Below, one piece after another: positions 1-46,154 of a stretch of 46,154 nt of DNA. The notes under the pieces are model-generated. The model ran no database searches and was not told where the DNA came from. It saw nothing but the letters and a program-made list of their open reading frames with translations. Position 1 is the stretch's first letter. Every line of letters starts with the position of its first letter. Source of the DNA: a virus; the IMG/VR virus record IMGVR_UViG_3300037586_004497, positions 1-46,154 of that record. One strand, 5' to 3'. Position numbers and translations under genes: made by a program.

Positions 1-997
1 AATATGTACTTCCATTAAATATTCCACTTATAGTAGTTACATTAGAAATATCCCAACCTGTAAGATCTATAGTTCCTAAGCCTGCTGCATTATATCCAAA
101 ATAGTATAAATCCTCAATAGCAGAAGTATTATTCCAAGTAGATAAATCTACATCTGAACCTCCTGTATTTCCACCAGCAGTATATACACCATATTCAGAA
201 AATACTCTTGAAAGGTTTAGACTTCCAGCAGCTGGATTCAATGTCCAATTACTTATATCTGAACCATTAATCATATATCCTCTATAAAATAAATAAGAAA
301 GATCTGTACAAGAACTAAAATCTAAATTAGGAGCAATAAGTGTAAGTCCAAAACTTTGACCTGCTCTTGCAAAACTATATGAAAAGTCAGTTATATTTGA
401 CATATCCCAACCTGTTATATTCAAACCTGAAAGATAAGGAATTAAATAGAACATATGTTCACAATTTCCTACAAATTTATCAGTATTTGTCCAGTTACTT
501 AAATCTAAAGTACCAGTTAGTGCTGCACAATTACTAAACATATAGTAAGGTCCATAACTAGCATTTAATAAAGATATATCAGGAGCATCAGTAGCAGTAT
601 AAACTAGGTTAGTACAACCTCTAAACATTTCTTTTAATTGAAGTATCTGAGTATCAGTACCCCATTGTTTAAACTTAGTAAGCATTGGTTGATAACTTGC
701 ACCTGCTAATTGCATATTAAAACCTACAATTGTTCCACTAACTTTTACCTCATAAGTACCTCCTACAGCATATGTGTGTGTTTTATCAGTTGCTGTAATT
801 CCTATTTCTAAGGGAGTTCCATCTCCCCAATCTACATCATAATTATTACCTGCTAAATTACATCTTAGTCTTGCTCCTTGACCTGCACCAACAGTCCATT
901 CCATTATCATACCCGTAAAACTACTAGTAGAAGGAGGAATTATCTTAGTCCCAGCAGATACACCTAAGTGTTTTGTTGTGTTGATTGAAACACCCAT
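1..997 (-). CDS. BspA-type leucine-rich repeat surface/tail protein, partial
   Basis: The frame opens at an ATG at 997 and stays open to the left edge, so the C-terminus is missing. After about 50 residues there is a PKD-like strand with the motif VDWGDGT. It is followed by repeats of the BspA/DUF285 type, with cores such as FRGCTNL, LDLSNW, ITGWDMSNIT and LTGWDISNVT. Such repeats form beta-solenoids and occur in adhesins and phage tail fibres. The stop of the next minus-strand gene upstream (1004-1879) lies only six bases before this ATG, so the two are co-transcribed. The likely role is host-surface recognition at the tail tip; that role is inferred from domain type and neighbours. Confidence 0.75.
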   Translation of the reverse strand, partial: MGVSINTTKHLGVSAGTKIIPPSTSSFTGMIMEWTVGAGQGARLRCNLAGNNYDVDWGDGTPLEIGITATDKTHTYAVGGTYEVKVSGTIVGFNMQLAGASYQPMLTKFKQWGTDTQILQLKEMFRGCTNLVYTATDAPDISLLNASYGPYYMFSNCAALTGTLDLSNWTNTDKFVGNCEHMFYLIPYLSGLNITGWDMSNITDFSYSFARAGQSFGLTLIAPNLDFSSCTDLSYLFYRGYMINGSDISNWTLNPAAGSLNLSRVFSEYGVYTAGGNTGGSDVDLSTWNNTSAIEDLYYFGYNAAGLGTIDLTGWDISNVTTISGIFNGSTY

Positions 998-1003
998 GAT
1001 AAT

Positions 1004-1879
1004 TTAGTATACATAGATTATCACTAAATCTCCTGCATTTGTTGCGGGATCAGGATCATATTCAAATGACATTGATGGAAATGAATTACCATTTCCTCCT
1101 GCATCAAAATTTAATGTTTCTCCTGCTTTTAGAACTATATTTCCTGAAGTTCCTGCAACTATTTGAGCATCTAGAGCACTTGCATTATAAAAAGATATAG
1201 ACTTTACAGCAACCATAATAATATCATTTGTAGCTGGAACAGCAACAGCAGTTTGCCTAAGTATATGAGGAGTATTGGCAAGATTTACTAATTCATCTGT
1301 GTTAGTTTCAATAGCAGCAGTATCTGCTAGAATAGCTGTATTTAGCACCTCAATAGCATTAGCCGTTGTTTCTATCTCAGTATTTTTTACAAGAATAGCA
1401 GCTGTTGCAGTATCTATAGCTGCTGTATCTGCAAGTATTCCTGTGGTATTGGTTTCAATTACAGCAGTATCTGCCAGTATACCTGTAGTATTAGTCTCTA
1501 TTACGGCAGTATCAGCTTCAATTGAAGTATTCATTGCTAAGATAGCTGCTAATGTAGCTTCTGTAGCATCGCCTGATTCTAAATAAGTTTTAGTACATAA
1601 TGTATAATCAGCTGGATCAGCAGTTGTACTTCCTGGTTGATAATACTTTATGTTATCAAAGTTTCCTGTTACAGGATCCCAAACTCTTACTTCTAATCTA
1701 ATTACTGTTCCTGCTGGAGGAACTGGACCAGCACAAGTTATAGAAACTAATTCTGCCTCATACTCTTTTCCATTAGTAGCAACAGATGCTGCTATCTTAT
1801 CTAGACCAAGAAGCATCTTATATTGCCAAGGCCAATTAGTACCTTTTCCACCTGATGTTTTTAAATTTCCTATTGACAT
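1004..1879 (-). CDS. Tail fibre-like protein with tandem heptad-type repeats
   Basis: This is a 291-aa protein. Residues 1-95 look like a globular head. Residues about 105-200 are a run of near-identical 14-residue units, such as ADTAVIETNTTGIL, with hydrophobic residues in a regular pattern as in trimeric coiled-coil or fibre stalks. The last 90 residues are a beta-rich end rich in Gly and Asn, ending DLVIIYVY. It lies between the BspA-type protein and two small fibre-type proteins on the same strand. A structural fibre subunit is the best guess; no named family was recognised. Confidence 0.6.
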   Translation of the reverse strand: MSIGNLKTSGGKGTNWPWQYKMLLGLDKIAASVATNGKEYEAELVSITCAGPVPPAGTVIRLEVRVWDPVTGNFDNIKYYQPGSTTADPADYTLCTKTYLESGDATEATLAAILAMNTSIEADTAVIETNTTGILADTAVIETNTTGILADTAAIDTATAAILVKNTEIETTANAIEVLNTAILADTAAIETNTDELVNLANTPHILRQTAVAVPATNDIIMVAVKSISFYNASALDAQIVAGTSGNIVLKAGETLNFDAGGNGNSFPSMSFEYDPDPATNAGDLVIIYVY

Positions 1880-1894
1880 TTTTTATTTTTTTAA

Positions 1895-2104
1895 TTAATC
1901 ATAAACTATATGTACTTGTCCTGTAGCTGTTCTATAGAAATCACCAGCTTTAAGACCTGCTAGTTTTGCAGCAGCATTATTAGTATGGACATTATTATTT
2001 AACTGACGTAATAGAAAGTTTAAATGACCAAACTTAACCAATCCCATATCCTCACCATTTTGCAGGTAAGGATCTGGAGATAAATTTTTAAATTGTTCAG
2101 GCAT
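1895..2104 (-). CDS. Small fibre-region protein, unknown
   Basis: This is a 69-aa protein starting MPEQFKNLSPDPYLQNG and ending in a beta-hairpin-like GDFYRTATGQVHIVYD. The ending resembles short baseplate or fibre accessory proteins whose last strands read FYRTxxG. It starts one base before the stop of the 2106-2444 gene and ends 15 bases before the 1879 start, so it belongs to the fibre operon. Function is not known. Confidence 0.6.
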   Translation of the reverse strand: MPEQFKNLSPDPYLQNGEDMGLVKFGHLNFLLRQLNNNVHTNNAAAKLAGLKAGDFYRTATGQVHIVYD

Positions 2105-2105
2105 T

Positions 2106-2444
2106 TTATGGACTAACTGTTACAACTCCACCATTATTCCAAAGTTGTCCTGAATTTCCTGGATCAGCTAATGGAAGACCAGCCATTTTAATTACTGTTG
2201 ACTTACATTCAAATGCTGTTGCTGGATCAAATGTAACTGTACCTGCTCCAGAAGTAATAAGATTTACTAGTTTTACTGTACCTGTAAAAATTGGATCAGC
2301 TGCAGGAGCCTTTAATGCAAGTTCTGCTTCAATTTGCTCCATAAGATTGTAATTCCAATCTCCTGCTCCTAATAATGTTTGTGAAAAGTCTGTAGGTCTT
2401 ACCGTACTAACTTTTCTGCCTTTAAATATTTGTTTAAGTGCCAT
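2106..2444 (-). CDS. Fibre/appendage-type structural protein
   Basis: This is a 112-aa protein. Its second half (FTGTVKLVNLITSGAGTVTF and on to LWNNGGVVTVSP) has the Gly/Thr/Val-rich strands and the LWNNGG-VVTVS ending common in phage fibre and appendage proteins. It is the first gene after the minus-strand terminator at about 2500-2531, so a late promoter probably lies in 2445-2490, which is A/T-rich. Role inferred from composition and position. Confidence 0.55.
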   Translation of the reverse strand: MALKQIFKGRKVSTVRPTDFSQTLLGAGDWNYNLMEQIEAELALKAPAADPIFTGTVKLVNLITSGAGTVTFDPATAFECKSTVIKMAGLPLADPGNSGQLWNNGGVVTVSP

Positions 2445-2498
2445 AATGTTTAATGTTTTTATGTATATATACTACTATAATATACTAAAAATTATTGA

Positions 2499-2531
2499 AT
2501 AAAAAAACCCCTAATTAAAAAACTAAGGGTT
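2499..2531 (-). terminator. Intrinsic terminator, minus strand
   Basis: Read on the minus strand, AACCCTTAG (2531-2523) pairs with TTAGGGGTT (2514-2506), nine pairs with one wobble, and is followed by a run of T (2505-2501). It separates the membrane-protein block upstream (2553 and higher) from the fibre genes downstream. Confidence 0.75.
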
Positions 2532-2552
2532 TCTTTGAGTTTTTGGTTTAGT

Positions 2553-2753
2553 TTAATATAAATATAAAAAAGTTAAAACAAAAATTAATAATGCTATTCC
2601 ATACATTGAGTATCCAATAGATCTCCCATCTTCATCTTTATGAGATTCTCCAGTTACATGATCTTCTACATCTTTAGCAAAGGCTCTTCCAATAAATAGA
2701 AGCATAAGTCCCATTATTATGGCTAAGATTGTAAGAAATATTTTCCAGATCAT
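2553..2753 (-). CDS. Small membrane protein
   Basis: This is a 66-aa protein with an N-terminal membrane segment (residues 2-24, starting MIWKIFLTILAIIMGLMLLF) and a C-terminal one (about 48-66, ALLIFVLTFLYLY), joined by a charged loop (KDVEDHVTGESHKDEDG). Its start overlaps the stop of the 2750-3121 gene by four bases. Size and two-pass topology fit a holin, but nothing specific proves lysis function. Confidence 0.6.
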   Translation of the reverse strand: MIWKIFLTILAIIMGLMLLFIGRAFAKDVEDHVTGESHKDEDGRSIGYSMYGIALLIFVLTFLYLY

Positions 2754-3121
2754 ATTTCAAATAGTTTATAAAAAACGGTAAAGCCTATACCATAGATTAA
2801 TCTACATAAAATAACATGTAATACTACTGACCATAGATCACAATAAGTATATGCTAAAAAGAAAATTCCAATAAAAAGAAATAGATTCCTACATAGTTTA
2901 GCTAAATGCCATCCATCAGTCAATCCAACAAAGAACGTTGTACTTCCTTGGAATCTAGGACCAGCTTCAGGTTTTCCATCTTTATACTTATTCTTCCATG
3001 ATATAGAAGGATCCCAGAAATATGGGTCAAATTTACTAAAGATACTTTTTCCATAATGAAACTGTACAGTATCCATAATAGCTTCAGCTAGACCTGCTAA
3101 TGCAAAAAAGAGTATATGCAT
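2750..3121 (-). CDS. Multi-pass membrane protein, unknown
   Basis: This is a 123-aa protein with a hydrophobic N-terminus (HILFFALAGLAEAIMD), an aromatic central loop (FDPYFWDP, SWKNKYKDG, GLTDGWHLAK), then hydrophobic stretches near residues 75-120. Similar small proteins with a DGWHLxK motif occur in phages of Bacteroidota (from memory, not checked). It sits in a tight operon, overlapping the genes on both sides by one to four bases. Function unknown. Confidence 0.6.
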   Translation of the reverse strand: MHILFFALAGLAEAIMDTVQFHYGKSIFSKFDPYFWDPSISWKNKYKDGKPEAGPRFQGSTTFFVGLTDGWHLAKLCRNLFLFIGIFFLAYTYCDLWSVVLHVILCRLIYGIGFTVFYKLFEI

Positions 3122-3315
3122 TATTTTTTAGTTTTTTGCCAATGAATAAGACCACCTATTAAAGCTCCTAAAGATGCAATACCTACTGCTATCTTTAAAT
3201 ACCAACTATCAAGATATCCTGTACAAGTTAAAAAATAAATATAAGCTCCCGATACAAATAGAGCAAAAATAATCTGTAGGATATCCAATCCTTTTAAAAG
3301 ATTCTTTAAATTCAT
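3121..3315 (-). CDS. Small membrane protein
   Basis: This is a 64-aa protein with two predicted membrane segments (about residues 12-32 and 39-58) and a basic end (HWQKTKK). It overlaps the next gene by one base and the previous one by four, so it is translated from the same message. Possibly part of the lysis or membrane-remodelling set; unproved. Confidence 0.55.
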   Translation of the reverse strand: MNLKNLLKGLDILQIIFALFVSGAYIYFLTCTGYLDSWYLKIAVGIASLGALIGGLIHWQKTKK

Positions 3316-3647
3316 AATGTATCAATTTTTCTTTGTAAGTAAACTAAGGCTTTTTTAAGATCTGACTTCTCTTTTATATGATTCCTTTTTCTAGATCTAG
3401 AAATATACTTTATAACATTACCCAAACAAAAATCATCAGATACATTAAGTTTATCTAATATAGGAAATAAATCTGCTTGAGGAATTTCTTTATGTTGTTG
3501 TTTAGGAACATAATCTTCTGGAAGTGTTACTATTCTATCTTCAGGAAGATCTCTCTTTTGATTATAAACTCCATCACACATATTACTATAAGGAGATCCC
3601 ACACCTTTCATTGATCTATACCAATCTGAACTCTTCATTGATCCCAT
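3312..3647 (-). CDS. DUF3310-like phage protein
   Basis: This is a 111-aa protein. The C-terminal half matches the DUF3310 (SaV-type) pattern seen in many phages: LDKLNVSDDFCLGNVIKYI, then SRSRKRN and DLKKALVYLQRKID. That is the family's FxLGNxIKY...DLxKAxxYL signature. The N-terminal 60 residues are charged and probably flexible. It overlaps the GroES-like gene by 13 bases. DUF3310 proteins are often linked to nucleotide metabolism genes, but the biochemical role is not established. Confidence 0.7.
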   Translation of the reverse strand: MGSMKSSDWYRSMKGVGSPYSNMCDGVYNQKRDLPEDRIVTLPEDYVPKQQHKEIPQADLFPILDKLNVSDDFCLGNVIKYISRSRKRNHIKEKSDLKKALVYLQRKIDTL

Positions 3648-3928
3648 ACCATAGCAATTTCAAAGTCCTTAATCATCATCTTAATGTTTCCATTAAAATC
3701 TATTATCTCAGCACTATGTAAAGCATTAGTATTTGCATACACTTTATCCCCCACCTTAATACCTTCTACTTTATCTCCTACAGCATGTACATTTAAATTA
3801 GTCCATTTCTTCATCATAGATTTCTCTATCTCTTTTTCATCACTCTCATTGAGAACAATATCAGTCTTTTTTTCTGGCTGGACAGGCTTATCTAGAAGAA
3901 CTCTATTGCCCCTTAATTTAAATTTCAT
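3635..3928 (-). CDS. GroES-like co-chaperonin
   Basis: This is a 97-aa protein, the usual size for GroES. It shows the co-chaperonin layout: an N-terminal strand (LRGNRVLLDKP), a variable section where the mobile loop would be (residues about 20-45), then AVGDKVEGIKVGDKVYANTN and a C-terminal MIKDFEIAMVW, equivalent to the barrel-closing strands of GroES. Phage-encoded GroES-like proteins such as T4 gp31 adapt the host GroEL to fold the capsid protein. The start codon lies at the edge of a 10-bp inverted repeat (3927-3958). Assignment rests on pattern only. Confidence 0.55.
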   Translation of the reverse strand: MKFKLRGNRVLLDKPVQPEKKTDIVLNESDEKEIEKSMMKKWTNLNVHAVGDKVEGIKVGDKVYANTNALHSAEIIDFNGNIKMMIKDFEIAMVWDQ

Positions 3929-3958
3929 ATTTGTGTTGGTTTTAATTTACACAAATAT
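3927..3958 (-). promoter_or_regulatory. Inverted repeat overlapping the GroES-like start codon
   Basis: ATATTTGTGT (3927-3936) and ACACAAATAT (3949-3958) are perfect 10-bp inverted repeats around a 12-base loop. The ATG of the minus-strand GroES-like gene (3928-3926) is partly inside the arm. In RNA this hairpin would hide the start codon; as DNA it could be an operator. Confidence 0.5.
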
Positions 3959-3969
3959 ATAAAAAAATT

Positions 3970-4137
3970 TTAAGAACCACATCCGAAACAATCTATCTCA
4001 GAATCTTCAGGCTTAGTACCTGTGAGTTTCATTTGAAGAACATGAATCTGATCTTTGATATCCATATCCTGGAACATATCACCAGTAAGCTCTTTCTCTA
4101 GTAAAGCTATCTTATCTTTAATTTCTTGATTATTCAT
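3970..4137 (-). CDS. Small protein with a doubled motif, unknown
   Basis: This is 55 aa from the ATG at 4137, which follows an A/T-rich leader like its neighbours; a longer frame to 4281 is open but its extra N-terminus runs through low-complexity C-rich sequence. The protein contains two similar units (KDKIALLEKELTGDM and KDQIHVLQMKLTGTK), suggesting an internal duplication of a short helix-turn. It ends in a Cys-rich CFGCGS. Function unknown. Confidence 0.5.
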   Translation of the reverse strand: MNNQEIKDKIALLEKELTGDMFQDMDIKDQIHVLQMKLTGTKPEDSEIDCFGCGS

Positions 4138-4375
4138 AACATTAATATAATAATAAGCCAGGACATTGCCAAGATCATGGTGACAGAAATACTCCACATT
4201 AGAGATAATGGTGGGTATTATATTAAAAACCCCCACCCCTTCAGAGCTTTGGTGGTACCCCCCCTTGTTTTCTGAGAGCAAGGAGATATTCCCAGGATAG
4301 AAAATAGAAAAAAATATCTCACAGGAGAATGTTTATTACCTGTTTACTATCTACCTCTACATCACTACCTCCAAC

Positions 4376-4428
4376 ACACAAGTCCAACACTCACACAAGT
4401 CCAACACAAGCCTGCACACAAACCAAGT
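4376..4428. repeat. Direct repeat ACACAAGTCCAACAC, two perfect copies
   Basis: The copies start at 4376 and 4393, a 17-bp period, with a degenerate third copy after them. The 17-bp period equals that of the unrelated repeat block at 8304-8354. Confidence 0.7.
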
Positions 4429-4460
4429 CTCAGGTTCACTCTCTTCTTTATTACATATAG

Positions 4461-4491
4461 AACAACTCTTACTATATCTTAAATATGTACT
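4461..4491 (+). promoter_or_regulatory. AACAACTCTTACT element, copy 1
   Basis: The 13-mer at 4461-4473 is followed by TATATCTTAAATATGTACT and the ATG at 4492. It is one of five copies in front of early plus-strand units (others at 4797, 5345, 6000, 6519). A partly conserved TTAAAT-like block lies just after the 13-mer. Likely a phage-specific promoter. Confidence 0.6.
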
Positions 4492-4668
4492 ATGAAAAAT
4501 TTTAAAGTTAAAATGTTTTCTGTCCTTGCTAGTGATACAAAGGCTATCACAGTAGTACAGACTAAACTTAATCAGTGGATTACTACTGGTATATTAAAGA
4601 AATATGAAATGCACACTACTGCAACTCATCTTATCTTTAATATATGTTTAAATAAAAAGGCTGAATAA
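4492..4668 (+). CDS. Small early protein, unknown
   Basis: This is 58 aa: it starts MKNFKVKMFSVLASDTKAI, has a central QTKLNQWITTGILKKY helix-like part, and ends LNKKAE. The ATG is 18 bases after the AACAACTCTTACT element, and a terminator follows at once. This makes it a one-gene unit and probably a host take-over peptide. The name and function are not known. Confidence 0.6.
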   Translation: MKNFKVKMFSVLASDTKAITVVQTKLNQWITTGILKKYEMHTTATHLIFNICLNKKAE

Positions 4669-4680
4669 GCCTTTTTTTTT
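4655..4680 (+). terminator. Intrinsic terminator
   Basis: AAAAGGCT and AAGCCTTTT pair around GAAT, followed by a long T-run. It overlaps the stop codon of the 4492 gene. Confidence 0.8.
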
Positions 4681-4796
4681 AGCATTGGGCAAGCAGATTT
4701 ATTCTAAATCACTATGCCCAATATCATTCTTTCTTGATGGTGTTCACTGCGTTCACCATCTTTAAACTCTTTCATTCATTTTTATACCCATGCACA

Positions 4797-4822
4797 AACA
4801 ACTCTTACTGCAGTTGAAATAT
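4797..4822 (+). promoter_or_regulatory. AACAACTCTTACT element, copy 2
   Basis: The 13-mer at 4797-4809 is perfect and is followed by GCAGTTGAAATATAT. No protein gene with a normal start follows; the structured RNA at 4823-4920 begins directly after it. Confidence 0.6.
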
Positions 4823-4920
4823 ATAAAAGCTATGCCATCACTAACACTCTGAAGTGTGCTGTCTGGTATGCAAGGGATAAGCCATTAAGTTGGAACCATA
4901 AGTCAGACCATAGCTTTTAT
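4823..4920 (+). ncRNA. Candidate structured RNA, three-way junction with 12-bp closing stem
   Basis: ATAAAAGCTATG (4823-4834) pairs perfectly with CATAGCTTTTAT (4909-4920). Inside are a hairpin ACACT-CTGA-AGTGT (4844-4857) and an arm GTCTG/CAGAC (4861-4865 with 4904-4908) directly abutting the closing stem, extended by TATG/CATA (4867-4870 with 4897-4900). It sits right after promoter-like copy 2. The first ATG in it gives only six codons. Another frame is open for about 40 codons but has no ATG, so RNA is the better reading. No known RNA family was recognised. Confidence 0.5.
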
Positions 4921-4955
4921 TAATCTTTAAAATTTAAATAAATAAATTATTAATT

Positions 4956-5162
4956 ATGAAACTATCAAGATTTCAAATTGACACCTTAATTGTTAATTGT
5001 AGAGAAACTAAGGTTCAATTAAAAAAGGAAAAGAGTACAAGGAAAACTCATAGTGCAAAATCATTGTTTAATCATCTAATAGAAAATCAAGACAAATGTA
5101 TTGAAACTCTAATAAAGATGAGAAAAGAAGATGTAGTACTGAGTATTATAAACAAATTCTAA
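4956..5162 (+). CDS. Small basic helical protein, unknown
   Basis: This is 68 aa, Lys/Arg-rich, with sections RETKVQLKKEKSTRKTHSAK and CIETLIKMRKEDVVLSIINKF. It follows an A/T leader (AAATAAATAAATTATTAATT) and ends just before a strong terminator. It may bind nucleic acid because of its charge; no family recognised. Confidence 0.6.
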   Translation: MKLSRFQIDTLIVNCRETKVQLKKEKSTRKTHSAKSLFNHLIENQDKCIETLIKMRKEDVVLSIINKF

Positions 5163-5183
5163 TGCCTATAAGAAGGATAGATT

Positions 5184-5209
5184 AAGGGGGAGTAATTCCC
5201 CTTTTTTTT
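5184..5209 (+). terminator. Intrinsic terminator
   Basis: A G-run (AAGGGGG) pairs with TTCCCCTT around GTAA and is followed by seven or more T. It ends the 4956 unit. Confidence 0.8.
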
Positions 5210-5270
5210 ACTACAATAGAAACTAAAGTTTCTCGGCTTTATTTACAACTATTCATTCAATTCATTAAAA

Positions 5271-5330
5271 AATCATTCTTTCAATAGGTGTTCACTTCGT
5301 TCACATCTTTTAAATTCTTTCATTCTTTTT
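5271..5330 (+). repeat. Duplicated upstream block, second copy (first copy 4723-4780)
   Basis: Both blocks read ATCATTCTTTC, then GGTGTTCACT-K-CGTTCAC, then ATCTTT and TCTTTCATTC, and both lead into an AACAACTCTTACT element. The duplicated section is about 58 bp with scattered differences, so it may be an upstream regulatory part of the unit or a trace of unit duplication. Confidence 0.55.
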
Positions 5331-5344
5331 AAATAGTTAGTTAA

Positions 5345-5375
5345 AACAACTCTTACTATGGGTCAAATATATATT
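5345..5375 (+). promoter_or_regulatory. AACAACTCTTACT element, copy 3
   Basis: The 13-mer at 5345-5357 is followed by ATGGGTCAAATATATATT and the ATG at 5376, 18 bases away, the same spacing as copy 1. Confidence 0.6.
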
Positions 5376-5579
5376 ATGAAAAATACATTAATTAATTATG
5401 GCAAGCACGTTGACTTGCATAACAATGGTAAACTTGTGTATACTGATGTACATAAAGTTGGAGTATCTAAACTTGCTATAGGTTCAGATAACTTATGGAG
5501 ATTTAAGAATTGTACACCTATTAAGAATATTGATAGGAAAAAGTCTTATTATCCTCATCCTGATGCTTTACCATTTTAG
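5376..5579 (+). CDS. Small early protein, unknown
   Basis: This is 67 aa from the ATG at 5376. An in-frame ATG at 5358 is inside the promoter-like element and is less likely, because the 4492 gene has the same element-to-start spacing as 5376. The protein is polar, with VDLHNNGKLVYTDVHKVGVSK and a Pro/His/Tyr end (SYYPHPDALPF). Unknown function; likely early. Confidence 0.6.
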   Translation: MKNTLINYGKHVDLHNNGKLVYTDVHKVGVSKLAIGSDNLWRFKNCTPIKNIDRKKSYYPHPDALPF

Positions 5580-5581
5580 TC

Positions 5582-5659
5582 ATGAATCTTATAGCTACTA
5601 CTATTCTAGTGATGATTCTATTGTACTTTCAGTATAAACTTAATCATAAAGGGGAGTAA
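5582..5659 (+). CDS. Single-pass membrane peptide
   Basis: This is 25 aa with one hydrophobic helix (LIATTILVMILLYF) and a charged tail (QYKLNHKGE). It starts three bases after the previous stop. The terminator hairpin overlaps its last codons. It is short, so the call is tentative. Confidence 0.4.
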   Translation: MNLIATTILVMILLYFQYKLNHKGE

Positions 5660-5671
5660 TCCCCTTTTTTT
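5648..5671 (+). terminator. Intrinsic terminator
   Basis: AAAGGGGA pairs with TCCCCTTT around GTAA, followed by T-rich sequence; ends the 5376-5659 unit. Confidence 0.75.
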
Positions 5672-5717
5672 AAAACTTAAATAAATAAATTATTCATTAA
5701 TTAAAATAAAATATATC

Positions 5718-5963
5718 ATGGAACAACAAATTTTACAAAATCACGAGAATTATAGTAAACTATTAATAGGAGTAAGTCAAAAAGTTAAAGAGAGTGGCAT
5801 ACAAATTCTATGTCAAGGTGGAGAGGGTTATGCTAAAAAGATAGTAAAAATGTTTGAAGAGGCTTATGGAGATAAATATACCAAGCAAAGTTATAGTGAC
5901 TTGTATGATGATATTCATACTATGGTTAGGAATACTTATGGTTGTGAAATAGATGGAGTGTAA
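5718..5963 (+). CDS. Small acidic protein, unknown
   Basis: This is 81 aa, helical in appearance, with ILQNHENYSKLLIGVSQKV, then GGEGYAKKIVKMFEEAYGDKY and SDLYDDIHTMVRNTYG. The leader AAATAAATAAATTATTCATTAA resembles that of the 4956 gene. A perfect 11-bp terminator stem follows. No family recognised. Confidence 0.6.
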   Translation: MEQQILQNHENYSKLLIGVSQKVKESGIQILCQGGEGYAKKIVKMFEEAYGDKYTKQSYSDLYDDIHTMVRNTYGCEIDGV

Positions 5964-5964
5964 C

Positions 5965-5994
5965 AAATAAGGGGTTTAATTACCCCTTATTTTA
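5965..5994 (+). terminator. Intrinsic terminator
   Basis: AAATAAGGGGT (5965-5975) pairs perfectly with ACCCCTTATTT (5982-5992) around TTAATT. Six bases later the next AACAACTCTTACT element begins. Confidence 0.8.
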
Positions 5995-5999
5995 AAGAA

Positions 6000-6033
6000 A
6001 ACAACTCTTACTATCAGTTAAATTATTATTAAG
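6000..6033 (+). promoter_or_regulatory. AACAACTCTTACT element, copy 4
   Basis: The 13-mer at 6000-6012 is followed by ATCAGTTAAATTATTATTAAG. No start codon is near; the tRNA-like structured RNA at 6034-6181 begins at the end of this element. Confidence 0.6.
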
Positions 6034-6181
6034 TAGTGTGTCCAAGGAGGTTGGGTAAAATTGCCCTTGCTATGTGTTAATTGACAGTTTGAGATAAATC
6101 AAATGTTGAACATATTAACAATCAGCATACTAGGTTCCATAAAGATGCATCCCTCAACAAGGTTCATAACCTTGCACGCTA
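6034..6181 (+). ncRNA. Candidate structured RNA with tRNA-like ends
   Basis: TAGTGTG (6034-6040) pairs with CACGCTA (6175-6181), seven pairs with one wobble, like an acceptor stem. Directly before the 3' strand is CAAGG-TTCATAA-CCTTG (6158-6174), which has the size of a T arm and starts its loop with TTC. Other pairings are CAAGG/CCTTG near the 5' end (after base 6042) and TGTTAAT/ATTAACA in the middle. At 148 nt it is too long for a plain tRNA. A long frame from 6103 runs through it but lacks a good leader. It lies between a promoter-like element and a T-run at 6184-6189. Confidence 0.4.
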
Positions 6182-6210
6182 CTTTTTTTAAACTTATTAA
6201 AACTTATATT

Positions 6211-6489
6211 ATGCAACATCATATACCACAAAATTCTATAATAGTTATGCCAAATGTAATACCAAGAGATGTATTGATAAAGAGATTAAACTCTAATAAT
6301 ATATCTTGGCTATTTATTTATCCTGACTATGAACATTTTAAATATGGGTATAATTACATATGTATTACAGAGAAATCTATTATTAAACATCACAGGAATC
6401 TTGAAAAGCAAAGAATAAAAGATATAGTGACACCTGACTTTAATAGTAACATGTGTGAAACAAACTATTATTTTACAAAAGAATTTTAA
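6211..6489 (+). CDS. Small early protein, unknown
   Basis: This is 92 aa from the ATG at 6211, which follows the recurrent leader AAACTTATTAAAACTTATATT also found before 6560, 7072 and 7352. A longer frame from 6103 is open, but its N-terminal 36 codons run through the structured RNA. The protein is rich in Asn, Ile and aromatic residues (ISWLFIYPDYEHFKYGYNYI). Function unknown. Confidence 0.6.
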   Translation: MQHHIPQNSIIVMPNVIPRDVLIKRLNSNNISWLFIYPDYEHFKYGYNYICITEKSIIKHHRNLEKQRIKDIVTPDFNSNMCETNYYFTKEF

Positions 6490-6513
6490 AAGGGGATTAA
6501 TTTCCCCTTTTTT
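6488..6513 (+). terminator. Intrinsic terminator
   Basis: AAAAGGGG pairs with CCCCTTTT around ATTAATTT, then T; ends the 6211 unit, six bases before the next promoter-like element. Confidence 0.8.
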
Positions 6514-6518
6514 GCACA

Positions 6519-6559
6519 AACAACTCTTACTATAACTTAAATTATTTAAAACTTATATT
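6519..6559 (+). promoter_or_regulatory. AACAACTCTTACT element, copy 5
   Basis: The 13-mer at 6519-6531 is followed by ATAACTTAAATTATTT and then the AAAACTTATATT leader and the ATG at 6560. It combines the promoter-like element and the translation leader. Confidence 0.6.
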
Positions 6560-7033
6560 ATGACAAAATCACCACAACTTACTACAGCATATGATATGTT
6601 TGTACATTACAATGGAAATTGTATGCACTATGCAATTATATTTCCACCTTCTTTTAACCAATGTTGCAGATTAAAACTTGCAAAAGCATTTGGTTGGGAG
6701 AATCCTGAAGATGTAAGCTCTTGGGAATTTATATTACCTAACATCTTGGATAGAGAGGTTAAGGTACATCTTATGGAACATAAAGCAGGTGCAATGTTTT
6801 CACCAAAAGAAATGTTCTATACTTCTCAAAGTAGTAGAACTCCACTAAATGAACATAAATTTGGTAGCCAAGAGCTTAGAGAATATGCTTATGAAAATAA
6901 TTCTCGTGAACGAGTAAGACTTGTTATGCATCATCTTTTTAGATATGCTACATACCTTGGAGGATGTGAAATAGAATCAAGATATGATTCAGAAAGGTGG
7001 CAAAAGCAAATTGCAGAATTAACAGGGGTGTAA
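6560..7033 (+). CDS. Hypothetical early protein, unknown
   Basis: This is a 157-aa protein. It has a central section KLAKAFGWENPEDVSSWEFI and a basic C-terminal half (NNSRERVRLVMHHLFRYATY, then YDSERWQKQIAELTGV). The overall look is of a compact mixed alpha/beta enzyme or adaptor, but no motif was recognised. It has its own promoter-like element in front and a terminator behind it, like the neighbouring units. Confidence 0.65.
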   Translation: MTKSPQLTTAYDMFVHYNGNCMHYAIIFPPSFNQCCRLKLAKAFGWENPEDVSSWEFILPNILDREVKVHLMEHKAGAMFSPKEMFYTSQSSRTPLNEHKFGSQELREYAYENNSRERVRLVMHHLFRYATYLGGCEIESRYDSERWQKQIAELTGV

Positions 7034-7047
7034 TGCCCCTTTTTTTA
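7024..7047 (+). terminator. Intrinsic terminator
   Basis: CAGGGG pairs with CCCC-containing sequence around TGTAATG and runs into seven T. The next ATG is at 7072, 25 bases on, and the leader AAACTTATTAAAACTTA begins inside the T-run. Confidence 0.75.
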
Positions 7048-7071
7048 AACTTATTAAAACTTAAAATTATT

Positions 7072-7299
7072 ATGAAAGAACCTATAAACTTGGATGGTGT
7101 AGATTATTATTCTGATGGTAGAAAGTTAACTACAACAGATAAAGTTACATTTTATACCTTAAGCACGACAAAATTTTGGTGGTTGCCTAATACTTATGAT
7201 GATATTTGTGAGTATGGAGGTGCTATGTGTGGATTTGATACTAAAGAAAAAGCTATTAAATATTACCAAAAGAAGGGATATACATTTACTGACTTGTAA
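7072..7299 (+). CDS. Small early protein, unknown
   Basis: This is 75 aa from the ATG at 7072, chosen because it follows the shared leader; the frame is open further upstream through the terminator. The sequence INLDGVDYYSDGRKLTTTD and FDTKEKAIKYYQKKGYTFTD suggests a small beta-alpha fold. Function unknown. Confidence 0.6.
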   Translation: MKEPINLDGVDYYSDGRKLTTTDKVTFYTLSTTKFWWLPNTYDDICEYGGAMCGFDTKEKAIKYYQKKGYTFTDL

Positions 7300-7304
7300 A
7301 TTAT

Positions 7305-7327
7305 AAGGGGTTTAATAACCCCTTTTT
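7305..7327 (+). terminator. Intrinsic terminator
   Basis: AAGGGGTT pairs with AACCCCTT around TAAT, followed by T; ends the 7072 unit and is 25 bases before the next ATG. Confidence 0.75.
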
Positions 7328-7351
7328 ATTAATTTTATTAAAACTTATGTT

Positions 7352-7510
7352 ATGAAAAAACTTAAACAATGTAGAGTATGTGGTTATAGGTCTAACACAA
7401 AAAGTTGTCCTCAATGTAATTGTAATGTGATGATAGACCCTGATGATTATGATTGGAAGAAAACATCTAATGCAATAGATTGGAATAGAATTAAACCTAA
7501 AGGAGATTAA
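7352..7510 (+). CDS. Small zinc-ribbon protein
   Basis: This is 52 aa. Two CxxC pairs at residues 7-10 (CRVC) and 19-22 (CPQC), with a further Cys at 24, form a zinc-ribbon-like site. The C-terminal half is acidic and then Trp-rich (DPDDYDWKKTSNAIDWNRIK). It follows the shared AAAACTTATGTT leader. Zinc-ribbon micro-proteins of phages often bind nucleic acid or host RNA polymerase; which applies here is unknown. Confidence 0.6.
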   Translation: MKKLKQCRVCGYRSNTKSCPQCNCNVMIDPDDYDWKKTSNAIDWNRIKPKGD

Positions 7511-7523
7511 TTTCTCCTTTTTT
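7499..7523 (+). terminator. Intrinsic terminator
   Basis: AAAGGAGA pairs perfectly with TCTCCTTT around TTAAT, then a T-run; it overlaps the stop of the 7352 gene. Confidence 0.75.
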
Positions 7524-7526
7524 ATT

Positions 7527-7710
7527 TTTGTCTCCACTCCGTGGACAAAGTAGACTCAAGAATTGATAATCAATACATTACAAAAATAACTCTTTTTAAA
7601 AATAGTCCTTTTCAAGGACTCGGCTTTTTGTACAACTAGTTACAGATTAATAGGCTTGTGCCAAGCCTCGGCTTAATGGGCTTTCAGCCCAACAACTCCC
7701 CCTGCGGGGG
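7527..7710 (+). repeat. Array of short hairpins with 3-base loops
   Basis: Five perfect or nearly perfect hairpins lie in 184 bases with no gene. They are TTTGTC(TC)CAC/GTGGACAAA with loop TCC (7527-7549); AGTCCTT/AAGGACT with loop TTC (7604-7620); AGGCTTG/CAAGCCT with loop TGC (7652-7668); TGGGCT/AGCCCA with loop TTC (7677-7691); and CCCCC/GGGGG with loop TGC (7698-7710). They are not followed by T-runs except weakly, so they do not look like simple terminators. Confidence 0.6.
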
Positions 7711-7745
7711 AATAATTATTTGTTAAATTTTATAAAATTAATTGT

Positions 7746-8180
7746 ATGAATTATACTAATGAAGTAAAGGAAAAATTAGCCACCTTAGAATCAAGAGGCT
7801 ATGAAAAGCACATTAATCCTAACACTAAACAAATTCAGATGAGAAAGAATTGTCAGCTTAAAGTTGATAAGTTCTTATCAACTGATGAGGAGGGTGCTAT
7901 TAAATGGAGTGTTAGAAAAGATAGTGATGTTGAGTCTACACTTGTACATTGTTCTTTGAGTAATCATCCTGATTTTGATGTAAAAGCTACCCTATATAGA
8001 ACATCTTGGGAGCAAAATGCTTGTGTTATTGGGAGTGTTTATAGTGCTACAGCAACATGTACTGTTACTGAAAAGGGTACTAATGCTCTTAATCCTACAT
8101 GTGATAATACATTCTTCACATTGTTTACAAGTATTGGAGTTGTTGTATCCTCTGATGAGTTGTCAAAAGTGGGTCTATAG
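7746..8180 (+). CDS. Hypothetical protein, unknown
   Basis: This is a 144-aa protein starting MNYTNEVKEKLATLESRGYEK. The middle is polar (KVDKFLSTDEEGAIKWSVRK) and the C-terminal half is rich in Thr, Cys and Val (SVYSATATCTVTEKGTNALN). It looks like a beta-sheet protein. No family recognised. A 14-bp terminator stem follows its stop. Confidence 0.6.
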   Translation: MNYTNEVKEKLATLESRGYEKHINPNTKQIQMRKNCQLKVDKFLSTDEEGAIKWSVRKDSDVESTLVHCSLSNHPDFDVKATLYRTSWEQNACVIGSVYSATATCTVTEKGTNALNPTCDNTFFTLFTSIGVVVSSDELSKVGL

Positions 8181-8201
8181 TATTTACATTGTATTAATAA
8201 A

Positions 8202-8250
8202 AAGCAGAGCATTTCTTAATTGAGATGCTTTGCTTCTTTATAAAAAAAAA
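8202..8250 (+). terminator. Strong hairpin terminator
   Basis: AAGCAGAGCATTTC (8202-8215) pairs with GAGATGCTTTGCTT (8222-8235), 14 pairs with two wobbles, followed by CTTTAT. A second small hairpin AAATGC-TTC-GCATTT is at 8257-8271. Confidence 0.7.
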
Positions 8251-8281
8251 AGGATAAAATGCTTCGCATTTAGAGTTTAAG

Positions 8282-8700
8282 TAATTTGTTATCACAAATT
8301 ATAGCCACTTGCAAAGAGTAGTTACTTGCAAAGAGTAGCCACTTGCAAAGGGTTTACCGTGTTACTTGTACCTTGTTACTTGTTACGGTAACACCTTCTA
8401 GCACTTTGTGATTGTATAACTACGGTAACACCTTGTTACTACAAGAATTTATAAAAATTTTAGAATAATTAAAAAAAATTGAGGAAATACGTGTGTGTTT
8501 TAATCTTTTAGAGATAATAACACTTACCTGTATTTCTTTAGTTATATATTAATATCATTATTTTACTATAGTATATAGTATATATATATTTTATATAGCT
8601 AACTTTAGAACATGCATTACATAGATAACATAGAATTAAGTGATATATTACTTAGTATATTCTTATATATCTTTTATGTATGTGTTACATATAGAGGAGA
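8282..8700. other. Iteron-rich, AT-rich region; candidate replication origin
   Basis: No gene is seen. The block has a perfect hairpin TAATTTGT/ACAAATTA (8282-8301), three 17-bp tandem repeats (8304-8354), an inverted pair TTACCGT/ACGGTAA (8354-8360 with 8385-8391) enclosing two GTTACTTGT repeats, and a 14-bp direct repeat TACGGTAACACCTT (8384-8397 and 8421-8434). About 250 bases of very AT-rich DNA follow, with a TATATA-type core near 8570-8600. This layout, with iterons beside an AT-rich melting zone, is like many replicon origins. Confidence 0.4.
8304..8354. repeat. Three 17-bp tandem repeats (ACTTGCAAAGAGTAG core)
   Basis: The core ACTTGCAAAGAGTAG is perfect at 8307-8321 and 8324-8338; the third unit at 8341 reads ACTTGCAAAGGGTT. 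The units start 17 bp apart. Confidence 0.75.
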
Positions 8701-8723
8701 AGAGTAATAGCTTCCCGAATCTT

Positions 8724-9202
8724 TAGTGTGTCAATAGATTGCACACTATTATATTATTATTATATTATGCTTTAACTAAATATATAGTTGATACTGTAAG
8801 ACCACATAACTGGCATGTTTAATATCCATAGGTTGTGAATAGGTTGGTAGCCTATAATGGTCCCAAGTTAAAGTATTATTATTCTCTTATCCAATTGCAG
8901 GTAAATGTGGTCGCCAACTGGGATTTTATAATCTATCACTATTGACAACGTGTTAACAGTAGAAATTAGCTCAAATGTGTGGCGTTGAGTATCAAGGGTT
9001 GCAACCTTGTAAGAGAACCAACACTGATTGACAAGGTTACTAGTACCTTTATATGCAATCAGGAATATACGGACATGGTCAGGAAGGCACCTTTTAAAAC
9101 AGAATCCATTATAAAAAGCAATCCGTATTTATTATTTATTAAAAGAAATTAGAAAGGCTGTAAGTGTTCTCATTAAGTCACACATAGTAGTATTTATACT
9201 GC
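8724..9202 (+). ncRNA. Candidate large structured non-coding RNA
   Basis: About 480 bases with no credible gene are filled with strong pairings: TAGTGTG/CACACTA (8724-8730 with 8742-8748); an 8-bp stem GACCACAT/ATGTGGTC (8800-8807 with 8905-8912) enclosing ATAGG-TTGGTAG-CCTAT; CAAGG-GTTGCAA-CCTTG (8993-9009); CTGATTG/CAATCAG (9024-9030 with 9056-9062) enclosing AAGGT-TACTAGT-ACCTT; ATACGGA/TCCGTAT (9067-9073 with 9122-9128); and GTAGTA/TACTGC (9187-9202). It may be one large RNA or several. Its size and phage setting recall large ornate phage RNAs such as GOLLD and ROOL, but I cannot show homology. Confidence 0.45.
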
Positions 9203-9247
9203 AACAGCGTATACCTAAGCATGTAGACAAAAGGCTTTTTTATTATA

Positions 9248-9281
9248 CACTTATTAATCACTTAAAAAAATATTACACATT
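9248..9281 (+). promoter_or_regulatory. CACTTATTAATCACTTAA element before 9282
   Basis: A near-identical element (CACTTATTTATCACTTAA) is at 10868-10885 before the 10901 gene, and the core TTATCACTTA is at 9811-9820 before 9835. In each case the ATG follows 14-17 bases later. It differs from the AACAACTCTTACT element, so it may be a second promoter or leader class. Confidence 0.5.
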
Positions 9282-9800
9282 ATGAGCAGAGAAATAATTA
9301 CTTTGTCCAATGGTAAGAAAGTAGCAAACTTTTCTTCACCACACTCATTTACCTTTACTGATGGTAGTGAGATTCCTGCAGTAGATGCAGAAGAATCTAT
9401 AAGATTAAAAGTTAACTTCATTGAAACTGAACATCCAGATGAATCAGGAGATATAAGTCTTGAGTTTACATTGTCTACAGATGTAATGTTTGAGATGAGA
9501 TATTGGGTAGCTTTATATAACGTAGGTTATGTAGATGTTGTATTCTGTCCGCTTCCTATGATTACTGCAATTAAAAAAGTTGAAGATTCCTATAGTCAGG
9601 AATGGAGTGAATGGTATGATTATTATGGTAACCAAGCCTCTGATGGTAGAGAACAAGAACCATTGGCTCCTGAATTACTTGGTATTCTTGTAAGTCAAAA
9701 AGATGAGAAAGTAGCTTGTCTTAAGAATTCTCCATTTAGAGCAGTCAGAATGGAAGATAGAATTAAGAAACTTTTATCAATTGATAAGCAGTGCATTTAG
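9282..9800 (+). CDS. Hypothetical protein, unknown
   Basis: This is a 172-aa protein, beta-rich in the first half (SNGKKVANFSSPHSFTFTDG, then DISLEFTLSTDVMFEM), with an aromatic middle (EWSEWYDYYGN) and a basic helical end (FRAVRMEDRIKKLLSIDKQ). No motif was recognised. It lies between the large structured region and the 9835 gene and has the TATCACTTAA-type leader. Confidence 0.6.
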   Translation: MSREIITLSNGKKVANFSSPHSFTFTDGSEIPAVDAEESIRLKVNFIETEHPDESGDISLEFTLSTDVMFEMRYWVALYNVGYVDVVFCPLPMITAIKKVEDSYSQEWSEWYDYYGNQASDGREQEPLAPELLGILVSQKDEKVACLKNSPFRAVRMEDRIKKLLSIDKQCI

Positions 9801-9810
9801 TTTGTACTGT

Positions 9811-9834
9811 TTATCACTTAAAAATATATATATC
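9811..9834 (+). promoter_or_regulatory. TTATCACTTA element before 9835
   Basis: TTATCACTTAAAAATAT sits 14 bases before the ATG at 9835 and matches the core of the elements at 9248 and 10868. Confidence 0.45.
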
Positions 9835-10104
9835 ATGAATGAATTTGAAACAAAAAAATGGATACTTAGCATGTCCAAAGATTCTAAGTTTAAACTTATG
9901 GAGTCAATGCTAAAACAAGATGCATTTGGTGAATACATGGCATTTATTAAAATTCTCCTTGATGCACCATGTGGAGAAGGAGGAGGTATTCCAACTGAAG
10001 AAATTAATGCTATTTGGGATAAATACATGAAAGTAGATCAAGTAGATTTTGAAGATGATGGAAAACCTGTAGCTACTTACAAAAAAGAAATACCTAAAAA
10101 ATAA
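9835..10104 (+). CDS. Small protein, unknown
   Basis: This is 89 aa from the ATG at 9835; an upstream in-frame ATG at 9781 overlaps the previous gene and lacks the leader. The protein has KLMESMLKQDAFGEYMAFIK (helical), a Gly-rich turn (DAPCGEGGGIP) and a charged end. No family recognised. Confidence 0.6.
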   Translation: MNEFETKKWILSMSKDSKFKLMESMLKQDAFGEYMAFIKILLDAPCGEGGGIPTEEINAIWDKYMKVDQVDFEDDGKPVATYKKEIPKK

Positions 10105-10121
10105 TTTTAAATACATATATC

Positions 10122-10400
10122 ATGACTACATTTATAATAATAATTATCGTATTAGCCTGTATTATATCTTTTCAATTATATGCATATTTTCAACTTAAAG
10201 CAGAATTAGAAGACAGAGAATATAAAATCACCTCATTACTTGATGAAATTAATTCTGTTGAATATATTGAAAAGAAAAGAGATAAAGAACAAATGGATGC
10301 CTATTTTAAATATATTACACAAATGGAGAATGAGGAATTTAAAAAAGAAACTTATGAAAAAGATTATAGTTACTCAAAGAGAAATCCAAGAAGCTTGTAA
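10122..10400 (+). CDS. Membrane-anchored coiled-coil protein
   Basis: This is 92 aa. Residues 2-24 form one membrane segment (TTFIIIIIVLACIISFQLYA), followed by a highly charged helical part (residues 28-80) ending in YEKDYSYSKRNPRSL. An N-terminal anchor plus helix is the layout of an inner-membrane spanin or a host-envelope effector. Position among early genes speaks for an effector. It overlaps the next gene. Confidence 0.5.
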   Translation: MTTFIIIIIVLACIISFQLYAYFQLKAELEDREYKITSLLDEINSVEYIEKKRDKEQMDAYFKYITQMENEEFKKETYEKDYSYSKRNPRSL

Positions 10401-10566
10401 GAAACAAGTGCATAGAGATAAATCTAAATACCACAGACCTAGTAATGAAAAGTATCATTTTTCTACTGGTGTATGTCCATATTGTAAAACTGAAAGTACA
10501 TTTAGTGATTCTCCTGATCATTCATTTGATGGGTGGATACGTTGTGGAAATTGTGGTGGAAGTTAA
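10354..10566 (+). CDS. Zinc-ribbon protein
   Basis: This is 70 aa from the ATG at 10354, chosen because it follows AAAAAAGAAACTT, the leader form seen elsewhere; a longer frame starts at 10240. Two CxxC knuckles, CPYC (about residues 49-52) and CGNC (about 65-68), make a zinc ribbon. The N-terminal half is basic (QEACKKQVHRDKSKYHRPSN). It probably binds nucleic acid. It overlaps the membrane-anchored gene by 47 bases. Confidence 0.55.
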   Translation: MKKIIVTQREIQEACKKQVHRDKSKYHRPSNEKYHFSTGVCPYCKTESTFSDSPDHSFDGWIRCGNCGGS

Positions 10567-10571
10567 ACATA

Positions 10572-10652
10572 AGGCAATGCTGATATCTAATGCAAGATAT
10601 ACAGGCAGTTAGGAGCCAACTCCTTACAGGTGCGAATCCTGTCATTGCCTCA
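10572..10652 (+). tRNA. Atypical tRNA-like cloverleaf
   Basis: AGGCAATG (10572-10579) pairs with CATTGCCT (10643-10650) as an acceptor stem. A textbook T arm, ACAGG-TGCGAAT-CCTGT (10626-10642), directly precedes the 3' strand. The rest is unusual: ATATCT/AGATAT around AATGCA, and GGAG-CCAA-CTCC in the place of the anticodon or variable arm. No standard D loop with GG and no clear anticodon loop with T33 can be drawn. If the first inner arm carries the anticodon it could be GCA (Cys), with T as discriminator. No CCA is encoded. It may be a degenerate tRNA or a tRNA mimic. Confidence 0.45.
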
Positions 10653-10663
10653 AAAAAAATCCA

Positions 10664-10860
10664 ATAACTAATTGATCAATAGTTATGGTCACAGGGACAA
10701 GATGCAGCATAGTCTCTTGTTGGTTGAAAGAAGATACAGTGAATTCATTCTTTACCAACTACCTGTGGAAAGCTAAGGTGAGAATCCTTGGAACGTTTAA
10801 CATATACCGTGGCTTATGTCTATCCTTAAGATAGCATTAGTGTCCAAAAGAATATGTATT
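10664..10860 (+). ncRNA. Candidate structured RNA with three-way junction
   Basis: ATAACTA/TAGTTAT form a hairpin (10664-10686). CACAGG/CCTGTG (10690-10695 with 10762-10767) close a junction holding ACAAGA/TCTTGT (10697-10702 with 10715-10720) and TGGT-tg-AAAGAA/TTCTTTACCA (10721-10732 with 10748-10757). Further hairpins AAGG-TGAGAAT-CCTT and CTATC-CTTAA-GATAG follow. No frame of useful length is present. It lies between the tRNA-like element and the leader of the 10901 gene. Confidence 0.45.
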
Positions 10861-10867
10861 TATATTT

Positions 10868-10900
10868 CACTTATTTATCACTTAATAACTTATTTAAAAA
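10868..10900 (+). promoter_or_regulatory. CACTTATTTATCACTTAA element before 10901
   Basis: It matches the 9248 element at 17 of 18 positions and sits 15 bases before the ATG at 10901. Confidence 0.5.
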
Positions 10901-11800
10901 ATGAAACATCTCGGTAAAAATGGTTTATCAATGAGCCAAGCACAATCAATTAGTAATCTTTGTAATCAAAGAGCAATTGAAATTGACAACACTATTAGAA
11001 ACTTTAATGTAGTTTCTAAAACTGTAAAGATTGATAGAGAAATTTATGAATTACAGGAAGCTAATCCAATTAGTGATGCAATTGAACTGTTAGAAGAAAA
11101 GGGAAAGCTTCACGGTACTCAAGCATTCTTAATGGAAGCTATTAAATCTAAAGAAAATTTATTAGATTCTATTAGAAATGAAAATCTTAATTTATCAGCA
11201 TTTACTATGCCTGAAAGAACAGAGATTGATATGCCTAATTATGCACATGAACTCACTGAAGAATTTGGTTGGAGTAAATTATCTGCTAAAGAATATGCAG
11301 AGTATTTAGATGTTGAAAGTGCAGCTGCTCATTACGGTCAATTTATCCATAAATTAGGTAAGTTAACTGCATTAAGAAATATTTTGGCTAAGAATACTCC
11401 TCTTGAATGGGAAGTAGTTGAAGAGGGTAAGAAAACTCCTGTGAAGGTAGTGAAACATCATACTCCTTCTGAATTAGCTAAATTGCACGAGAATATTGCT
11501 AAATTGCATGGATTAAAAGAGCAGAGAGTTAATTACTTTAAAGCAAAGGTTAAAAATTTAACCAGTGCAGAGAATGTCCTTATTCATAAGAACAATTCTG
11601 TATTAAAGCAAGCTTTTGATACACTTTGTATTGAAGATAATGCAGAATATGAAAGTGCTTTGAAAGCATATCATAATGAAGTCTCAATTGCTAGATCTGA
11701 ATTTGAAGCTGATCGTGAGCAAAGACTTAATGATGCAAGTAAACTGCGTATAGTGGTTGACTCAAGATTTCAAGGTACTGTTGATGTTTTAATAGCATAG
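10901..11800 (+). CDS. Helical/coiled-coil protein, unknown
   Basis: This is a 299-aa protein, almost wholly helical: SISNLCNQRAIEIDNTIRNF, then EANPISDAIELLEEKGKLHG, then HTPSELAKLHENIAKLHGLK and EVSIARSEFEADREQRLNDA. No catalytic motif and no membrane segment are seen. It is the largest protein of this early region and is flanked on both sides by candidate structured RNAs, so an RNA-linked role should be tested, though nothing in the sequence proves it. Confidence 0.6.
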   Translation: MKHLGKNGLSMSQAQSISNLCNQRAIEIDNTIRNFNVVSKTVKIDREIYELQEANPISDAIELLEEKGKLHGTQAFLMEAIKSKENLLDSIRNENLNLSAFTMPERTEIDMPNYAHELTEEFGWSKLSAKEYAEYLDVESAAAHYGQFIHKLGKLTALRNILAKNTPLEWEVVEEGKKTPVKVVKHHTPSELAKLHENIAKLHGLKEQRVNYFKAKVKNLTSAENVLIHKNNSVLKQAFDTLCIEDNAEYESALKAYHNEVSIARSEFEADREQRLNDASKLRIVVDSRFQGTVDVLIA

Positions 11801-11819
11801 GAATCTTAACATTATAGGT

Positions 11820-11860
11820 GAGCAGAGGATAGGCATAAGCTGATTCCTTTGCTCTTTATA
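11820..11860 (+). terminator. Hairpin after the 10901 gene
   Basis: GAGCAGAGGA (11820-11829) pairs with TCCTTTGCTC (11845-11854), ten pairs with one wobble, around a 15-base loop, followed by TTTATATT. It may be a terminator or an RNA-processing stem ahead of the large structured RNA. Confidence 0.5.
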
Positions 11861-11861
11861 T

Positions 11862-12142
11862 TGAATAGTAGAGTTTACTTTATATATTCTTCGGGATATA
11901 TAGAGTTGTCTGGTCAGACGTAAAATGGCTTAAACTAAAAAGATAAAATAATAACTAAATTTTATACCGCTCAACTTCACTAAACAAACACTGAGATAGA
12001 ACTCATAGATTAGACAAGTTACTGTAGCTTTGCTACTCCTGGCTAATCACATCTAGACTGTGTTATTGTTTTTGCCTTTGTGGAAGTTGAGGTCTTTGAC
12101 TTGGTTTTTGATTTTCTTTTTATCTACGCACTCTACTATTCA
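11862..12142 (+). ncRNA. Candidate 281-nt structured RNA closed by a perfect 13-bp stem
   Basis: TGAATAGTAGAGT (11862-11874) pairs perfectly with ACTCTACTATTCA (12130-12142). Inside lie a UUCG tetraloop hairpin, TATATATTC-TTCG-GGATATATA (11881-11902); a perfect 9-bp long-range stem CTCAACTTC/GAAGTTGAG (11970-11978 with 12083-12091); within it GATTAG/CTAATC (12008-12013 with 12043-12048); and at the tip GTAGC-TTT-GCTAC (12024-12036). The nested pairings are mutually compatible. There is no credible gene. No known RNA class was recognised. Confidence 0.65.
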
Positions 12143-12187
12143 GTAACTGTACTTTAAAAAAATATGAATTAAATAAATAAATTAAAA

Positions 12188-12778
12188 ATGAATTATTATA
12201 AAAAAATAGTAAATGGACAACGTAATGGTATTTATAAAGGTCATACTTTAAAAGTATTTAAAGATGATCAATCATTAGGATTTCATAATTCATATTATGA
12301 TATACATATATGTGAATTTTATAATGTTAAACGTGATCTATATAATATAAGTATTGATAAACAAATTTCTTCACCTAAATGGCTAAGTAATATATTAAAT
12401 CAACATCCTTTAGATCAAACTAGAATACGTTTAGCAACAGATATCTTTATAGATGATACTGAATATACATTAACATATACAGCAAATGAATATACTAGAA
12501 GTTTTCATTTATTTAGTTATGAAAAAAAAGGTTTATTGTATAAAGATTCTACTGAACATATACAATTAATTAAAGAAATAAATAGCATATGGTCTTTTAT
12601 ACACAAAAAACTTAAAAAATTAAATAATACAGCTTTTGATACTTTTTGTACCTTTAGCGATATAGATCAATCATATATATTACCTCCAGAACTTTTTAAT
12701 TTTAAAGTAAAAAAAGATAAAAAAAATAAAAAAGATAAAAAAGAAAATATAGTAATAAATGATGATTTACCTTTTTAA
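12188..12778 (+). CDS. Hypothetical protein with Lys-rich tail
   Basis: This is a 196-aa protein, rich in Tyr, Ile and Asn, starting MNYYKKIVNGQRNGIYKGHT. Residues about 50-130 alternate short strands. The tail is a poly-Lys/Asp stretch (residues 170-185) followed by acidic NDDLPF. The DDLPF ending resembles protein-interaction tips of SSB-type proteins, but no OB fold could be recognised. Leader AAATAAATAAATTAAAA. Confidence 0.6.
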   Translation: MNYYKKIVNGQRNGIYKGHTLKVFKDDQSLGFHNSYYDIHICEFYNVKRDLYNISIDKQISSPKWLSNILNQHPLDQTRIRLATDIFIDDTEYTLTYTANEYTRSFHLFSYEKKGLLYKDSTEHIQLIKEINSIWSFIHKKLKKLNNTAFDTFCTFSDIDQSYILPPELFNFKVKKDKKNKKDKKENIVINDDLPF

Positions 12779-12808
12779 TTAAATATAAATGTTTAAAATT
12801 TAAAACTT

Positions 12809-12946
12809 ATGTGGGATACAGAAACTACATGTTATTATTACTTAAGAGGTGGAAAAGAATTTTTCACTTCAAACAGAGACCTTGCTTTAAATAGAGCAGA
12901 AGAAGGTACTGAAATTAAAATTATAAAATTAAATAAAATTATCTAA
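12809..12946 (+). CDS. Small protein, unknown
   Basis: This is 45 aa: MWDTETTCYYYLRGGKEFFT, then a helical RDLALNRAEEGTEI and a strand end KIIKLNKII. The ATG follows the recurrent TTTAAAACTT leader. The sequence looks like a small beta-alpha-beta unit. Function unknown. Confidence 0.5.
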   Translation: MWDTETTCYYYLRGGKEFFTSNRDLALNRAEEGTEIKIIKLNKII

Positions 12947-12958
12947 AAAAATTAAATT

Positions 12959-13159
12959 ATGATTGAAACTATGATTGAAGAAGTTCAAAATCTACATATT
13001 AGAATTCACGGTGAATCTATAGAATTAGAAGAAATTAAAGAAAAATATAAATGTAAATTAACTACATCATCTTTATTAAATATTAAACAAGAATTAATTT
13101 TATTACATCATTCTCTATTATTTGAACATGTGGGTCTAGCAGACTTAAATGATTTGTAA
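12959..13159 (+). CDS. Small helical protein, unknown
   Basis: This is 66 aa, mostly helical (MIETMIEEVQNLHIRIHGES, ELEEIKEKYKCKLTTSS, NIKQELILLHHSLL). It may dimerise. It lies in a run of tiny genes that share A/T leaders. No family recognised. Confidence 0.5.
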   Translation: MIETMIEEVQNLHIRIHGESIELEEIKEKYKCKLTTSSLLNIKQELILLHHSLLFEHVGLADLNDL

Positions 13160-13179
13160 ACTTTATAAATTTAAAAAAA

Positions 13180-13344
13180 ATGAAAGAAAAGAAAAAAATA
13201 ATAATACCATGTGTTGCCTGGTTTGTAATTGTTACGTTTATATCAATTCTACTATGTAGTTGTGCATCAAGTGCACATTGTAATGCATATGGACAAAACA
13301 CTATTGAAAATGGGATATCATCAGAAAATGAAACAAGAAGCTAA
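13180..13344 (+). CDS. Small lipoprotein
   Basis: This is 54 aa. It has a basic start (MKEKKK), a hydrophobic segment (residues 7-25) and a lipobox-like LLCSC at residues 24-28, so lipid attachment at Cys26 or Cys28 is likely. The mature part is short and polar. It overlaps the next gene (13310), which encodes a membrane protein. Such overlapping lipoprotein/membrane pairs recall spanins or superinfection-exclusion proteins; the partner's topology is not that of a normal i-spanin. Confidence 0.55.
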   Translation: MKEKKKIIIPCVAWFVIVTFISILLCSCASSAHCNAYGQNTIENGISSENETRS

Positions 13345-13552
13345 AAATATAAAAACTTATGAAAATTTATATAAAAGATTAACTTGTCCAAAATCTAAAG
13401 AATGGATTTATAGTAAATTAGAATCTTCTAAACATAATTACCATATGGAAAAGTTTTCATACAATGCTTCAATTGGCATTATAGTATTTATTATTACGGG
13501 AATAATTGGGTTAATGTTAATATATTTAAATAGTCAAGGAGTCTTTAAATAG
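13310..13552 (+). CDS. Tail-anchored membrane protein
   Basis: This is 80 aa from the ATG at 13310; a longer frame from 13229 would run through the lipoprotein gene. The first 50 residues are basic and helical (EAKNIKTYENLYKRLTCPKS), and a membrane segment (about 54-73, IGIIVFIITGIIGLMLIYL) lies near the C-terminus. It may act with the lipoprotein whose gene it overlaps by 35 bases. Confidence 0.5.
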   Translation: MGYHQKMKQEAKNIKTYENLYKRLTCPKSKEWIYSKLESSKHNYHMEKFSYNASIGIIVFIITGIIGLMLIYLNSQGVFK

Positions 13553-13589
13553 ACTTCTTTTACCATTTTAATAACTTTTAAGTGGATAT

Positions 13590-13632
13590 AGAGTAAAAGG
13601 TTAGAGATATTATATTTCTGACCTTATGCTCT
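13590..13632 (+). other. Stable hairpin between genes
   Basis: AGAGTA and AGGTTAGA (13590-13595, 13598-13605) pair with TCTGACCT and TGCTCT (13617-13624, 13627-13632): 14 pairs with two wobbles, interrupted by an AA/TA internal loop. It lies 15 bases before the ATG at 13648. Confidence 0.6.
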
Positions 13633-13647
13633 TAATAAAAAAATAAA

Positions 13648-14082
13648 ATGAGAATAACAAAAGTTGACATAAATGTTACAGAAGAAGATATTAAAATTTC
13701 ATTAGGTAGACTATGTGATACAACACAATCAGAAAAAGTTAAAAAAGATATAGAAAATTTATTAGGTGAGTTAATTATTAATTCTACTCAAGGAGCAACT
13801 ATGTTTTTTCAGATTATGTTTGGTAAAGGTTTACCAGAAATATTTAATAAAAATGATGTAATTAGATGTAAATGGGAAAGACTTAATATTGGTCTTAATG
13901 ATGCAGATAATATTTATAAGAGTCTTCAAGAAAATAATTTAATAAATTTAAATGAAGAAGTTCATTGTTGGATTGAAGAATTTAATGGTTATACTTCTTA
14001 TTTTGCATATAGAGTTAAATTTAAATATGGAGAAAATAAATTTGAAACTGTTAGTATGGGATTTGAAGATATTATAACATAA
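13648..14082 (+). CDS. Hypothetical protein, unknown
   Basis: This is a 144-aa acidic protein. It begins with a strand and helix (MRITKVDINVTEEDIKISLG), then GELIINSTQGATMFFQIMFG, and a C-terminal beta sheet (YTSYFAYRVKFKYGENKFET). No family recognised. It is flanked by stable hairpins on both sides (13590-13632, 14113-14164). Confidence 0.6.
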   Translation: MRITKVDINVTEEDIKISLGRLCDTTQSEKVKKDIENLLGELIINSTQGATMFFQIMFGKGLPEIFNKNDVIRCKWERLNIGLNDADNIYKSLQENNLINLNEEVHCWIEEFNGYTSYFAYRVKFKYGENKFETVSMGFEDIIT

Positions 14083-14112
14083 AAATATTATATTTTAGTC
14101 GAATATATAACA

Positions 14113-14164
14113 ATAGCTGTAAAATAAGGAAAGAATGATAATTTATTTTTTCCTTATTAGCTAT
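14113..14164 (+). other. Long hairpin between genes
   Basis: ATAGCT (14113-14118) and AATAAGGAAA (14123-14132) pair perfectly with TTTCCTTATT (14149-14158) and AGCTAT (14159-14164): 16 pairs with a four-base bulge and a 16-base loop. The T-run after it is weak. Confidence 0.65.
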
Positions 14165-14225
14165 ATAATGATAAATTTTTATTATTTAACTATTAACTTT
14201 TGAAAATTTATTACGTACTTAGTAT

Positions 14226-14471
14226 ATGAATTATCAGTTAGCTAATGGAAAAGTAATATATCTATCAATAGAAGAATATTTATCATTAACTGATGAAGAT
14301 ATTCAATATCTTATAGCATCAGATTATGGTGATGTAATTACAAATCCATTTAGTGGTTCAGCTGTTGATACTAAAAAGAAACCTGAAGATCAAAAAGAAC
14401 TAAGAGATTTTATTAGTTTTAATGATGATGGTGAAGAATTTCCACATATAAATCTATCTGATTTATCTTAA
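14226..14471 (+). CDS. Conserved-looking acidic phage protein, unknown
   Basis: This is 81 aa: MNYQLANGKVIYLSIEEYLS, then LTDEDIQYLIASDYGD, and an acidic tail with FNDDGEEFPHINLSDLS. The IxLSxEEYLxLTDEDIQYLIA stretch looks like a conserved phage motif (recalled, not checked). A candidate pseudoknot follows the gene. Function unknown. Confidence 0.6.
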   Translation: MNYQLANGKVIYLSIEEYLSLTDEDIQYLIASDYGDVITNPFSGSAVDTKKKPEDQKELRDFISFNDDGEEFPHINLSDLS

Positions 14472-14496
14472 TATAATAGACTTAATAAAGTCCACT

Positions 14497-14540
14497 TATC
14501 TGCATTTGAGCAATGTGCAGATATAGTATCTATTTGCTCA
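14497..14540 (+). other. Candidate H-type pseudoknot
   Basis: TATCTGCA (14497-14504) pairs with TGCAGATA (14516-14523). TGAGCAA in its loop (14507-14513) pairs perfectly with TTGCTCA downstream (14534-14540). The two perfect stems interlock, which defines an H-type pseudoknot, or they could be two alternative states. It lies 43 bases before the ATG at 14583. Confidence 0.55.
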
Positions 14541-14582
14541 CAATTCAATTTATTTATTTAAAATTAATTTAAAAATTAGATT

Positions 14583-15062
14583 ATGAAAAAAAATCCAGTT
14601 AAAGTTGTAGCTAATGCTACTACAGGTGCGGTTGTTAATGTTTCAGAAAACAACCCAGAATATGGTTATGTAAGATTAGAACAAAAAAGACCATTTATTG
14701 ATGACAATGGATTCTTAAAGCCAAGAACTATTTCTACTTTACTTCAAGGTTCAGTTGAAGATTTGCAAGGAATGGAATTCTTTGCAGGTCAAGAATTAGA
14801 TGGTAAAATTCAAGTTAAAGAATCTTTAGAAGTCTTTAGTACAAAATATCCTGAAAATGATCTTAAAAAAGCAGGAGATACAGGAATTGTTTGTACACAA
14901 GGTGGAGAACCTATTTATCGTAAAACTATTTATGATATGACAGATTCTAAAAGTGATAAACTTGTACAACATGATAATATAGAAGAATTACGTGCAGCAT
15001 ATAATGCACAAAGGTCTAATGAAGCAATTAAGCCTAATGCAGACTTTTCTATAAGTGGATAA
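14583..15062 (+). CDS. Conserved phage protein, unknown
   Basis: This is a 159-aa protein. It starts MKKNPVKVVANATTGAVVN, has RPFIDDNGFLKPRTISTLLQ and ELDGKIQVKESLEVF, then GDTGIVCTQGGEPIYRKTI. The strand pattern may be an OB-like barrel, which would suit a DNA-binding accessory protein, but this is a guess. A 9-bp terminator stem follows the gene, and a candidate pseudoknot precedes it, so its expression may be set at the RNA level. Confidence 0.6.
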   Translation: MKKNPVKVVANATTGAVVNVSENNPEYGYVRLEQKRPFIDDNGFLKPRTISTLLQGSVEDLQGMEFFAGQELDGKIQVKESLEVFSTKYPENDLKKAGDTGIVCTQGGEPIYRKTIYDMTDSKSDKLVQHDNIEELRAAYNAQRSNEAIKPNADFSISG

Positions 15063-15090
15063 ACCACTGTTTTAAGTGTAAAGTAAGATT

Positions 15091-15123
15091 AAAGGAGGAG
15101 TATTATTATTCCTCCTTTTCTTA
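15091..15123 (+). terminator. Intrinsic terminator
   Basis: AAAGGAGGA (15091-15099) pairs perfectly with TCCTCCTTT (15110-15118), then TTCTTAT. It ends the 14583 unit. Confidence 0.75.
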
Positions 15124-15153
15124 TATTTTATTTATGAATTAAAAAATGTAAAA

Positions 15154-15654
15154 ATGAAAAATTCGACTAAAAAAAAAGAATTTGAATATTGTGGTAAACT
15201 AGAAGAATATCAAGTATATAAAAAAAATACTTATACAAAATATGAAGTAGACCAATATTCTCAATATCAAAATTATCTTTATAAAAGAGCTTTATATGGT
15301 CTTAAATCTCTTGATAAAGAAGAATTCACAAGAATGTGTAAAAAGAAAAAATACAGAATTAATAATGTTCATAGAAGAGCACAACGTGTTCTTAATACAG
15401 TTAAACAACAAAAAGTAATTGAAATTACTAACAGTTTATTTAAACATTATTTTCCTAATACTGTACTTACAAATTTTATGCTTAATAATACTGAAACTGA
15501 TGAAAAATTTAAAAATACTTTAAATTTCAAAGATTTAAATATGAATAAAAATGAAATTATTTGTATATTTATCGAGAAAGGGATTTTGCCAAAAAACTTT
15601 TTAAGTTTAGATAAAAATCCAAATCAATTACCAAGATTAAAAAGTCATGCATAA
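15154..15654 (+). CDS. Basic hypothetical protein
   Basis: This is a 166-aa protein, strongly basic and Tyr/Asn-rich. It has YQNYLYKRALYGLKSLDKEE, then CKKKKYRINNVHRRAQRVLN and a polar C-terminus ending LPRLKSHA. Charge suggests nucleic-acid binding. Its end overlaps the longer frame of the next gene, and it is followed by an NUMOD4-like peptide and an HNH nuclease gene. No family recognised. Confidence 0.6.
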   Translation: MKNSTKKKEFEYCGKLEEYQVYKKNTYTKYEVDQYSQYQNYLYKRALYGLKSLDKEEFTRMCKKKKYRINNVHRRAQRVLNTVKQQKVIEITNSLFKHYFPNTVLTNFMLNNTETDEKFKNTLNFKDLNMNKNEIICIFIEKGILPKNFLSLDKNPNQLPRLKSHA

Positions 15655-15664
15655 AGAAATAAAA

Positions 15665-15853
15665 ATGTCAGCTATAGATCAAGAATTTTATAATTTAACT
15701 AAAGACTTTAATTTAGAAGATTGGAGAACAGTTAGAACAGAAGAATATTGGTGGGTAACAAATGTTTCTGGTATTAAAAGATCAAGAAGTACTTATGAAA
15801 AACTTGACTTTATTAAAGATTATATTAATAAAGATATACCAAAATGCAAATAA
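15665..15853 (+). CDS. Small protein with NUMOD4-like motif
   Basis: This is 62 aa from the ATG at 15665 (an in-frame ATG at 15647 would overlap the previous gene by eight bases). The segment EDWRTVRTEEYWWVTNVSG and GIKRSRSTYEK resembles the NUMOD4 pattern W+xI..YxVSNxGxIKS, a DNA-binding module of HNH homing nucleases. The next gene, overlapping by ten bases, is an HNH nuclease, so the two may work as a split enzyme. Confidence 0.45.
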   Translation: MSAIDQEFYNLTKDFNLEDWRTVRTEEYWWVTNVSGIKRSRSTYEKLDFIKDYINKDIPKCK

Positions 15854-16248
15854 AACTTAAAGAATGTGATGGTTGTCTATTGATGACCCACATTTGGAAG
15901 AACCATGAGGGTAGTAGATATTGTAAATATTGTTGGAGTTGCCATTCTGATAATACTAAAGCACAGAAACCAACTGTGAAATCTATCCCTCATGTGTCTT
16001 CTAAAAGAAAAAAGAAAGATGCTGAGTATTCAAAACTCAGAAAAAGATATCTAGAAGAATATCCTATATGTAAAGTACATGTTAAAAATTGTACTAAAAC
16101 TGCAACTGACATACATCATAAGCATTCAGGTTCTGAAAGAGAATTATATTATCTAGTGCAAAGTACCTGGTTACCAGTATGTAGAAGTTGTCATAATTTT
16201 CTACATAAGTATCCTAAAATTGCAAGAGATTTAAATTTTTTAAAATAA
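15844..16248 (+). CDS. HNH endonuclease with zinc ribbon
   Basis: This is a 134-aa protein. The N-terminal half has a zinc site (CDGC at residues 8-11, CKYC at 27-30). A basic linker (SSKRKKKDAEYSKLRKRY) leads to the HNH core: ICKVHVKNC, then DIHHKHSGS, then LPVCRSCHNFLHKY. The paired His and the two CxxC-type pairs are intact. Phage HNH proteins of this size may be free-standing homing nucleases or recombination/packaging nucleases; location in front of a helicase gene does not decide. Confidence 0.75.
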   Translation: MQIKLKECDGCLLMTHIWKNHEGSRYCKYCWSCHSDNTKAQKPTVKSIPHVSSKRKKKDAEYSKLRKRYLEEYPICKVHVKNCTKTATDIHHKHSGSERELYYLVQSTWLPVCRSCHNFLHKYPKIARDLNFLK

Positions 16249-16252
16249 AGTT

Positions 16253-16423
16253 ATGTTGGAACAAGAGAAAATAAACATTAGTGAAGAAGAAATTAAAAAA
16301 CAAGCTAAAAGACTTATTAATTTACACTTATCACCAAAAGCTGCTATTATTACAGCAAAGATATTAGCTCAAGAAACTAGTAGACCTATATGGTATAGAG
16401 TTATAAGTTATTTAGAAAAATAA
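16253..16423 (+). CDS. Small helical protein
   Basis: This is 56 aa: MLEQEKINISEEEIKKQAKR, LINLHLSPKAAIITAKILAQ, and a short end with IWYRVISYLEK. The LSPKAAIITAKILAQET segment looks like a helix-turn-helix or UBA-like bundle. It starts five bases after the HNH gene and ends six before the helicase gene, so it is part of that operon. Function unknown. Confidence 0.5.
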   Translation: MLEQEKINISEEEIKKQAKRLINLHLSPKAAIITAKILAQETSRPIWYRVISYLEK

Positions 16424-16429
16424 AATAAT

Positions 16430-17548
16430 ATGGATAAAACAAAAATCCAAGAGATTGCCCTGAAGCAAATTGATAGAGTCAAAAGATGTGGCTTAGGTTT
16501 AGCAACAGGTGTAGGGAAGACCTTATTAGGTCTTAAACATATGGAAAAAGAGTATAGTCCTTTAAAGAAATTTTTAGTAGTAGCTCCTAAGAAAACTATT
16601 ATGGGAGAGTGGAGATCAGAAGCTGTCTTATTTAAAAAGACTCAAGTAATGATCATTACTGAATTTACTACATACAGAAGTTTAAATAAAAAGAATCCTA
16701 AAGATTATGATGTAGTTTATTTAGATGAATGCCATAGTCTCCTGGATAGCCACAGAGAATTCTTATCTAATTATAATGGTAAGATTCTAGGTTTAACTGG
16801 TACACCTCCTAAATTTACAAATTCTGAAAAGGGGAAGATGGTACAAGAGTATTGTCCAATTATTTGGAATTATTTAGCTGATGAAGCTATTGATGATAAG
16901 ATTCTAAATGATTATAAGATAGTTGTACACTATATAGAACTTACTTCTAAACCAGTAATACCAGTTACTGCAAAATTTGGAAGGATTAATTTTAAAACTT
17001 CTGAGAAAAAAAGTTATAATTACTGGAATACTAGACTAGATAATGCTTTTACTCCTAAAGAACTAAATATAGCTAGGATTCAAAGAATGAGAGTTCTAAA
17101 AGATTTTCCTAGTAAGGAAAAATATACAAGAATACTTGCTAATTCTATAGAGAATAATGATAAAGATAAATGTTTAATCTTTGCAAATACTCAAGAACAG
17201 GCTGACAAATTATCAACTCATAGTTATCATAGTAATAATATTGATTCAGAAAATAATCTTAAAATGTTTAAAGATGGAGAGATTAACAGGCTCTCTTGTG
17301 TATTACAATTAAGTGAAGGTGTAAATATTCCTGAATTAAGACAAGGAATCATTATGCATGCCTATGGTAATGAAAGAAAAGCTCAACAAAGAATTGGAAG
17401 ACTATTAAGACTTAATCCAGAAGAAAAAGCTATAGTACATATATTATGTTATAAACATACTGTAGATGAAAAATGGGTTAAAGCTGCTTTAGAAACTTTA
17501 GATCAAAATAAAATAGAATGGAAAGATTATAAAGTTAACCTTGGATAA
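16430..17548 (+). CDS. SF2 DEAD/DEAH-type helicase
   Basis: This is a 372-aa protein with the superfamily 2 motifs in order: Walker A ATGVGKT (25-31), Walker B DECH (99-102), motif III-like TGTPP (123-127) and motif VI QQRIGRLLRL near the C-terminus (about 320-330). It is short for the family and lacks extra domains. It likely unwinds or remodels DNA or RNA at replication or recombination intermediates, as the related UvsW/RecG-like phage proteins do. It opens the operon that continues with the ClpS-like gene. Confidence 0.85.
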   Translation: MDKTKIQEIALKQIDRVKRCGLGLATGVGKTLLGLKHMEKEYSPLKKFLVVAPKKTIMGEWRSEAVLFKKTQVMIITEFTTYRSLNKKNPKDYDVVYLDECHSLLDSHREFLSNYNGKILGLTGTPPKFTNSEKGKMVQEYCPIIWNYLADEAIDDKILNDYKIVVHYIELTSKPVIPVTAKFGRINFKTSEKKSYNYWNTRLDNAFTPKELNIARIQRMRVLKDFPSKEKYTRILANSIENNDKDKCLIFANTQEQADKLSTHSYHSNNIDSENNLKMFKDGEINRLSCVLQLSEGVNIPELRQGIIMHAYGNERKAQQRIGRLLRLNPEEKAIVHILCYKHTVDEKWVKAALETLDQNKIEWKDYKVNLG

Positions 17549-17585
17549 AGAACTAAAATCTCGTTAAAAATTAGTATATTATTAT

Positions 17586-17843
17586 ATGAGTGAATCTAAA
17601 ACACATAAGATTACTTTGCATAATAATGATGTTCTCAGTTTTGAGTATGTCATAGCGTCTTTAATGGCTGTATGTAAGCATACATCTATTCAAGCAGAAC
17701 AATGTGCTGTTATTGCACATAATAAAGGTCAAGTAGATATTGTATCAGGAGATTTTAATAAAATGTATGAAATTTTAGAAACTTTTTCTCATATTAATGT
17801 TGACGTAAGTTTAGAACAATATGAAAGCGATTTGTATAGATAA
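17586..17843 (+). CDS. ClpS-like protease adaptor
   Basis: This is 85 aa, ClpS core size. The alignment by eye to ClpS is good: ITLHNNDVLSFEYVIASLM corresponds to the VxNDDxxPMEFVxxxL strand-helix, AEQCAVIAHNKGQVDIVSG to the AxxLMLxVHxxG segment with the conserved His and Gly, and MYEILETFSH to the AExKxxxxxxYA helix. ClpS delivers N-degron substrates to ClpAP; Asn-Asp and His at the binding pocket are kept. A phage copy could redirect host proteolysis. It lacks the long N-terminal extension that ClpS needs to engage ClpA, so it may act as an inhibitor. Confidence 0.65.
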   Translation: MSESKTHKITLHNNDVLSFEYVIASLMAVCKHTSIQAEQCAVIAHNKGQVDIVSGDFNKMYEILETFSHINVDVSLEQYESDLYR

Positions 17844-18135
17844 TTCCAATAAGCCAAATACTTTTTCAGAAGCTGAATGGTTAGAAGAAGGTATGGTCTA
17901 TACTATTATTGAAATTGTAGAGCTAGATTTACAAGAAGATAAGTTAGGTATTGCATTAGTAGAACTTGAATTAGCAGAAACATCTGCTCCATATAAATAT
18001 TATTCATTAGAAAGATTCTTACTTATACCTGAAAATGCAAGTCTTATATTTGAAAAAACTAGAAAATCCATAAAAAAAGAAAATAAAGAAATGGAAATCT
18101 ATGCAAAAAATGCAAATTTATCTAGTTTAGATTAA
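17821..18135 (+). CDS. Conserved small phage protein, unknown
   Basis: This is a 104-aa protein. The N-terminal part MKAICIDNSNKP, with W-LEEGMVYTIIEIVE, is a small beta barrel pattern that recurs in phages of Bacteroidota (recalled). The end is a charged helix (FEKTRKSIKKENKEMEIY). It overlaps the ClpS-like gene by 23 bases, so the two are probably translationally coupled. Confidence 0.6.
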   Translation: MKAICIDNSNKPNTFSEAEWLEEGMVYTIIEIVELDLQEDKLGIALVELELAETSAPYKYYSLERFLLIPENASLIFEKTRKSIKKENKEMEIYAKNANLSSLD

Positions 18136-18147
18136 AACAATTTATTT

Positions 18148-18327
18148 ATGAAAGAAAAAAGTTATAACACTGTTATAAATTTAGTGGCTATATACTTTAT
18201 TATATCACAATTTATGGCATTATATTTTTGGTATTTATGGGCTCAAATTCATGGGTTTGTATCAACCTTAATTATAGGACCAATAGTAGGTGAAATTAAA
18301 GGTCTACTTTGGCCTTTTTTTATATAA
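18148..18327 (+). CDS. Small membrane protein
   Basis: This is 59 aa: a short basic start (MKEKSYN), then two hydrophobic segments (VINLVAIYFIISQFMALYFW and STLIIGPIVGEIKGLLWPFF). Two-pass topology. It lies between cytoplasmic protein genes and could act on the host membrane. Function unknown. Confidence 0.5.
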   Translation: MKEKSYNTVINLVAIYFIISQFMALYFWYLWAQIHGFVSTLIIGPIVGEIKGLLWPFFI

Positions 18328-18332
18328 ACATT

Positions 18333-18809
18333 ATGATAGAAGAAAAATATACAGCTCAGGATATTATTAATGAGCTTGAGCTTATATTTCCTGAGTATAA
18401 AACAAGAAAAAGATCCTATTTAGATAGAAGAAATTATTTAATGTGTATTTTATATTATAAATTTAGATATAGTGAAGAAATGATTACTGATTGTTTTAAG
18501 GATACTAAATTTAAAATTGATAGGAGTACAATTAGTCTTGCAAAAAGACAACCTATTAAATTAGCACAAATAAATGATATATCTTTTTTTATTAATATAG
18601 CTTTATTATATACTAAATTTCCATTTGATATACCTGAAACAGAAAAAATAGAATTTCCAACTAAAGAGAAACTTGTTTATTTTGATTTAAGAACATTAAA
18701 TAGATTAAGAATATATAGTAAAAATAAAAATATAACTATAAATAAAGCTGTAAAAGAATTAGTAAATATAGGATTAGATATTACAGACAATATTAAAATC
18801 AACATGTAA
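18333..18809 (+). CDS. DNA-binding protein: DnaA-like HTH plus ribbon-helix-helix-like end
   Basis: This is 158 aa from the ATG at 18333; the frame extends upstream through the previous gene. Residues about 28-75 (DRRNYLMCILYYKFRYSEEM, then DRSTISLAKRQP) look like the C-terminal HTH domain of DnaA, where the RxTVSHA-type helix reads DNA. The last 45 residues (LRTLNRLRIYSKNKNITINK, AVKELVNIGL) look like a ribbon-helix-helix. The combination suggests a replication initiator-like or regulatory role. Both assignments are by eye. Confidence 0.5.
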   Translation: MIEEKYTAQDIINELELIFPEYKTRKRSYLDRRNYLMCILYYKFRYSEEMITDCFKDTKFKIDRSTISLAKRQPIKLAQINDISFFINIALLYTKFPFDIPETEKIEFPTKEKLVYFDLRTLNRLRIYSKNKNITINKAVKELVNIGLDITDNIKINM

Positions 18810-19060
18810 TGGGAAGAATGAAAGAAATATTTATGGATATATATAGAGCAAATAAAGATCAACTACCTAAAGAACTTACTATAGGTGATGTTGCAAGAAT
18901 GAAAGAATTAGAAATTTATAATTGGAAAGAATATGAACGAGAACTTAAAAAATCTAAAGAAGAGAATATATCTTATAACTCAGAGAAAAATCAAAAAATC
19001 ATTAAAGATGAGGAAAATACCAATGACTCAGCTATATGGAGTTCAGATTGTCCCTTTTAA
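18809..19060 (+). CDS. Charged small protein, unknown
   Basis: This is 83 aa, starting MGRMKEIFMDIYRANKDQLP. Its ATG overlaps the stop of the 18333 gene by one base. The middle is a charged helix, and it ends NDSAIWSSDCPF, an acidic/aromatic tip. No family recognised. Confidence 0.55.
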   Translation: MGRMKEIFMDIYRANKDQLPKELTIGDVARMKELEIYNWKEYERELKKSKEENISYNSEKNQKIIKDEENTNDSAIWSSDCPF

Positions 19061-19071
19061 ATATGTAAATA

Positions 19072-19275
19072 ATGAATGGGGGAATTAAAAACCTTATTAA
19101 ATTTACTTTAATATGGATTAGTCAAAATTTGGCTATTCCATTTTGGATAATAGGACATGTACATCTATCAACTAATGTGTATGAAGATATGCATGAAATA
19201 TTAGCATCTCTAGGTATGAATCTGATAGTTTTAATTGGATTTATATTAGATTATAAAAATTCAGAAAAAAAATGA
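19072..19275 (+). CDS. Small membrane protein
   Basis: This is 67 aa with hydrophobic segments at about 9-28 (FTLIWISQNLAIPFWIIGHV) and 44-61 (ASLGMNLIVLIGFILDY). Two-pass topology with a charged end. Its stop overlaps the next start in an ATGA arrangement. Confidence 0.5.
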   Translation: MNGGIKNLIKFTLIWISQNLAIPFWIIGHVHLSTNVYEDMHEILASLGMNLIVLIGFILDYKNSEKK

Positions 19276-19403
19276 TGAATAAAACCAAACCTTGTTACTA
19301 TTGTCATGTTGTAAAAAATACATCAGAGATGGAAGAAATAGGAGTATGGGTATGTAAAGATTGCTTAAAGCCATCTGAAAAGAAAAAAACTAAAAAAATA
19401 TAG
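19272..19403 (+). CDS. Zinc-ribbon micro-protein
   Basis: This is 43 aa: two knuckles CYYCH and CKDC about 18 residues apart and a Lys-rich tail (PSEKKKTKK). Two adjacent ATGs (19272, 19275) are possible starts; the first overlaps the upstream stop, as in ATGA coupling. It probably binds RNA or DNA. Confidence 0.55.
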   Translation: MMNKTKPCYYCHVVKNTSEMEEIGVWVCKDCLKPSEKKKTKKI

Positions 19404-19414
19404 ATGTAAGATAA

Positions 19415-19485
19415 GGCAGTCCTTTAAATGATGGTACTATTTCTTAAGGTAGGGTGGCACAGGACTCATCCCCTGCCGCATCTTT
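19415..19485 (+). other. Candidate structured element between genes
   Basis: GGCAG (19415-19419) can pair with CTGCC (19473-19477) and TCCT (19420-19423) with AGGA (19461-19464), closing a 60-base element; a T-rich stretch follows at 19481-19491. The region 19404-19509 has no gene. The GC content of the stems is unusual here. Confidence 0.35.
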
Positions 19486-19509
19486 TATTTAATTTAAAAC
19501 AAAACAAAG

Positions 19510-19590
19510 ATGAGTAAGTGGAAAAGAGTATTTAAATGGAATATATTCTCTTATAGAATAAGAATTTATAAACGTAGAAAAAGAAAATAA
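19510..19590 (+). CDS. Very basic 26-aa peptide
   Basis: The sequence begins MSKWKRVFKWNIFSYRIRIY and ends in KRRKRK, so almost half of the residues are Lys or Arg. It starts with the recurrent AAAGATGAGTAAG context seen at the next genes. Possibly a nucleic-acid or membrane-active peptide. Short, so tentative. Confidence 0.4.
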   Translation: MSKWKRVFKWNIFSYRIRIYKRRKRK

Positions 19591-19595
19591 TTAAT

Positions 19596-19976
19596 ATGGG
19601 ATTAGATCAACACGTATATAAAATAAAACATGATATTAGTAAAGATGTAGATTTTAAGGAAGAAATTCAAGATATAGATATAGAACAAATACATTATTGG
19701 AGAAAGCATCCAAATCTACATGGTTTTATGGAAAATTTGTATATTGAAAAAGGAGGAGAGGATGAGTTTAATTGTAGACCAGTTAAATTAACTCAAGAAG
19801 ACATTGATAAGCTTGCTGAAGTAATATTAGATAAAAATCTTCCTGAAACTGAAGGATTCTTCTTTGGAGAATCTATTGGAGATAAAGAAGAAGAAGATGA
19901 TGACTTAGATTTTTGTTCAAAAGCAAGTCAAGCATTAAAAAAAGGATATAACATCTACTATGAAAGTTGGTGGTAA
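19596..19976 (+). CDS. Conserved phage protein (YWRK / GFFFG type), unknown function
   Basis: This is a 126-aa protein starting MGLDQHVYKIKHD. It shows a widely shared phage pattern: MGLDxxxY, then HYWRKHPNLHGFMENLY, then LPETEGFFFGES and a C-terminal YNIYYESWW. Proteins with this set occur in very many unrelated phages with no known biochemical role. An acidic insert (KEEEDDDLD) is near residue 98-106. Confidence 0.75.
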   Translation: MGLDQHVYKIKHDISKDVDFKEEIQDIDIEQIHYWRKHPNLHGFMENLYIEKGGEDEFNCRPVKLTQEDIDKLAEVILDKNLPETEGFFFGESIGDKEEEDDDLDFCSKASQALKKGYNIYYESWW

Positions 19977-19988
19977 AATTAGATAAAG

Positions 19989-20147
19989 ATGAGTAAGAAA
20001 AAAAGAACCCTTAAGACTCTCCAAGAGCAGCATCAGATTATAGTTACTATTTATTCTTATACTGATGAGAATGGAAAAAAGATATATGATTTTGAAGAAA
20101 TGCAAAGAAAATTTGAAAGAAAATTAGAAAAATTAAAAGATGAATAA
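19989..20147 (+). CDS. Small charged protein, unknown
   Basis: This is 52 aa: MSKKKRTLKTLQEQHQIIVT, then IYSYTDENGKKIYDFEEM and a helical RKFERKLEKLKDE end. Its start is AAAGATGAGTAAG, and its end AAAGATGAATAAG carries the start of the next gene (eight-base overlap). Function unknown. Confidence 0.5.
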   Translation: MSKKKRTLKTLQEQHQIIVTIYSYTDENGKKIYDFEEMQRKFERKLEKLKDE

Positions 20148-20340
20148 GAAAGCAGAAAAAGTATTTGCAAGAGTTGGTTTTGAAGATAAAGTTGTTCCCT
20201 TATCATCATATTATTTATATATAACAACTCAAAATCATTCATATCTAATAGGATATGAAGATGAAGATGGAATAGAATGTGAAGAAGATGGAACTTATTT
20301 ATACCAAGATAGTGATAATAAAAACAAAGAAAATGAGTAA
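20140..20340 (+). CDS. Small acidic protein, unknown
   Basis: This is 66 aa: MNKKAEKVFARVGFEDKVVP, a Tyr-rich strand (LSSYYLYITTQNHSYLIGYE) and an acidic tail (DEDGIECEEDG). It overlaps both neighbours by eight bases in the ATG-A-(A/G)-TAA arrangement. Confidence 0.5.
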   Translation: MNKKAEKVFARVGFEDKVVPLSSYYLYITTQNHSYLIGYEDEDGIECEEDGTYLYQDSDNKNKENE

Positions 20341-20497
20341 AGATATTTTAAAAGCTAGTTGGACAAATAAAGATGGTTATACAATTATTATTGAAGCACC
20401 TGATTTTGAATTAGAAAAACTTCATGAAAAGGTAAAATATTATAATAGAAATAATAATGAAGTACATTATTCATGTAAAAACAAAAAAGATGAGTAA
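20333..20497 (+). CDS. Small protein, unknown
   Basis: This is 54 aa from the ATG at 20333: MSKDILKASWTNKDGYTIII, then EAPDFELEKLHEKVKYYN and KKDE at the end. The start is in an ATGAGTAA overlap with the upstream stop. It may be a small beta-alpha unit. Confidence 0.5.
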   Translation: MSKDILKASWTNKDGYTIIIEAPDFELEKLHEKVKYYNRNNNEVHYSCKNKKDE

Positions 20498-20663
20498 AGA
20501 AATAGAAAAATTATGTGTTCTTTGTAAAAAATCAATTAGAGGTGCATATGGACACAATGCAGAACCTTTAGCTAAAGGAAGATGTTGTGAAGAATGTAAT
20601 ATACGTAAAGTATTACCAGAAAGATTAGCTAATTTATTTAAATCAAATAAAGATGAGAACTAA
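20490..20663 (+). CDS. Zinc-binding small protein
   Basis: This is 57 aa from the ATG at 20490: CVLC (residues 9-12) and CCEEC (about 34-38) give a four-Cys zinc site around SIRGAYGHNAEPLAKGR. The C-terminal helix is basic (RKVLPERLANLFKSNKDEN). The GHNAEPLAxGRCCxxCN pattern resembles a phage family with no assigned function (recalled, not checked). Overlaps neighbours by eight and eleven bases. Confidence 0.6.
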   Translation: MSKEIEKLCVLCKKSIRGAYGHNAEPLAKGRCCEECNIRKVLPERLANLFKSNKDEN

Positions 20664-20742
20664 TATAATTGATTGGATGGAATATTGGGATAATTTTAAT
20701 AAAGAATTATATATTCAATATCTATTAGCAAAAAAGCAATAA
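20653..20742 (+). CDS. 29-aa peptide, unknown
   Basis: It starts MRTNIIDWMEYWDNFNK and ends LAKKQ, an aromatic helix. The start lies in the KDEN-stop region of the upstream gene (AAAGATGAGAACTAA), like the preceding overlaps. Tentative because of length. Confidence 0.35.
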   Translation: MRTNIIDWMEYWDNFNKELYIQYLLAKKQ

Positions 20743-20747
20743 AAATT

Positions 20748-20960
20748 ATGAAAAAAAAGAAATGTACTTTTAAAGATTTTAAAGAATATCAAAAAGTTGA
20801 AGCTAGAGCAAAAAAAGCAAAAAAAGCAATACTGATTAACAAATATACTCCTACAGCTTTTATAAATAGTTTAGATGAAATTGCTAAAGACACACCTAAT
20901 GATGCTACTTTAGGAAAAAGACTTAGAATAATATTAAAAATATGGAAAAAAGAATCATAA
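20748..20960 (+). CDS. Small basic protein, unknown
   Basis: This is 70 aa, Lys-rich: KDFKEYQKVEARAKKAKKAI and a C-terminal GKRLRIILKIWKKES. It overlaps the next gene by 19 bases. It may bind nucleic acid. Confidence 0.5.
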   Translation: MKKKKCTFKDFKEYQKVEARAKKAKKAILINKYTPTAFINSLDEIAKDTPNDATLGKRLRIILKIWKKES

Positions 20961-21355
20961 ATTTAACTAAAAAAATTTGTAAAGAACACTTTGAAATGAC
21001 TAATGGAGATGACTGTAAAAATTTAAATTATTTATGGTATATGTATGTACATGGTACAAAAAAAAATACATTTAAACCTTTTGTTTTTCTTGCAGAATTA
21101 AGTTTATTACACTATCTTAAATACATTGATAAAAAAAGTACAAACAATGTAATAAGCATGTTAGAATCAACAGATAAAGAAAATTTATTTGTAGCTTCCC
21201 AAGTAATTCAATTTTATAGAAAAGAAAGAATTAAAGAACTAGGAGAATTTAATATTAAAGAACCAAAATATGTTGAAGTAAGAAAATCTTATGAAACAAA
21301 AATATTAAATAAAGATATTTGGTCTAATAAAAAAAAATTAGAAAATAATGAGTGA
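20942..21355 (+). CDS. Hypothetical helical protein
   Basis: This is a 137-aa protein of helices: LTKKICKEHFEMTNGDDCKN, then FVFLAELSLLHYLKYIDKK and SQVIQFYRKERIKELGEF. No motif recognised. It overlaps both neighbours (19 bases and eight bases), which shows tight packing. Confidence 0.55.
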   Translation: MEKRIINLTKKICKEHFEMTNGDDCKNLNYLWYMYVHGTKKNTFKPFVFLAELSLLHYLKYIDKKSTNNVISMLESTDKENLFVASQVIQFYRKERIKELGEFNIKEPKYVEVRKSYETKILNKDIWSNKKKLENNE

Positions 21356-21602
21356 AAAAGAATTAATAAAATTAAATTTTATACGTACAGATGTTCCTGA
21401 TGCAGAAAGTGGTAATGGTTATGATTATTACTATTATACCTTAGATATAATGCCAGGATTATCATTAACATCTGTTGCAGATGATGAAGTAGAAAATGAT
21501 AATTGGTATGTACGCAATTGGGATTGGCCTCAAGCTAAAATTAAAAATACTGAATCTATTAAACAATTAAAAAAAATGGTATTATGTTTTCAGCAAAATT
21601 AA
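21348..21602 (+). CDS. Small protein, unknown
   Basis: This is 84 aa: SEKELIKLNFIRTDVPDAES, an aromatic strand (YDYYYYTLDIMPG) and a Trp-rich middle (NWYVRNWDWPQA). The strand order suggests a small beta sheet. Starts in an eight-base overlap (ATGAGTGA) with the upstream stop. Confidence 0.5.
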   Translation: MSEKELIKLNFIRTDVPDAESGNGYDYYYYTLDIMPGLSLTSVADDEVENDNWYVRNWDWPQAKIKNTESIKQLKKMVLCFQQN

Positions 21603-21946
21603 AACTTGAAGAGGGTAAATTAATTTATCCAAAAGAATTAGATAAATTAAAATATAATTTATTTATTGATAAACTTGTTGAAGGTCAAGAAGTTGATATA
21701 TTTATGTCATTATCAGAAAATAATGGAAGTGGTGCACAAATTTCAAAAGTGCATAAATGTATTAGAGAATTAGCTAAAGAAAGTGGTTATAGTTTTGATG
21801 ACATGAAAAAACTTGTAAAAGAAAATGCAGGTCTTATAATAGCTGGAGAAATAAAATCCTTTGCTGATTGTAATAAAGAAGAATTAAGTCAAGCTATACA
21901 AACTTGTATTGAAATAGGAGAATTTTATAATGTTAGTCTTCATTAG
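21584..21946 (+). CDS. Conserved phage protein, possible recombination accessory
   Basis: This is a 120-aa protein. The conserved-looking core is KVHKCIRELAKESGYSFDDM, KKLVKENAGLIIAGE, then SFADCNKEELSQAIQTCIEI. The combination of a His/Arg helix, DDMKKLVKxxAGL and KSFxDCxKEEL occurs in a phage family that sits near recombination genes (recalled). A NinB-like role is possible but uncertain. Its 3' end overlaps the 3' end of the minus-strand gene at 21933. Confidence 0.5.
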   Translation: MFSAKLKLEEGKLIYPKELDKLKYNLFIDKLVEGQEVDIFMSLSENNGSGAQISKVHKCIRELAKESGYSFDDMKKLVKENAGLIIAGEIKSFADCNKEELSQAIQTCIEIGEFYNVSLH

Positions 21947-22265
21947 ATTTAACTTTTGATATTAAATCTTTTTTAATGTCTTTAATATCTACATTTTTTT
22001 CAATAAAAGAATCAGTTTCTAAAGCTTGCTTTTCTATTTCACCAATAAGTAAACTTAAAGTATAAAAAAGTCTTTCTTTATCATTCATATTTTTATATTC
22101 TTGAGAAACTATTTGTTTTATAAATTCTTCAGGATTTCCTGATTCATCATAAAGTTCTTTAAAAACTGTAAATATTGAAGCTTTGGTCATTAAATAATAA
22201 GTTTTATTAACTTTTACATTTAATAAAGCATCATCTTTCATTTCTTTAATTTTTTTACTTTCCAT
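21933..22265 (-). CDS. Lone minus-strand gene, helical protein
   Basis: This is a 110-aa protein: MESKKIKEMKDDALLNVKVN, KTYYLMTKASIFTVFKELYD, then FYTLSLLIGEIEKQALET. It looks like a real protein, with no Tyr/Ile low complexity typical of shadow frames, and there is no plus-strand gene in the same place except the last 14 bases of 21584-21946. It has an A/T-rich leader on the minus strand. Function unknown. Confidence 0.6.
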   Translation of the reverse strand: MESKKIKEMKDDALLNVKVNKTYYLMTKASIFTVFKELYDESGNPEEFIKQIVSQEYKNMNDKERLFYTLSLLIGEIEKQALETDSFIEKNVDIKDIKKDLISKVKSNED

Positions 22266-22295
22266 TATTTAATTTTTATCAAATATAAACAAAAT

Positions 22296-23009
22296 ATGAC
22301 AAAAACTATAGACATAAATGAAATTAAACAAAAATTATTTAAAAAATTAGAACCATCAGGATGGGATAAAATTCTTAAATCTTTTATATTTAGCACTGAT
22401 TTTGAAAATATTATTATTCAGTTAGTAACTTTATCAAAAGATAGTAAAAGATTTACTCCTAAACTTAGTCAATTATTTAAAGCATTTGAAGAATGTCCTT
22501 ATGATAAACTAAAAATCATAATGATAGGGCAAGATCCTTATCCAGAACTTGGTATAGCTGATGGTATTGCATTTAGTTGTAGTAATACAATGGAACAACA
22601 TCCTCAACTTAGATATTTATTAAATGCAGTTAATAAAACTGTATATGATGGTGTTGGACAATCTTATGATCCAAATTTAACTAGATGGTCTAATCAAGGA
22701 ATATTAATGCTAAACACTGCATTAACTACTACTATAGGTAAACCAGGACAACATTATCCTATATGGAAACCTTTTTTAGCATATTTATTTGATTATTTTA
22801 GTTTTGCACACACAGGATTAGTATATGTCTATATAGGTAAGCAAGCTCAAGATTGGAAAGATTTAATTCATGATATGAATTATAAATTTTCAATAAGTCA
22901 TCCTGCATCTGCTGCTTATTTAGATGATTCTCAATGGGATTGTGAAAATATCTTTAATGATATTAATAATATTATGTATAACTTATATGGCGAAAAAATA
23001 ACTTGGTAA
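22296..23009 (+). CDS. ung: Uracil-DNA glycosylase, family 1
   Basis: This is a 237-aa protein. Motif A with the water-activating Asp is GQDPYPELG (78-86), followed by GIAFSCSN, and GILMLNTALTT-type strand with GKPGQHYPIW, and the motif B region SHPASAAY (about 199-206) in place of HPSPLS. It removes uracil from DNA. The setting next to DnaB and the replication genes suggests it protects phage DNA, or that it has a structural role in replication as in poxviruses. The motif B variant should be noted, but the key His is kept. Confidence 0.9.
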   Translation: MTKTIDINEIKQKLFKKLEPSGWDKILKSFIFSTDFENIIIQLVTLSKDSKRFTPKLSQLFKAFEECPYDKLKIIMIGQDPYPELGIADGIAFSCSNTMEQHPQLRYLLNAVNKTVYDGVGQSYDPNLTRWSNQGILMLNTALTTTIGKPGQHYPIWKPFLAYLFDYFSFAHTGLVYVYIGKQAQDWKDLIHDMNYKFSISHPASAAYLDDSQWDCENIFNDINNIMYNLYGEKITW

Positions 23010-23010
23010 T

Positions 23011-23601
23011 ATGGATGAAATATTTAATAAATTAATAAAAGAAAAGCTAACACCTAATTCTTTATATGTATTATATTGTATAAAAAAAAAGTTATCTGTA
23101 TCTAAAGCCTTGGCTAATTCTGATTTAGAAATACATAGATTAAAAGCTGATGACTGGTTAAATGAACAGTTGCAGTTAACAAGTAAAAGTATTATCTTTA
23201 TGGAAGAATTAAATTCATACTTTAGAAAAAGTAAAAAGAAAACTTCTAAAGATTTAATGGGAGATAAATTTGATATTTATATCAAAAAATATAATTCAAT
23301 ATTTCCTGTTAAAAAACTTGGAAGCGGTAAGTATGCAAGAACTAATCTTAAAAATCTAGAATCAGGTTTTAGATGGTTTTTTGATACTTATGACTATGAT
23401 TGGAAAACAATATTACAAGCAACAGAAAAATACGTAGAAGAATACAAATTGAAAAATTATGAATACATGAGAACATCCCAATACTTTATTAGAAAACAAA
23501 ATACAGACAAATCATTTGAGTCTGATTTAGCTACCCACTGCGATATGGTAAATGATGGTGGCTGTAATGAAGAAAATATATTCAGAGAAAAAGTAGTATA
23601 A
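23011..23601 (+). CDS. Replication accessory protein, unknown
   Basis: This is a 196-aa protein, one base after the UDG stop and directly before the DnaB-type helicase. The middle (NSIFPVKKLGSGKYARTNLK, NLESGFRWFFDTYDYDW) is typical of a phage protein often located before helicase genes. The first 45 residues (LTPNSLYVLYCIKKKLSVSK) look like a winged-helix. A helicase loader or replisome factor is an inference from position. Confidence 0.55.
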   Translation: MDEIFNKLIKEKLTPNSLYVLYCIKKKLSVSKALANSDLEIHRLKADDWLNEQLQLTSKSIIFMEELNSYFRKSKKKTSKDLMGDKFDIYIKKYNSIFPVKKLGSGKYARTNLKNLESGFRWFFDTYDYDWKTILQATEKYVEEYKLKNYEYMRTSQYFIRKQNTDKSFESDLATHCDMVNDGGCNEENIFREKVV

Positions 23602-23602
23602 T

Positions 23603-24613
23603 TTGGAACAATTTAACAATGCAAAGCCTTTAAAGGCTATTAGCAAAGTGCGTGCTTATGAAAAAGCTCTCTTAGAAATGAAAGGGAGAATGGATGGTAA
23701 AATTAAAAGTCTTAAAACTGCATGGCCAAAGTTTAATGATGCTACACTAAATGGTTTAGAATGGAATACACTAACTGTTGTTGGTGCAAGACCAGGTGTC
23801 GGTAAAACTTTGTTTATGGAACAACTTGTTACTGAAATAATTGCTCTTAATACAGATCAAGATTTTCAAGTATTACAATTTCAATTTGAAATGCCTGAAA
23901 AAACTCTTGGTATGAGAGCATTTTCAACCATAACTCAAAAAGACTATGGTATTTTACATAGTAAATATGAACCACTTCAAGAAGATATTTATAATAAATG
24001 TAAACAATATACCAGTATATTAAATAAAAATAATAAAGTTTATTCTGTTTATAGACCCTGTACTGTTAATGAATTTTGTGCAAGTATACATTATCACTTT
24101 GAACAAAATGTTAAAATAAAAGATGATAAAAAAATATATCCAAAATTATTAGTAACAGTAGATCATTCAGCTTTATTTAAAAGAGATAGGCATGAAAAAG
24201 ATAGATTTGAAATGTTATATAATTTAGGAGAAGCTCTTACTTTTATGAAAAGAAGTTATCCTCTATCATTTGTTGTATTAAGTCAGCTTAATAGAAATAT
24301 TGATGATCCTAAAAGAGCTATGGAAGGTACATATGGTAACTATGTTTTAGATTCTGATTTATTTGGAGCTGATGCATTATTGCAACATGCTGATATAGTA
24401 GTAGGTATTAATAAACCAGCTGCTAGAAAAATTAGATATTATGGTCCTGAAAGATTTCAAATCATTGATCCAGATACTTTAGTATTTCATTTCTTAAAAT
24501 GTAGAAATGGGGATACAAGAATGAGTTTCTTTAAATTAGATAGAAATACAATAAGAATAATAGAAATGAATACACCAGGTAATACACAAACCAATACAAA
24601 AATTAATATATGA
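23603..24613 (+). CDS. DnaB-type replicative helicase
   Basis: This is 336 aa. Walker A GARPGVGKT (61-69), a Walker B-like LLVTVDHS (about 187-194) and a C-terminal FLKCRNGD block fit the RecA-fold domain of DnaB (superfamily 4). The DnaB N-terminal domain is nearly absent, as in several phage forms. The start is TTG at 23603, one base after the upstream stop; the first in-frame ATG is about 25 codons in and would remove conserved residues only partly. It unwinds DNA at the fork, working with the primase. Confidence 0.85.
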   Translation: MEQFNNAKPLKAISKVRAYEKALLEMKGRMDGKIKSLKTAWPKFNDATLNGLEWNTLTVVGARPGVGKTLFMEQLVTEIIALNTDQDFQVLQFQFEMPEKTLGMRAFSTITQKDYGILHSKYEPLQEDIYNKCKQYTSILNKNNKVYSVYRPCTVNEFCASIHYHFEQNVKIKDDKKIYPKLLVTVDHSALFKRDRHEKDRFEMLYNLGEALTFMKRSYPLSFVVLSQLNRNIDDPKRAMEGTYGNYVLDSDLFGADALLQHADIVVGINKPAARKIRYYGPERFQIIDPDTLVFHFLKCRNGDTRMSFFKLDRNTIRIIEMNTPGNTQTNTKINI

Positions 24614-25242
24614 ATACAAGACAAGAGAATACAAAAATTCTTATGGCAACACATTTGCCAACTTTTAAAAAATTTAAAATTATTGATCCTTTTTTTGTTG
24701 CTAAATCTGCATGGGCTCCTCCAGGAGAAGAGCTTAAAATGCAATTTTTTCCAAATGAATTAAAGCAAGGTAAAGATATATATACAGAATTTAGTGATTT
24801 TAATGGAGTTTCAGAAGATACAACACATACATTGTATAAGCTAAAATATAATCCTTTTTATAAAGAAGAATATCCTTTAGAACAAAAAACAAGTAAATCA
24901 GGTAATGACTATGAAGTATATATTGTTCCCGTTGAAGAACTTGTTGTAATTGATAAAAAAACCGGTAAAGAAATACCTTATAATTCTTATCAAGATTATT
25001 TAAAACACCCCCCTAAAGAAATAGAAACACAAGAAGCAGATTTTCCAAATTTTGCTAAAGAATATCTTGAAGTAGGGTTAAAGAAAAAAGAAGAAGATGA
25101 TCCTAATTATGTTCCTTGGAAAGAAGATGATGTTAATAAAGATAATATTAATGAAGATCTTAAATCAGTTCTTTTAAAAATTGCATTTGAATTAAATAAT
25201 CTTTCAGATATATTATCACACAAAATAACAAAAATAAAATGA
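24610..25242 (+). CDS. Hypothetical protein of the replication operon
   Basis: This is a 210-aa protein overlapping the helicase gene by four bases and the ATPase gene by four. It is acidic at the end (KKKEEDDPNYVPWKEDDVNK). The middle has EVYIVPVEELVVIDKKTGKE, a beta hairpin. Its constant operon position suggests a replication role. No motif recognised. Confidence 0.55.
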   Translation: MNTRQENTKILMATHLPTFKKFKIIDPFFVAKSAWAPPGEELKMQFFPNELKQGKDIYTEFSDFNGVSEDTTHTLYKLKYNPFYKEEYPLEQKTSKSGNDYEVYIVPVEELVVIDKKTGKEIPYNSYQDYLKHPPKEIETQEADFPNFAKEYLEVGLKKKEEDDPNYVPWKEDDVNKDNINEDLKSVLLKIAFELNNLSDILSHKITKIK

Positions 25243-25964
25243 GCATAGTACTTCCAACAACAAAAGTAAAAATAGAAAGAGTTAATCCTAAGAGATTAAT
25301 TATTTATAGTAAACCTAAAACAGGTAAAACAACAGCATATGCAGGATTAAAAAATAATCTTATATTAGATTTAGAAAATGGAGCTGAATATGTTGAAGCA
25401 TTAAAAGTTAAAATTAACAATTTACAAGACTTACTAGATGCTGGAAAAGCAATTAAAGACGCAGATAAACCTTATGATTATGTTACTGTAGATACAGTAA
25501 CCGCATTAGAAGAAATGGTAATGCCCTTAGCAGTAAAATTATATAAGAAAACAGCTATGGGAAAAAATTATGATGGTGATAATGTAATAACTCTAGCAAA
25601 TGGTGCAGGATATTTGTATATTAGGCAAGCATTCTTTCAAGTTTTAGATTTTATTGACACCTTAGCACCACATATTATCTTATCAGGACACATCAAAGAC
25701 AAAGTTGTAGATGATAAAGGAGAAATGGTTATGGCTGCTAATATTGATCTCACTGGAAAAATAAAATCCTTAATTTGTGCTAATTCAGATGCAATTGGAT
25801 ACATGTATAGAAAAGGTAACAAAGTATTTATCAATTTTAATAATAATGATAATGTAACATGTGGTGCAAGACCTGACCACTTAAGAAATAAAGAAATAGT
25901 AATTTCTGAAATGCAAGTAATGAGTGGTGAGATAAAAACTCACTGGAATAGAATATATAAATAA
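25239..25964 (+). CDS. Sak4-like ATPase (AAA_24), recombination
   Basis: This is a 241-aa RecA-fold ATPase: Walker A SKPKTGKTT (24-32), Walker B-like YVTVDTVTALE (about 84-94) and a middle ALYIRQAFF-type helix with HIILSGHIKDK. This matches phage Sak4/AAA_24 proteins, single-strand annealing recombinases that work with an SSB. The next gene is the SSB-like protein, which supports the pairing. Confidence 0.8.
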   Translation: MSIVLPTTKVKIERVNPKRLIIYSKPKTGKTTAYAGLKNNLILDLENGAEYVEALKVKINNLQDLLDAGKAIKDADKPYDYVTVDTVTALEEMVMPLAVKLYKKTAMGKNYDGDNVITLANGAGYLYIRQAFFQVLDFIDTLAPHIILSGHIKDKVVDDKGEMVMAANIDLTGKIKSLICANSDAIGYMYRKGNKVFINFNNNDNVTCGARPDHLRNKEIVISEMQVMSGEIKTHWNRIYK

Positions 25965-25992
25965 ACTTAATTAATAATTTAAAAAAAATCAA

Positions 25993-26676
25993 ATGGCTTT
26001 AAGTACAACAGATTTATCCACAGGTAGCGGGAGCAGCATGCCTAAAACAATTGCTCCAGGAAATCATGAATTAAAAATTAATAGTGTAAGATTAGATGAA
26101 TTTAAATTTATAGAAGGGGCGTATCATCTAATATTAGAAATGGAAACTAAACCAATTGAAGGTTTTGAAGGTTTTATGAAAGATAGAAATGATGAAAGTA
26201 AAGGTAGATATGAAGGTCAAATAGGAAGAGTAAAGGCAAGTCAATATGCATTTGCTGATGGAGAAACCAAATCAGGAATTAAAATTGAAAGAGATAGATC
26301 TCTTTTAGTATGGTTAAAGAATTTTTCTGCAGCTTTAGGTATTACTGATTGGTTTACTGAACAAGATAACCAACATGAAACAATTGAAGACTTTGTAAAA
26401 GCTTTTAATGAAACAGCTCCCTATCAAGATAAATATTTACATACTTGTTTAGCAGGAAAAGAATATGAAAACAAATCAGGTTATATTGCATATGACTGCT
26501 GGTTTGCAAAAGCACAAAATAGAAAGTATGGCTATGCTCCAAATGCAGAAAATATACTTCCTTATGATGAATCAAAACATTTAAGAAAGATTGAGAACAA
26601 ACCAGTTGAATCTTTTGGTAATGATGATGATTTATCAATTCCACTGAAAACTAGTTCAGATTTTAATCTTGACTAA
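25993..26676 (+). CDS. Single-stranded DNA-binding protein-like
   Basis: This is a 227-aa protein with a beta-rich N-terminal half (ELKINSVRLDEFKFIEGAYH, LILEMETKPIEGFEGF, GQIGRVKASQYAFADGE), as in DUF669/OB-fold SSBs next to Sak4. The tail is acidic with DDDLSIPLKTSSDFNLD, an SSB-like interaction tip. Clear operon link to the ATPase. A hairpin at 26696-26724 follows. Assignment by context and composition. Confidence 0.6.
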   Translation: MALSTTDLSTGSGSSMPKTIAPGNHELKINSVRLDEFKFIEGAYHLILEMETKPIEGFEGFMKDRNDESKGRYEGQIGRVKASQYAFADGETKSGIKIERDRSLLVWLKNFSAALGITDWFTEQDNQHETIEDFVKAFNETAPYQDKYLHTCLAGKEYENKSGYIAYDCWFAKAQNRKYGYAPNAENILPYDESKHLRKIENKPVESFGNDDDLSIPLKTSSDFNLD

Positions 26677-26695
26677 TTTATAATTAACATTATAG

Positions 26696-26724
26696 AAAGG
26701 GGAAGTCAATTGGTTTCCCCTTTA
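26696..26724 (+). terminator. Hairpin terminator
   Basis: AAAGGGGAA (26696-26704) pairs with TTCCCCTTT (26715-26723). It lies only 19 bases before the primase ATG at 26743, so transcription must read through, or the hairpin acts in mRNA processing or stability. Confidence 0.6.
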
Positions 26725-26742
26725 TTATCTAAATTAATTTTT

Positions 26743-27726
26743 ATGATTTCAACAAAAAATTTAATTTCTAGTTTAAAAGATATACCTGCGGGTTGGCCTT
26801 TTGAATATTATTTAGGATTATCAAACAAACTTAATGGTCAAGATGTAAAAATTAAATCTATAGTTAATACAAAAGAAAGAATTCCTTCTATGTGTATTTA
26901 CTTTGATATTAGTAGAGATAAATATAAATTCAAAGATTTTTCTTCTGGTTTACAAGGTGATTCAGTGGAACTAGTAAAAGTATTTTGTAACCTTAAAACT
27001 CGTGGTCAAGCTGCCATGAAGTTAATTCAAGATTATAATGAATATATTCTTACTAATAATTATAACCCAATTCAAGAATATAAATCTCATAGTAGATATA
27101 AAGTCACTGATTATGAAATAAGACATTGGACAACTATTGATCAAAAATATTGGACTAAGTTTAATATTGGGTCTAGACTTCTTGAAAAATATAATGTAGC
27201 TCCATTGCAGTACTATAAGATGACAAAAGAAGATGATAAAGGTAAAGAAAGTTCAATTGCTATTAAAGGTCTTAGCCTATATGGTTATTTTAAAGATGAT
27301 GGTACATTGTATAAAGTTTATCAACCCAAAGTATCTGATAAAAAGTTTATTAAAGTCAAAAACTATATTCAAGGTTCTGACCAATTAAACTATGATAAAA
27401 AATATCTTGTAATTACGTCTTCTTTAAAAGATCTAATGGCATTTAATAGGTTAAAGTTAAATGATGCAGAATCAATTGCACCTGATAGTGAGAATACTTT
27501 AATACCAGAGAGTATGCTCAAAAGTATAATATTAAAGTATGAAAAAATATTTGTTTTATTTGATAATGATGAACCAGGAATTAAATCTATGAAAAGATAC
27601 AAAGAAAAATATAATTTTGATTATGTAATTCTTGATATGGAAAAAGATTTATCTGATTCCATTAAAACTTATGGTTTATCTAAAACTAGGGAAACCTTAT
27701 TGCCATTATTAAAACAATTAATATGA
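26743..27726 (+). CDS. DnaG-type primase with Toprim domain
   Basis: This is 327 aa from the ATG at 26743, chosen since a longer frame starting with TTG at 26710 overlaps the hairpin. Residues about 25-95 resemble the DnaG catalytic N-terminal part (PSMCIYFDISRDKYKFKDFS). The Toprim part has KYLVITSSLKDLMAF (about 221-235) and FVLFDNDEPGIKS (about 270-282), with the DxDxxG motif; the usual catalytic Glu of the first motif is not obvious. There is no N-terminal zinc-binding domain. It probably primes DNA synthesis with the DnaB helicase. Confidence 0.8.
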   Translation: MISTKNLISSLKDIPAGWPFEYYLGLSNKLNGQDVKIKSIVNTKERIPSMCIYFDISRDKYKFKDFSSGLQGDSVELVKVFCNLKTRGQAAMKLIQDYNEYILTNNYNPIQEYKSHSRYKVTDYEIRHWTTIDQKYWTKFNIGSRLLEKYNVAPLQYYKMTKEDDKGKESSIAIKGLSLYGYFKDDGTLYKVYQPKVSDKKFIKVKNYIQGSDQLNYDKKYLVITSSLKDLMAFNRLKLNDAESIAPDSENTLIPESMLKSIILKYEKIFVLFDNDEPGIKSMKRYKEKYNFDYVILDMEKDLSDSIKTYGLSKTRETLLPLLKQLI

Positions 27727-28202
27727 ATTTAAAAAGTGAAATAAAAAAATCAATGGTAAAATGGTGGATTATATATCCAGAAGATTCAGAACGTGTTTCT
27801 TTTGAAGATGAACTGATTCCTGAAAATGCTATAGGATTTGTTTATAAAATGAAATTTACAAGAGAAAATAAAGAATATTTCTATATAGGTAAAAAGAATT
27901 TTTATTCAAATCAAAAAAAAAAGTTTGGTAAAAAAGCTTTAACTAAAGTAATAGATAAAAGAAAGAAAAAATATACAATGATGAAAAAACTTTCTTATAA
28001 AAATTATTTTAGTAGTAATAAAGATATAAAACAAGCATATAAAGATGGAATTTATATAGATAGGTTAATACTTAAAATTTGTTTTTCAAAAGCAGAACTT
28101 ACTTATCAAGAAACTAAATTTCAATTTTTACATAGTGTTTTAGAAAAAGACGAATATCTGAATGGAAATATACTAGGTAGATTTTATAAAGGAAAAGTAT
28201 GA
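27723..28202 (+). CDS. GIY-YIG-like endonuclease
   Basis: This is a 159-aa protein. GFVYKMKFTREN-KEYFYIGKKNFYS (about 38-62) fits the GIY-YIG start, with VYK and YIG strands; a Tyr/Ser region (YKNYFSSNKDIKQAY) and a later YQETKF, which could supply the catalytic Glu, follow. Such small phage proteins resemble Seg-type homing or repair nucleases. It overlaps the primase by four bases, unlike most free-standing homing genes, so it may be part of the replication set. Confidence 0.55.
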   Translation: MNLKSEIKKSMVKWWIIYPEDSERVSFEDELIPENAIGFVYKMKFTRENKEYFYIGKKNFYSNQKKKFGKKALTKVIDKRKKKYTMMKKLSYKNYFSSNKDIKQAYKDGIYIDRLILKICFSKAELTYQETKFQFLHSVLEKDEYLNGNILGRFYKGKV

Positions 28203-28633
28203 ATAAAAAAATTTTAAGAAACTTATTAAATATGATGCAGTCTAGTGATGAAGATAATCATTACATGGCTATGCAAGCAATTGTAAATTTAGGACCTCCA
28301 AATATTGTGGAAGTTATATATAAAGAAGAACTATTGTTCTTATGGGTATATGGTAGACCACATCTAGAAGATTGGGCTATAGTGAAACCTGAAGTTACCA
28401 AAATGTTTCGTAATATATGTACTAAATACAGACCTAAAGGATCTCTTACAATGAGTAAGCAAGATTTAAAATATAAAGAAAGATGGTTAGGACATTTAAT
28501 AGGTCCAAATGCCCGTGTTAAAAAACCATGGGTAGCAGAATTAATAATTGAAGAAATTATTAATGAGAAGAAGCGTATTTTTAATGCTCTTGATTTTAAA
28601 TATAAAGATATCCAAATAAAAATAACACAATGA
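28199..28633 (+). CDS. Hypothetical protein with SSDxDNH motif
   Basis: This is a 144-aa protein, starting MNKKILRNLLNMMQSSDEDN. The segment LNMMQSSDEDNHYMAMQAI closely matches LRNMFKSSDSENHILAMEIM in the protein at 31104, so the two share a domain of about 40 residues. The rest is basic (KQDLKYKERWLGHLIGPNAR). It overlaps its neighbours by four bases on both sides. Confidence 0.55.
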   Translation: MNKKILRNLLNMMQSSDEDNHYMAMQAIVNLGPPNIVEVIYKEELLFLWVYGRPHLEDWAIVKPEVTKMFRNICTKYRPKGSLTMSKQDLKYKERWLGHLIGPNARVKKPWVAELIIEEIINEKKRIFNALDFKYKDIQIKITQ

Positions 28634-29847
28634 ATAGACGAGATTCACTAAGTAAAACATCAAAAGATTTAATGTTAAAGGAACCTTATTATGGTTTCTT
28701 TTTATTAATGTTACACAAGAGTTGGAGTAATAAACTTCCAACTGCAGGTGTATGTAAAAATGGTATCAACTTTCAGTTGATGATCAATGAGAAGTTTTGG
28801 ACTGATTTGTCTGAAGACTACAGACTAGGACTACTGAAACATGAATTATTGCATATTGCATTTCAACATCTTACAACCTTCACTATATTTAGTGATAAAA
28901 AGATAGCGAATATTGCAATGGATATGGAAATCAATCAATATATAAGTAATGATTGGTTACCTAAAGGTGGAATAGATATAGATGACTATTCTGATCTTAA
29001 TTTAGATAGAAGAGCTGGTTGTAGATATTATTATGATAAGCTTAAACAAGCTCAAGAAGATAAAAAACAGAAGGATACTTGTGGAGATAAGAATATGGAC
29101 AAACTTCTTGATGGAATGGAAGGTGGACAAATAACAGTTACTCTAGATGCAGATGGAAATATTAAAGATGTTAATATTCCAAATCATCAATGGGATGAAT
29201 TTGAAGACATGCCTGATGCTGAAAAGAAACTAATTGAAAAACAAATTCAAAGAGTTCTTAGTGAAGCTAAAGAACAGACAATTAAAAAGAGAGGGTATAT
29301 ACCAGGAGAAATTGAAGGTATCATCAAATTAGATGAAATTATACCACCTAAATTTAATTGGAAAAAATATATTAGAAGATTTACAGGTTTATCTACAAAA
29401 ATCTTTACTAGAAAACTTAGAAGAAAAGAAAATAAAAGATTTTCTGAAAATCCTGGTCTTAAAGTAAAGATGAGACAAAATATGCTTGTTGGTATTGATA
29501 CTTCAGGTTCTGTTTGTAATGACGAATTAAAAGAATTTATAAATGAAATCCATCATTTATATAAAGCAGGTGTTGATGTTACAATTGCACAATGTGATTC
29601 TAGAATACAATCTATCAAACAATATGATGGAAAATTTGAATTAGAAGTTGCAGGTAGAGGAGGTACAGACTTTAATCCTGTTCTAGAATATTTTGAAGAA
29701 AATAATAAATATACAAGCTTAATCTATTTTACAGATGGAGAGGCTTGGACAGATATAAAACCCAGAAAACAAATTTTATGGGTATTGTCAGAGAGATCTG
29801 ATTTTAATGATAACTTACCAGGAAAACAAATTAGATTAGAACTTTAA
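28630..29847 (+). CDS. DUF2201-like protein: zincin-like and VWA domains
   Basis: This is a 405-aa protein. The N-terminal half has a zinc-protease-like HELLH with a further His (71-80: HELLHIAFQH). The C-terminal half is a VWA domain with a MIDAS start DTSGS (290-294), followed by GGTDF and IYFTDGEAW strands. This is the DUF2201 layout. Such proteins pair with MoxR ATPases, and the MoxR gene follows after 12 bases. The pair may remodel or insert a metal into a target complex. Confidence 0.8.
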   Translation: MNRRDSLSKTSKDLMLKEPYYGFFLLMLHKSWSNKLPTAGVCKNGINFQLMINEKFWTDLSEDYRLGLLKHELLHIAFQHLTTFTIFSDKKIANIAMDMEINQYISNDWLPKGGIDIDDYSDLNLDRRAGCRYYYDKLKQAQEDKKQKDTCGDKNMDKLLDGMEGGQITVTLDADGNIKDVNIPNHQWDEFEDMPDAEKKLIEKQIQRVLSEAKEQTIKKRGYIPGEIEGIIKLDEIIPPKFNWKKYIRRFTGLSTKIFTRKLRRKENKRFSENPGLKVKMRQNMLVGIDTSGSVCNDELKEFINEIHHLYKAGVDVTIAQCDSRIQSIKQYDGKFELEVAGRGGTDFNPVLEYFEENNKYTSLIYFTDGEAWTDIKPRKQILWVLSERSDFNDNLPGKQIRLEL

Positions 29848-29859
29848 AAAATAAAATAA

Positions 29860-31035
29860 ATGAGTGAAAGCACACAATTAAACGTTGATGAGTTAAAAGG
29901 CTTTTTAAAGCACATGGTGAAAAATAATCAGCATATTCAAAATGAAGGAAAAATTCCTGTTGCTGTAAATATTGAAGGAGATGCAGGTTTAGGTAAAACT
30001 TCTGCAATTATTCAACTTGGTAGAGAGTTGGAAATGGATGTTGTAAAAATTAATCTATCACAGATAGAAGAATTAGGTGATCTTGTTGGATTTCCTGTAA
30101 AAGAATTTAAAATTCAAAATAAAGAAGGTCAAAGCACTTGGATTAATGATAGCCAAATGAATGCAGCTATGAAAAAAGGTTATAAAGTTATAGACAAAAG
30201 AATGTCTCATGCTGCACCTGAATGGATTCAAGGTAAAAAAGAAGGTGGTTTTTTAGTATTAGATGATTATACTAGAGCTGATCATAGATTCATGCAAGCT
30301 ACTATGGAATTAATAGATAGACAAGAATATATTTCTTGGAGTTTACCTAAGAACTGGCATGTACTTTTAACTACTAATCCAGATAATGGAGATTATCAAG
30401 TAACATCTCTTGATGATGCTCAAAGAACTAGATTTATTTCTACTGAATTAAAATTTGATGTAGATGTATGGGCTAAATGGGCAGAAAGTGAAGGGATTGA
30501 TGGTAGATGTATTAATTTTTTATTAATGAATCCTGAAACAGTAACTCAAAAAGTTAATCCTAGAAGTATTACTACTTTCTTTAACTCTATTAGTTCTATT
30601 CAAAAATTTGAAGATGATCTCCCATTAATTAATATGATTGGTGATGGATCAATTGGTGCAGAACCTTCTGCTTTATTTGCTATGTTTATTAATAACAAGT
30701 TAGATAAGATTATTAGTCCTCAACAAATTCTTACAAATGAAAATTGGGATTATGTAAAAGGATCTTTAAATTCTTGTATTGGAATAGATGATGAATTTAG
30801 AGCAGATATATCTAGTATTATTAGTACTAGAATTATAAACTACTCAGTTATGTTATCTGAAAAAGGTTCAGTTTCACAAAAATTAATCAATAGATTAATA
30901 GAATTAACTACAGACTGTGAATCATTCACTGATGACTTAAGATATTACATGGTTAAAGAAATTCTTAATGCTAATAAAGCAAAGTTTTCTAAACTGATGT
31001 TAAATCAAAAAGTTGTAGCAATGACTGTAAAATAA
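29860..31035 (+). CDS. MoxR-type AAA+ ATPase
   Basis: This is a 391-aa protein: Walker A GDAGLGKTS (40-48), Walker B FLVLDDYTRAD (about 127-137), sensor 1 LLTTNPDNG (about 165-173), and an arginine finger region DDAQRTRF (about 180-187), typical of MoxR/AAA_5. Partner of the upstream VWA protein. MoxR/VWA pairs act as chaperones that activate or assemble protein complexes. A perfect 11-bp hairpin follows the gene. Confidence 0.85.
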   Translation: MSESTQLNVDELKGFLKHMVKNNQHIQNEGKIPVAVNIEGDAGLGKTSAIIQLGRELEMDVVKINLSQIEELGDLVGFPVKEFKIQNKEGQSTWINDSQMNAAMKKGYKVIDKRMSHAAPEWIQGKKEGGFLVLDDYTRADHRFMQATMELIDRQEYISWSLPKNWHVLLTTNPDNGDYQVTSLDDAQRTRFISTELKFDVDVWAKWAESEGIDGRCINFLLMNPETVTQKVNPRSITTFFNSISSIQKFEDDLPLINMIGDGSIGAEPSALFAMFINNKLDKIISPQQILTNENWDYVKGSLNSCIGIDDEFRADISSIISTRIINYSVMLSEKGSVSQKLINRLIELTTDCESFTDDLRYYMVKEILNANKAKFSKLMLNQKVVAMTVK

Positions 31036-31058
31036 ATTATAAATAACTAAATTAATAT

Positions 31059-31090
31059 AAGATAGGGAAAATAAATTCCCTATCTTTTTT
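31059..31090 (+). terminator. Strong hairpin terminator
   Basis: AAGATAGGGAA (31059-31069) pairs perfectly with TTCCCTATCTT (31076-31086), then T-run. The next ATG is at 31104, only 14 bases later. Confidence 0.75.
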
Positions 31091-31103
31091 AAATTATTAA
31101 AAA

Positions 31104-32600
31104 ATGAATATAAAACAAATACCCTATTTTACAATAGACTGGAATACAGAAAGAGATGAATATGGAAAACACTCTTTTACTGATATAGAATTGGAAGCAG
31201 ATAACCTAACTACTTTTCATAAAAACATCATTGATAAAACTGATACAGGATATTCTACTCCTCGCAATTTAGTTGAGCTTGATGCACAAGCTTATATACC
31301 TAAAAAGAATGATAGAATTTATTTTATGAAAGGAGTTACAGTTCCAAGAGTAAAATTAAAAGATCTATCTTTAAACTATAAAATTAGAACAACAACAGAT
31401 ATAGAAAAAGCTACAGTAATTGTAGGTAGTTCTGTGGCAAGTGATAAACTTGTTAAACAAGAATGGTATTATAATATACCTTACCCAATATGGGAAAATG
31501 TTTATTCTGAACTTTTAAAAATAGTTGAAAATTTAGATTCTTATTATCAAGAACGTTTTGTAAATGTAAATCTTCATTTAAAAGCTTATGCAGAAGAACA
31601 TGGTGAAGATTTTAAAATATTAACTGATTGGCAAACACAAGCCTTATTTAATAATAATTCTTCTAATAAACCAGATAATTTTTCTCTTTTGCTTACAAAA
31701 GCATGGAAACAATATAGATTAAAATACCCAAATAATAGTAAAAATAATAGTCAATATGTTTTTACTATATCTGATCACAATGTTGACTTTCTCAATAGTG
31801 TAGTAGGTAAAACTATTATAGAACAAAATGGACTTCTTGAAGTTGTTAATGGAGAAGATTGTACTACTATTAATAAAGACATGTATGAAAACTTACGTAA
31901 CATGTTTAAAAGTAGTGATTCAGAAAATCATATACTTGCTATGGAAATTATGGCTAACTGTAATTATAAAGAAAGTGTACTATGGTTAGAACTTCTATAT
32001 TATCATCATAATCATGAAATACAATATTCTAAATCCAAAAATCATGTAAACTTTAAATCTCTTAAAAGTTATATGGATAAAGATAATTATTACAATCAAC
32101 ATGTTGATACACTAATTAGAGGTTTAGTATCTCATGATTCATTATCTAAAGAAGCTTTAAAAATTATAATGGAAGAAAACGCACACTTTTTTAATAATGG
32201 AGGATATAGTGAATTTGTTAAACCAAGAGAGTATACATTAAACCCTGAAGTTGCAGAAAAAACAGGATTTTATTGGACTTCTAAAACTGACCATTATCAT
32301 GAAAAAAGTGATGTTGAAAAAATTCTTGAAGAAGACCCAATCTCTGAAGAAAATATAAAACTTGAAGAAAATTCTGACTCTATTGAAGAAACAACAAATG
32401 AAGTTATGGAAACTTTAATAACTAAAGAATCAGTTAATGAAGATACTGTAGAAGAAGTTTCAAATTCTGAGGCTGACACGGCAAAAACAGCTGTCCAGGG
32501 AAATCCTGAAATTGAAGAGACAGAAATAAAAACAATAAAAAAAGTTACACAAACTTTAATTAAACAAACAAAAGATGAAGAAGAATTTGATTGGTTCTGA
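31104..32600 (+). CDS. Large hypothetical protein with SSDxENH domain and acidic tail
   Basis: This is a 498-aa protein. Residues about 1-200 are mixed alpha/beta with no known motif. LRNMFKSSDSENHILAMEI (about 266-284) matches the domain in the 28199 protein. The last 130 residues are a disordered Glu/Thr/Ser-rich tail (LEEDPISEENIKLEEN). It comes after the MoxR terminator, and its end overlaps the nuclease gene by 26 bases. Its role is unknown; it may be a target or partner of the MoxR/VWA set. Confidence 0.55.
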   Translation: MNIKQIPYFTIDWNTERDEYGKHSFTDIELEADNLTTFHKNIIDKTDTGYSTPRNLVELDAQAYIPKKNDRIYFMKGVTVPRVKLKDLSLNYKIRTTTDIEKATVIVGSSVASDKLVKQEWYYNIPYPIWENVYSELLKIVENLDSYYQERFVNVNLHLKAYAEEHGEDFKILTDWQTQALFNNNSSNKPDNFSLLLTKAWKQYRLKYPNNSKNNSQYVFTISDHNVDFLNSVVGKTIIEQNGLLEVVNGEDCTTINKDMYENLRNMFKSSDSENHILAMEIMANCNYKESVLWLELLYYHHNHEIQYSKSKNHVNFKSLKSYMDKDNYYNQHVDTLIRGLVSHDSLSKEALKIIMEENAHFFNNGGYSEFVKPREYTLNPEVAEKTGFYWTSKTDHYHEKSDVEKILEEDPISEENIKLEENSDSIEETTNEVMETLITKESVNEDTVEEVSNSEADTAKTAVQGNPEIEETEIKTIKKVTQTLIKQTKDEEEFDWF

Positions 32601-33591
32601 TGAACTAAAACAATTTTATAGAGAAAAATTCTATTTCAGCTATAGCAGCATAAACAAATTATTGTTTTCACCAAGCATGTTTTTTAATCATTATGTGCTC
32701 AAACAAAAGGAAGATAGTGTTGACCCTCACCTTGTAAAAGGTAGGGTCATTCACTGCCTTCTTTTAAACCCTGAAGACTATAATAATGAATTTATAACTG
32801 TGCCTGGTAGACTTCCAAGTGGTAACAATAGAATGATTGTAGATGAAATTTTCAAATTACATTTGGAAACTTCAGATGATTCATTAACTTTGTTGAAGTA
32901 TGAGACTGCAATAGTAGATCTCCTGAAAAAAATAAACTTGCATCAAAAGCTTAAAACTGATGAAGCAAGAACAAAGAAAATCTTAATAGCTGATAATATT
33001 AGTTATTTTGAATTCTTGAAGTCAAGTCAAGGAAAAACCTTATTAGATTATGAAACACTTAACTATTGTAAAGAGTGTGTAGAATCTATTAAAGAAAATG
33101 AATCTGTTAAAGCATTATTACAACTTGATGATTCTGATTTAAAAGTATATAATGAAATTTCTGCTAAAACTGATAAATTATTATATGGTAAATTTGCATT
33201 TGGTTTTAAAGGTATACTTGATAACATAGTAATTGATGATGAAAAAAAAATCTTATTTATTAATGATTTAAAAACAACAGGGAAACCTTTAATTGATTTT
33301 CCAGAATCTGTAGAATATTATAGATATTGGATTCAAGCAGCTTTATATTATAATCTTGCATTTTATACATATATTGTTGATAAAGATGATGCTAAAGATT
33401 GGAATATACAATTTACATTTATTGTAGTAGACAAATATAATCAAGTATATCCTTTCCAAGTTACTCCTAAAACAATGAGTGAATGGATGAAAAGATTTTA
33501 TGAAAAAGTTCTTAAACAAGTTGTATACCATTATGAAAAGAAAGATTATAATTTACCTTATGAATTAGCAGTTGAAAATTTAAAACTTTAA
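32575..33591 (+). CDS. PD-(D/E)XK exonuclease (RecE/Cas4-like)
   Basis: This is a 338-aa protein with the core motifs of PDDEXK_1/DUF3799: an N-terminal YSSINKLLFSPSMFF, GRVIHCLLLNPEDY (His at 61), GILDNIVIDD with a metal Asp and KILFINDLKTTGKP (about 211-235), then the QAALYYNLAF helix. It likely digests DNA ends, and with Sak4 and SSB forms a recombination set. The start overlaps the previous gene. Confidence 0.8.
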   Translation: MKKNLIGSDELKQFYREKFYFSYSSINKLLFSPSMFFNHYVLKQKEDSVDPHLVKGRVIHCLLLNPEDYNNEFITVPGRLPSGNNRMIVDEIFKLHLETSDDSLTLLKYETAIVDLLKKINLHQKLKTDEARTKKILIADNISYFEFLKSSQGKTLLDYETLNYCKECVESIKENESVKALLQLDDSDLKVYNEISAKTDKLLYGKFAFGFKGILDNIVIDDEKKILFINDLKTTGKPLIDFPESVEYYRYWIQAALYYNLAFYTYIVDKDDAKDWNIQFTFIVVDKYNQVYPFQVTPKTMSEWMKRFYEKVLKQVVYHYEKKDYNLPYELAVENLKL

Positions 33592-33603
33592 ATCTTAATA
33601 TGT

Positions 33604-34170
33604 ATGGCAATAAAATCTGTTTATAATAAATATTTTCAAAAATCCAAGGTGTTTTTATATCCGCTTCTTGGAATTAAAAGAGGTTCTAAAATTGTACCAA
33701 GTGAGACTTATCTCACTTGGTATCCGTTTTATGAAACTGAGGATATGAAGTTAGTGTGTTTATATCATCCTAATAAATCAAATGAATATGAAAAGTATGA
33801 AAAAAATGTTTTACTAAAACATAATAGACTATATGATATACAATTAATAGATCAACACAATAAATTATTTATTTTTGATTTTTCTGATATGAAAGAAGAT
33901 TGGCAATATTTTATTAATGGTAAATATAGCAATCTTAACAATAAAATTAAAGGAAAAATAAAAGGATTTTTTGATGTACATAGTGCTAATTATGTATATA
34001 TGAGTAGTTACTTATATCCAAATGAATATTTTGATAATTATGCAGAATGTTTAGATGTTGATATAAACATTATCAAAAAAGTTGGTGAATTATGTAGTAA
34101 ACCTGATCTTAAAAAAGAAACTTTAACAATGAAAATAGTAAAATTAGAAAATGTAAAAATAATTAATTAA
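33604..34170 (+). CDS. Hypothetical protein of the replication module
   Basis: This is a 188-aa protein, Tyr/Lys-rich. It has LTWYPFYETEDMKLVCLYHP, then SYLYPNEYFDNYAECLDVD and a C-terminal LCSKPDLKKETLTMKIVKLE. The HP...HPxxFxxYAxxL-like pattern recurs in phage genomes near DNA polymerase genes (recalled, not checked). No catalytic motif was seen. Confidence 0.5.
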   Translation: MAIKSVYNKYFQKSKVFLYPLLGIKRGSKIVPSETYLTWYPFYETEDMKLVCLYHPNKSNEYEKYEKNVLLKHNRLYDIQLIDQHNKLFIFDFSDMKEDWQYFINGKYSNLNNKIKGKIKGFFDVHSANYVYMSSYLYPNEYFDNYAECLDVDINIIKKVGELCSKPDLKKETLTMKIVKLENVKIIN

Positions 34171-34191
34171 TTAATTTATAATAAAACTAAT

Positions 34192-34575
34192 ATGGATAAT
34201 AAAACAATGATGCTGGTTGAATCAAGCTGGCACGAAACACAAACTTTTAAAATGATACCAATCAGTAATGATTGTCCTTATGTAGAATGTATTTTTGATC
34301 CTTCTTCTAAAGTTTTTGTAATTATTAGTAAAGTAACTAAAACATCTTTACATATGCTTCCTAAACTTGATGATTATGGTAAAGCCATTTCAGGTCTCAA
34401 AGGAGCAAAACAAGATAGAAAATCAATTGATACTTTTCAAGAGTATTATATTGTAGATACAAATTCTATTAAAGAAATAATAAATCTTTTTGCTATTAAT
34501 GCAAAGAAATTTGATATTACTAAACATTTAGATAAAGTATCTAATAAACCTTCAGTAGCTGCTATAATAGATTAA
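34192..34575 (+). CDS. Conserved small phage protein, unknown
   Basis: This is a 127-aa protein: METSW-type start (MDNKTMMLVESSWHETQTFK), ECIFDPSSKVFVIISKVTKT, then MLPKLDDYGKAISGLKGAKQ. It lies one base before the polymerase ATG and is likely a polymerase partner, from position alone. No fold recognised. Confidence 0.55.
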   Translation: MDNKTMMLVESSWHETQTFKMIPISNDCPYVECIFDPSSKVFVIISKVTKTSLHMLPKLDDYGKAISGLKGAKQDRKSIDTFQEYYIVDTNSIKEIINLFAINAKKFDITKHLDKVSNKPSVAAIID

Positions 34576-34576
34576 C

Positions 34577-36484
34577 ATGTCTAGACAACATTTTGTAATG
34601 GACTATGAAACTCTATTAAATTGTTTCATAGCTGTTTTTGAAGATATTAAATCTATAGATAGAGAAATATTTGTTATTCATAAAGAAAGAAATGATTGTC
34701 TAGAATTTATAACATTTCTAGAAAGAAACATTATTCAAAATGAATGGCATGTATCTTTTAATGGTATTGCATTTGATGCTCAAGTAACAGAACACATATT
34801 AGCAAACAAAGACCAGCTACTTGAAATGAGTGGTGAAGAAGTTGCTTTGTTTATATATGAAAAAGCTCAAGATACTATTCAAAGACAAAATGAAGGTGAA
34901 TGGTCAGTATTTGCTCCTTGGACTCTGCAAATTAAGCAGATAGATTTATTTAAACTCAATCATTGGGATAATGCAGCTAAGAGAACTAGTTTAAAGTGGG
35001 CTCAATTTAGTATGAATTGGCAAAATATTCAAGATATGCCAATACATCATAGTACTAAAATCAAAACCTTAAAAGAAATAGATGCTATAATAGAGTATTG
35101 TATTAATGATGTTGCTTCAACTAAAGCAATTATGTATCGCAGCAAGAAAGAAATTGCTTTAAGACAAGAATTAACAACAGAATACAATATAGATCTATTA
35201 AGTGCATCTGAACCAAGAATTGCAAAAGAATTATTTGCAATGTTCCTAAGTAAAAAAACAGGAATAAAAAAATATGATTTAAAAAAGATGAGAACCTATA
35301 GGTCTAAACTTATAGTTAATGATCTTTTATTACCTTATATTAAATTTGAGACAGCAACCTTTCAAAAGCTAGTTAATAAGTTTAAAGACCTAGAACTAGA
35401 TCCATATGATTTAAAAGGTAGTTTTAAATATAGTGTTAGATATAAAGGAATCACTACACACTTTGGTCTTGGTGGTGTACATGGTGCACGTAAAGAGATA
35501 TATATATCTAATCAAGAATATGTAATTATGACAAGTGATGTAACAAGTTTTTATCCAAATCTAGCTATTAGAAATGGGTGGGCTCCTGCACATCTTCCTA
35601 AAGAAGAATTCTGTGATCAGTATGAATGGTTTTTTAATGAAAGAAAAAAGATACCTAAATCTGATCCAAGAAACTATGTTTATAAGATTGTACTAAATAG
35701 TACTTATGGTCTTAGTAATGATCAAAACAGTTTCTTATATGATCCTGAGCTTACTATGCGTATAACTCTTAATGGACAATTAAGTCTTATGATGTTATAT
35801 GAAATGATATGTGAAGGTATCCCAAATGCTGTTCCTCTAATGCAAAATACAGATGGTCTTGAGACTAGAATTCCAAGAAAGTATGTAGATACATATATGG
35901 AGATATGTAAACAATGGGAAGATATAACTAATTTACAATTAGAACATGATACATATCAAAAAGTTGTATTAGCAGATGTAAATAATTACATTGCACAAAC
36001 TGAAGGAAAAGAAACTAATACTAAATGTAAAGGTAGATTTGTATTTGAAGATTTACCATTACATAAAAATAAAAGTTTCTTATGTGTACGTAAAGCTATA
36101 TATGATTATTTTATCAATGGAAAAAATCCTGAAGAATCAATCAAAGAAAATAAAAATATTTTTGATTTTTGTGGTGGTGTAAAAGCTAAAGGTAATTGGG
36201 AGTTTTGGGAAAATTATGTTAAAAATGAAAAACATAATAAAGACAAACTTCAAAAAACTGTTAGATATTACATTAGTAATAAAGGATCTAAAATTCTTAA
36301 AATAAATTATATTGATAATAGAGTGTCTCAAGTTGAGGCAGGAAAATGGTTACAAACTGTGTTTATTGATTACATAGAAAAACCATTTGAAAATTATGAT
36401 ATTAATTATGATTTTTATATAAAAAAGGCTAAAAAAGAAATAGAATCTCTTGAGCCAATTAAAACACAATTACAATTATTTTAA
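34577..36484 (+). CDS. Family B DNA polymerase
   Basis: This is a 635-aa protein, small for family B. An N-terminal 3'-5' exonuclease domain has Exo I DYE (9-11), Exo II NGIAFD (62-67) and Exo III YCINDVAS (174-181). The polymerase palm has motif A DVTSFYP (321-327), motif B KIVLNSTYG (370-378) and motif C NTDG (424-427), where the usual DTDS reads NTDG; the catalytic Asp is kept but the first Asp is replaced by Asn. It is the replicative polymerase of the phage. Confidence 0.9.
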   Translation: MSRQHFVMDYETLLNCFIAVFEDIKSIDREIFVIHKERNDCLEFITFLERNIIQNEWHVSFNGIAFDAQVTEHILANKDQLLEMSGEEVALFIYEKAQDTIQRQNEGEWSVFAPWTLQIKQIDLFKLNHWDNAAKRTSLKWAQFSMNWQNIQDMPIHHSTKIKTLKEIDAIIEYCINDVASTKAIMYRSKKEIALRQELTTEYNIDLLSASEPRIAKELFAMFLSKKTGIKKYDLKKMRTYRSKLIVNDLLLPYIKFETATFQKLVNKFKDLELDPYDLKGSFKYSVRYKGITTHFGLGGVHGARKEIYISNQEYVIMTSDVTSFYPNLAIRNGWAPAHLPKEEFCDQYEWFFNERKKIPKSDPRNYVYKIVLNSTYGLSNDQNSFLYDPELTMRITLNGQLSLMMLYEMICEGIPNAVPLMQNTDGLETRIPRKYVDTYMEICKQWEDITNLQLEHDTYQKVVLADVNNYIAQTEGKETNTKCKGRFVFEDLPLHKNKSFLCVRKAIYDYFINGKNPEESIKENKNIFDFCGGVKAKGNWEFWENYVKNEKHNKDKLQKTVRYYISNKGSKILKINYIDNRVSQVEAGKWLQTVFIDYIEKPFENYDINYDFYIKKAKKEIESLEPIKTQLQLF

Positions 36485-36486
36485 TT

Positions 36487-37818
36487 ATGCCAACAAAAAT
36501 AAAAGAATGCACAAAGCAGCATCTTGTAGATGTTGCTTTACCAAGTCATGGAAGTACTTATACTGTAATCAGTCATAAGTCAGTTATGGACCTATCAATT
36601 CAATCTTTAGTAGATGCAGGATTTCAAGTGAATGATGAATACTATAGATGTACAAGAGACGGAAACATAGCACAAGCTGTATATAGATTAACTTATATGG
36701 ATGACTCTGAGTTATCCATGATGTTTGCCTGGTCAAACAGTTATAATAAACAAATGAGGTTCAAATGTGGTATTGGAGCTTACATAAATCAAACTAGTAG
36801 TAGTATGGTTTGTGGAGACATGGGCTCTTGGGCTCGTAAGCACACAGGTTCTGCAGATACAGAAACTGAAGAAACCATAAAAGACCAAATTGCTAATGCT
36901 CATATGTATTATAAGCAATTAGTAAATGATAAAAATAACATGAAAGAAATTAATATCACAAAAAGACAACAAGCTCAATTGCTTGGTATCTTATTTGCTG
37001 AACATGAGATTCTTACTACTGAGCAAGCTAGTATAATTAGACAACAAATGTCTAGACCTAGTTTTACTTATGAAAATGCTGACAGTTTATGGGCATTTTA
37101 TAATCATGTTACTTTAGCTCTACAACAATCACATCCTAAGACTTGGATGGAGGATCAAAGAATTCTTCATTGGTTTATTTCTGATGCTTTTAAATTTAAT
37201 GCAGTAGAAGTTATAGAAGTTGATCCTAATCAAGTAGACTTAGAAGATGCAATTGCTGAAGTTGAGGCTGAGAATGTAAAAATATCACCTGAACAACAAG
37301 AGGAATGGGATCAGCAAACTAGAATTGAAGAAGGTCTTGACCATAAAGGTGAAGAATCTGAAGCTGAAGAAGATGTAACTGTTACTGAAGCTACAGAAGA
37401 TGAAGTTGCAGATCAGTTATATGGAGTTAATAATGACCCAGAAGAGGTGATCGGTGAATTTACTCCTGAGATCACAATTGAAGAACAAATAGCTGAAGAT
37501 GAAGCTGCAGTGGCTGAAGTATGTGGTGAAGCTCCTGAATCAGTAGAAGAAGTGTCTGATCATTATGATTTGCCATTAGGTTCTGATGATATGAATTCAT
37601 GTCCAGAGGTTACTGATGAAGAAGCATCAGAATTAATTAAAGGCCAAGAAGCTGTTGATCAACAAATGGCTCAAGAAGCAGCCGCTGATAATTCAGTTAG
37701 TGATGAGAATATAGATGATGCTCTTAAAGGGGAACCAAACTTTGATTTAGATTTTACACCAATTGTAGAAGATAATGAAGATGTTAACTCAGATGATGTT
37801 GATTTTGATTTCAATTAA
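36487..37818 (+). CDS. DUF932-like protein with long acidic tail
   Basis: This is a 443-aa protein. Residues 1-240 fit a DUF932-type pattern: YTVISHKSVMDLSIQSLVDA, SNSYNKQMRFKCGIGAYINQ, VCGDMGSWARKHTG. The last 200 residues are extremely acidic (Glu/Asp, with Ala and Val) and end VNSDDVDFDFN, as in SSB-like interaction tips. Such phage proteins follow replication genes; a DNA-mimic or histone-like displacement role is one possibility. It closes the plus-strand replication operon. Confidence 0.65.
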   Translation: MPTKIKECTKQHLVDVALPSHGSTYTVISHKSVMDLSIQSLVDAGFQVNDEYYRCTRDGNIAQAVYRLTYMDDSELSMMFAWSNSYNKQMRFKCGIGAYINQTSSSMVCGDMGSWARKHTGSADTETEETIKDQIANAHMYYKQLVNDKNNMKEINITKRQQAQLLGILFAEHEILTTEQASIIRQQMSRPSFTYENADSLWAFYNHVTLALQQSHPKTWMEDQRILHWFISDAFKFNAVEVIEVDPNQVDLEDAIAEVEAENVKISPEQQEEWDQQTRIEEGLDHKGEESEAEEDVTVTEATEDEVADQLYGVNNDPEEVIGEFTPEITIEEQIAEDEAAVAEVCGEAPESVEEVSDHYDLPLGSDDMNSCPEVTDEEASELIKGQEAVDQQMAQEAAADNSVSDENIDDALKGEPNFDLDFTPIVEDNEDVNSDDVDFDFN

Positions 37819-37824
37819 ATAATT

Positions 37825-37857
37825 AAAGGGATAGCTTAGGCTGTCCCTTTTTTTTTT
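37825..37857 (+). terminator. Terminator at the convergence of the two strands
   Basis: AAAGGGATAGC (37825-37835) pairs with GCTGTCCCTTT (37840-37850), 11 pairs with one wobble, then T-run. It ends the replication operon where it meets the minus-strand late genes. Confidence 0.85.
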
Positions 37858-38005
37858 AATCATGAAACACATGAAATTGTACAGTCATAATAAATAAATA
37901 AAGCGTATATGTAGAAAAGTTCTCTGTTTTTATAGGTTCTATATATTCCCATCCTAATGCAAACCTATTATGAGGCCAATGTAAATTTACTTCTAATTGC
38001 CACAT
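37856..38005 (-). CDS. Small conserved-looking protein, unknown
   Basis: This is 49 aa starting MWQLEVNLHWPHNRFALGWE, with YTLYLFIMTVQFHVFHD at the end. The FALGWEYIEP and LYLFIMTVQFHV strands look like a small beta structure that recurs in unrelated phages (recalled, not checked). Its ATG overlaps the stop of the large 38007 gene region by one base or so, so it is the last gene of that operon. Confidence 0.6.
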   Translation of the reverse strand: MWQLEVNLHWPHNRFALGWEYIEPIKTENFSTYTLYLFIMTVQFHVFHD

Positions 38006-38006
38006 A

Positions 38007-41000
38007 TTAAAAACCTATACTTTGATAAACTTTTACTGCTTCTCTTGGTTTAATATTATAACCAGGAAGTCCTATTAATCTAATAAAATAAGCCCATGCT
38101 TTATTATCTCCTTTATCCCAAATACCTTGTTTTCTTGCATAAGGTTCTGTAATATTCCAAGGCATTATTTGACCTGTAAATTTTATTAATCTACTTAATG
38201 TAGATAAAGCTGCAGAAGGAGATTTTACAGTTCTCCATGCATCTTTAAAACTAATGTATTGAGAAGTTTCAGTTTTCATTCTTATTGCCTCATATAATAT
38301 AAAATTATATGCATAATTATCTTTCATTTCCTCATCATCATCTGTCATTAAACTTAACAATATAATAACTGTCATTAAACTTAATATAATAGATATCTCT
38401 GTTAAATTTCGTCTTATATTAGCTTTTTGATGTGGTGTATATGTAGACCATTGTTTACCAATATCTCTTTTATAAGTAATAAGATCTCTAACAAATACCT
38501 GCCAAAAAGTTCTATAATATCCTTCTACTTCTGAACCAAGTTCTTCATCAAATCTTACTCTTTGAAATCTTCTCATAAATCCTGGATACATATGTTTCCT
38601 ATACATTAAAGCTAATCTACCAACAGACTGTCTTTGAATAGTACCCTTATCAAAGCTATTGTATACACCATGCATTTTTTTATTTAAAGCATGTAATCTA
38701 TCTTGAAAACTTCTTCTATCTTTTTCTGTAAAATTTTTGTATTTTTTATTGCCTTTTTCATCTTCATCAATCCATTCAATTTTATCAAATGCTTCTCTTA
38801 CACCATACTTTTCATGAGCTTGAAATAAAGTTATTTCTTCTTTGGTTTCTTTATCTCTTACCATAGTAGCATCCATTAATGCTAACATAGTAGATGTTTG
38901 AAGTTCATGTTCTCCAAAGTACTGATTAAAAAATAATGTATTTGTTCTAAATAATTTATTAGCAACACTAGCAGTTATTAATCTTCCATAATTATCTTGA
39001 AAGTCACCCTGTATAGGATCATATAATTCATTAAGTCTTCCCATAAAACTAATAGGAGTTGGTTTACCAAAATCTGAAAGCATTCCCGGAAGACCTTTAG
39101 CATATAAAGCTTTTCCTTTTCTTAAATTTTTACCATTAAAAAATTCAGCTCCTTTAGCTTCAATAATTAATTGTATATTACCTTGTAAATTATTTGCGAC
39201 ACCTTTAAGTAAATCTGCTGCAATAGAAGTTAATGCTGAAAAACTTGTAATAGTATTAGTTAATTTTGAGGCTGATATATTACCTAACATTTCTACTTTT
39301 TGCATTTCTCCATATACAACCATATCAAGAAAAGCATCTAAATGTTGTTTAGAAAAACTTTCTCCATTTTGTTTTAAATATTCAGTAAGTCCAAATTTAT
39401 TAGCAAAAGCATCTATTTTCCTTTTACCACCTTGATTAAATTCAGGAACTTTTCTATTTTTCATTATAGATTTAACAAGAGATATTTGTCCATTTACTTC
39501 ATTTAAGGCTTGATATTTATTAGCCATTTGATTAAATATTAAAACAGTACTAGCAAGATCAAAACTTTGATCAGCAATATCTATAAAGCGAGTATAAAAT
39601 ACAGGTAATATTTGAACACCTTCATCATCTAAACCTAATTCTCCAAATTCAGTATCATAGCTTTGTACTTTTAGTGCTTCTTTAACATTAGTTGTAGCTA
39701 AATTTATTACACCCTTATCTAATAGTCTTTCTAAATCTTTTTTAGGAACAGAAGGTACTCTAGTTCCAGGACGTTGTGAATCAGGAATATTTTCTTGAGC
39801 AGCATAATATGTACCTGTAAGTTGCTGATGATATTCTCCCATAGGATTTATAGGCTCATCTTTTTCATTATACATTGCTTTCCACTTATCACTTAAAAAT
39901 TCATTTGTTGGTTCTGATAGTTGTTTTTTTCTTTCATTACTTCTTGACCATTCATCAAATTCTTCTTGTGTGATAATTCCATTTTCTACTTGTCTTATCA
40001 TTTGAGAATCAAGCTTATTAATATCTTTTTCAGATTTAGATTTTGTAATAGTTTTATAAAAATTATTTCTTTTAACAAACCATGAAGAATAAGCTCTTGC
40101 TTCTTTAGTTGTTAATGGAGAAGCTTTTTTCTTTTTACTTAAAGGCTCTGGATTATTTTTATACCAATTTCTTTCAACTGATTTAAATTTTTTCATATCA
40201 AACTTGCTGACAAAGTGAAGCTCTTCTCTATAAATATAGTTTCCATTTTCATCTTTCTCATTTGTTCTTTCATCAATTATTTCATAAATCCCTTCATTAA
40301 ATTTTTGAGGATTATCTCTAGAAGCACTAACAAAACCTTTATACGTATCAAATGATTCACCTATTATTTCTTTAGCAACTACATCTTTAAGTCTTGCTTT
40401 TTCTAATTGATCTTTAATAGCTTTTGCAACAAGTGCAATAACAGTATCAGGAGAACTAATCATTGGTCCTATTAAAAAATCCAACCTGCCATCTTCTCGT
40501 GATGCCTCTCTTAATGTTTTTATTAAATCTTCTCTTGTTATAGCAGCTGTTGCAGCAGCATTTAAATTATTATCAAGTCTTTTTAATATTCTATCAAGTC
40601 TATTTTTAGACATCTTACCATCTGCAAAAGCTTTATTCTGCTTTTCAATATCTTTTTTAATATTATTATAACTTCTTTTTGCATTTGTTGCATAGGAAGA
40701 TCGTGCACTTAAAAGCCAATCTGCAATTAAAGGAATTGCTTCAACATTTATTCTTCTTTTTAATATTTTCCTATTAGCAAGAGCTTTATATAACATTTCT
40801 TTTATTGACTCTGTAGGTTCTTCAGAATCTTCTGTCTCACCATCTTTTGTTCTTTTTTCTGATTCCTTATTAAAAAAATCTACTATATCCTTATTATCAG
40901 CAATTTCACTTAATATATCTTCTGAACCATTAACTGCAATATTTATTTCAAGAAGTCTTTCAATTAAAGAATTATCTTTAGGATTATCTTTTATATCTTC

Positions 41001-41426
41001 AACAATTTGTTCCATATTAACCATCAAACTTTCTGATTTTGCATAAGCTTCCATAATAAACTCATTGATTGATTCTATTTCATCAACAGCTTCCATATTA
41101 TCAATAACTTTTTTAAGTTCTCCAGACTGAACACGTCTATCTTTAACTATTACACTAGTTAAATATTTAATTCGTCTTCTTAAATGAACTTTAGATCTTT
41201 CTACTAATATTTGTAAATCTGTCTTTTCCTCTTCTTTTTCTTGTTGATCTTTTTCTAGATTTTTAATTTCTTCTTGAGACAAACCTGAAGTATCTTCTTG
41301 ATTTAAACTTACTCTATCTACATAACCTCTTTTAACCCACAATTCCATTGCAAGTTTTTCATTATTCTGTGCTGCAGCAAGAACTTCTTTCCATTCTCTA
41401 CTATTTTTATTAGGACAAGTTGCCAT
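38007..41426 (-). CDS. Very large virion-type (polyvalent) protein with membrane segment
   Basis: This is a 1139-aa protein. It starts MATCPNKNSREWKEVLAAAQ, a motif also found at the start of the 41427 protein. Residues 40-330 are mainly charged helices; 330-800 are a mixed region; and near 1008-1028 is a hydrophobic segment (ISIILSLMTVIILLSLM). The C-terminus (LIGLPGYNIKPREAVKVYQS) reads like the end of internal virion proteins. It is likely packaged with the DNA and passed through the host membrane. No enzyme motif recognised. Confidence 0.65.
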   Translation of the reverse strand: MATCPNKNSREWKEVLAAAQNNEKLAMELWVKRGYVDRVSLNQEDTSGLSQEEIKNLEKDQQEKEEEKTDLQILVERSKVHLRRRIKYLTSVIVKDRRVQSGELKKVIDNMEAVDEIESINEFIMEAYAKSESLMVNMEQIVEDIKDNPKDNSLIERLLEINIAVNGSEDILSEIADNKDIVDFFNKESEKRTKDGETEDSEEPTESIKEMLYKALANRKILKRRINVEAIPLIADWLLSARSSYATNAKRSYNNIKKDIEKQNKAFADGKMSKNRLDRILKRLDNNLNAAATAAITREDLIKTLREASREDGRLDFLIGPMISSPDTVIALVAKAIKDQLEKARLKDVVAKEIIGESFDTYKGFVSASRDNPQKFNEGIYEIIDERTNEKDENGNYIYREELHFVSKFDMKKFKSVERNWYKNNPEPLSKKKKASPLTTKEARAYSSWFVKRNNFYKTITKSKSEKDINKLDSQMIRQVENGIITQEEFDEWSRSNERKKQLSEPTNEFLSDKWKAMYNEKDEPINPMGEYHQQLTGTYYAAQENIPDSQRPGTRVPSVPKKDLERLLDKGVINLATTNVKEALKVQSYDTEFGELGLDDEGVQILPVFYTRFIDIADQSFDLASTVLIFNQMANKYQALNEVNGQISLVKSIMKNRKVPEFNQGGKRKIDAFANKFGLTEYLKQNGESFSKQHLDAFLDMVVYGEMQKVEMLGNISASKLTNTITSFSALTSIAADLLKGVANNLQGNIQLIIEAKGAEFFNGKNLRKGKALYAKGLPGMLSDFGKPTPISFMGRLNELYDPIQGDFQDNYGRLITASVANKLFRTNTLFFNQYFGEHELQTSTMLALMDATMVRDKETKEEITLFQAHEKYGVREAFDKIEWIDEDEKGNKKYKNFTEKDRRSFQDRLHALNKKMHGVYNSFDKGTIQRQSVGRLALMYRKHMYPGFMRRFQRVRFDEELGSEVEGYYRTFWQVFVRDLITYKRDIGKQWSTYTPHQKANIRRNLTEISIILSLMTVIILLSLMTDDDEEMKDNYAYNFILYEAIRMKTETSQYISFKDAWRTVKSPSAALSTLSRLIKFTGQIMPWNITEPYARKQGIWDKGDNKAWAYFIRLIGLPGYNIKPREAVKVYQSIGF

Positions 41427-42296
41427 TTAACATGTAATTTTTTTAAAAGTTGCTAATTGCTCATCAAATTCTTGTTGAGTTTCTGCAGCTTCTAGATTAT
41501 TAATAATTTGTTCTAAGTTATATCCTCTTAAGCCAAAATCAATTTGCCAATATTCTGTATCAAAATTAGTTCTGATATCCATTATTTCTGCATCAGCACT
41601 TTCTTTATCTAGAGGTGTTGATTGTGGTACTACTTCTGCACCAGAAAGCATACTCATATTTCTTAAAAATGGATCTCCTGTTTGAGTATCAATTAAAGCA
41701 TATAAATGATTTCCGGTTCTTTGCCATAAATGATCTTCTACAATAAATTGATCAGGTTGAATACCTTCATTTTCATTTAATAAATTAGTATAAGCATTTA
41801 AACTTGATTGTATTTCAGGTATATATTCTACGTTTGTTGCAGGAGTTATTGTTACTCTTGTTACATTAGGTTTATCTGTATTTAATTCAAATATATCAGG
41901 ATATTTTTCAGACAGTGTTTCAAGTATATTTAAATTAGGAATATATATCTCTTTAAGAGTTAGTTGTTGTTCAATAGGACCTCTATTATTAGAACCTTGA
42001 ATAACATAAAAGGTATCTTTATGTTTTGTTATAATTCCTTGTAATATTGTACGTATAGCAGCTATATCTAAAGCAGGATTAAGTCTTAAAGCATCTTCAA
42101 GTTCTTTTATTTTTAAAGGTTTTCTAATACTTCTAAAATATTTAGTAACCTCTCCTTGTGTAGGTATATAAAAATCTTCAGATACCTCTAACTTTTTATT
42201 TAATATGTTACCTCTAACAAAAGATTCAGCTAAAAAATCTCCATATCTTTCTTGAAGATCTTTATATTTTGAATTTGATTTATTTATACAAGCCAT
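41427..42296 (-). CDS. Virion-type protein with the shared N-terminal motif
   Basis: This is a 289-aa protein starting MACINKSNSKYKDLQERYGD, which aligns with the start of the 38007 protein: a C, then NK, then S, then an aromatic residue and K, then L. Later parts are helical with AEVVPQSTPLDKESADAEIM and a C-terminal AAETQQEFDEQLATFKK. It sits between two giant proteins with no gap (one base on each side). It may be a piece of one polyprotein-like structural unit. Confidence 0.55.
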   Translation of the reverse strand: MACINKSNSKYKDLQERYGDFLAESFVRGNILNKKLEVSEDFYIPTQGEVTKYFRSIRKPLKIKELEDALRLNPALDIAAIRTILQGIITKHKDTFYVIQGSNNRGPIEQQLTLKEIYIPNLNILETLSEKYPDIFELNTDKPNVTRVTITPATNVEYIPEIQSSLNAYTNLLNENEGIQPDQFIVEDHLWQRTGNHLYALIDTQTGDPFLRNMSMLSGAEVVPQSTPLDKESADAEIMDIRTNFDTEYWQIDFGLRGYNLEQIINNLEAAETQQEFDEQLATFKKITC

Positions 42297-42297
42297 C

Positions 42298-45200
42298 TTA
42301 TAAACATTTTAATGATTCAATATACTCATTTATATTTTTATATGCATGTGGAGCATCAGTATAAAATTCTTGAGCAAGAGTAATTGAAGGTAAATTTGGA
42401 TTATCTAATTGTTCTTTACTTAAATTATTATAAAAGTTTTCTAATACAGGATCTATAGTATCAAATAAATTTAATTGACCTTTTTTACTAATAGTTTGTT
42501 GAGTAGATACAAAGTTTTTAAAACCTTGCATGTCTTCTTTACCTCCAAGTGTATATATATTTTCTGTTTCAAACACTCCATAAGTTGTAGACAAATAAGG
42601 ATCAACTATATTTTCATATATTACACCATCTCTATTTTCTTTTAATGCTTTTTTAACTTGTCTTCCTGCAACATATTCTGTAGGATTTTTACCTCCTTTA
42701 TATTTATCAGTAAAAAGAGATTCTTCATAATCATGAATTAAAGGATTCTTTAAATTAAGTAAAACAGGCAATGTTTTTTCTACATACCCTTGTTTTTTCA
42801 TCTTCTTTTTTGCCTCTATTTCACCTTGTTCTATTGCTTTAAGTGCATCTTTAAAGAATTTTTCTATTACTTTATTATCTACTTCATCTGCAAAAAATCT
42901 TGTACCTCCTGGTCCTTTACTAACATCAACAAACTCATATCTTTCATTGTTAGTAAAAATTTTATAATTATCATAACTTGCATTATAAGTATTAAAATCT
43001 CCAAATCTATTTTTAATAGATAAATCATTATTCTTAAATCTTGATATATTTTTTAAGAAACTTTCAAATTCATTTTTAGCAGCTACGTGATTATGTAGTG
43101 AATTTCCAAAACTTTGAGCACTTCCTTTATTCCAAACAATATTTACTTTTTTTAATTCTTTTCTAAGTAAATCTTTAATTTCCTCCTGAGACTTACCTTT
43201 ATTTTTAGCAGCTTCAATAAGCTTATTATAATAAGGAATAGACTTAATAAATTTTACTGCTTCATTCTTTCCTTCTCCCATAAGAATATCTCCAAGAGCA
43301 TCCTTAACTTTCCTAATACGACCTTCTCTACCTTTAAAAGAATAACTTATTGCATTAATTTTATTATCAGTAAAGAAAAAAGCATGAGTTGTATCAGAGT
43401 CAACCTCCTCTCCTGTTTTTTTATCTTTAAAAGATCCTAAACCTGTTATATTTCCTCTTTTTTCTTTTGAAAATTCTTCAAAGTCTTCATATGTACCATG
43501 ATATAAAATATCTTTTACAGTAGTTCCTTTAAGCTTTCCTTTAGTTAATAAGTAATTTATCCATTCAGAATATTGTTCTTGTGTACCTATATTAGCTAGT
43601 TCAGGTTTTATTTCAAATACTTCAGATACTCCTTCTTTAACCTTACCAGGTGGTTGAGGAGGTTGTTCTATTTCTAAGAAAATATTTTTAATATCTTCTT
43701 TTGTAAATTTAAAAATATTAGACTTAACATCTACATCCATCAATGTTTCCGGATTATAATAAGAAGGATCTACTATTTCTCCATCTCTTGATATAACCAT
43801 ATTATAATCACGTCCTTTGTAATTCAAACTTATTGAATAACTATCTTCATCAATTTTATCATATACTTCATTTACTACTTTAACTTTAGTATTTGGATTT
43901 AATCTTAATTCTTCTACTACTTCTGCTAATGCTGTAGGATGCATACCTTCACCTCTTGCTGCTAATTTACCTGCATATAATAAAATAGCACCATCTAATT
44001 TACCTTGATTAATTTGATCAAGTATCCATTCTCTTTGTTCATAGTTTAAATCAGCTAAAGGATATTCATCATTTGACACAAAATCAGTATATCCTTTTTT
44101 ACTAGAACCTAAATATATTTCATCATTTCCAATATTAATAAATGCATCATACCCATAAGGTTTAGACATTATGGATATGTCTGGTATATAATAATACTGA
44201 CCATCTATTGCAAACATGCCTTTTCTAGTTGGTTTACCTCCTGCAGAAAGTATAATTTTTTTTAAAAATTCTTTTGGATCTAAACCAAAGTCTTTAGTTG
44301 TAGCTAAATTATCTTCATTAAGCCAAGCTTTATAAGCTTCAACTGCAGCACCAATACTATTTACTTTTACTGTATCTCCATACCCAGCTTCACTAAATGG
44401 ATTTCCAAAATGTTCTTCAGATTTAGCATCTGAAGTTCTCATAGTATTAACTCCTTCTGCTGTATATACAGGTCTAGATTCCAAATCTCCTTTCCACTCT
44501 TTTGATAAATTTATTGTAGGTTTAACCTTAGAAGTTGATTGAGTAGGAATTAAAGGAAGATTTCGTCTTAATAATTCAATTTCTATTTCATTTAAAATTG
44601 CAGTTCCTTGATTATTATCACTCATTGCATTATCAAAAACTTTATTCACTATAGCATCCTTATATCTTCTATATAATTCTTCATCAGTAAGATTAGATAA
44701 CTTATTTAAATCCTTTAATTTTACTGCTTCTATTGAACCTAAAAAGTTTCCAGGACTTGTCAATAATTGTTTATATGTAGAAGTATCTAATATAGAATCA
44801 GCAATAAAATTAAATAGAGTATTTCTTTTTGACATTTCTTTTTTAAAATCTGATAATGGCATTTTAGAAAGATCTTTAAAAACAGATTTTTGAAATTGTA
44901 TTGTTGGTATTTTTAATACATCAACAAAAGTATTTGGATTTAAGGCTTTGATAAAATTTAAACCTGATTTACCCGTACCTTGCTGATATATAGCCATTAG
45001 TGAAAAGTTTTTAAATAAATCACTAATCATAGCATCTTTAATTGGATTATCAGAAACAATTCTCATTATAGGATCTCCTAGTTGTTTTAATTGTTTAGAA
45101 TAATCTAAAGCTATATCATTATCAATTAATGTTTTATTATCTAACTCTAAAAGTTGATATCCTTTTGAAGCCATATAGAAAGATGGTTTTAAATGCTGTA

Positions 45201-46154
45201 AAACAGGAAAGTTTTGAACTATTGTTTTATTACTAGGATCTTCTATAAACTCCATAATATCTTTAGTATATGAATATTTAATTGATCCAAATCCGGCATC
45301 ACCTTTTATATAACCAACATTAAATGAAGTTGCTAAAGCTCTTTTAGAAATTCTTTCTTCAAAACCAGACTTATCTTTATGTTCTTTATATACCTCTCTA
45401 AAATATTCTCTTTCAATTATATATCTTATATATGATTCTTCTGTAGGAAAAGGGCTATTATCAAAAGTATCTTTTCCTGAAACATCATTTCCTGTAAAAA
45501 ATAATCCTTTTTTATAATCAGTTTTAATTTGATCAAGATCTATATTTACAGTTTTATTATTAAAAACTACAACACTGTCACCAAGAAGTTTCTTTTTATT
45601 TACTTTTCTTTTTCTAATTTCTTCAGGTAATGTTACAGGTAATCCTGTTTTATTATCAACATAATTGGATAAAATATTTTGATAAATATAATCTATTACA
45701 CCATTATTAAAAGCATTAGCATATTTTTCTCTAGCTTCTATTCTATTACCTTCATACCTTAAATTAATATTATGTCTATTATTAAAATAAGTTATTCCAA
45801 GCATTTCAGATAAACCTTTATTTAATCTCAATGCAAACTGTGGACCTACAATATCTATAAAGATTTTAGTTTTATACATAGAAGAAACTATAGAATCATT
45901 TAAGTAGTTATCAAGAGTCTCTTTGTCAATTCTACTATCAGCATATAAACTTTTAATAAAATTTTTTCTTTCTACAACTCCCTCAATATTTAAAAGAAGT
46001 CCTGTATCTGGATTAAAGTTCATCTCAAAGTTTTCCATACCTTGTGATTGTCTTTCTACATTTAAAAATTCAAATAAAAGAGCAACTTGTTCTAAATCAG
46101 CTTGAGGAGTTCTTAATTCTTCACCTGTAGGAATATTTTGAGCATAAGTCTTAT
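42298..46154 (-). CDS. Giant polyvalent protein with ADP-ribosyltransferase-like domain, partial
   Basis: The frame is open to the right edge, so the N-terminus is missing; the Met at 46038 is internal (VERQSQGMENFEM runs through it). Counting from that Met, residues about 525-710 contain FGNPFSEAGYGD and MHPTALAEVVEEL, which look like a DUF4326-type module. Residues about 843-1165 resemble the ART-PolyVal ADP-ribosyltransferase: ILYHGTYEDFEEFS, THAFFFTDN, LLNLKNPLIHDY, KENRDGVIYENIVDP and YGVFETENIYTL. Such polyvalent proteins are injected with the DNA and modify host targets. A role as injected effector is inferred. Confidence 0.7.
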   Translation of the reverse strand, partial: KTYAQNIPTGEELRTPQADLEQVALLFEFLNVERQSQGMENFEMNFNPDTGLLLNIEGVVERKNFIKSLYADSRIDKETLDNYLNDSIVSSMYKTKIFIDIVGPQFALRLNKGLSEMLGITYFNNRHNINLRYEGNRIEAREKYANAFNNGVIDYIYQNILSNYVDNKTGLPVTLPEEIRKRKVNKKKLLGDSVVVFNNKTVNIDLDQIKTDYKKGLFFTGNDVSGKDTFDNSPFPTEESYIRYIIEREYFREVYKEHKDKSGFEERISKRALATSFNVGYIKGDAGFGSIKYSYTKDIMEFIEDPSNKTIVQNFPVLQHLKPSFYMASKGYQLLELDNKTLIDNDIALDYSKQLKQLGDPIMRIVSDNPIKDAMISDLFKNFSLMAIYQQGTGKSGLNFIKALNPNTFVDVLKIPTIQFQKSVFKDLSKMPLSDFKKEMSKRNTLFNFIADSILDTSTYKQLLTSPGNFLGSIEAVKLKDLNKLSNLTDEELYRRYKDAIVNKVFDNAMSDNNQGTAILNEIEIELLRRNLPLIPTQSTSKVKPTINLSKEWKGDLESRPVYTAEGVNTMRTSDAKSEEHFGNPFSEAGYGDTVKVNSIGAAVEAYKAWLNEDNLATTKDFGLDPKEFLKKIILSAGGKPTRKGMFAIDGQYYYIPDISIMSKPYGYDAFINIGNDEIYLGSSKKGYTDFVSNDEYPLADLNYEQREWILDQINQGKLDGAILLYAGKLAARGEGMHPTALAEVVEELRLNPNTKVKVVNEVYDKIDEDSYSISLNYKGRDYNMVISRDGEIVDPSYYNPETLMDVDVKSNIFKFTKEDIKNIFLEIEQPPQPPGKVKEGVSEVFEIKPELANIGTQEQYSEWINYLLTKGKLKGTTVKDILYHGTYEDFEEFSKEKRGNITGLGSFKDKKTGEEVDSDTTHAFFFTDNKINAISYSFKGREGRIRKVKDALGDILMGEGKNEAVKFIKSIPYYNKLIEAAKNKGKSQEEIKDLLRKELKKVNIVWNKGSAQSFGNSLHNHVAAKNEFESFLKNISRFKNNDLSIKNRFGDFNTYNASYDNYKIFTNNERYEFVDVSKGPGGTRFFADEVDNKVIEKFFKDALKAIEQGEIEAKKKMKKQGYVEKTLPVLLNLKNPLIHDYEESLFTDKYKGGKNPTEYVAGRQVKKALKENRDGVIYENIVDPYLSTTYGVFETENIYTLGGKEDMQGFKNFVSTQQTISKKGQLNLFDTIDPVLENFYNNLSKEQLDNPNLPSITLAQEFYTDAPHAYKNINEYIESLKCL

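Follow-up and report, generated by a model that had tools for sequence, protein, structure and literature searches.

A conserved structured RNA downstream of an orphan protein gene in large uncultivated phages

Introduction

The packaging RNA (pRNA) of phage phi29 acts as a working part of a phage machine, and the proteins TRAP and HutP bind regularly spaced short motifs on unpaired RNA. In type III toxin-antitoxin systems, a tandem-repeat antitoxin RNA lies upstream of a gene for a ToxN-fold endoribonuclease. Large structured phage RNAs are few. GOLLD and ROOL are large structured phage non-coding RNAs, often found near tRNA islands, that remain without a known function, and OLE is a large bacterial RNA that works with proteins and measures 577 nt in the example studied (PMC12286853).

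The RNA described here resembles GOLLD and ROOL as a large structured phage non-coding RNA, near tRNA islands in many genomes though not in one clade or in the window, but it differs from them in length (~333 nt, against >800 nt for many GOLLD), in lacking any Rfam match and in being tied to one protein family. The likeness to OLE lies in a large RNA working with proteins, here with a partner that is only inferred; OLE, however, is bacterial and not viral, and our RNA has no Rfam match and a partner without a relative among the families of the libraries searched. It also differs from phi29 pRNA, with no Rfam match and no packaging gene among the neighbours scanned. Two tracts with a period of six bases recall the regular short motifs bound by TRAP or HutP, which we treat as a lead only: the spacing here is 6 nt, a purine and a U are what is conserved, and neither Pfam nor PDB searches matched the partner to TRAP or HutP.

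Materials and Methods

The source is IMG/VR virus record IMGVR_UViG_3300037586_004497, all 46,154 bases of which were analysed as the window; positions are in window coordinates, and the partner gene and all parts of the RNA are on the + strand. Covariation was scored on 74 non-redundant copies by a G-test with average-product correction at a threshold of E < 0.05. Null alignments were simulated on a FastTree tree, over which the observed substitutions were redistributed; the procedure is our own implementation of the R-scape idea and not R-scape itself. As a circularity control, a covariance model restricted to the P3-P4-P5 core was built with the window left out, from 21 other sequences. Counts of pair cells, including G-U and A-C cells, come from related sequences that are not independent and are indicative only; the genomes in the survey of tRNA distances are likewise related, and their combined probability should not be taken literally. 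The literature search covered open-licence papers only.

Results

Boundaries and fold of the RNA

A first-pass annotation had proposed, at 11862-12142 (281 nt), a structured non-coding RNA that fitted no recognised class. Its reading as a structured RNA is borne out by homologues, by covariation of the closing stem in them (the lack of which it had named as grounds for refutation) and by the absence of a coding signal, and we consider the observation confirmed and its interpretation supported, albeit with no transcript evidence. The boundary had been drawn slightly short. The whole domain spans 11816-12148 (~333 nt), with the nhmmer match beginning at 11816, the ends AGGU and AACU, and an outermost pair, A11816-U12148, that covaries and is canonical in 73 of 74 sequences. 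This interval is free of genes; a 299-aa gene (10901-11800) precedes it, and a 196-aa ORF (12188-12778) without relatives in the viral collection follows. Directly after the RNA (window ~12000) the G+C content drops from ~0.31 to 0.23 and stays low onward through the replication genes. Elsewhere in the window, the DNA polymerase has similar counterparts in many phages, Cellulophaga phi14:2 of the Crassvirales among them, and a 1246-aa ORF at 42298-46038 matches the ADP-ribosyltransferase domain of polyvalent proteins, but only below threshold.

The outer helix, P0, joins AGGU (11816-11819) to AACU (12145-12148) with one G-A mismatch, and its outermost pair covaries among A-U, U-A, G-C and G-U. 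It is followed by H0, a 10-bp hairpin at 11820-11854 (11820-11829 with 11845-11854) with five significantly covarying pairs and a strongly conserved apical part of the GCAYAAGC type; both belong to the RNA and had been missed. The 13-bp closing stem reported earlier (11862-11874 with 12130-12142) is exact, and with its neighbouring pairs it becomes the 15-bp P1 (11860-11874 with 12130-12144), present in 74 of 74 sequences with a length of 8 to 19 bp, zero to three mismatches, extensive compensatory change and six significant pairs. The nested elements described earlier are all present, the 9-bp and 6-bp stems being conserved and covarying while the UUCG-capped hairpin (P2, 11877-11906, 13 pairs in the minimum free energy fold) is lineage-specific, in a length-variable region that cannot be aligned across relatives.

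The 9-bp stem is the long-range helix P3, CTCAACTTC/GAAGTTGAG (11970-11978 with 12083-12091), with changes on both strands at 8 of its 9 pairs and with three significant pairs. A conserved ACCG lies 5' of its 5' strand (CUCAACUUC), and its 3' strand (GAAGUUGAG) runs into a near-invariant GUCUUUG. Between the two strands, the P4/P5 arm (11990-12062) carries the CUGAGAUAGAACUC motif, the conserved and covarying 6-bp P5 stem (GATTAG/CTAATC, 12008-12013 with 12043-12048), a conserved ACARGUUA internal loop and an apical hairpin at 12024-12036; the base of P4 shows some mispairing or a shift when the window is aligned to the covariance model. Near-invariant in most clades are the CUGAGAUAGAACUC motif, the ACAGGUUA / AAUUGG internal loop and GGUCUUUG after P3. 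One clade (L036, L050, L054, L057, L058, L064, L074, L077, L079, L080 and L081) has another hairpin, of the GUGGGGUUU...AAAACGACCAC type, in place of the CUGAGAUAGAACUC motif and keeps the remaining RNA. Most of the apical arm is lost in L066 (5603-5707), so the arm can be shortened.

Covariation and strand

The minimum free energy of the stretch is -74.4 kcal/mol, compared with -52.3 +/- 4.3 for shuffles (z = -5.1, with 0 of 200 as good). Folding is also favourable on the reverse strand (z = -4.5), so the strand cannot be assigned from energy alone. Across the 74 copies, 18 pairs covary significantly (six in P1, five in H0, three each in P3 and P5 and one in P0), each of them canonical in 61 to 74 of the sequences. 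A pair count on 21 sequences gave 94.8% against 86.3% after shuffling and 58 double-change cells against 16.5, with double changes at 17 of 30 pairs compared with 8.3 in shuffles, and this signal collapses when the partner strand is slid. In H0 and P1 together, G-U cells far outnumber A-C cells (138 against 39), which indicates selection on the + strand RNA.

Homologues and distribution

Searching with the upstream protein yielded 80 viral loci (40-51% identity), nearly all with a gap of ~350 nt after the gene. A profile of 25 such gaps, the window being among the seeds, recovered 131 RNA copies in viral contigs, 74 of them non-redundant. By a separate route, a scan for the motif CTGAGATAGAACTC gave 119 loci, of which 51 have the full RNA. 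The held-out covariance model detected the window at 88.9 bits (E = 4e-17), along with other members not used in building it, at E-values down to 1e-11. Exactly one copy was present in each of 20 large viral records (20 of 20; 102-365 kb); many large uncultivated phages carry this RNA, once in each genome.

Phage phi14:2, despite its related polymerase, has no copy of the RNA. INPHARED gave no relative when searched with the protein or, by blastn, with the RNA of one relative, so on this search the pair would be invisible to current annotation; plasmid collections held no relative of the partner protein. Prokaryote assemblies gave only two protein matches, both on MAG contigs that also carry the RNA and that may be viral contigs binned with bacteria. 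Beside one RNA copy lies a CHU_C type IX secretion domain, from which we infer that the hosts, as this neighbour suggests, are Bacteroidota.

Period-6 tracts

Flanking the 3' strand of P3 are two tracts with a purine, mostly G, at each sixth base, a U four bases later and variable positions between. Tract 1 (12062-12080) has G at 12062, 12068, 12074 and 12080, as judged from column frequencies. Tract 2 (12092-12127) is U-rich with an RNNNUN period, has G at 12092, 12098, 12104 and 12110 and ends in the family's CUAY; the G frequency is 0.84 at phase 0 and 0-0.08 at the other phases, and the periodicity is individually non-random in 72 of 74 sequences (p<0.05). The consensus structures contain no consistent partner strand for tract 2 or for most of tract 1. 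An encoded peptide, suggested by an open GNN-UUU frame in the period-6 tract, was rejected along with a small protein-coding gene more generally, as an in-frame ATG occurs in only 5 of 74 sequences and the 31- or 32-nt spacing between tracts breaks the frame. We also rejected base-pairing between tract 2 and the partner mRNA (longest match 8.0 nt, against 8.1 nt in codon-shuffled controls). We tentatively infer that a repeated or oligomeric protein surface could bind the tracts as an array, a reading that we think may well be wrong; that their spacing reflects wrapping on such a surface is speculation.

The partner protein

The gene at 10901-11800 encodes a 299-aa protein of an orphan family with the motifs GLSxSQAQSxSNLCxQ, GQFIH and VNYFKAKVKN. 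The RNA is present at 79 of 80 protein loci, the exception (L033) being a contig that ends at the gene's end. Conversely, a homologue of the gene lies upstream of all 51 RNAs found by the motif alone and at 73 of 74 non-redundant loci; the only copy without a full upstream gene (L187) starts 132 nt before the RNA. What had been read simply as a non-coding RNA is, with its upstream hairpin included, half of a conserved RNA-protein gene pair. Protein identity across the set is 38-97%, protein and RNA distances correlate at r = 0.72 (null maximum 0.18), and no other neighbour is common to more than 19 of 74 loci.

No convincing relative of the protein was found in Pfam, PHROG or PDB. Its AlphaFold2 model (pLDDT 86.7) shows a helix / two-strand / helix unit twice; Foldseek gave one full-length match, to an uncharacterised uncultured-phage protein, and nothing significant against the PDB. 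The protein is acidic (net -6) and has no known RNA-binding fold.

The RNA follows the gene on the same strand in all loci and starts 4-22 nt past the stop codon in most, as would be expected of a cis-acting element of the gene's 3' untranslated region, for example in autoregulation or mRNA stability, with no separate role in trans. We nonetheless regard this as improbable, if the foremost of the alternatives. Some loci have gaps of 130-600 nt between gene and RNA, and in others genes of 177 and 468 aa intervene. L080 and L066 keep both the partner and the RNA despite intervening genes, which argues against a simple 3' untranslated element. The complementarity of tract 2 to the gene, no greater than in the codon-shuffled controls, and the size of the multi-helix fold, which would be unusual for such an element, also speak against it. 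The intervening 468-aa protein of L080 (5023-6429) has many tandem EYTYDERGN-type repeats. A promoter hidden in the 3' end of the gene was not supported, with no marked rise in synonymous constraint and sigma-70-like sites at or below shuffle level. U-runs follow the AACU end in only 30 of 74 copies, and a terminator-defined 3' end thus fits only part of the family.

tRNA islands and known RNA classes

At many loci the gene pair sits inside or next to a tRNA island. Predicted tRNAs occur in the flanks of 25 of 48 loci, with up to 22 in one locus. Among the tRNAs listed, the nearest lies within 3.4 kb of the RNA in 11 of 16 genomes and is far away in G010, G013, G014 and G018, which form one clade. 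ARAGORN found no tRNA gene in the window, and a tRNA or tmRNA detectable by that program is excluded there. At three loci (L051 5279, L065 1883 and L066 5761) no more than a few dozen bases separate the 3' end of the RNA from the start of a tRNA gene, which suggests a shared transcript cut by tRNA-processing enzymes. In relatives of the phage, ARAGORN predicted tRNAs with cta and tta anticodons (L020 6088-6162 and L056 3834-3911) that are possible stop-codon suppressors. Directly after the RNA of L080 (6792-7349) is a phage peptide deformylase with a SEC-C motif.

The lack of a recognised class in the first-pass annotation also holds. None of 4227 Rfam families reached threshold at the RNA, the best sub-threshold matches being at chance level also with relaxed E-values; self-splicing introns, ribozymes, RNase P, 6S, riboswitches and the other known classes among these families are thus without a match, as is a phi29-type pRNA. 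The GOLLD, ROOL and OLE covariance models had no match at gathering score in the window, and an Rfam scan of the loci of six relatives matched only tRNAs. A ToxIN-like type III toxin-antitoxin system was rejected, since the RNA lies downstream and does not consist of one tandemly repeated unit, and since the partner lacks a Pfam match.

The RNA might still be an oligomerising machine made of RNA alone, as GOLLD or ROOL, with the protein a linked, non-binding partner. Phage origin, a tRNA-island neighbourhood (here in several lineages), unpaired linker-like tracts and an ornate fold are common to all three (PMC12286853). We judge this doubtful in the face of the complete co-occurrence with one protein, whereas ROOL has no known protein partner (PMC12286853), and of a length of ~330 nt where many GOLLD exceed 800. 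Invariant bases are dense in the internal loops, as they might be in a ribozyme or a degenerate self-splicing intron, yet no gene is interrupted and no Rfam intron or ribozyme family matched even at relaxed thresholds, making this very unlikely. A replication origin or similar DNA element with chance inverted repeats and iterons, for which the inverted and period-6 repeats, AT-richness, single copy and position upstream of replication genes could be cited, is the least credible of all, as the G-U excess in H0 and P1 is not expected of a DNA cruciform and the cumulative GC skew reaches its minimum near 4-6 kb and not at 12 kb.

Discussion

The structure of the RNA, its + strand, its single copy and its co-inheritance with the protein are observed. 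Our best explanation, which we hold to be probable as a whole, goes further: a stable, trans-acting structured RNA would be made from the + strand just downstream of the partner gene and fold so that P0, H0 and P1 meet in a junction, with the long arm P3-P4-P5 and the two period-6 U-rich tracts. It would most likely assemble with the neighbouring protein into a ribonucleoprotein serving a core function of these large phages. Direct binding of RNA and protein is likewise probable, as an inference made without binding data; synteny and shared phylogeny alone do not prove binding. Against the explanation as a whole stand the absence of transcript evidence, the acidity of the protein, its lack of a known RNA-binding fold, the failure of the tRNA association in one clade and the lack of a tRNA gene in the window. 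A role around host translation or takeover is inferred only from the tRNA-island neighbourhood, and we consider it unlikely on present evidence.

Both the RNA class and the protein family appear to be undescribed in the libraries searched, and no report of either was found in the open-licence literature. The constant upstream protein points to an undescribed RNA-protein machine of phages. On balance, and with only modest confidence, we favour an undescribed viral ribonucleoprotein, in which a single-copy RNA with a period-6 binding tract and a protein of orphan fold would form a core component of phages of ~100 to 365 kb. The RNA represents a separate class with a fixed protein partner, which offers a direct biochemical handle. 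That it persists in single copy in genomes of widely differing size suggests an indispensable function in these phages.
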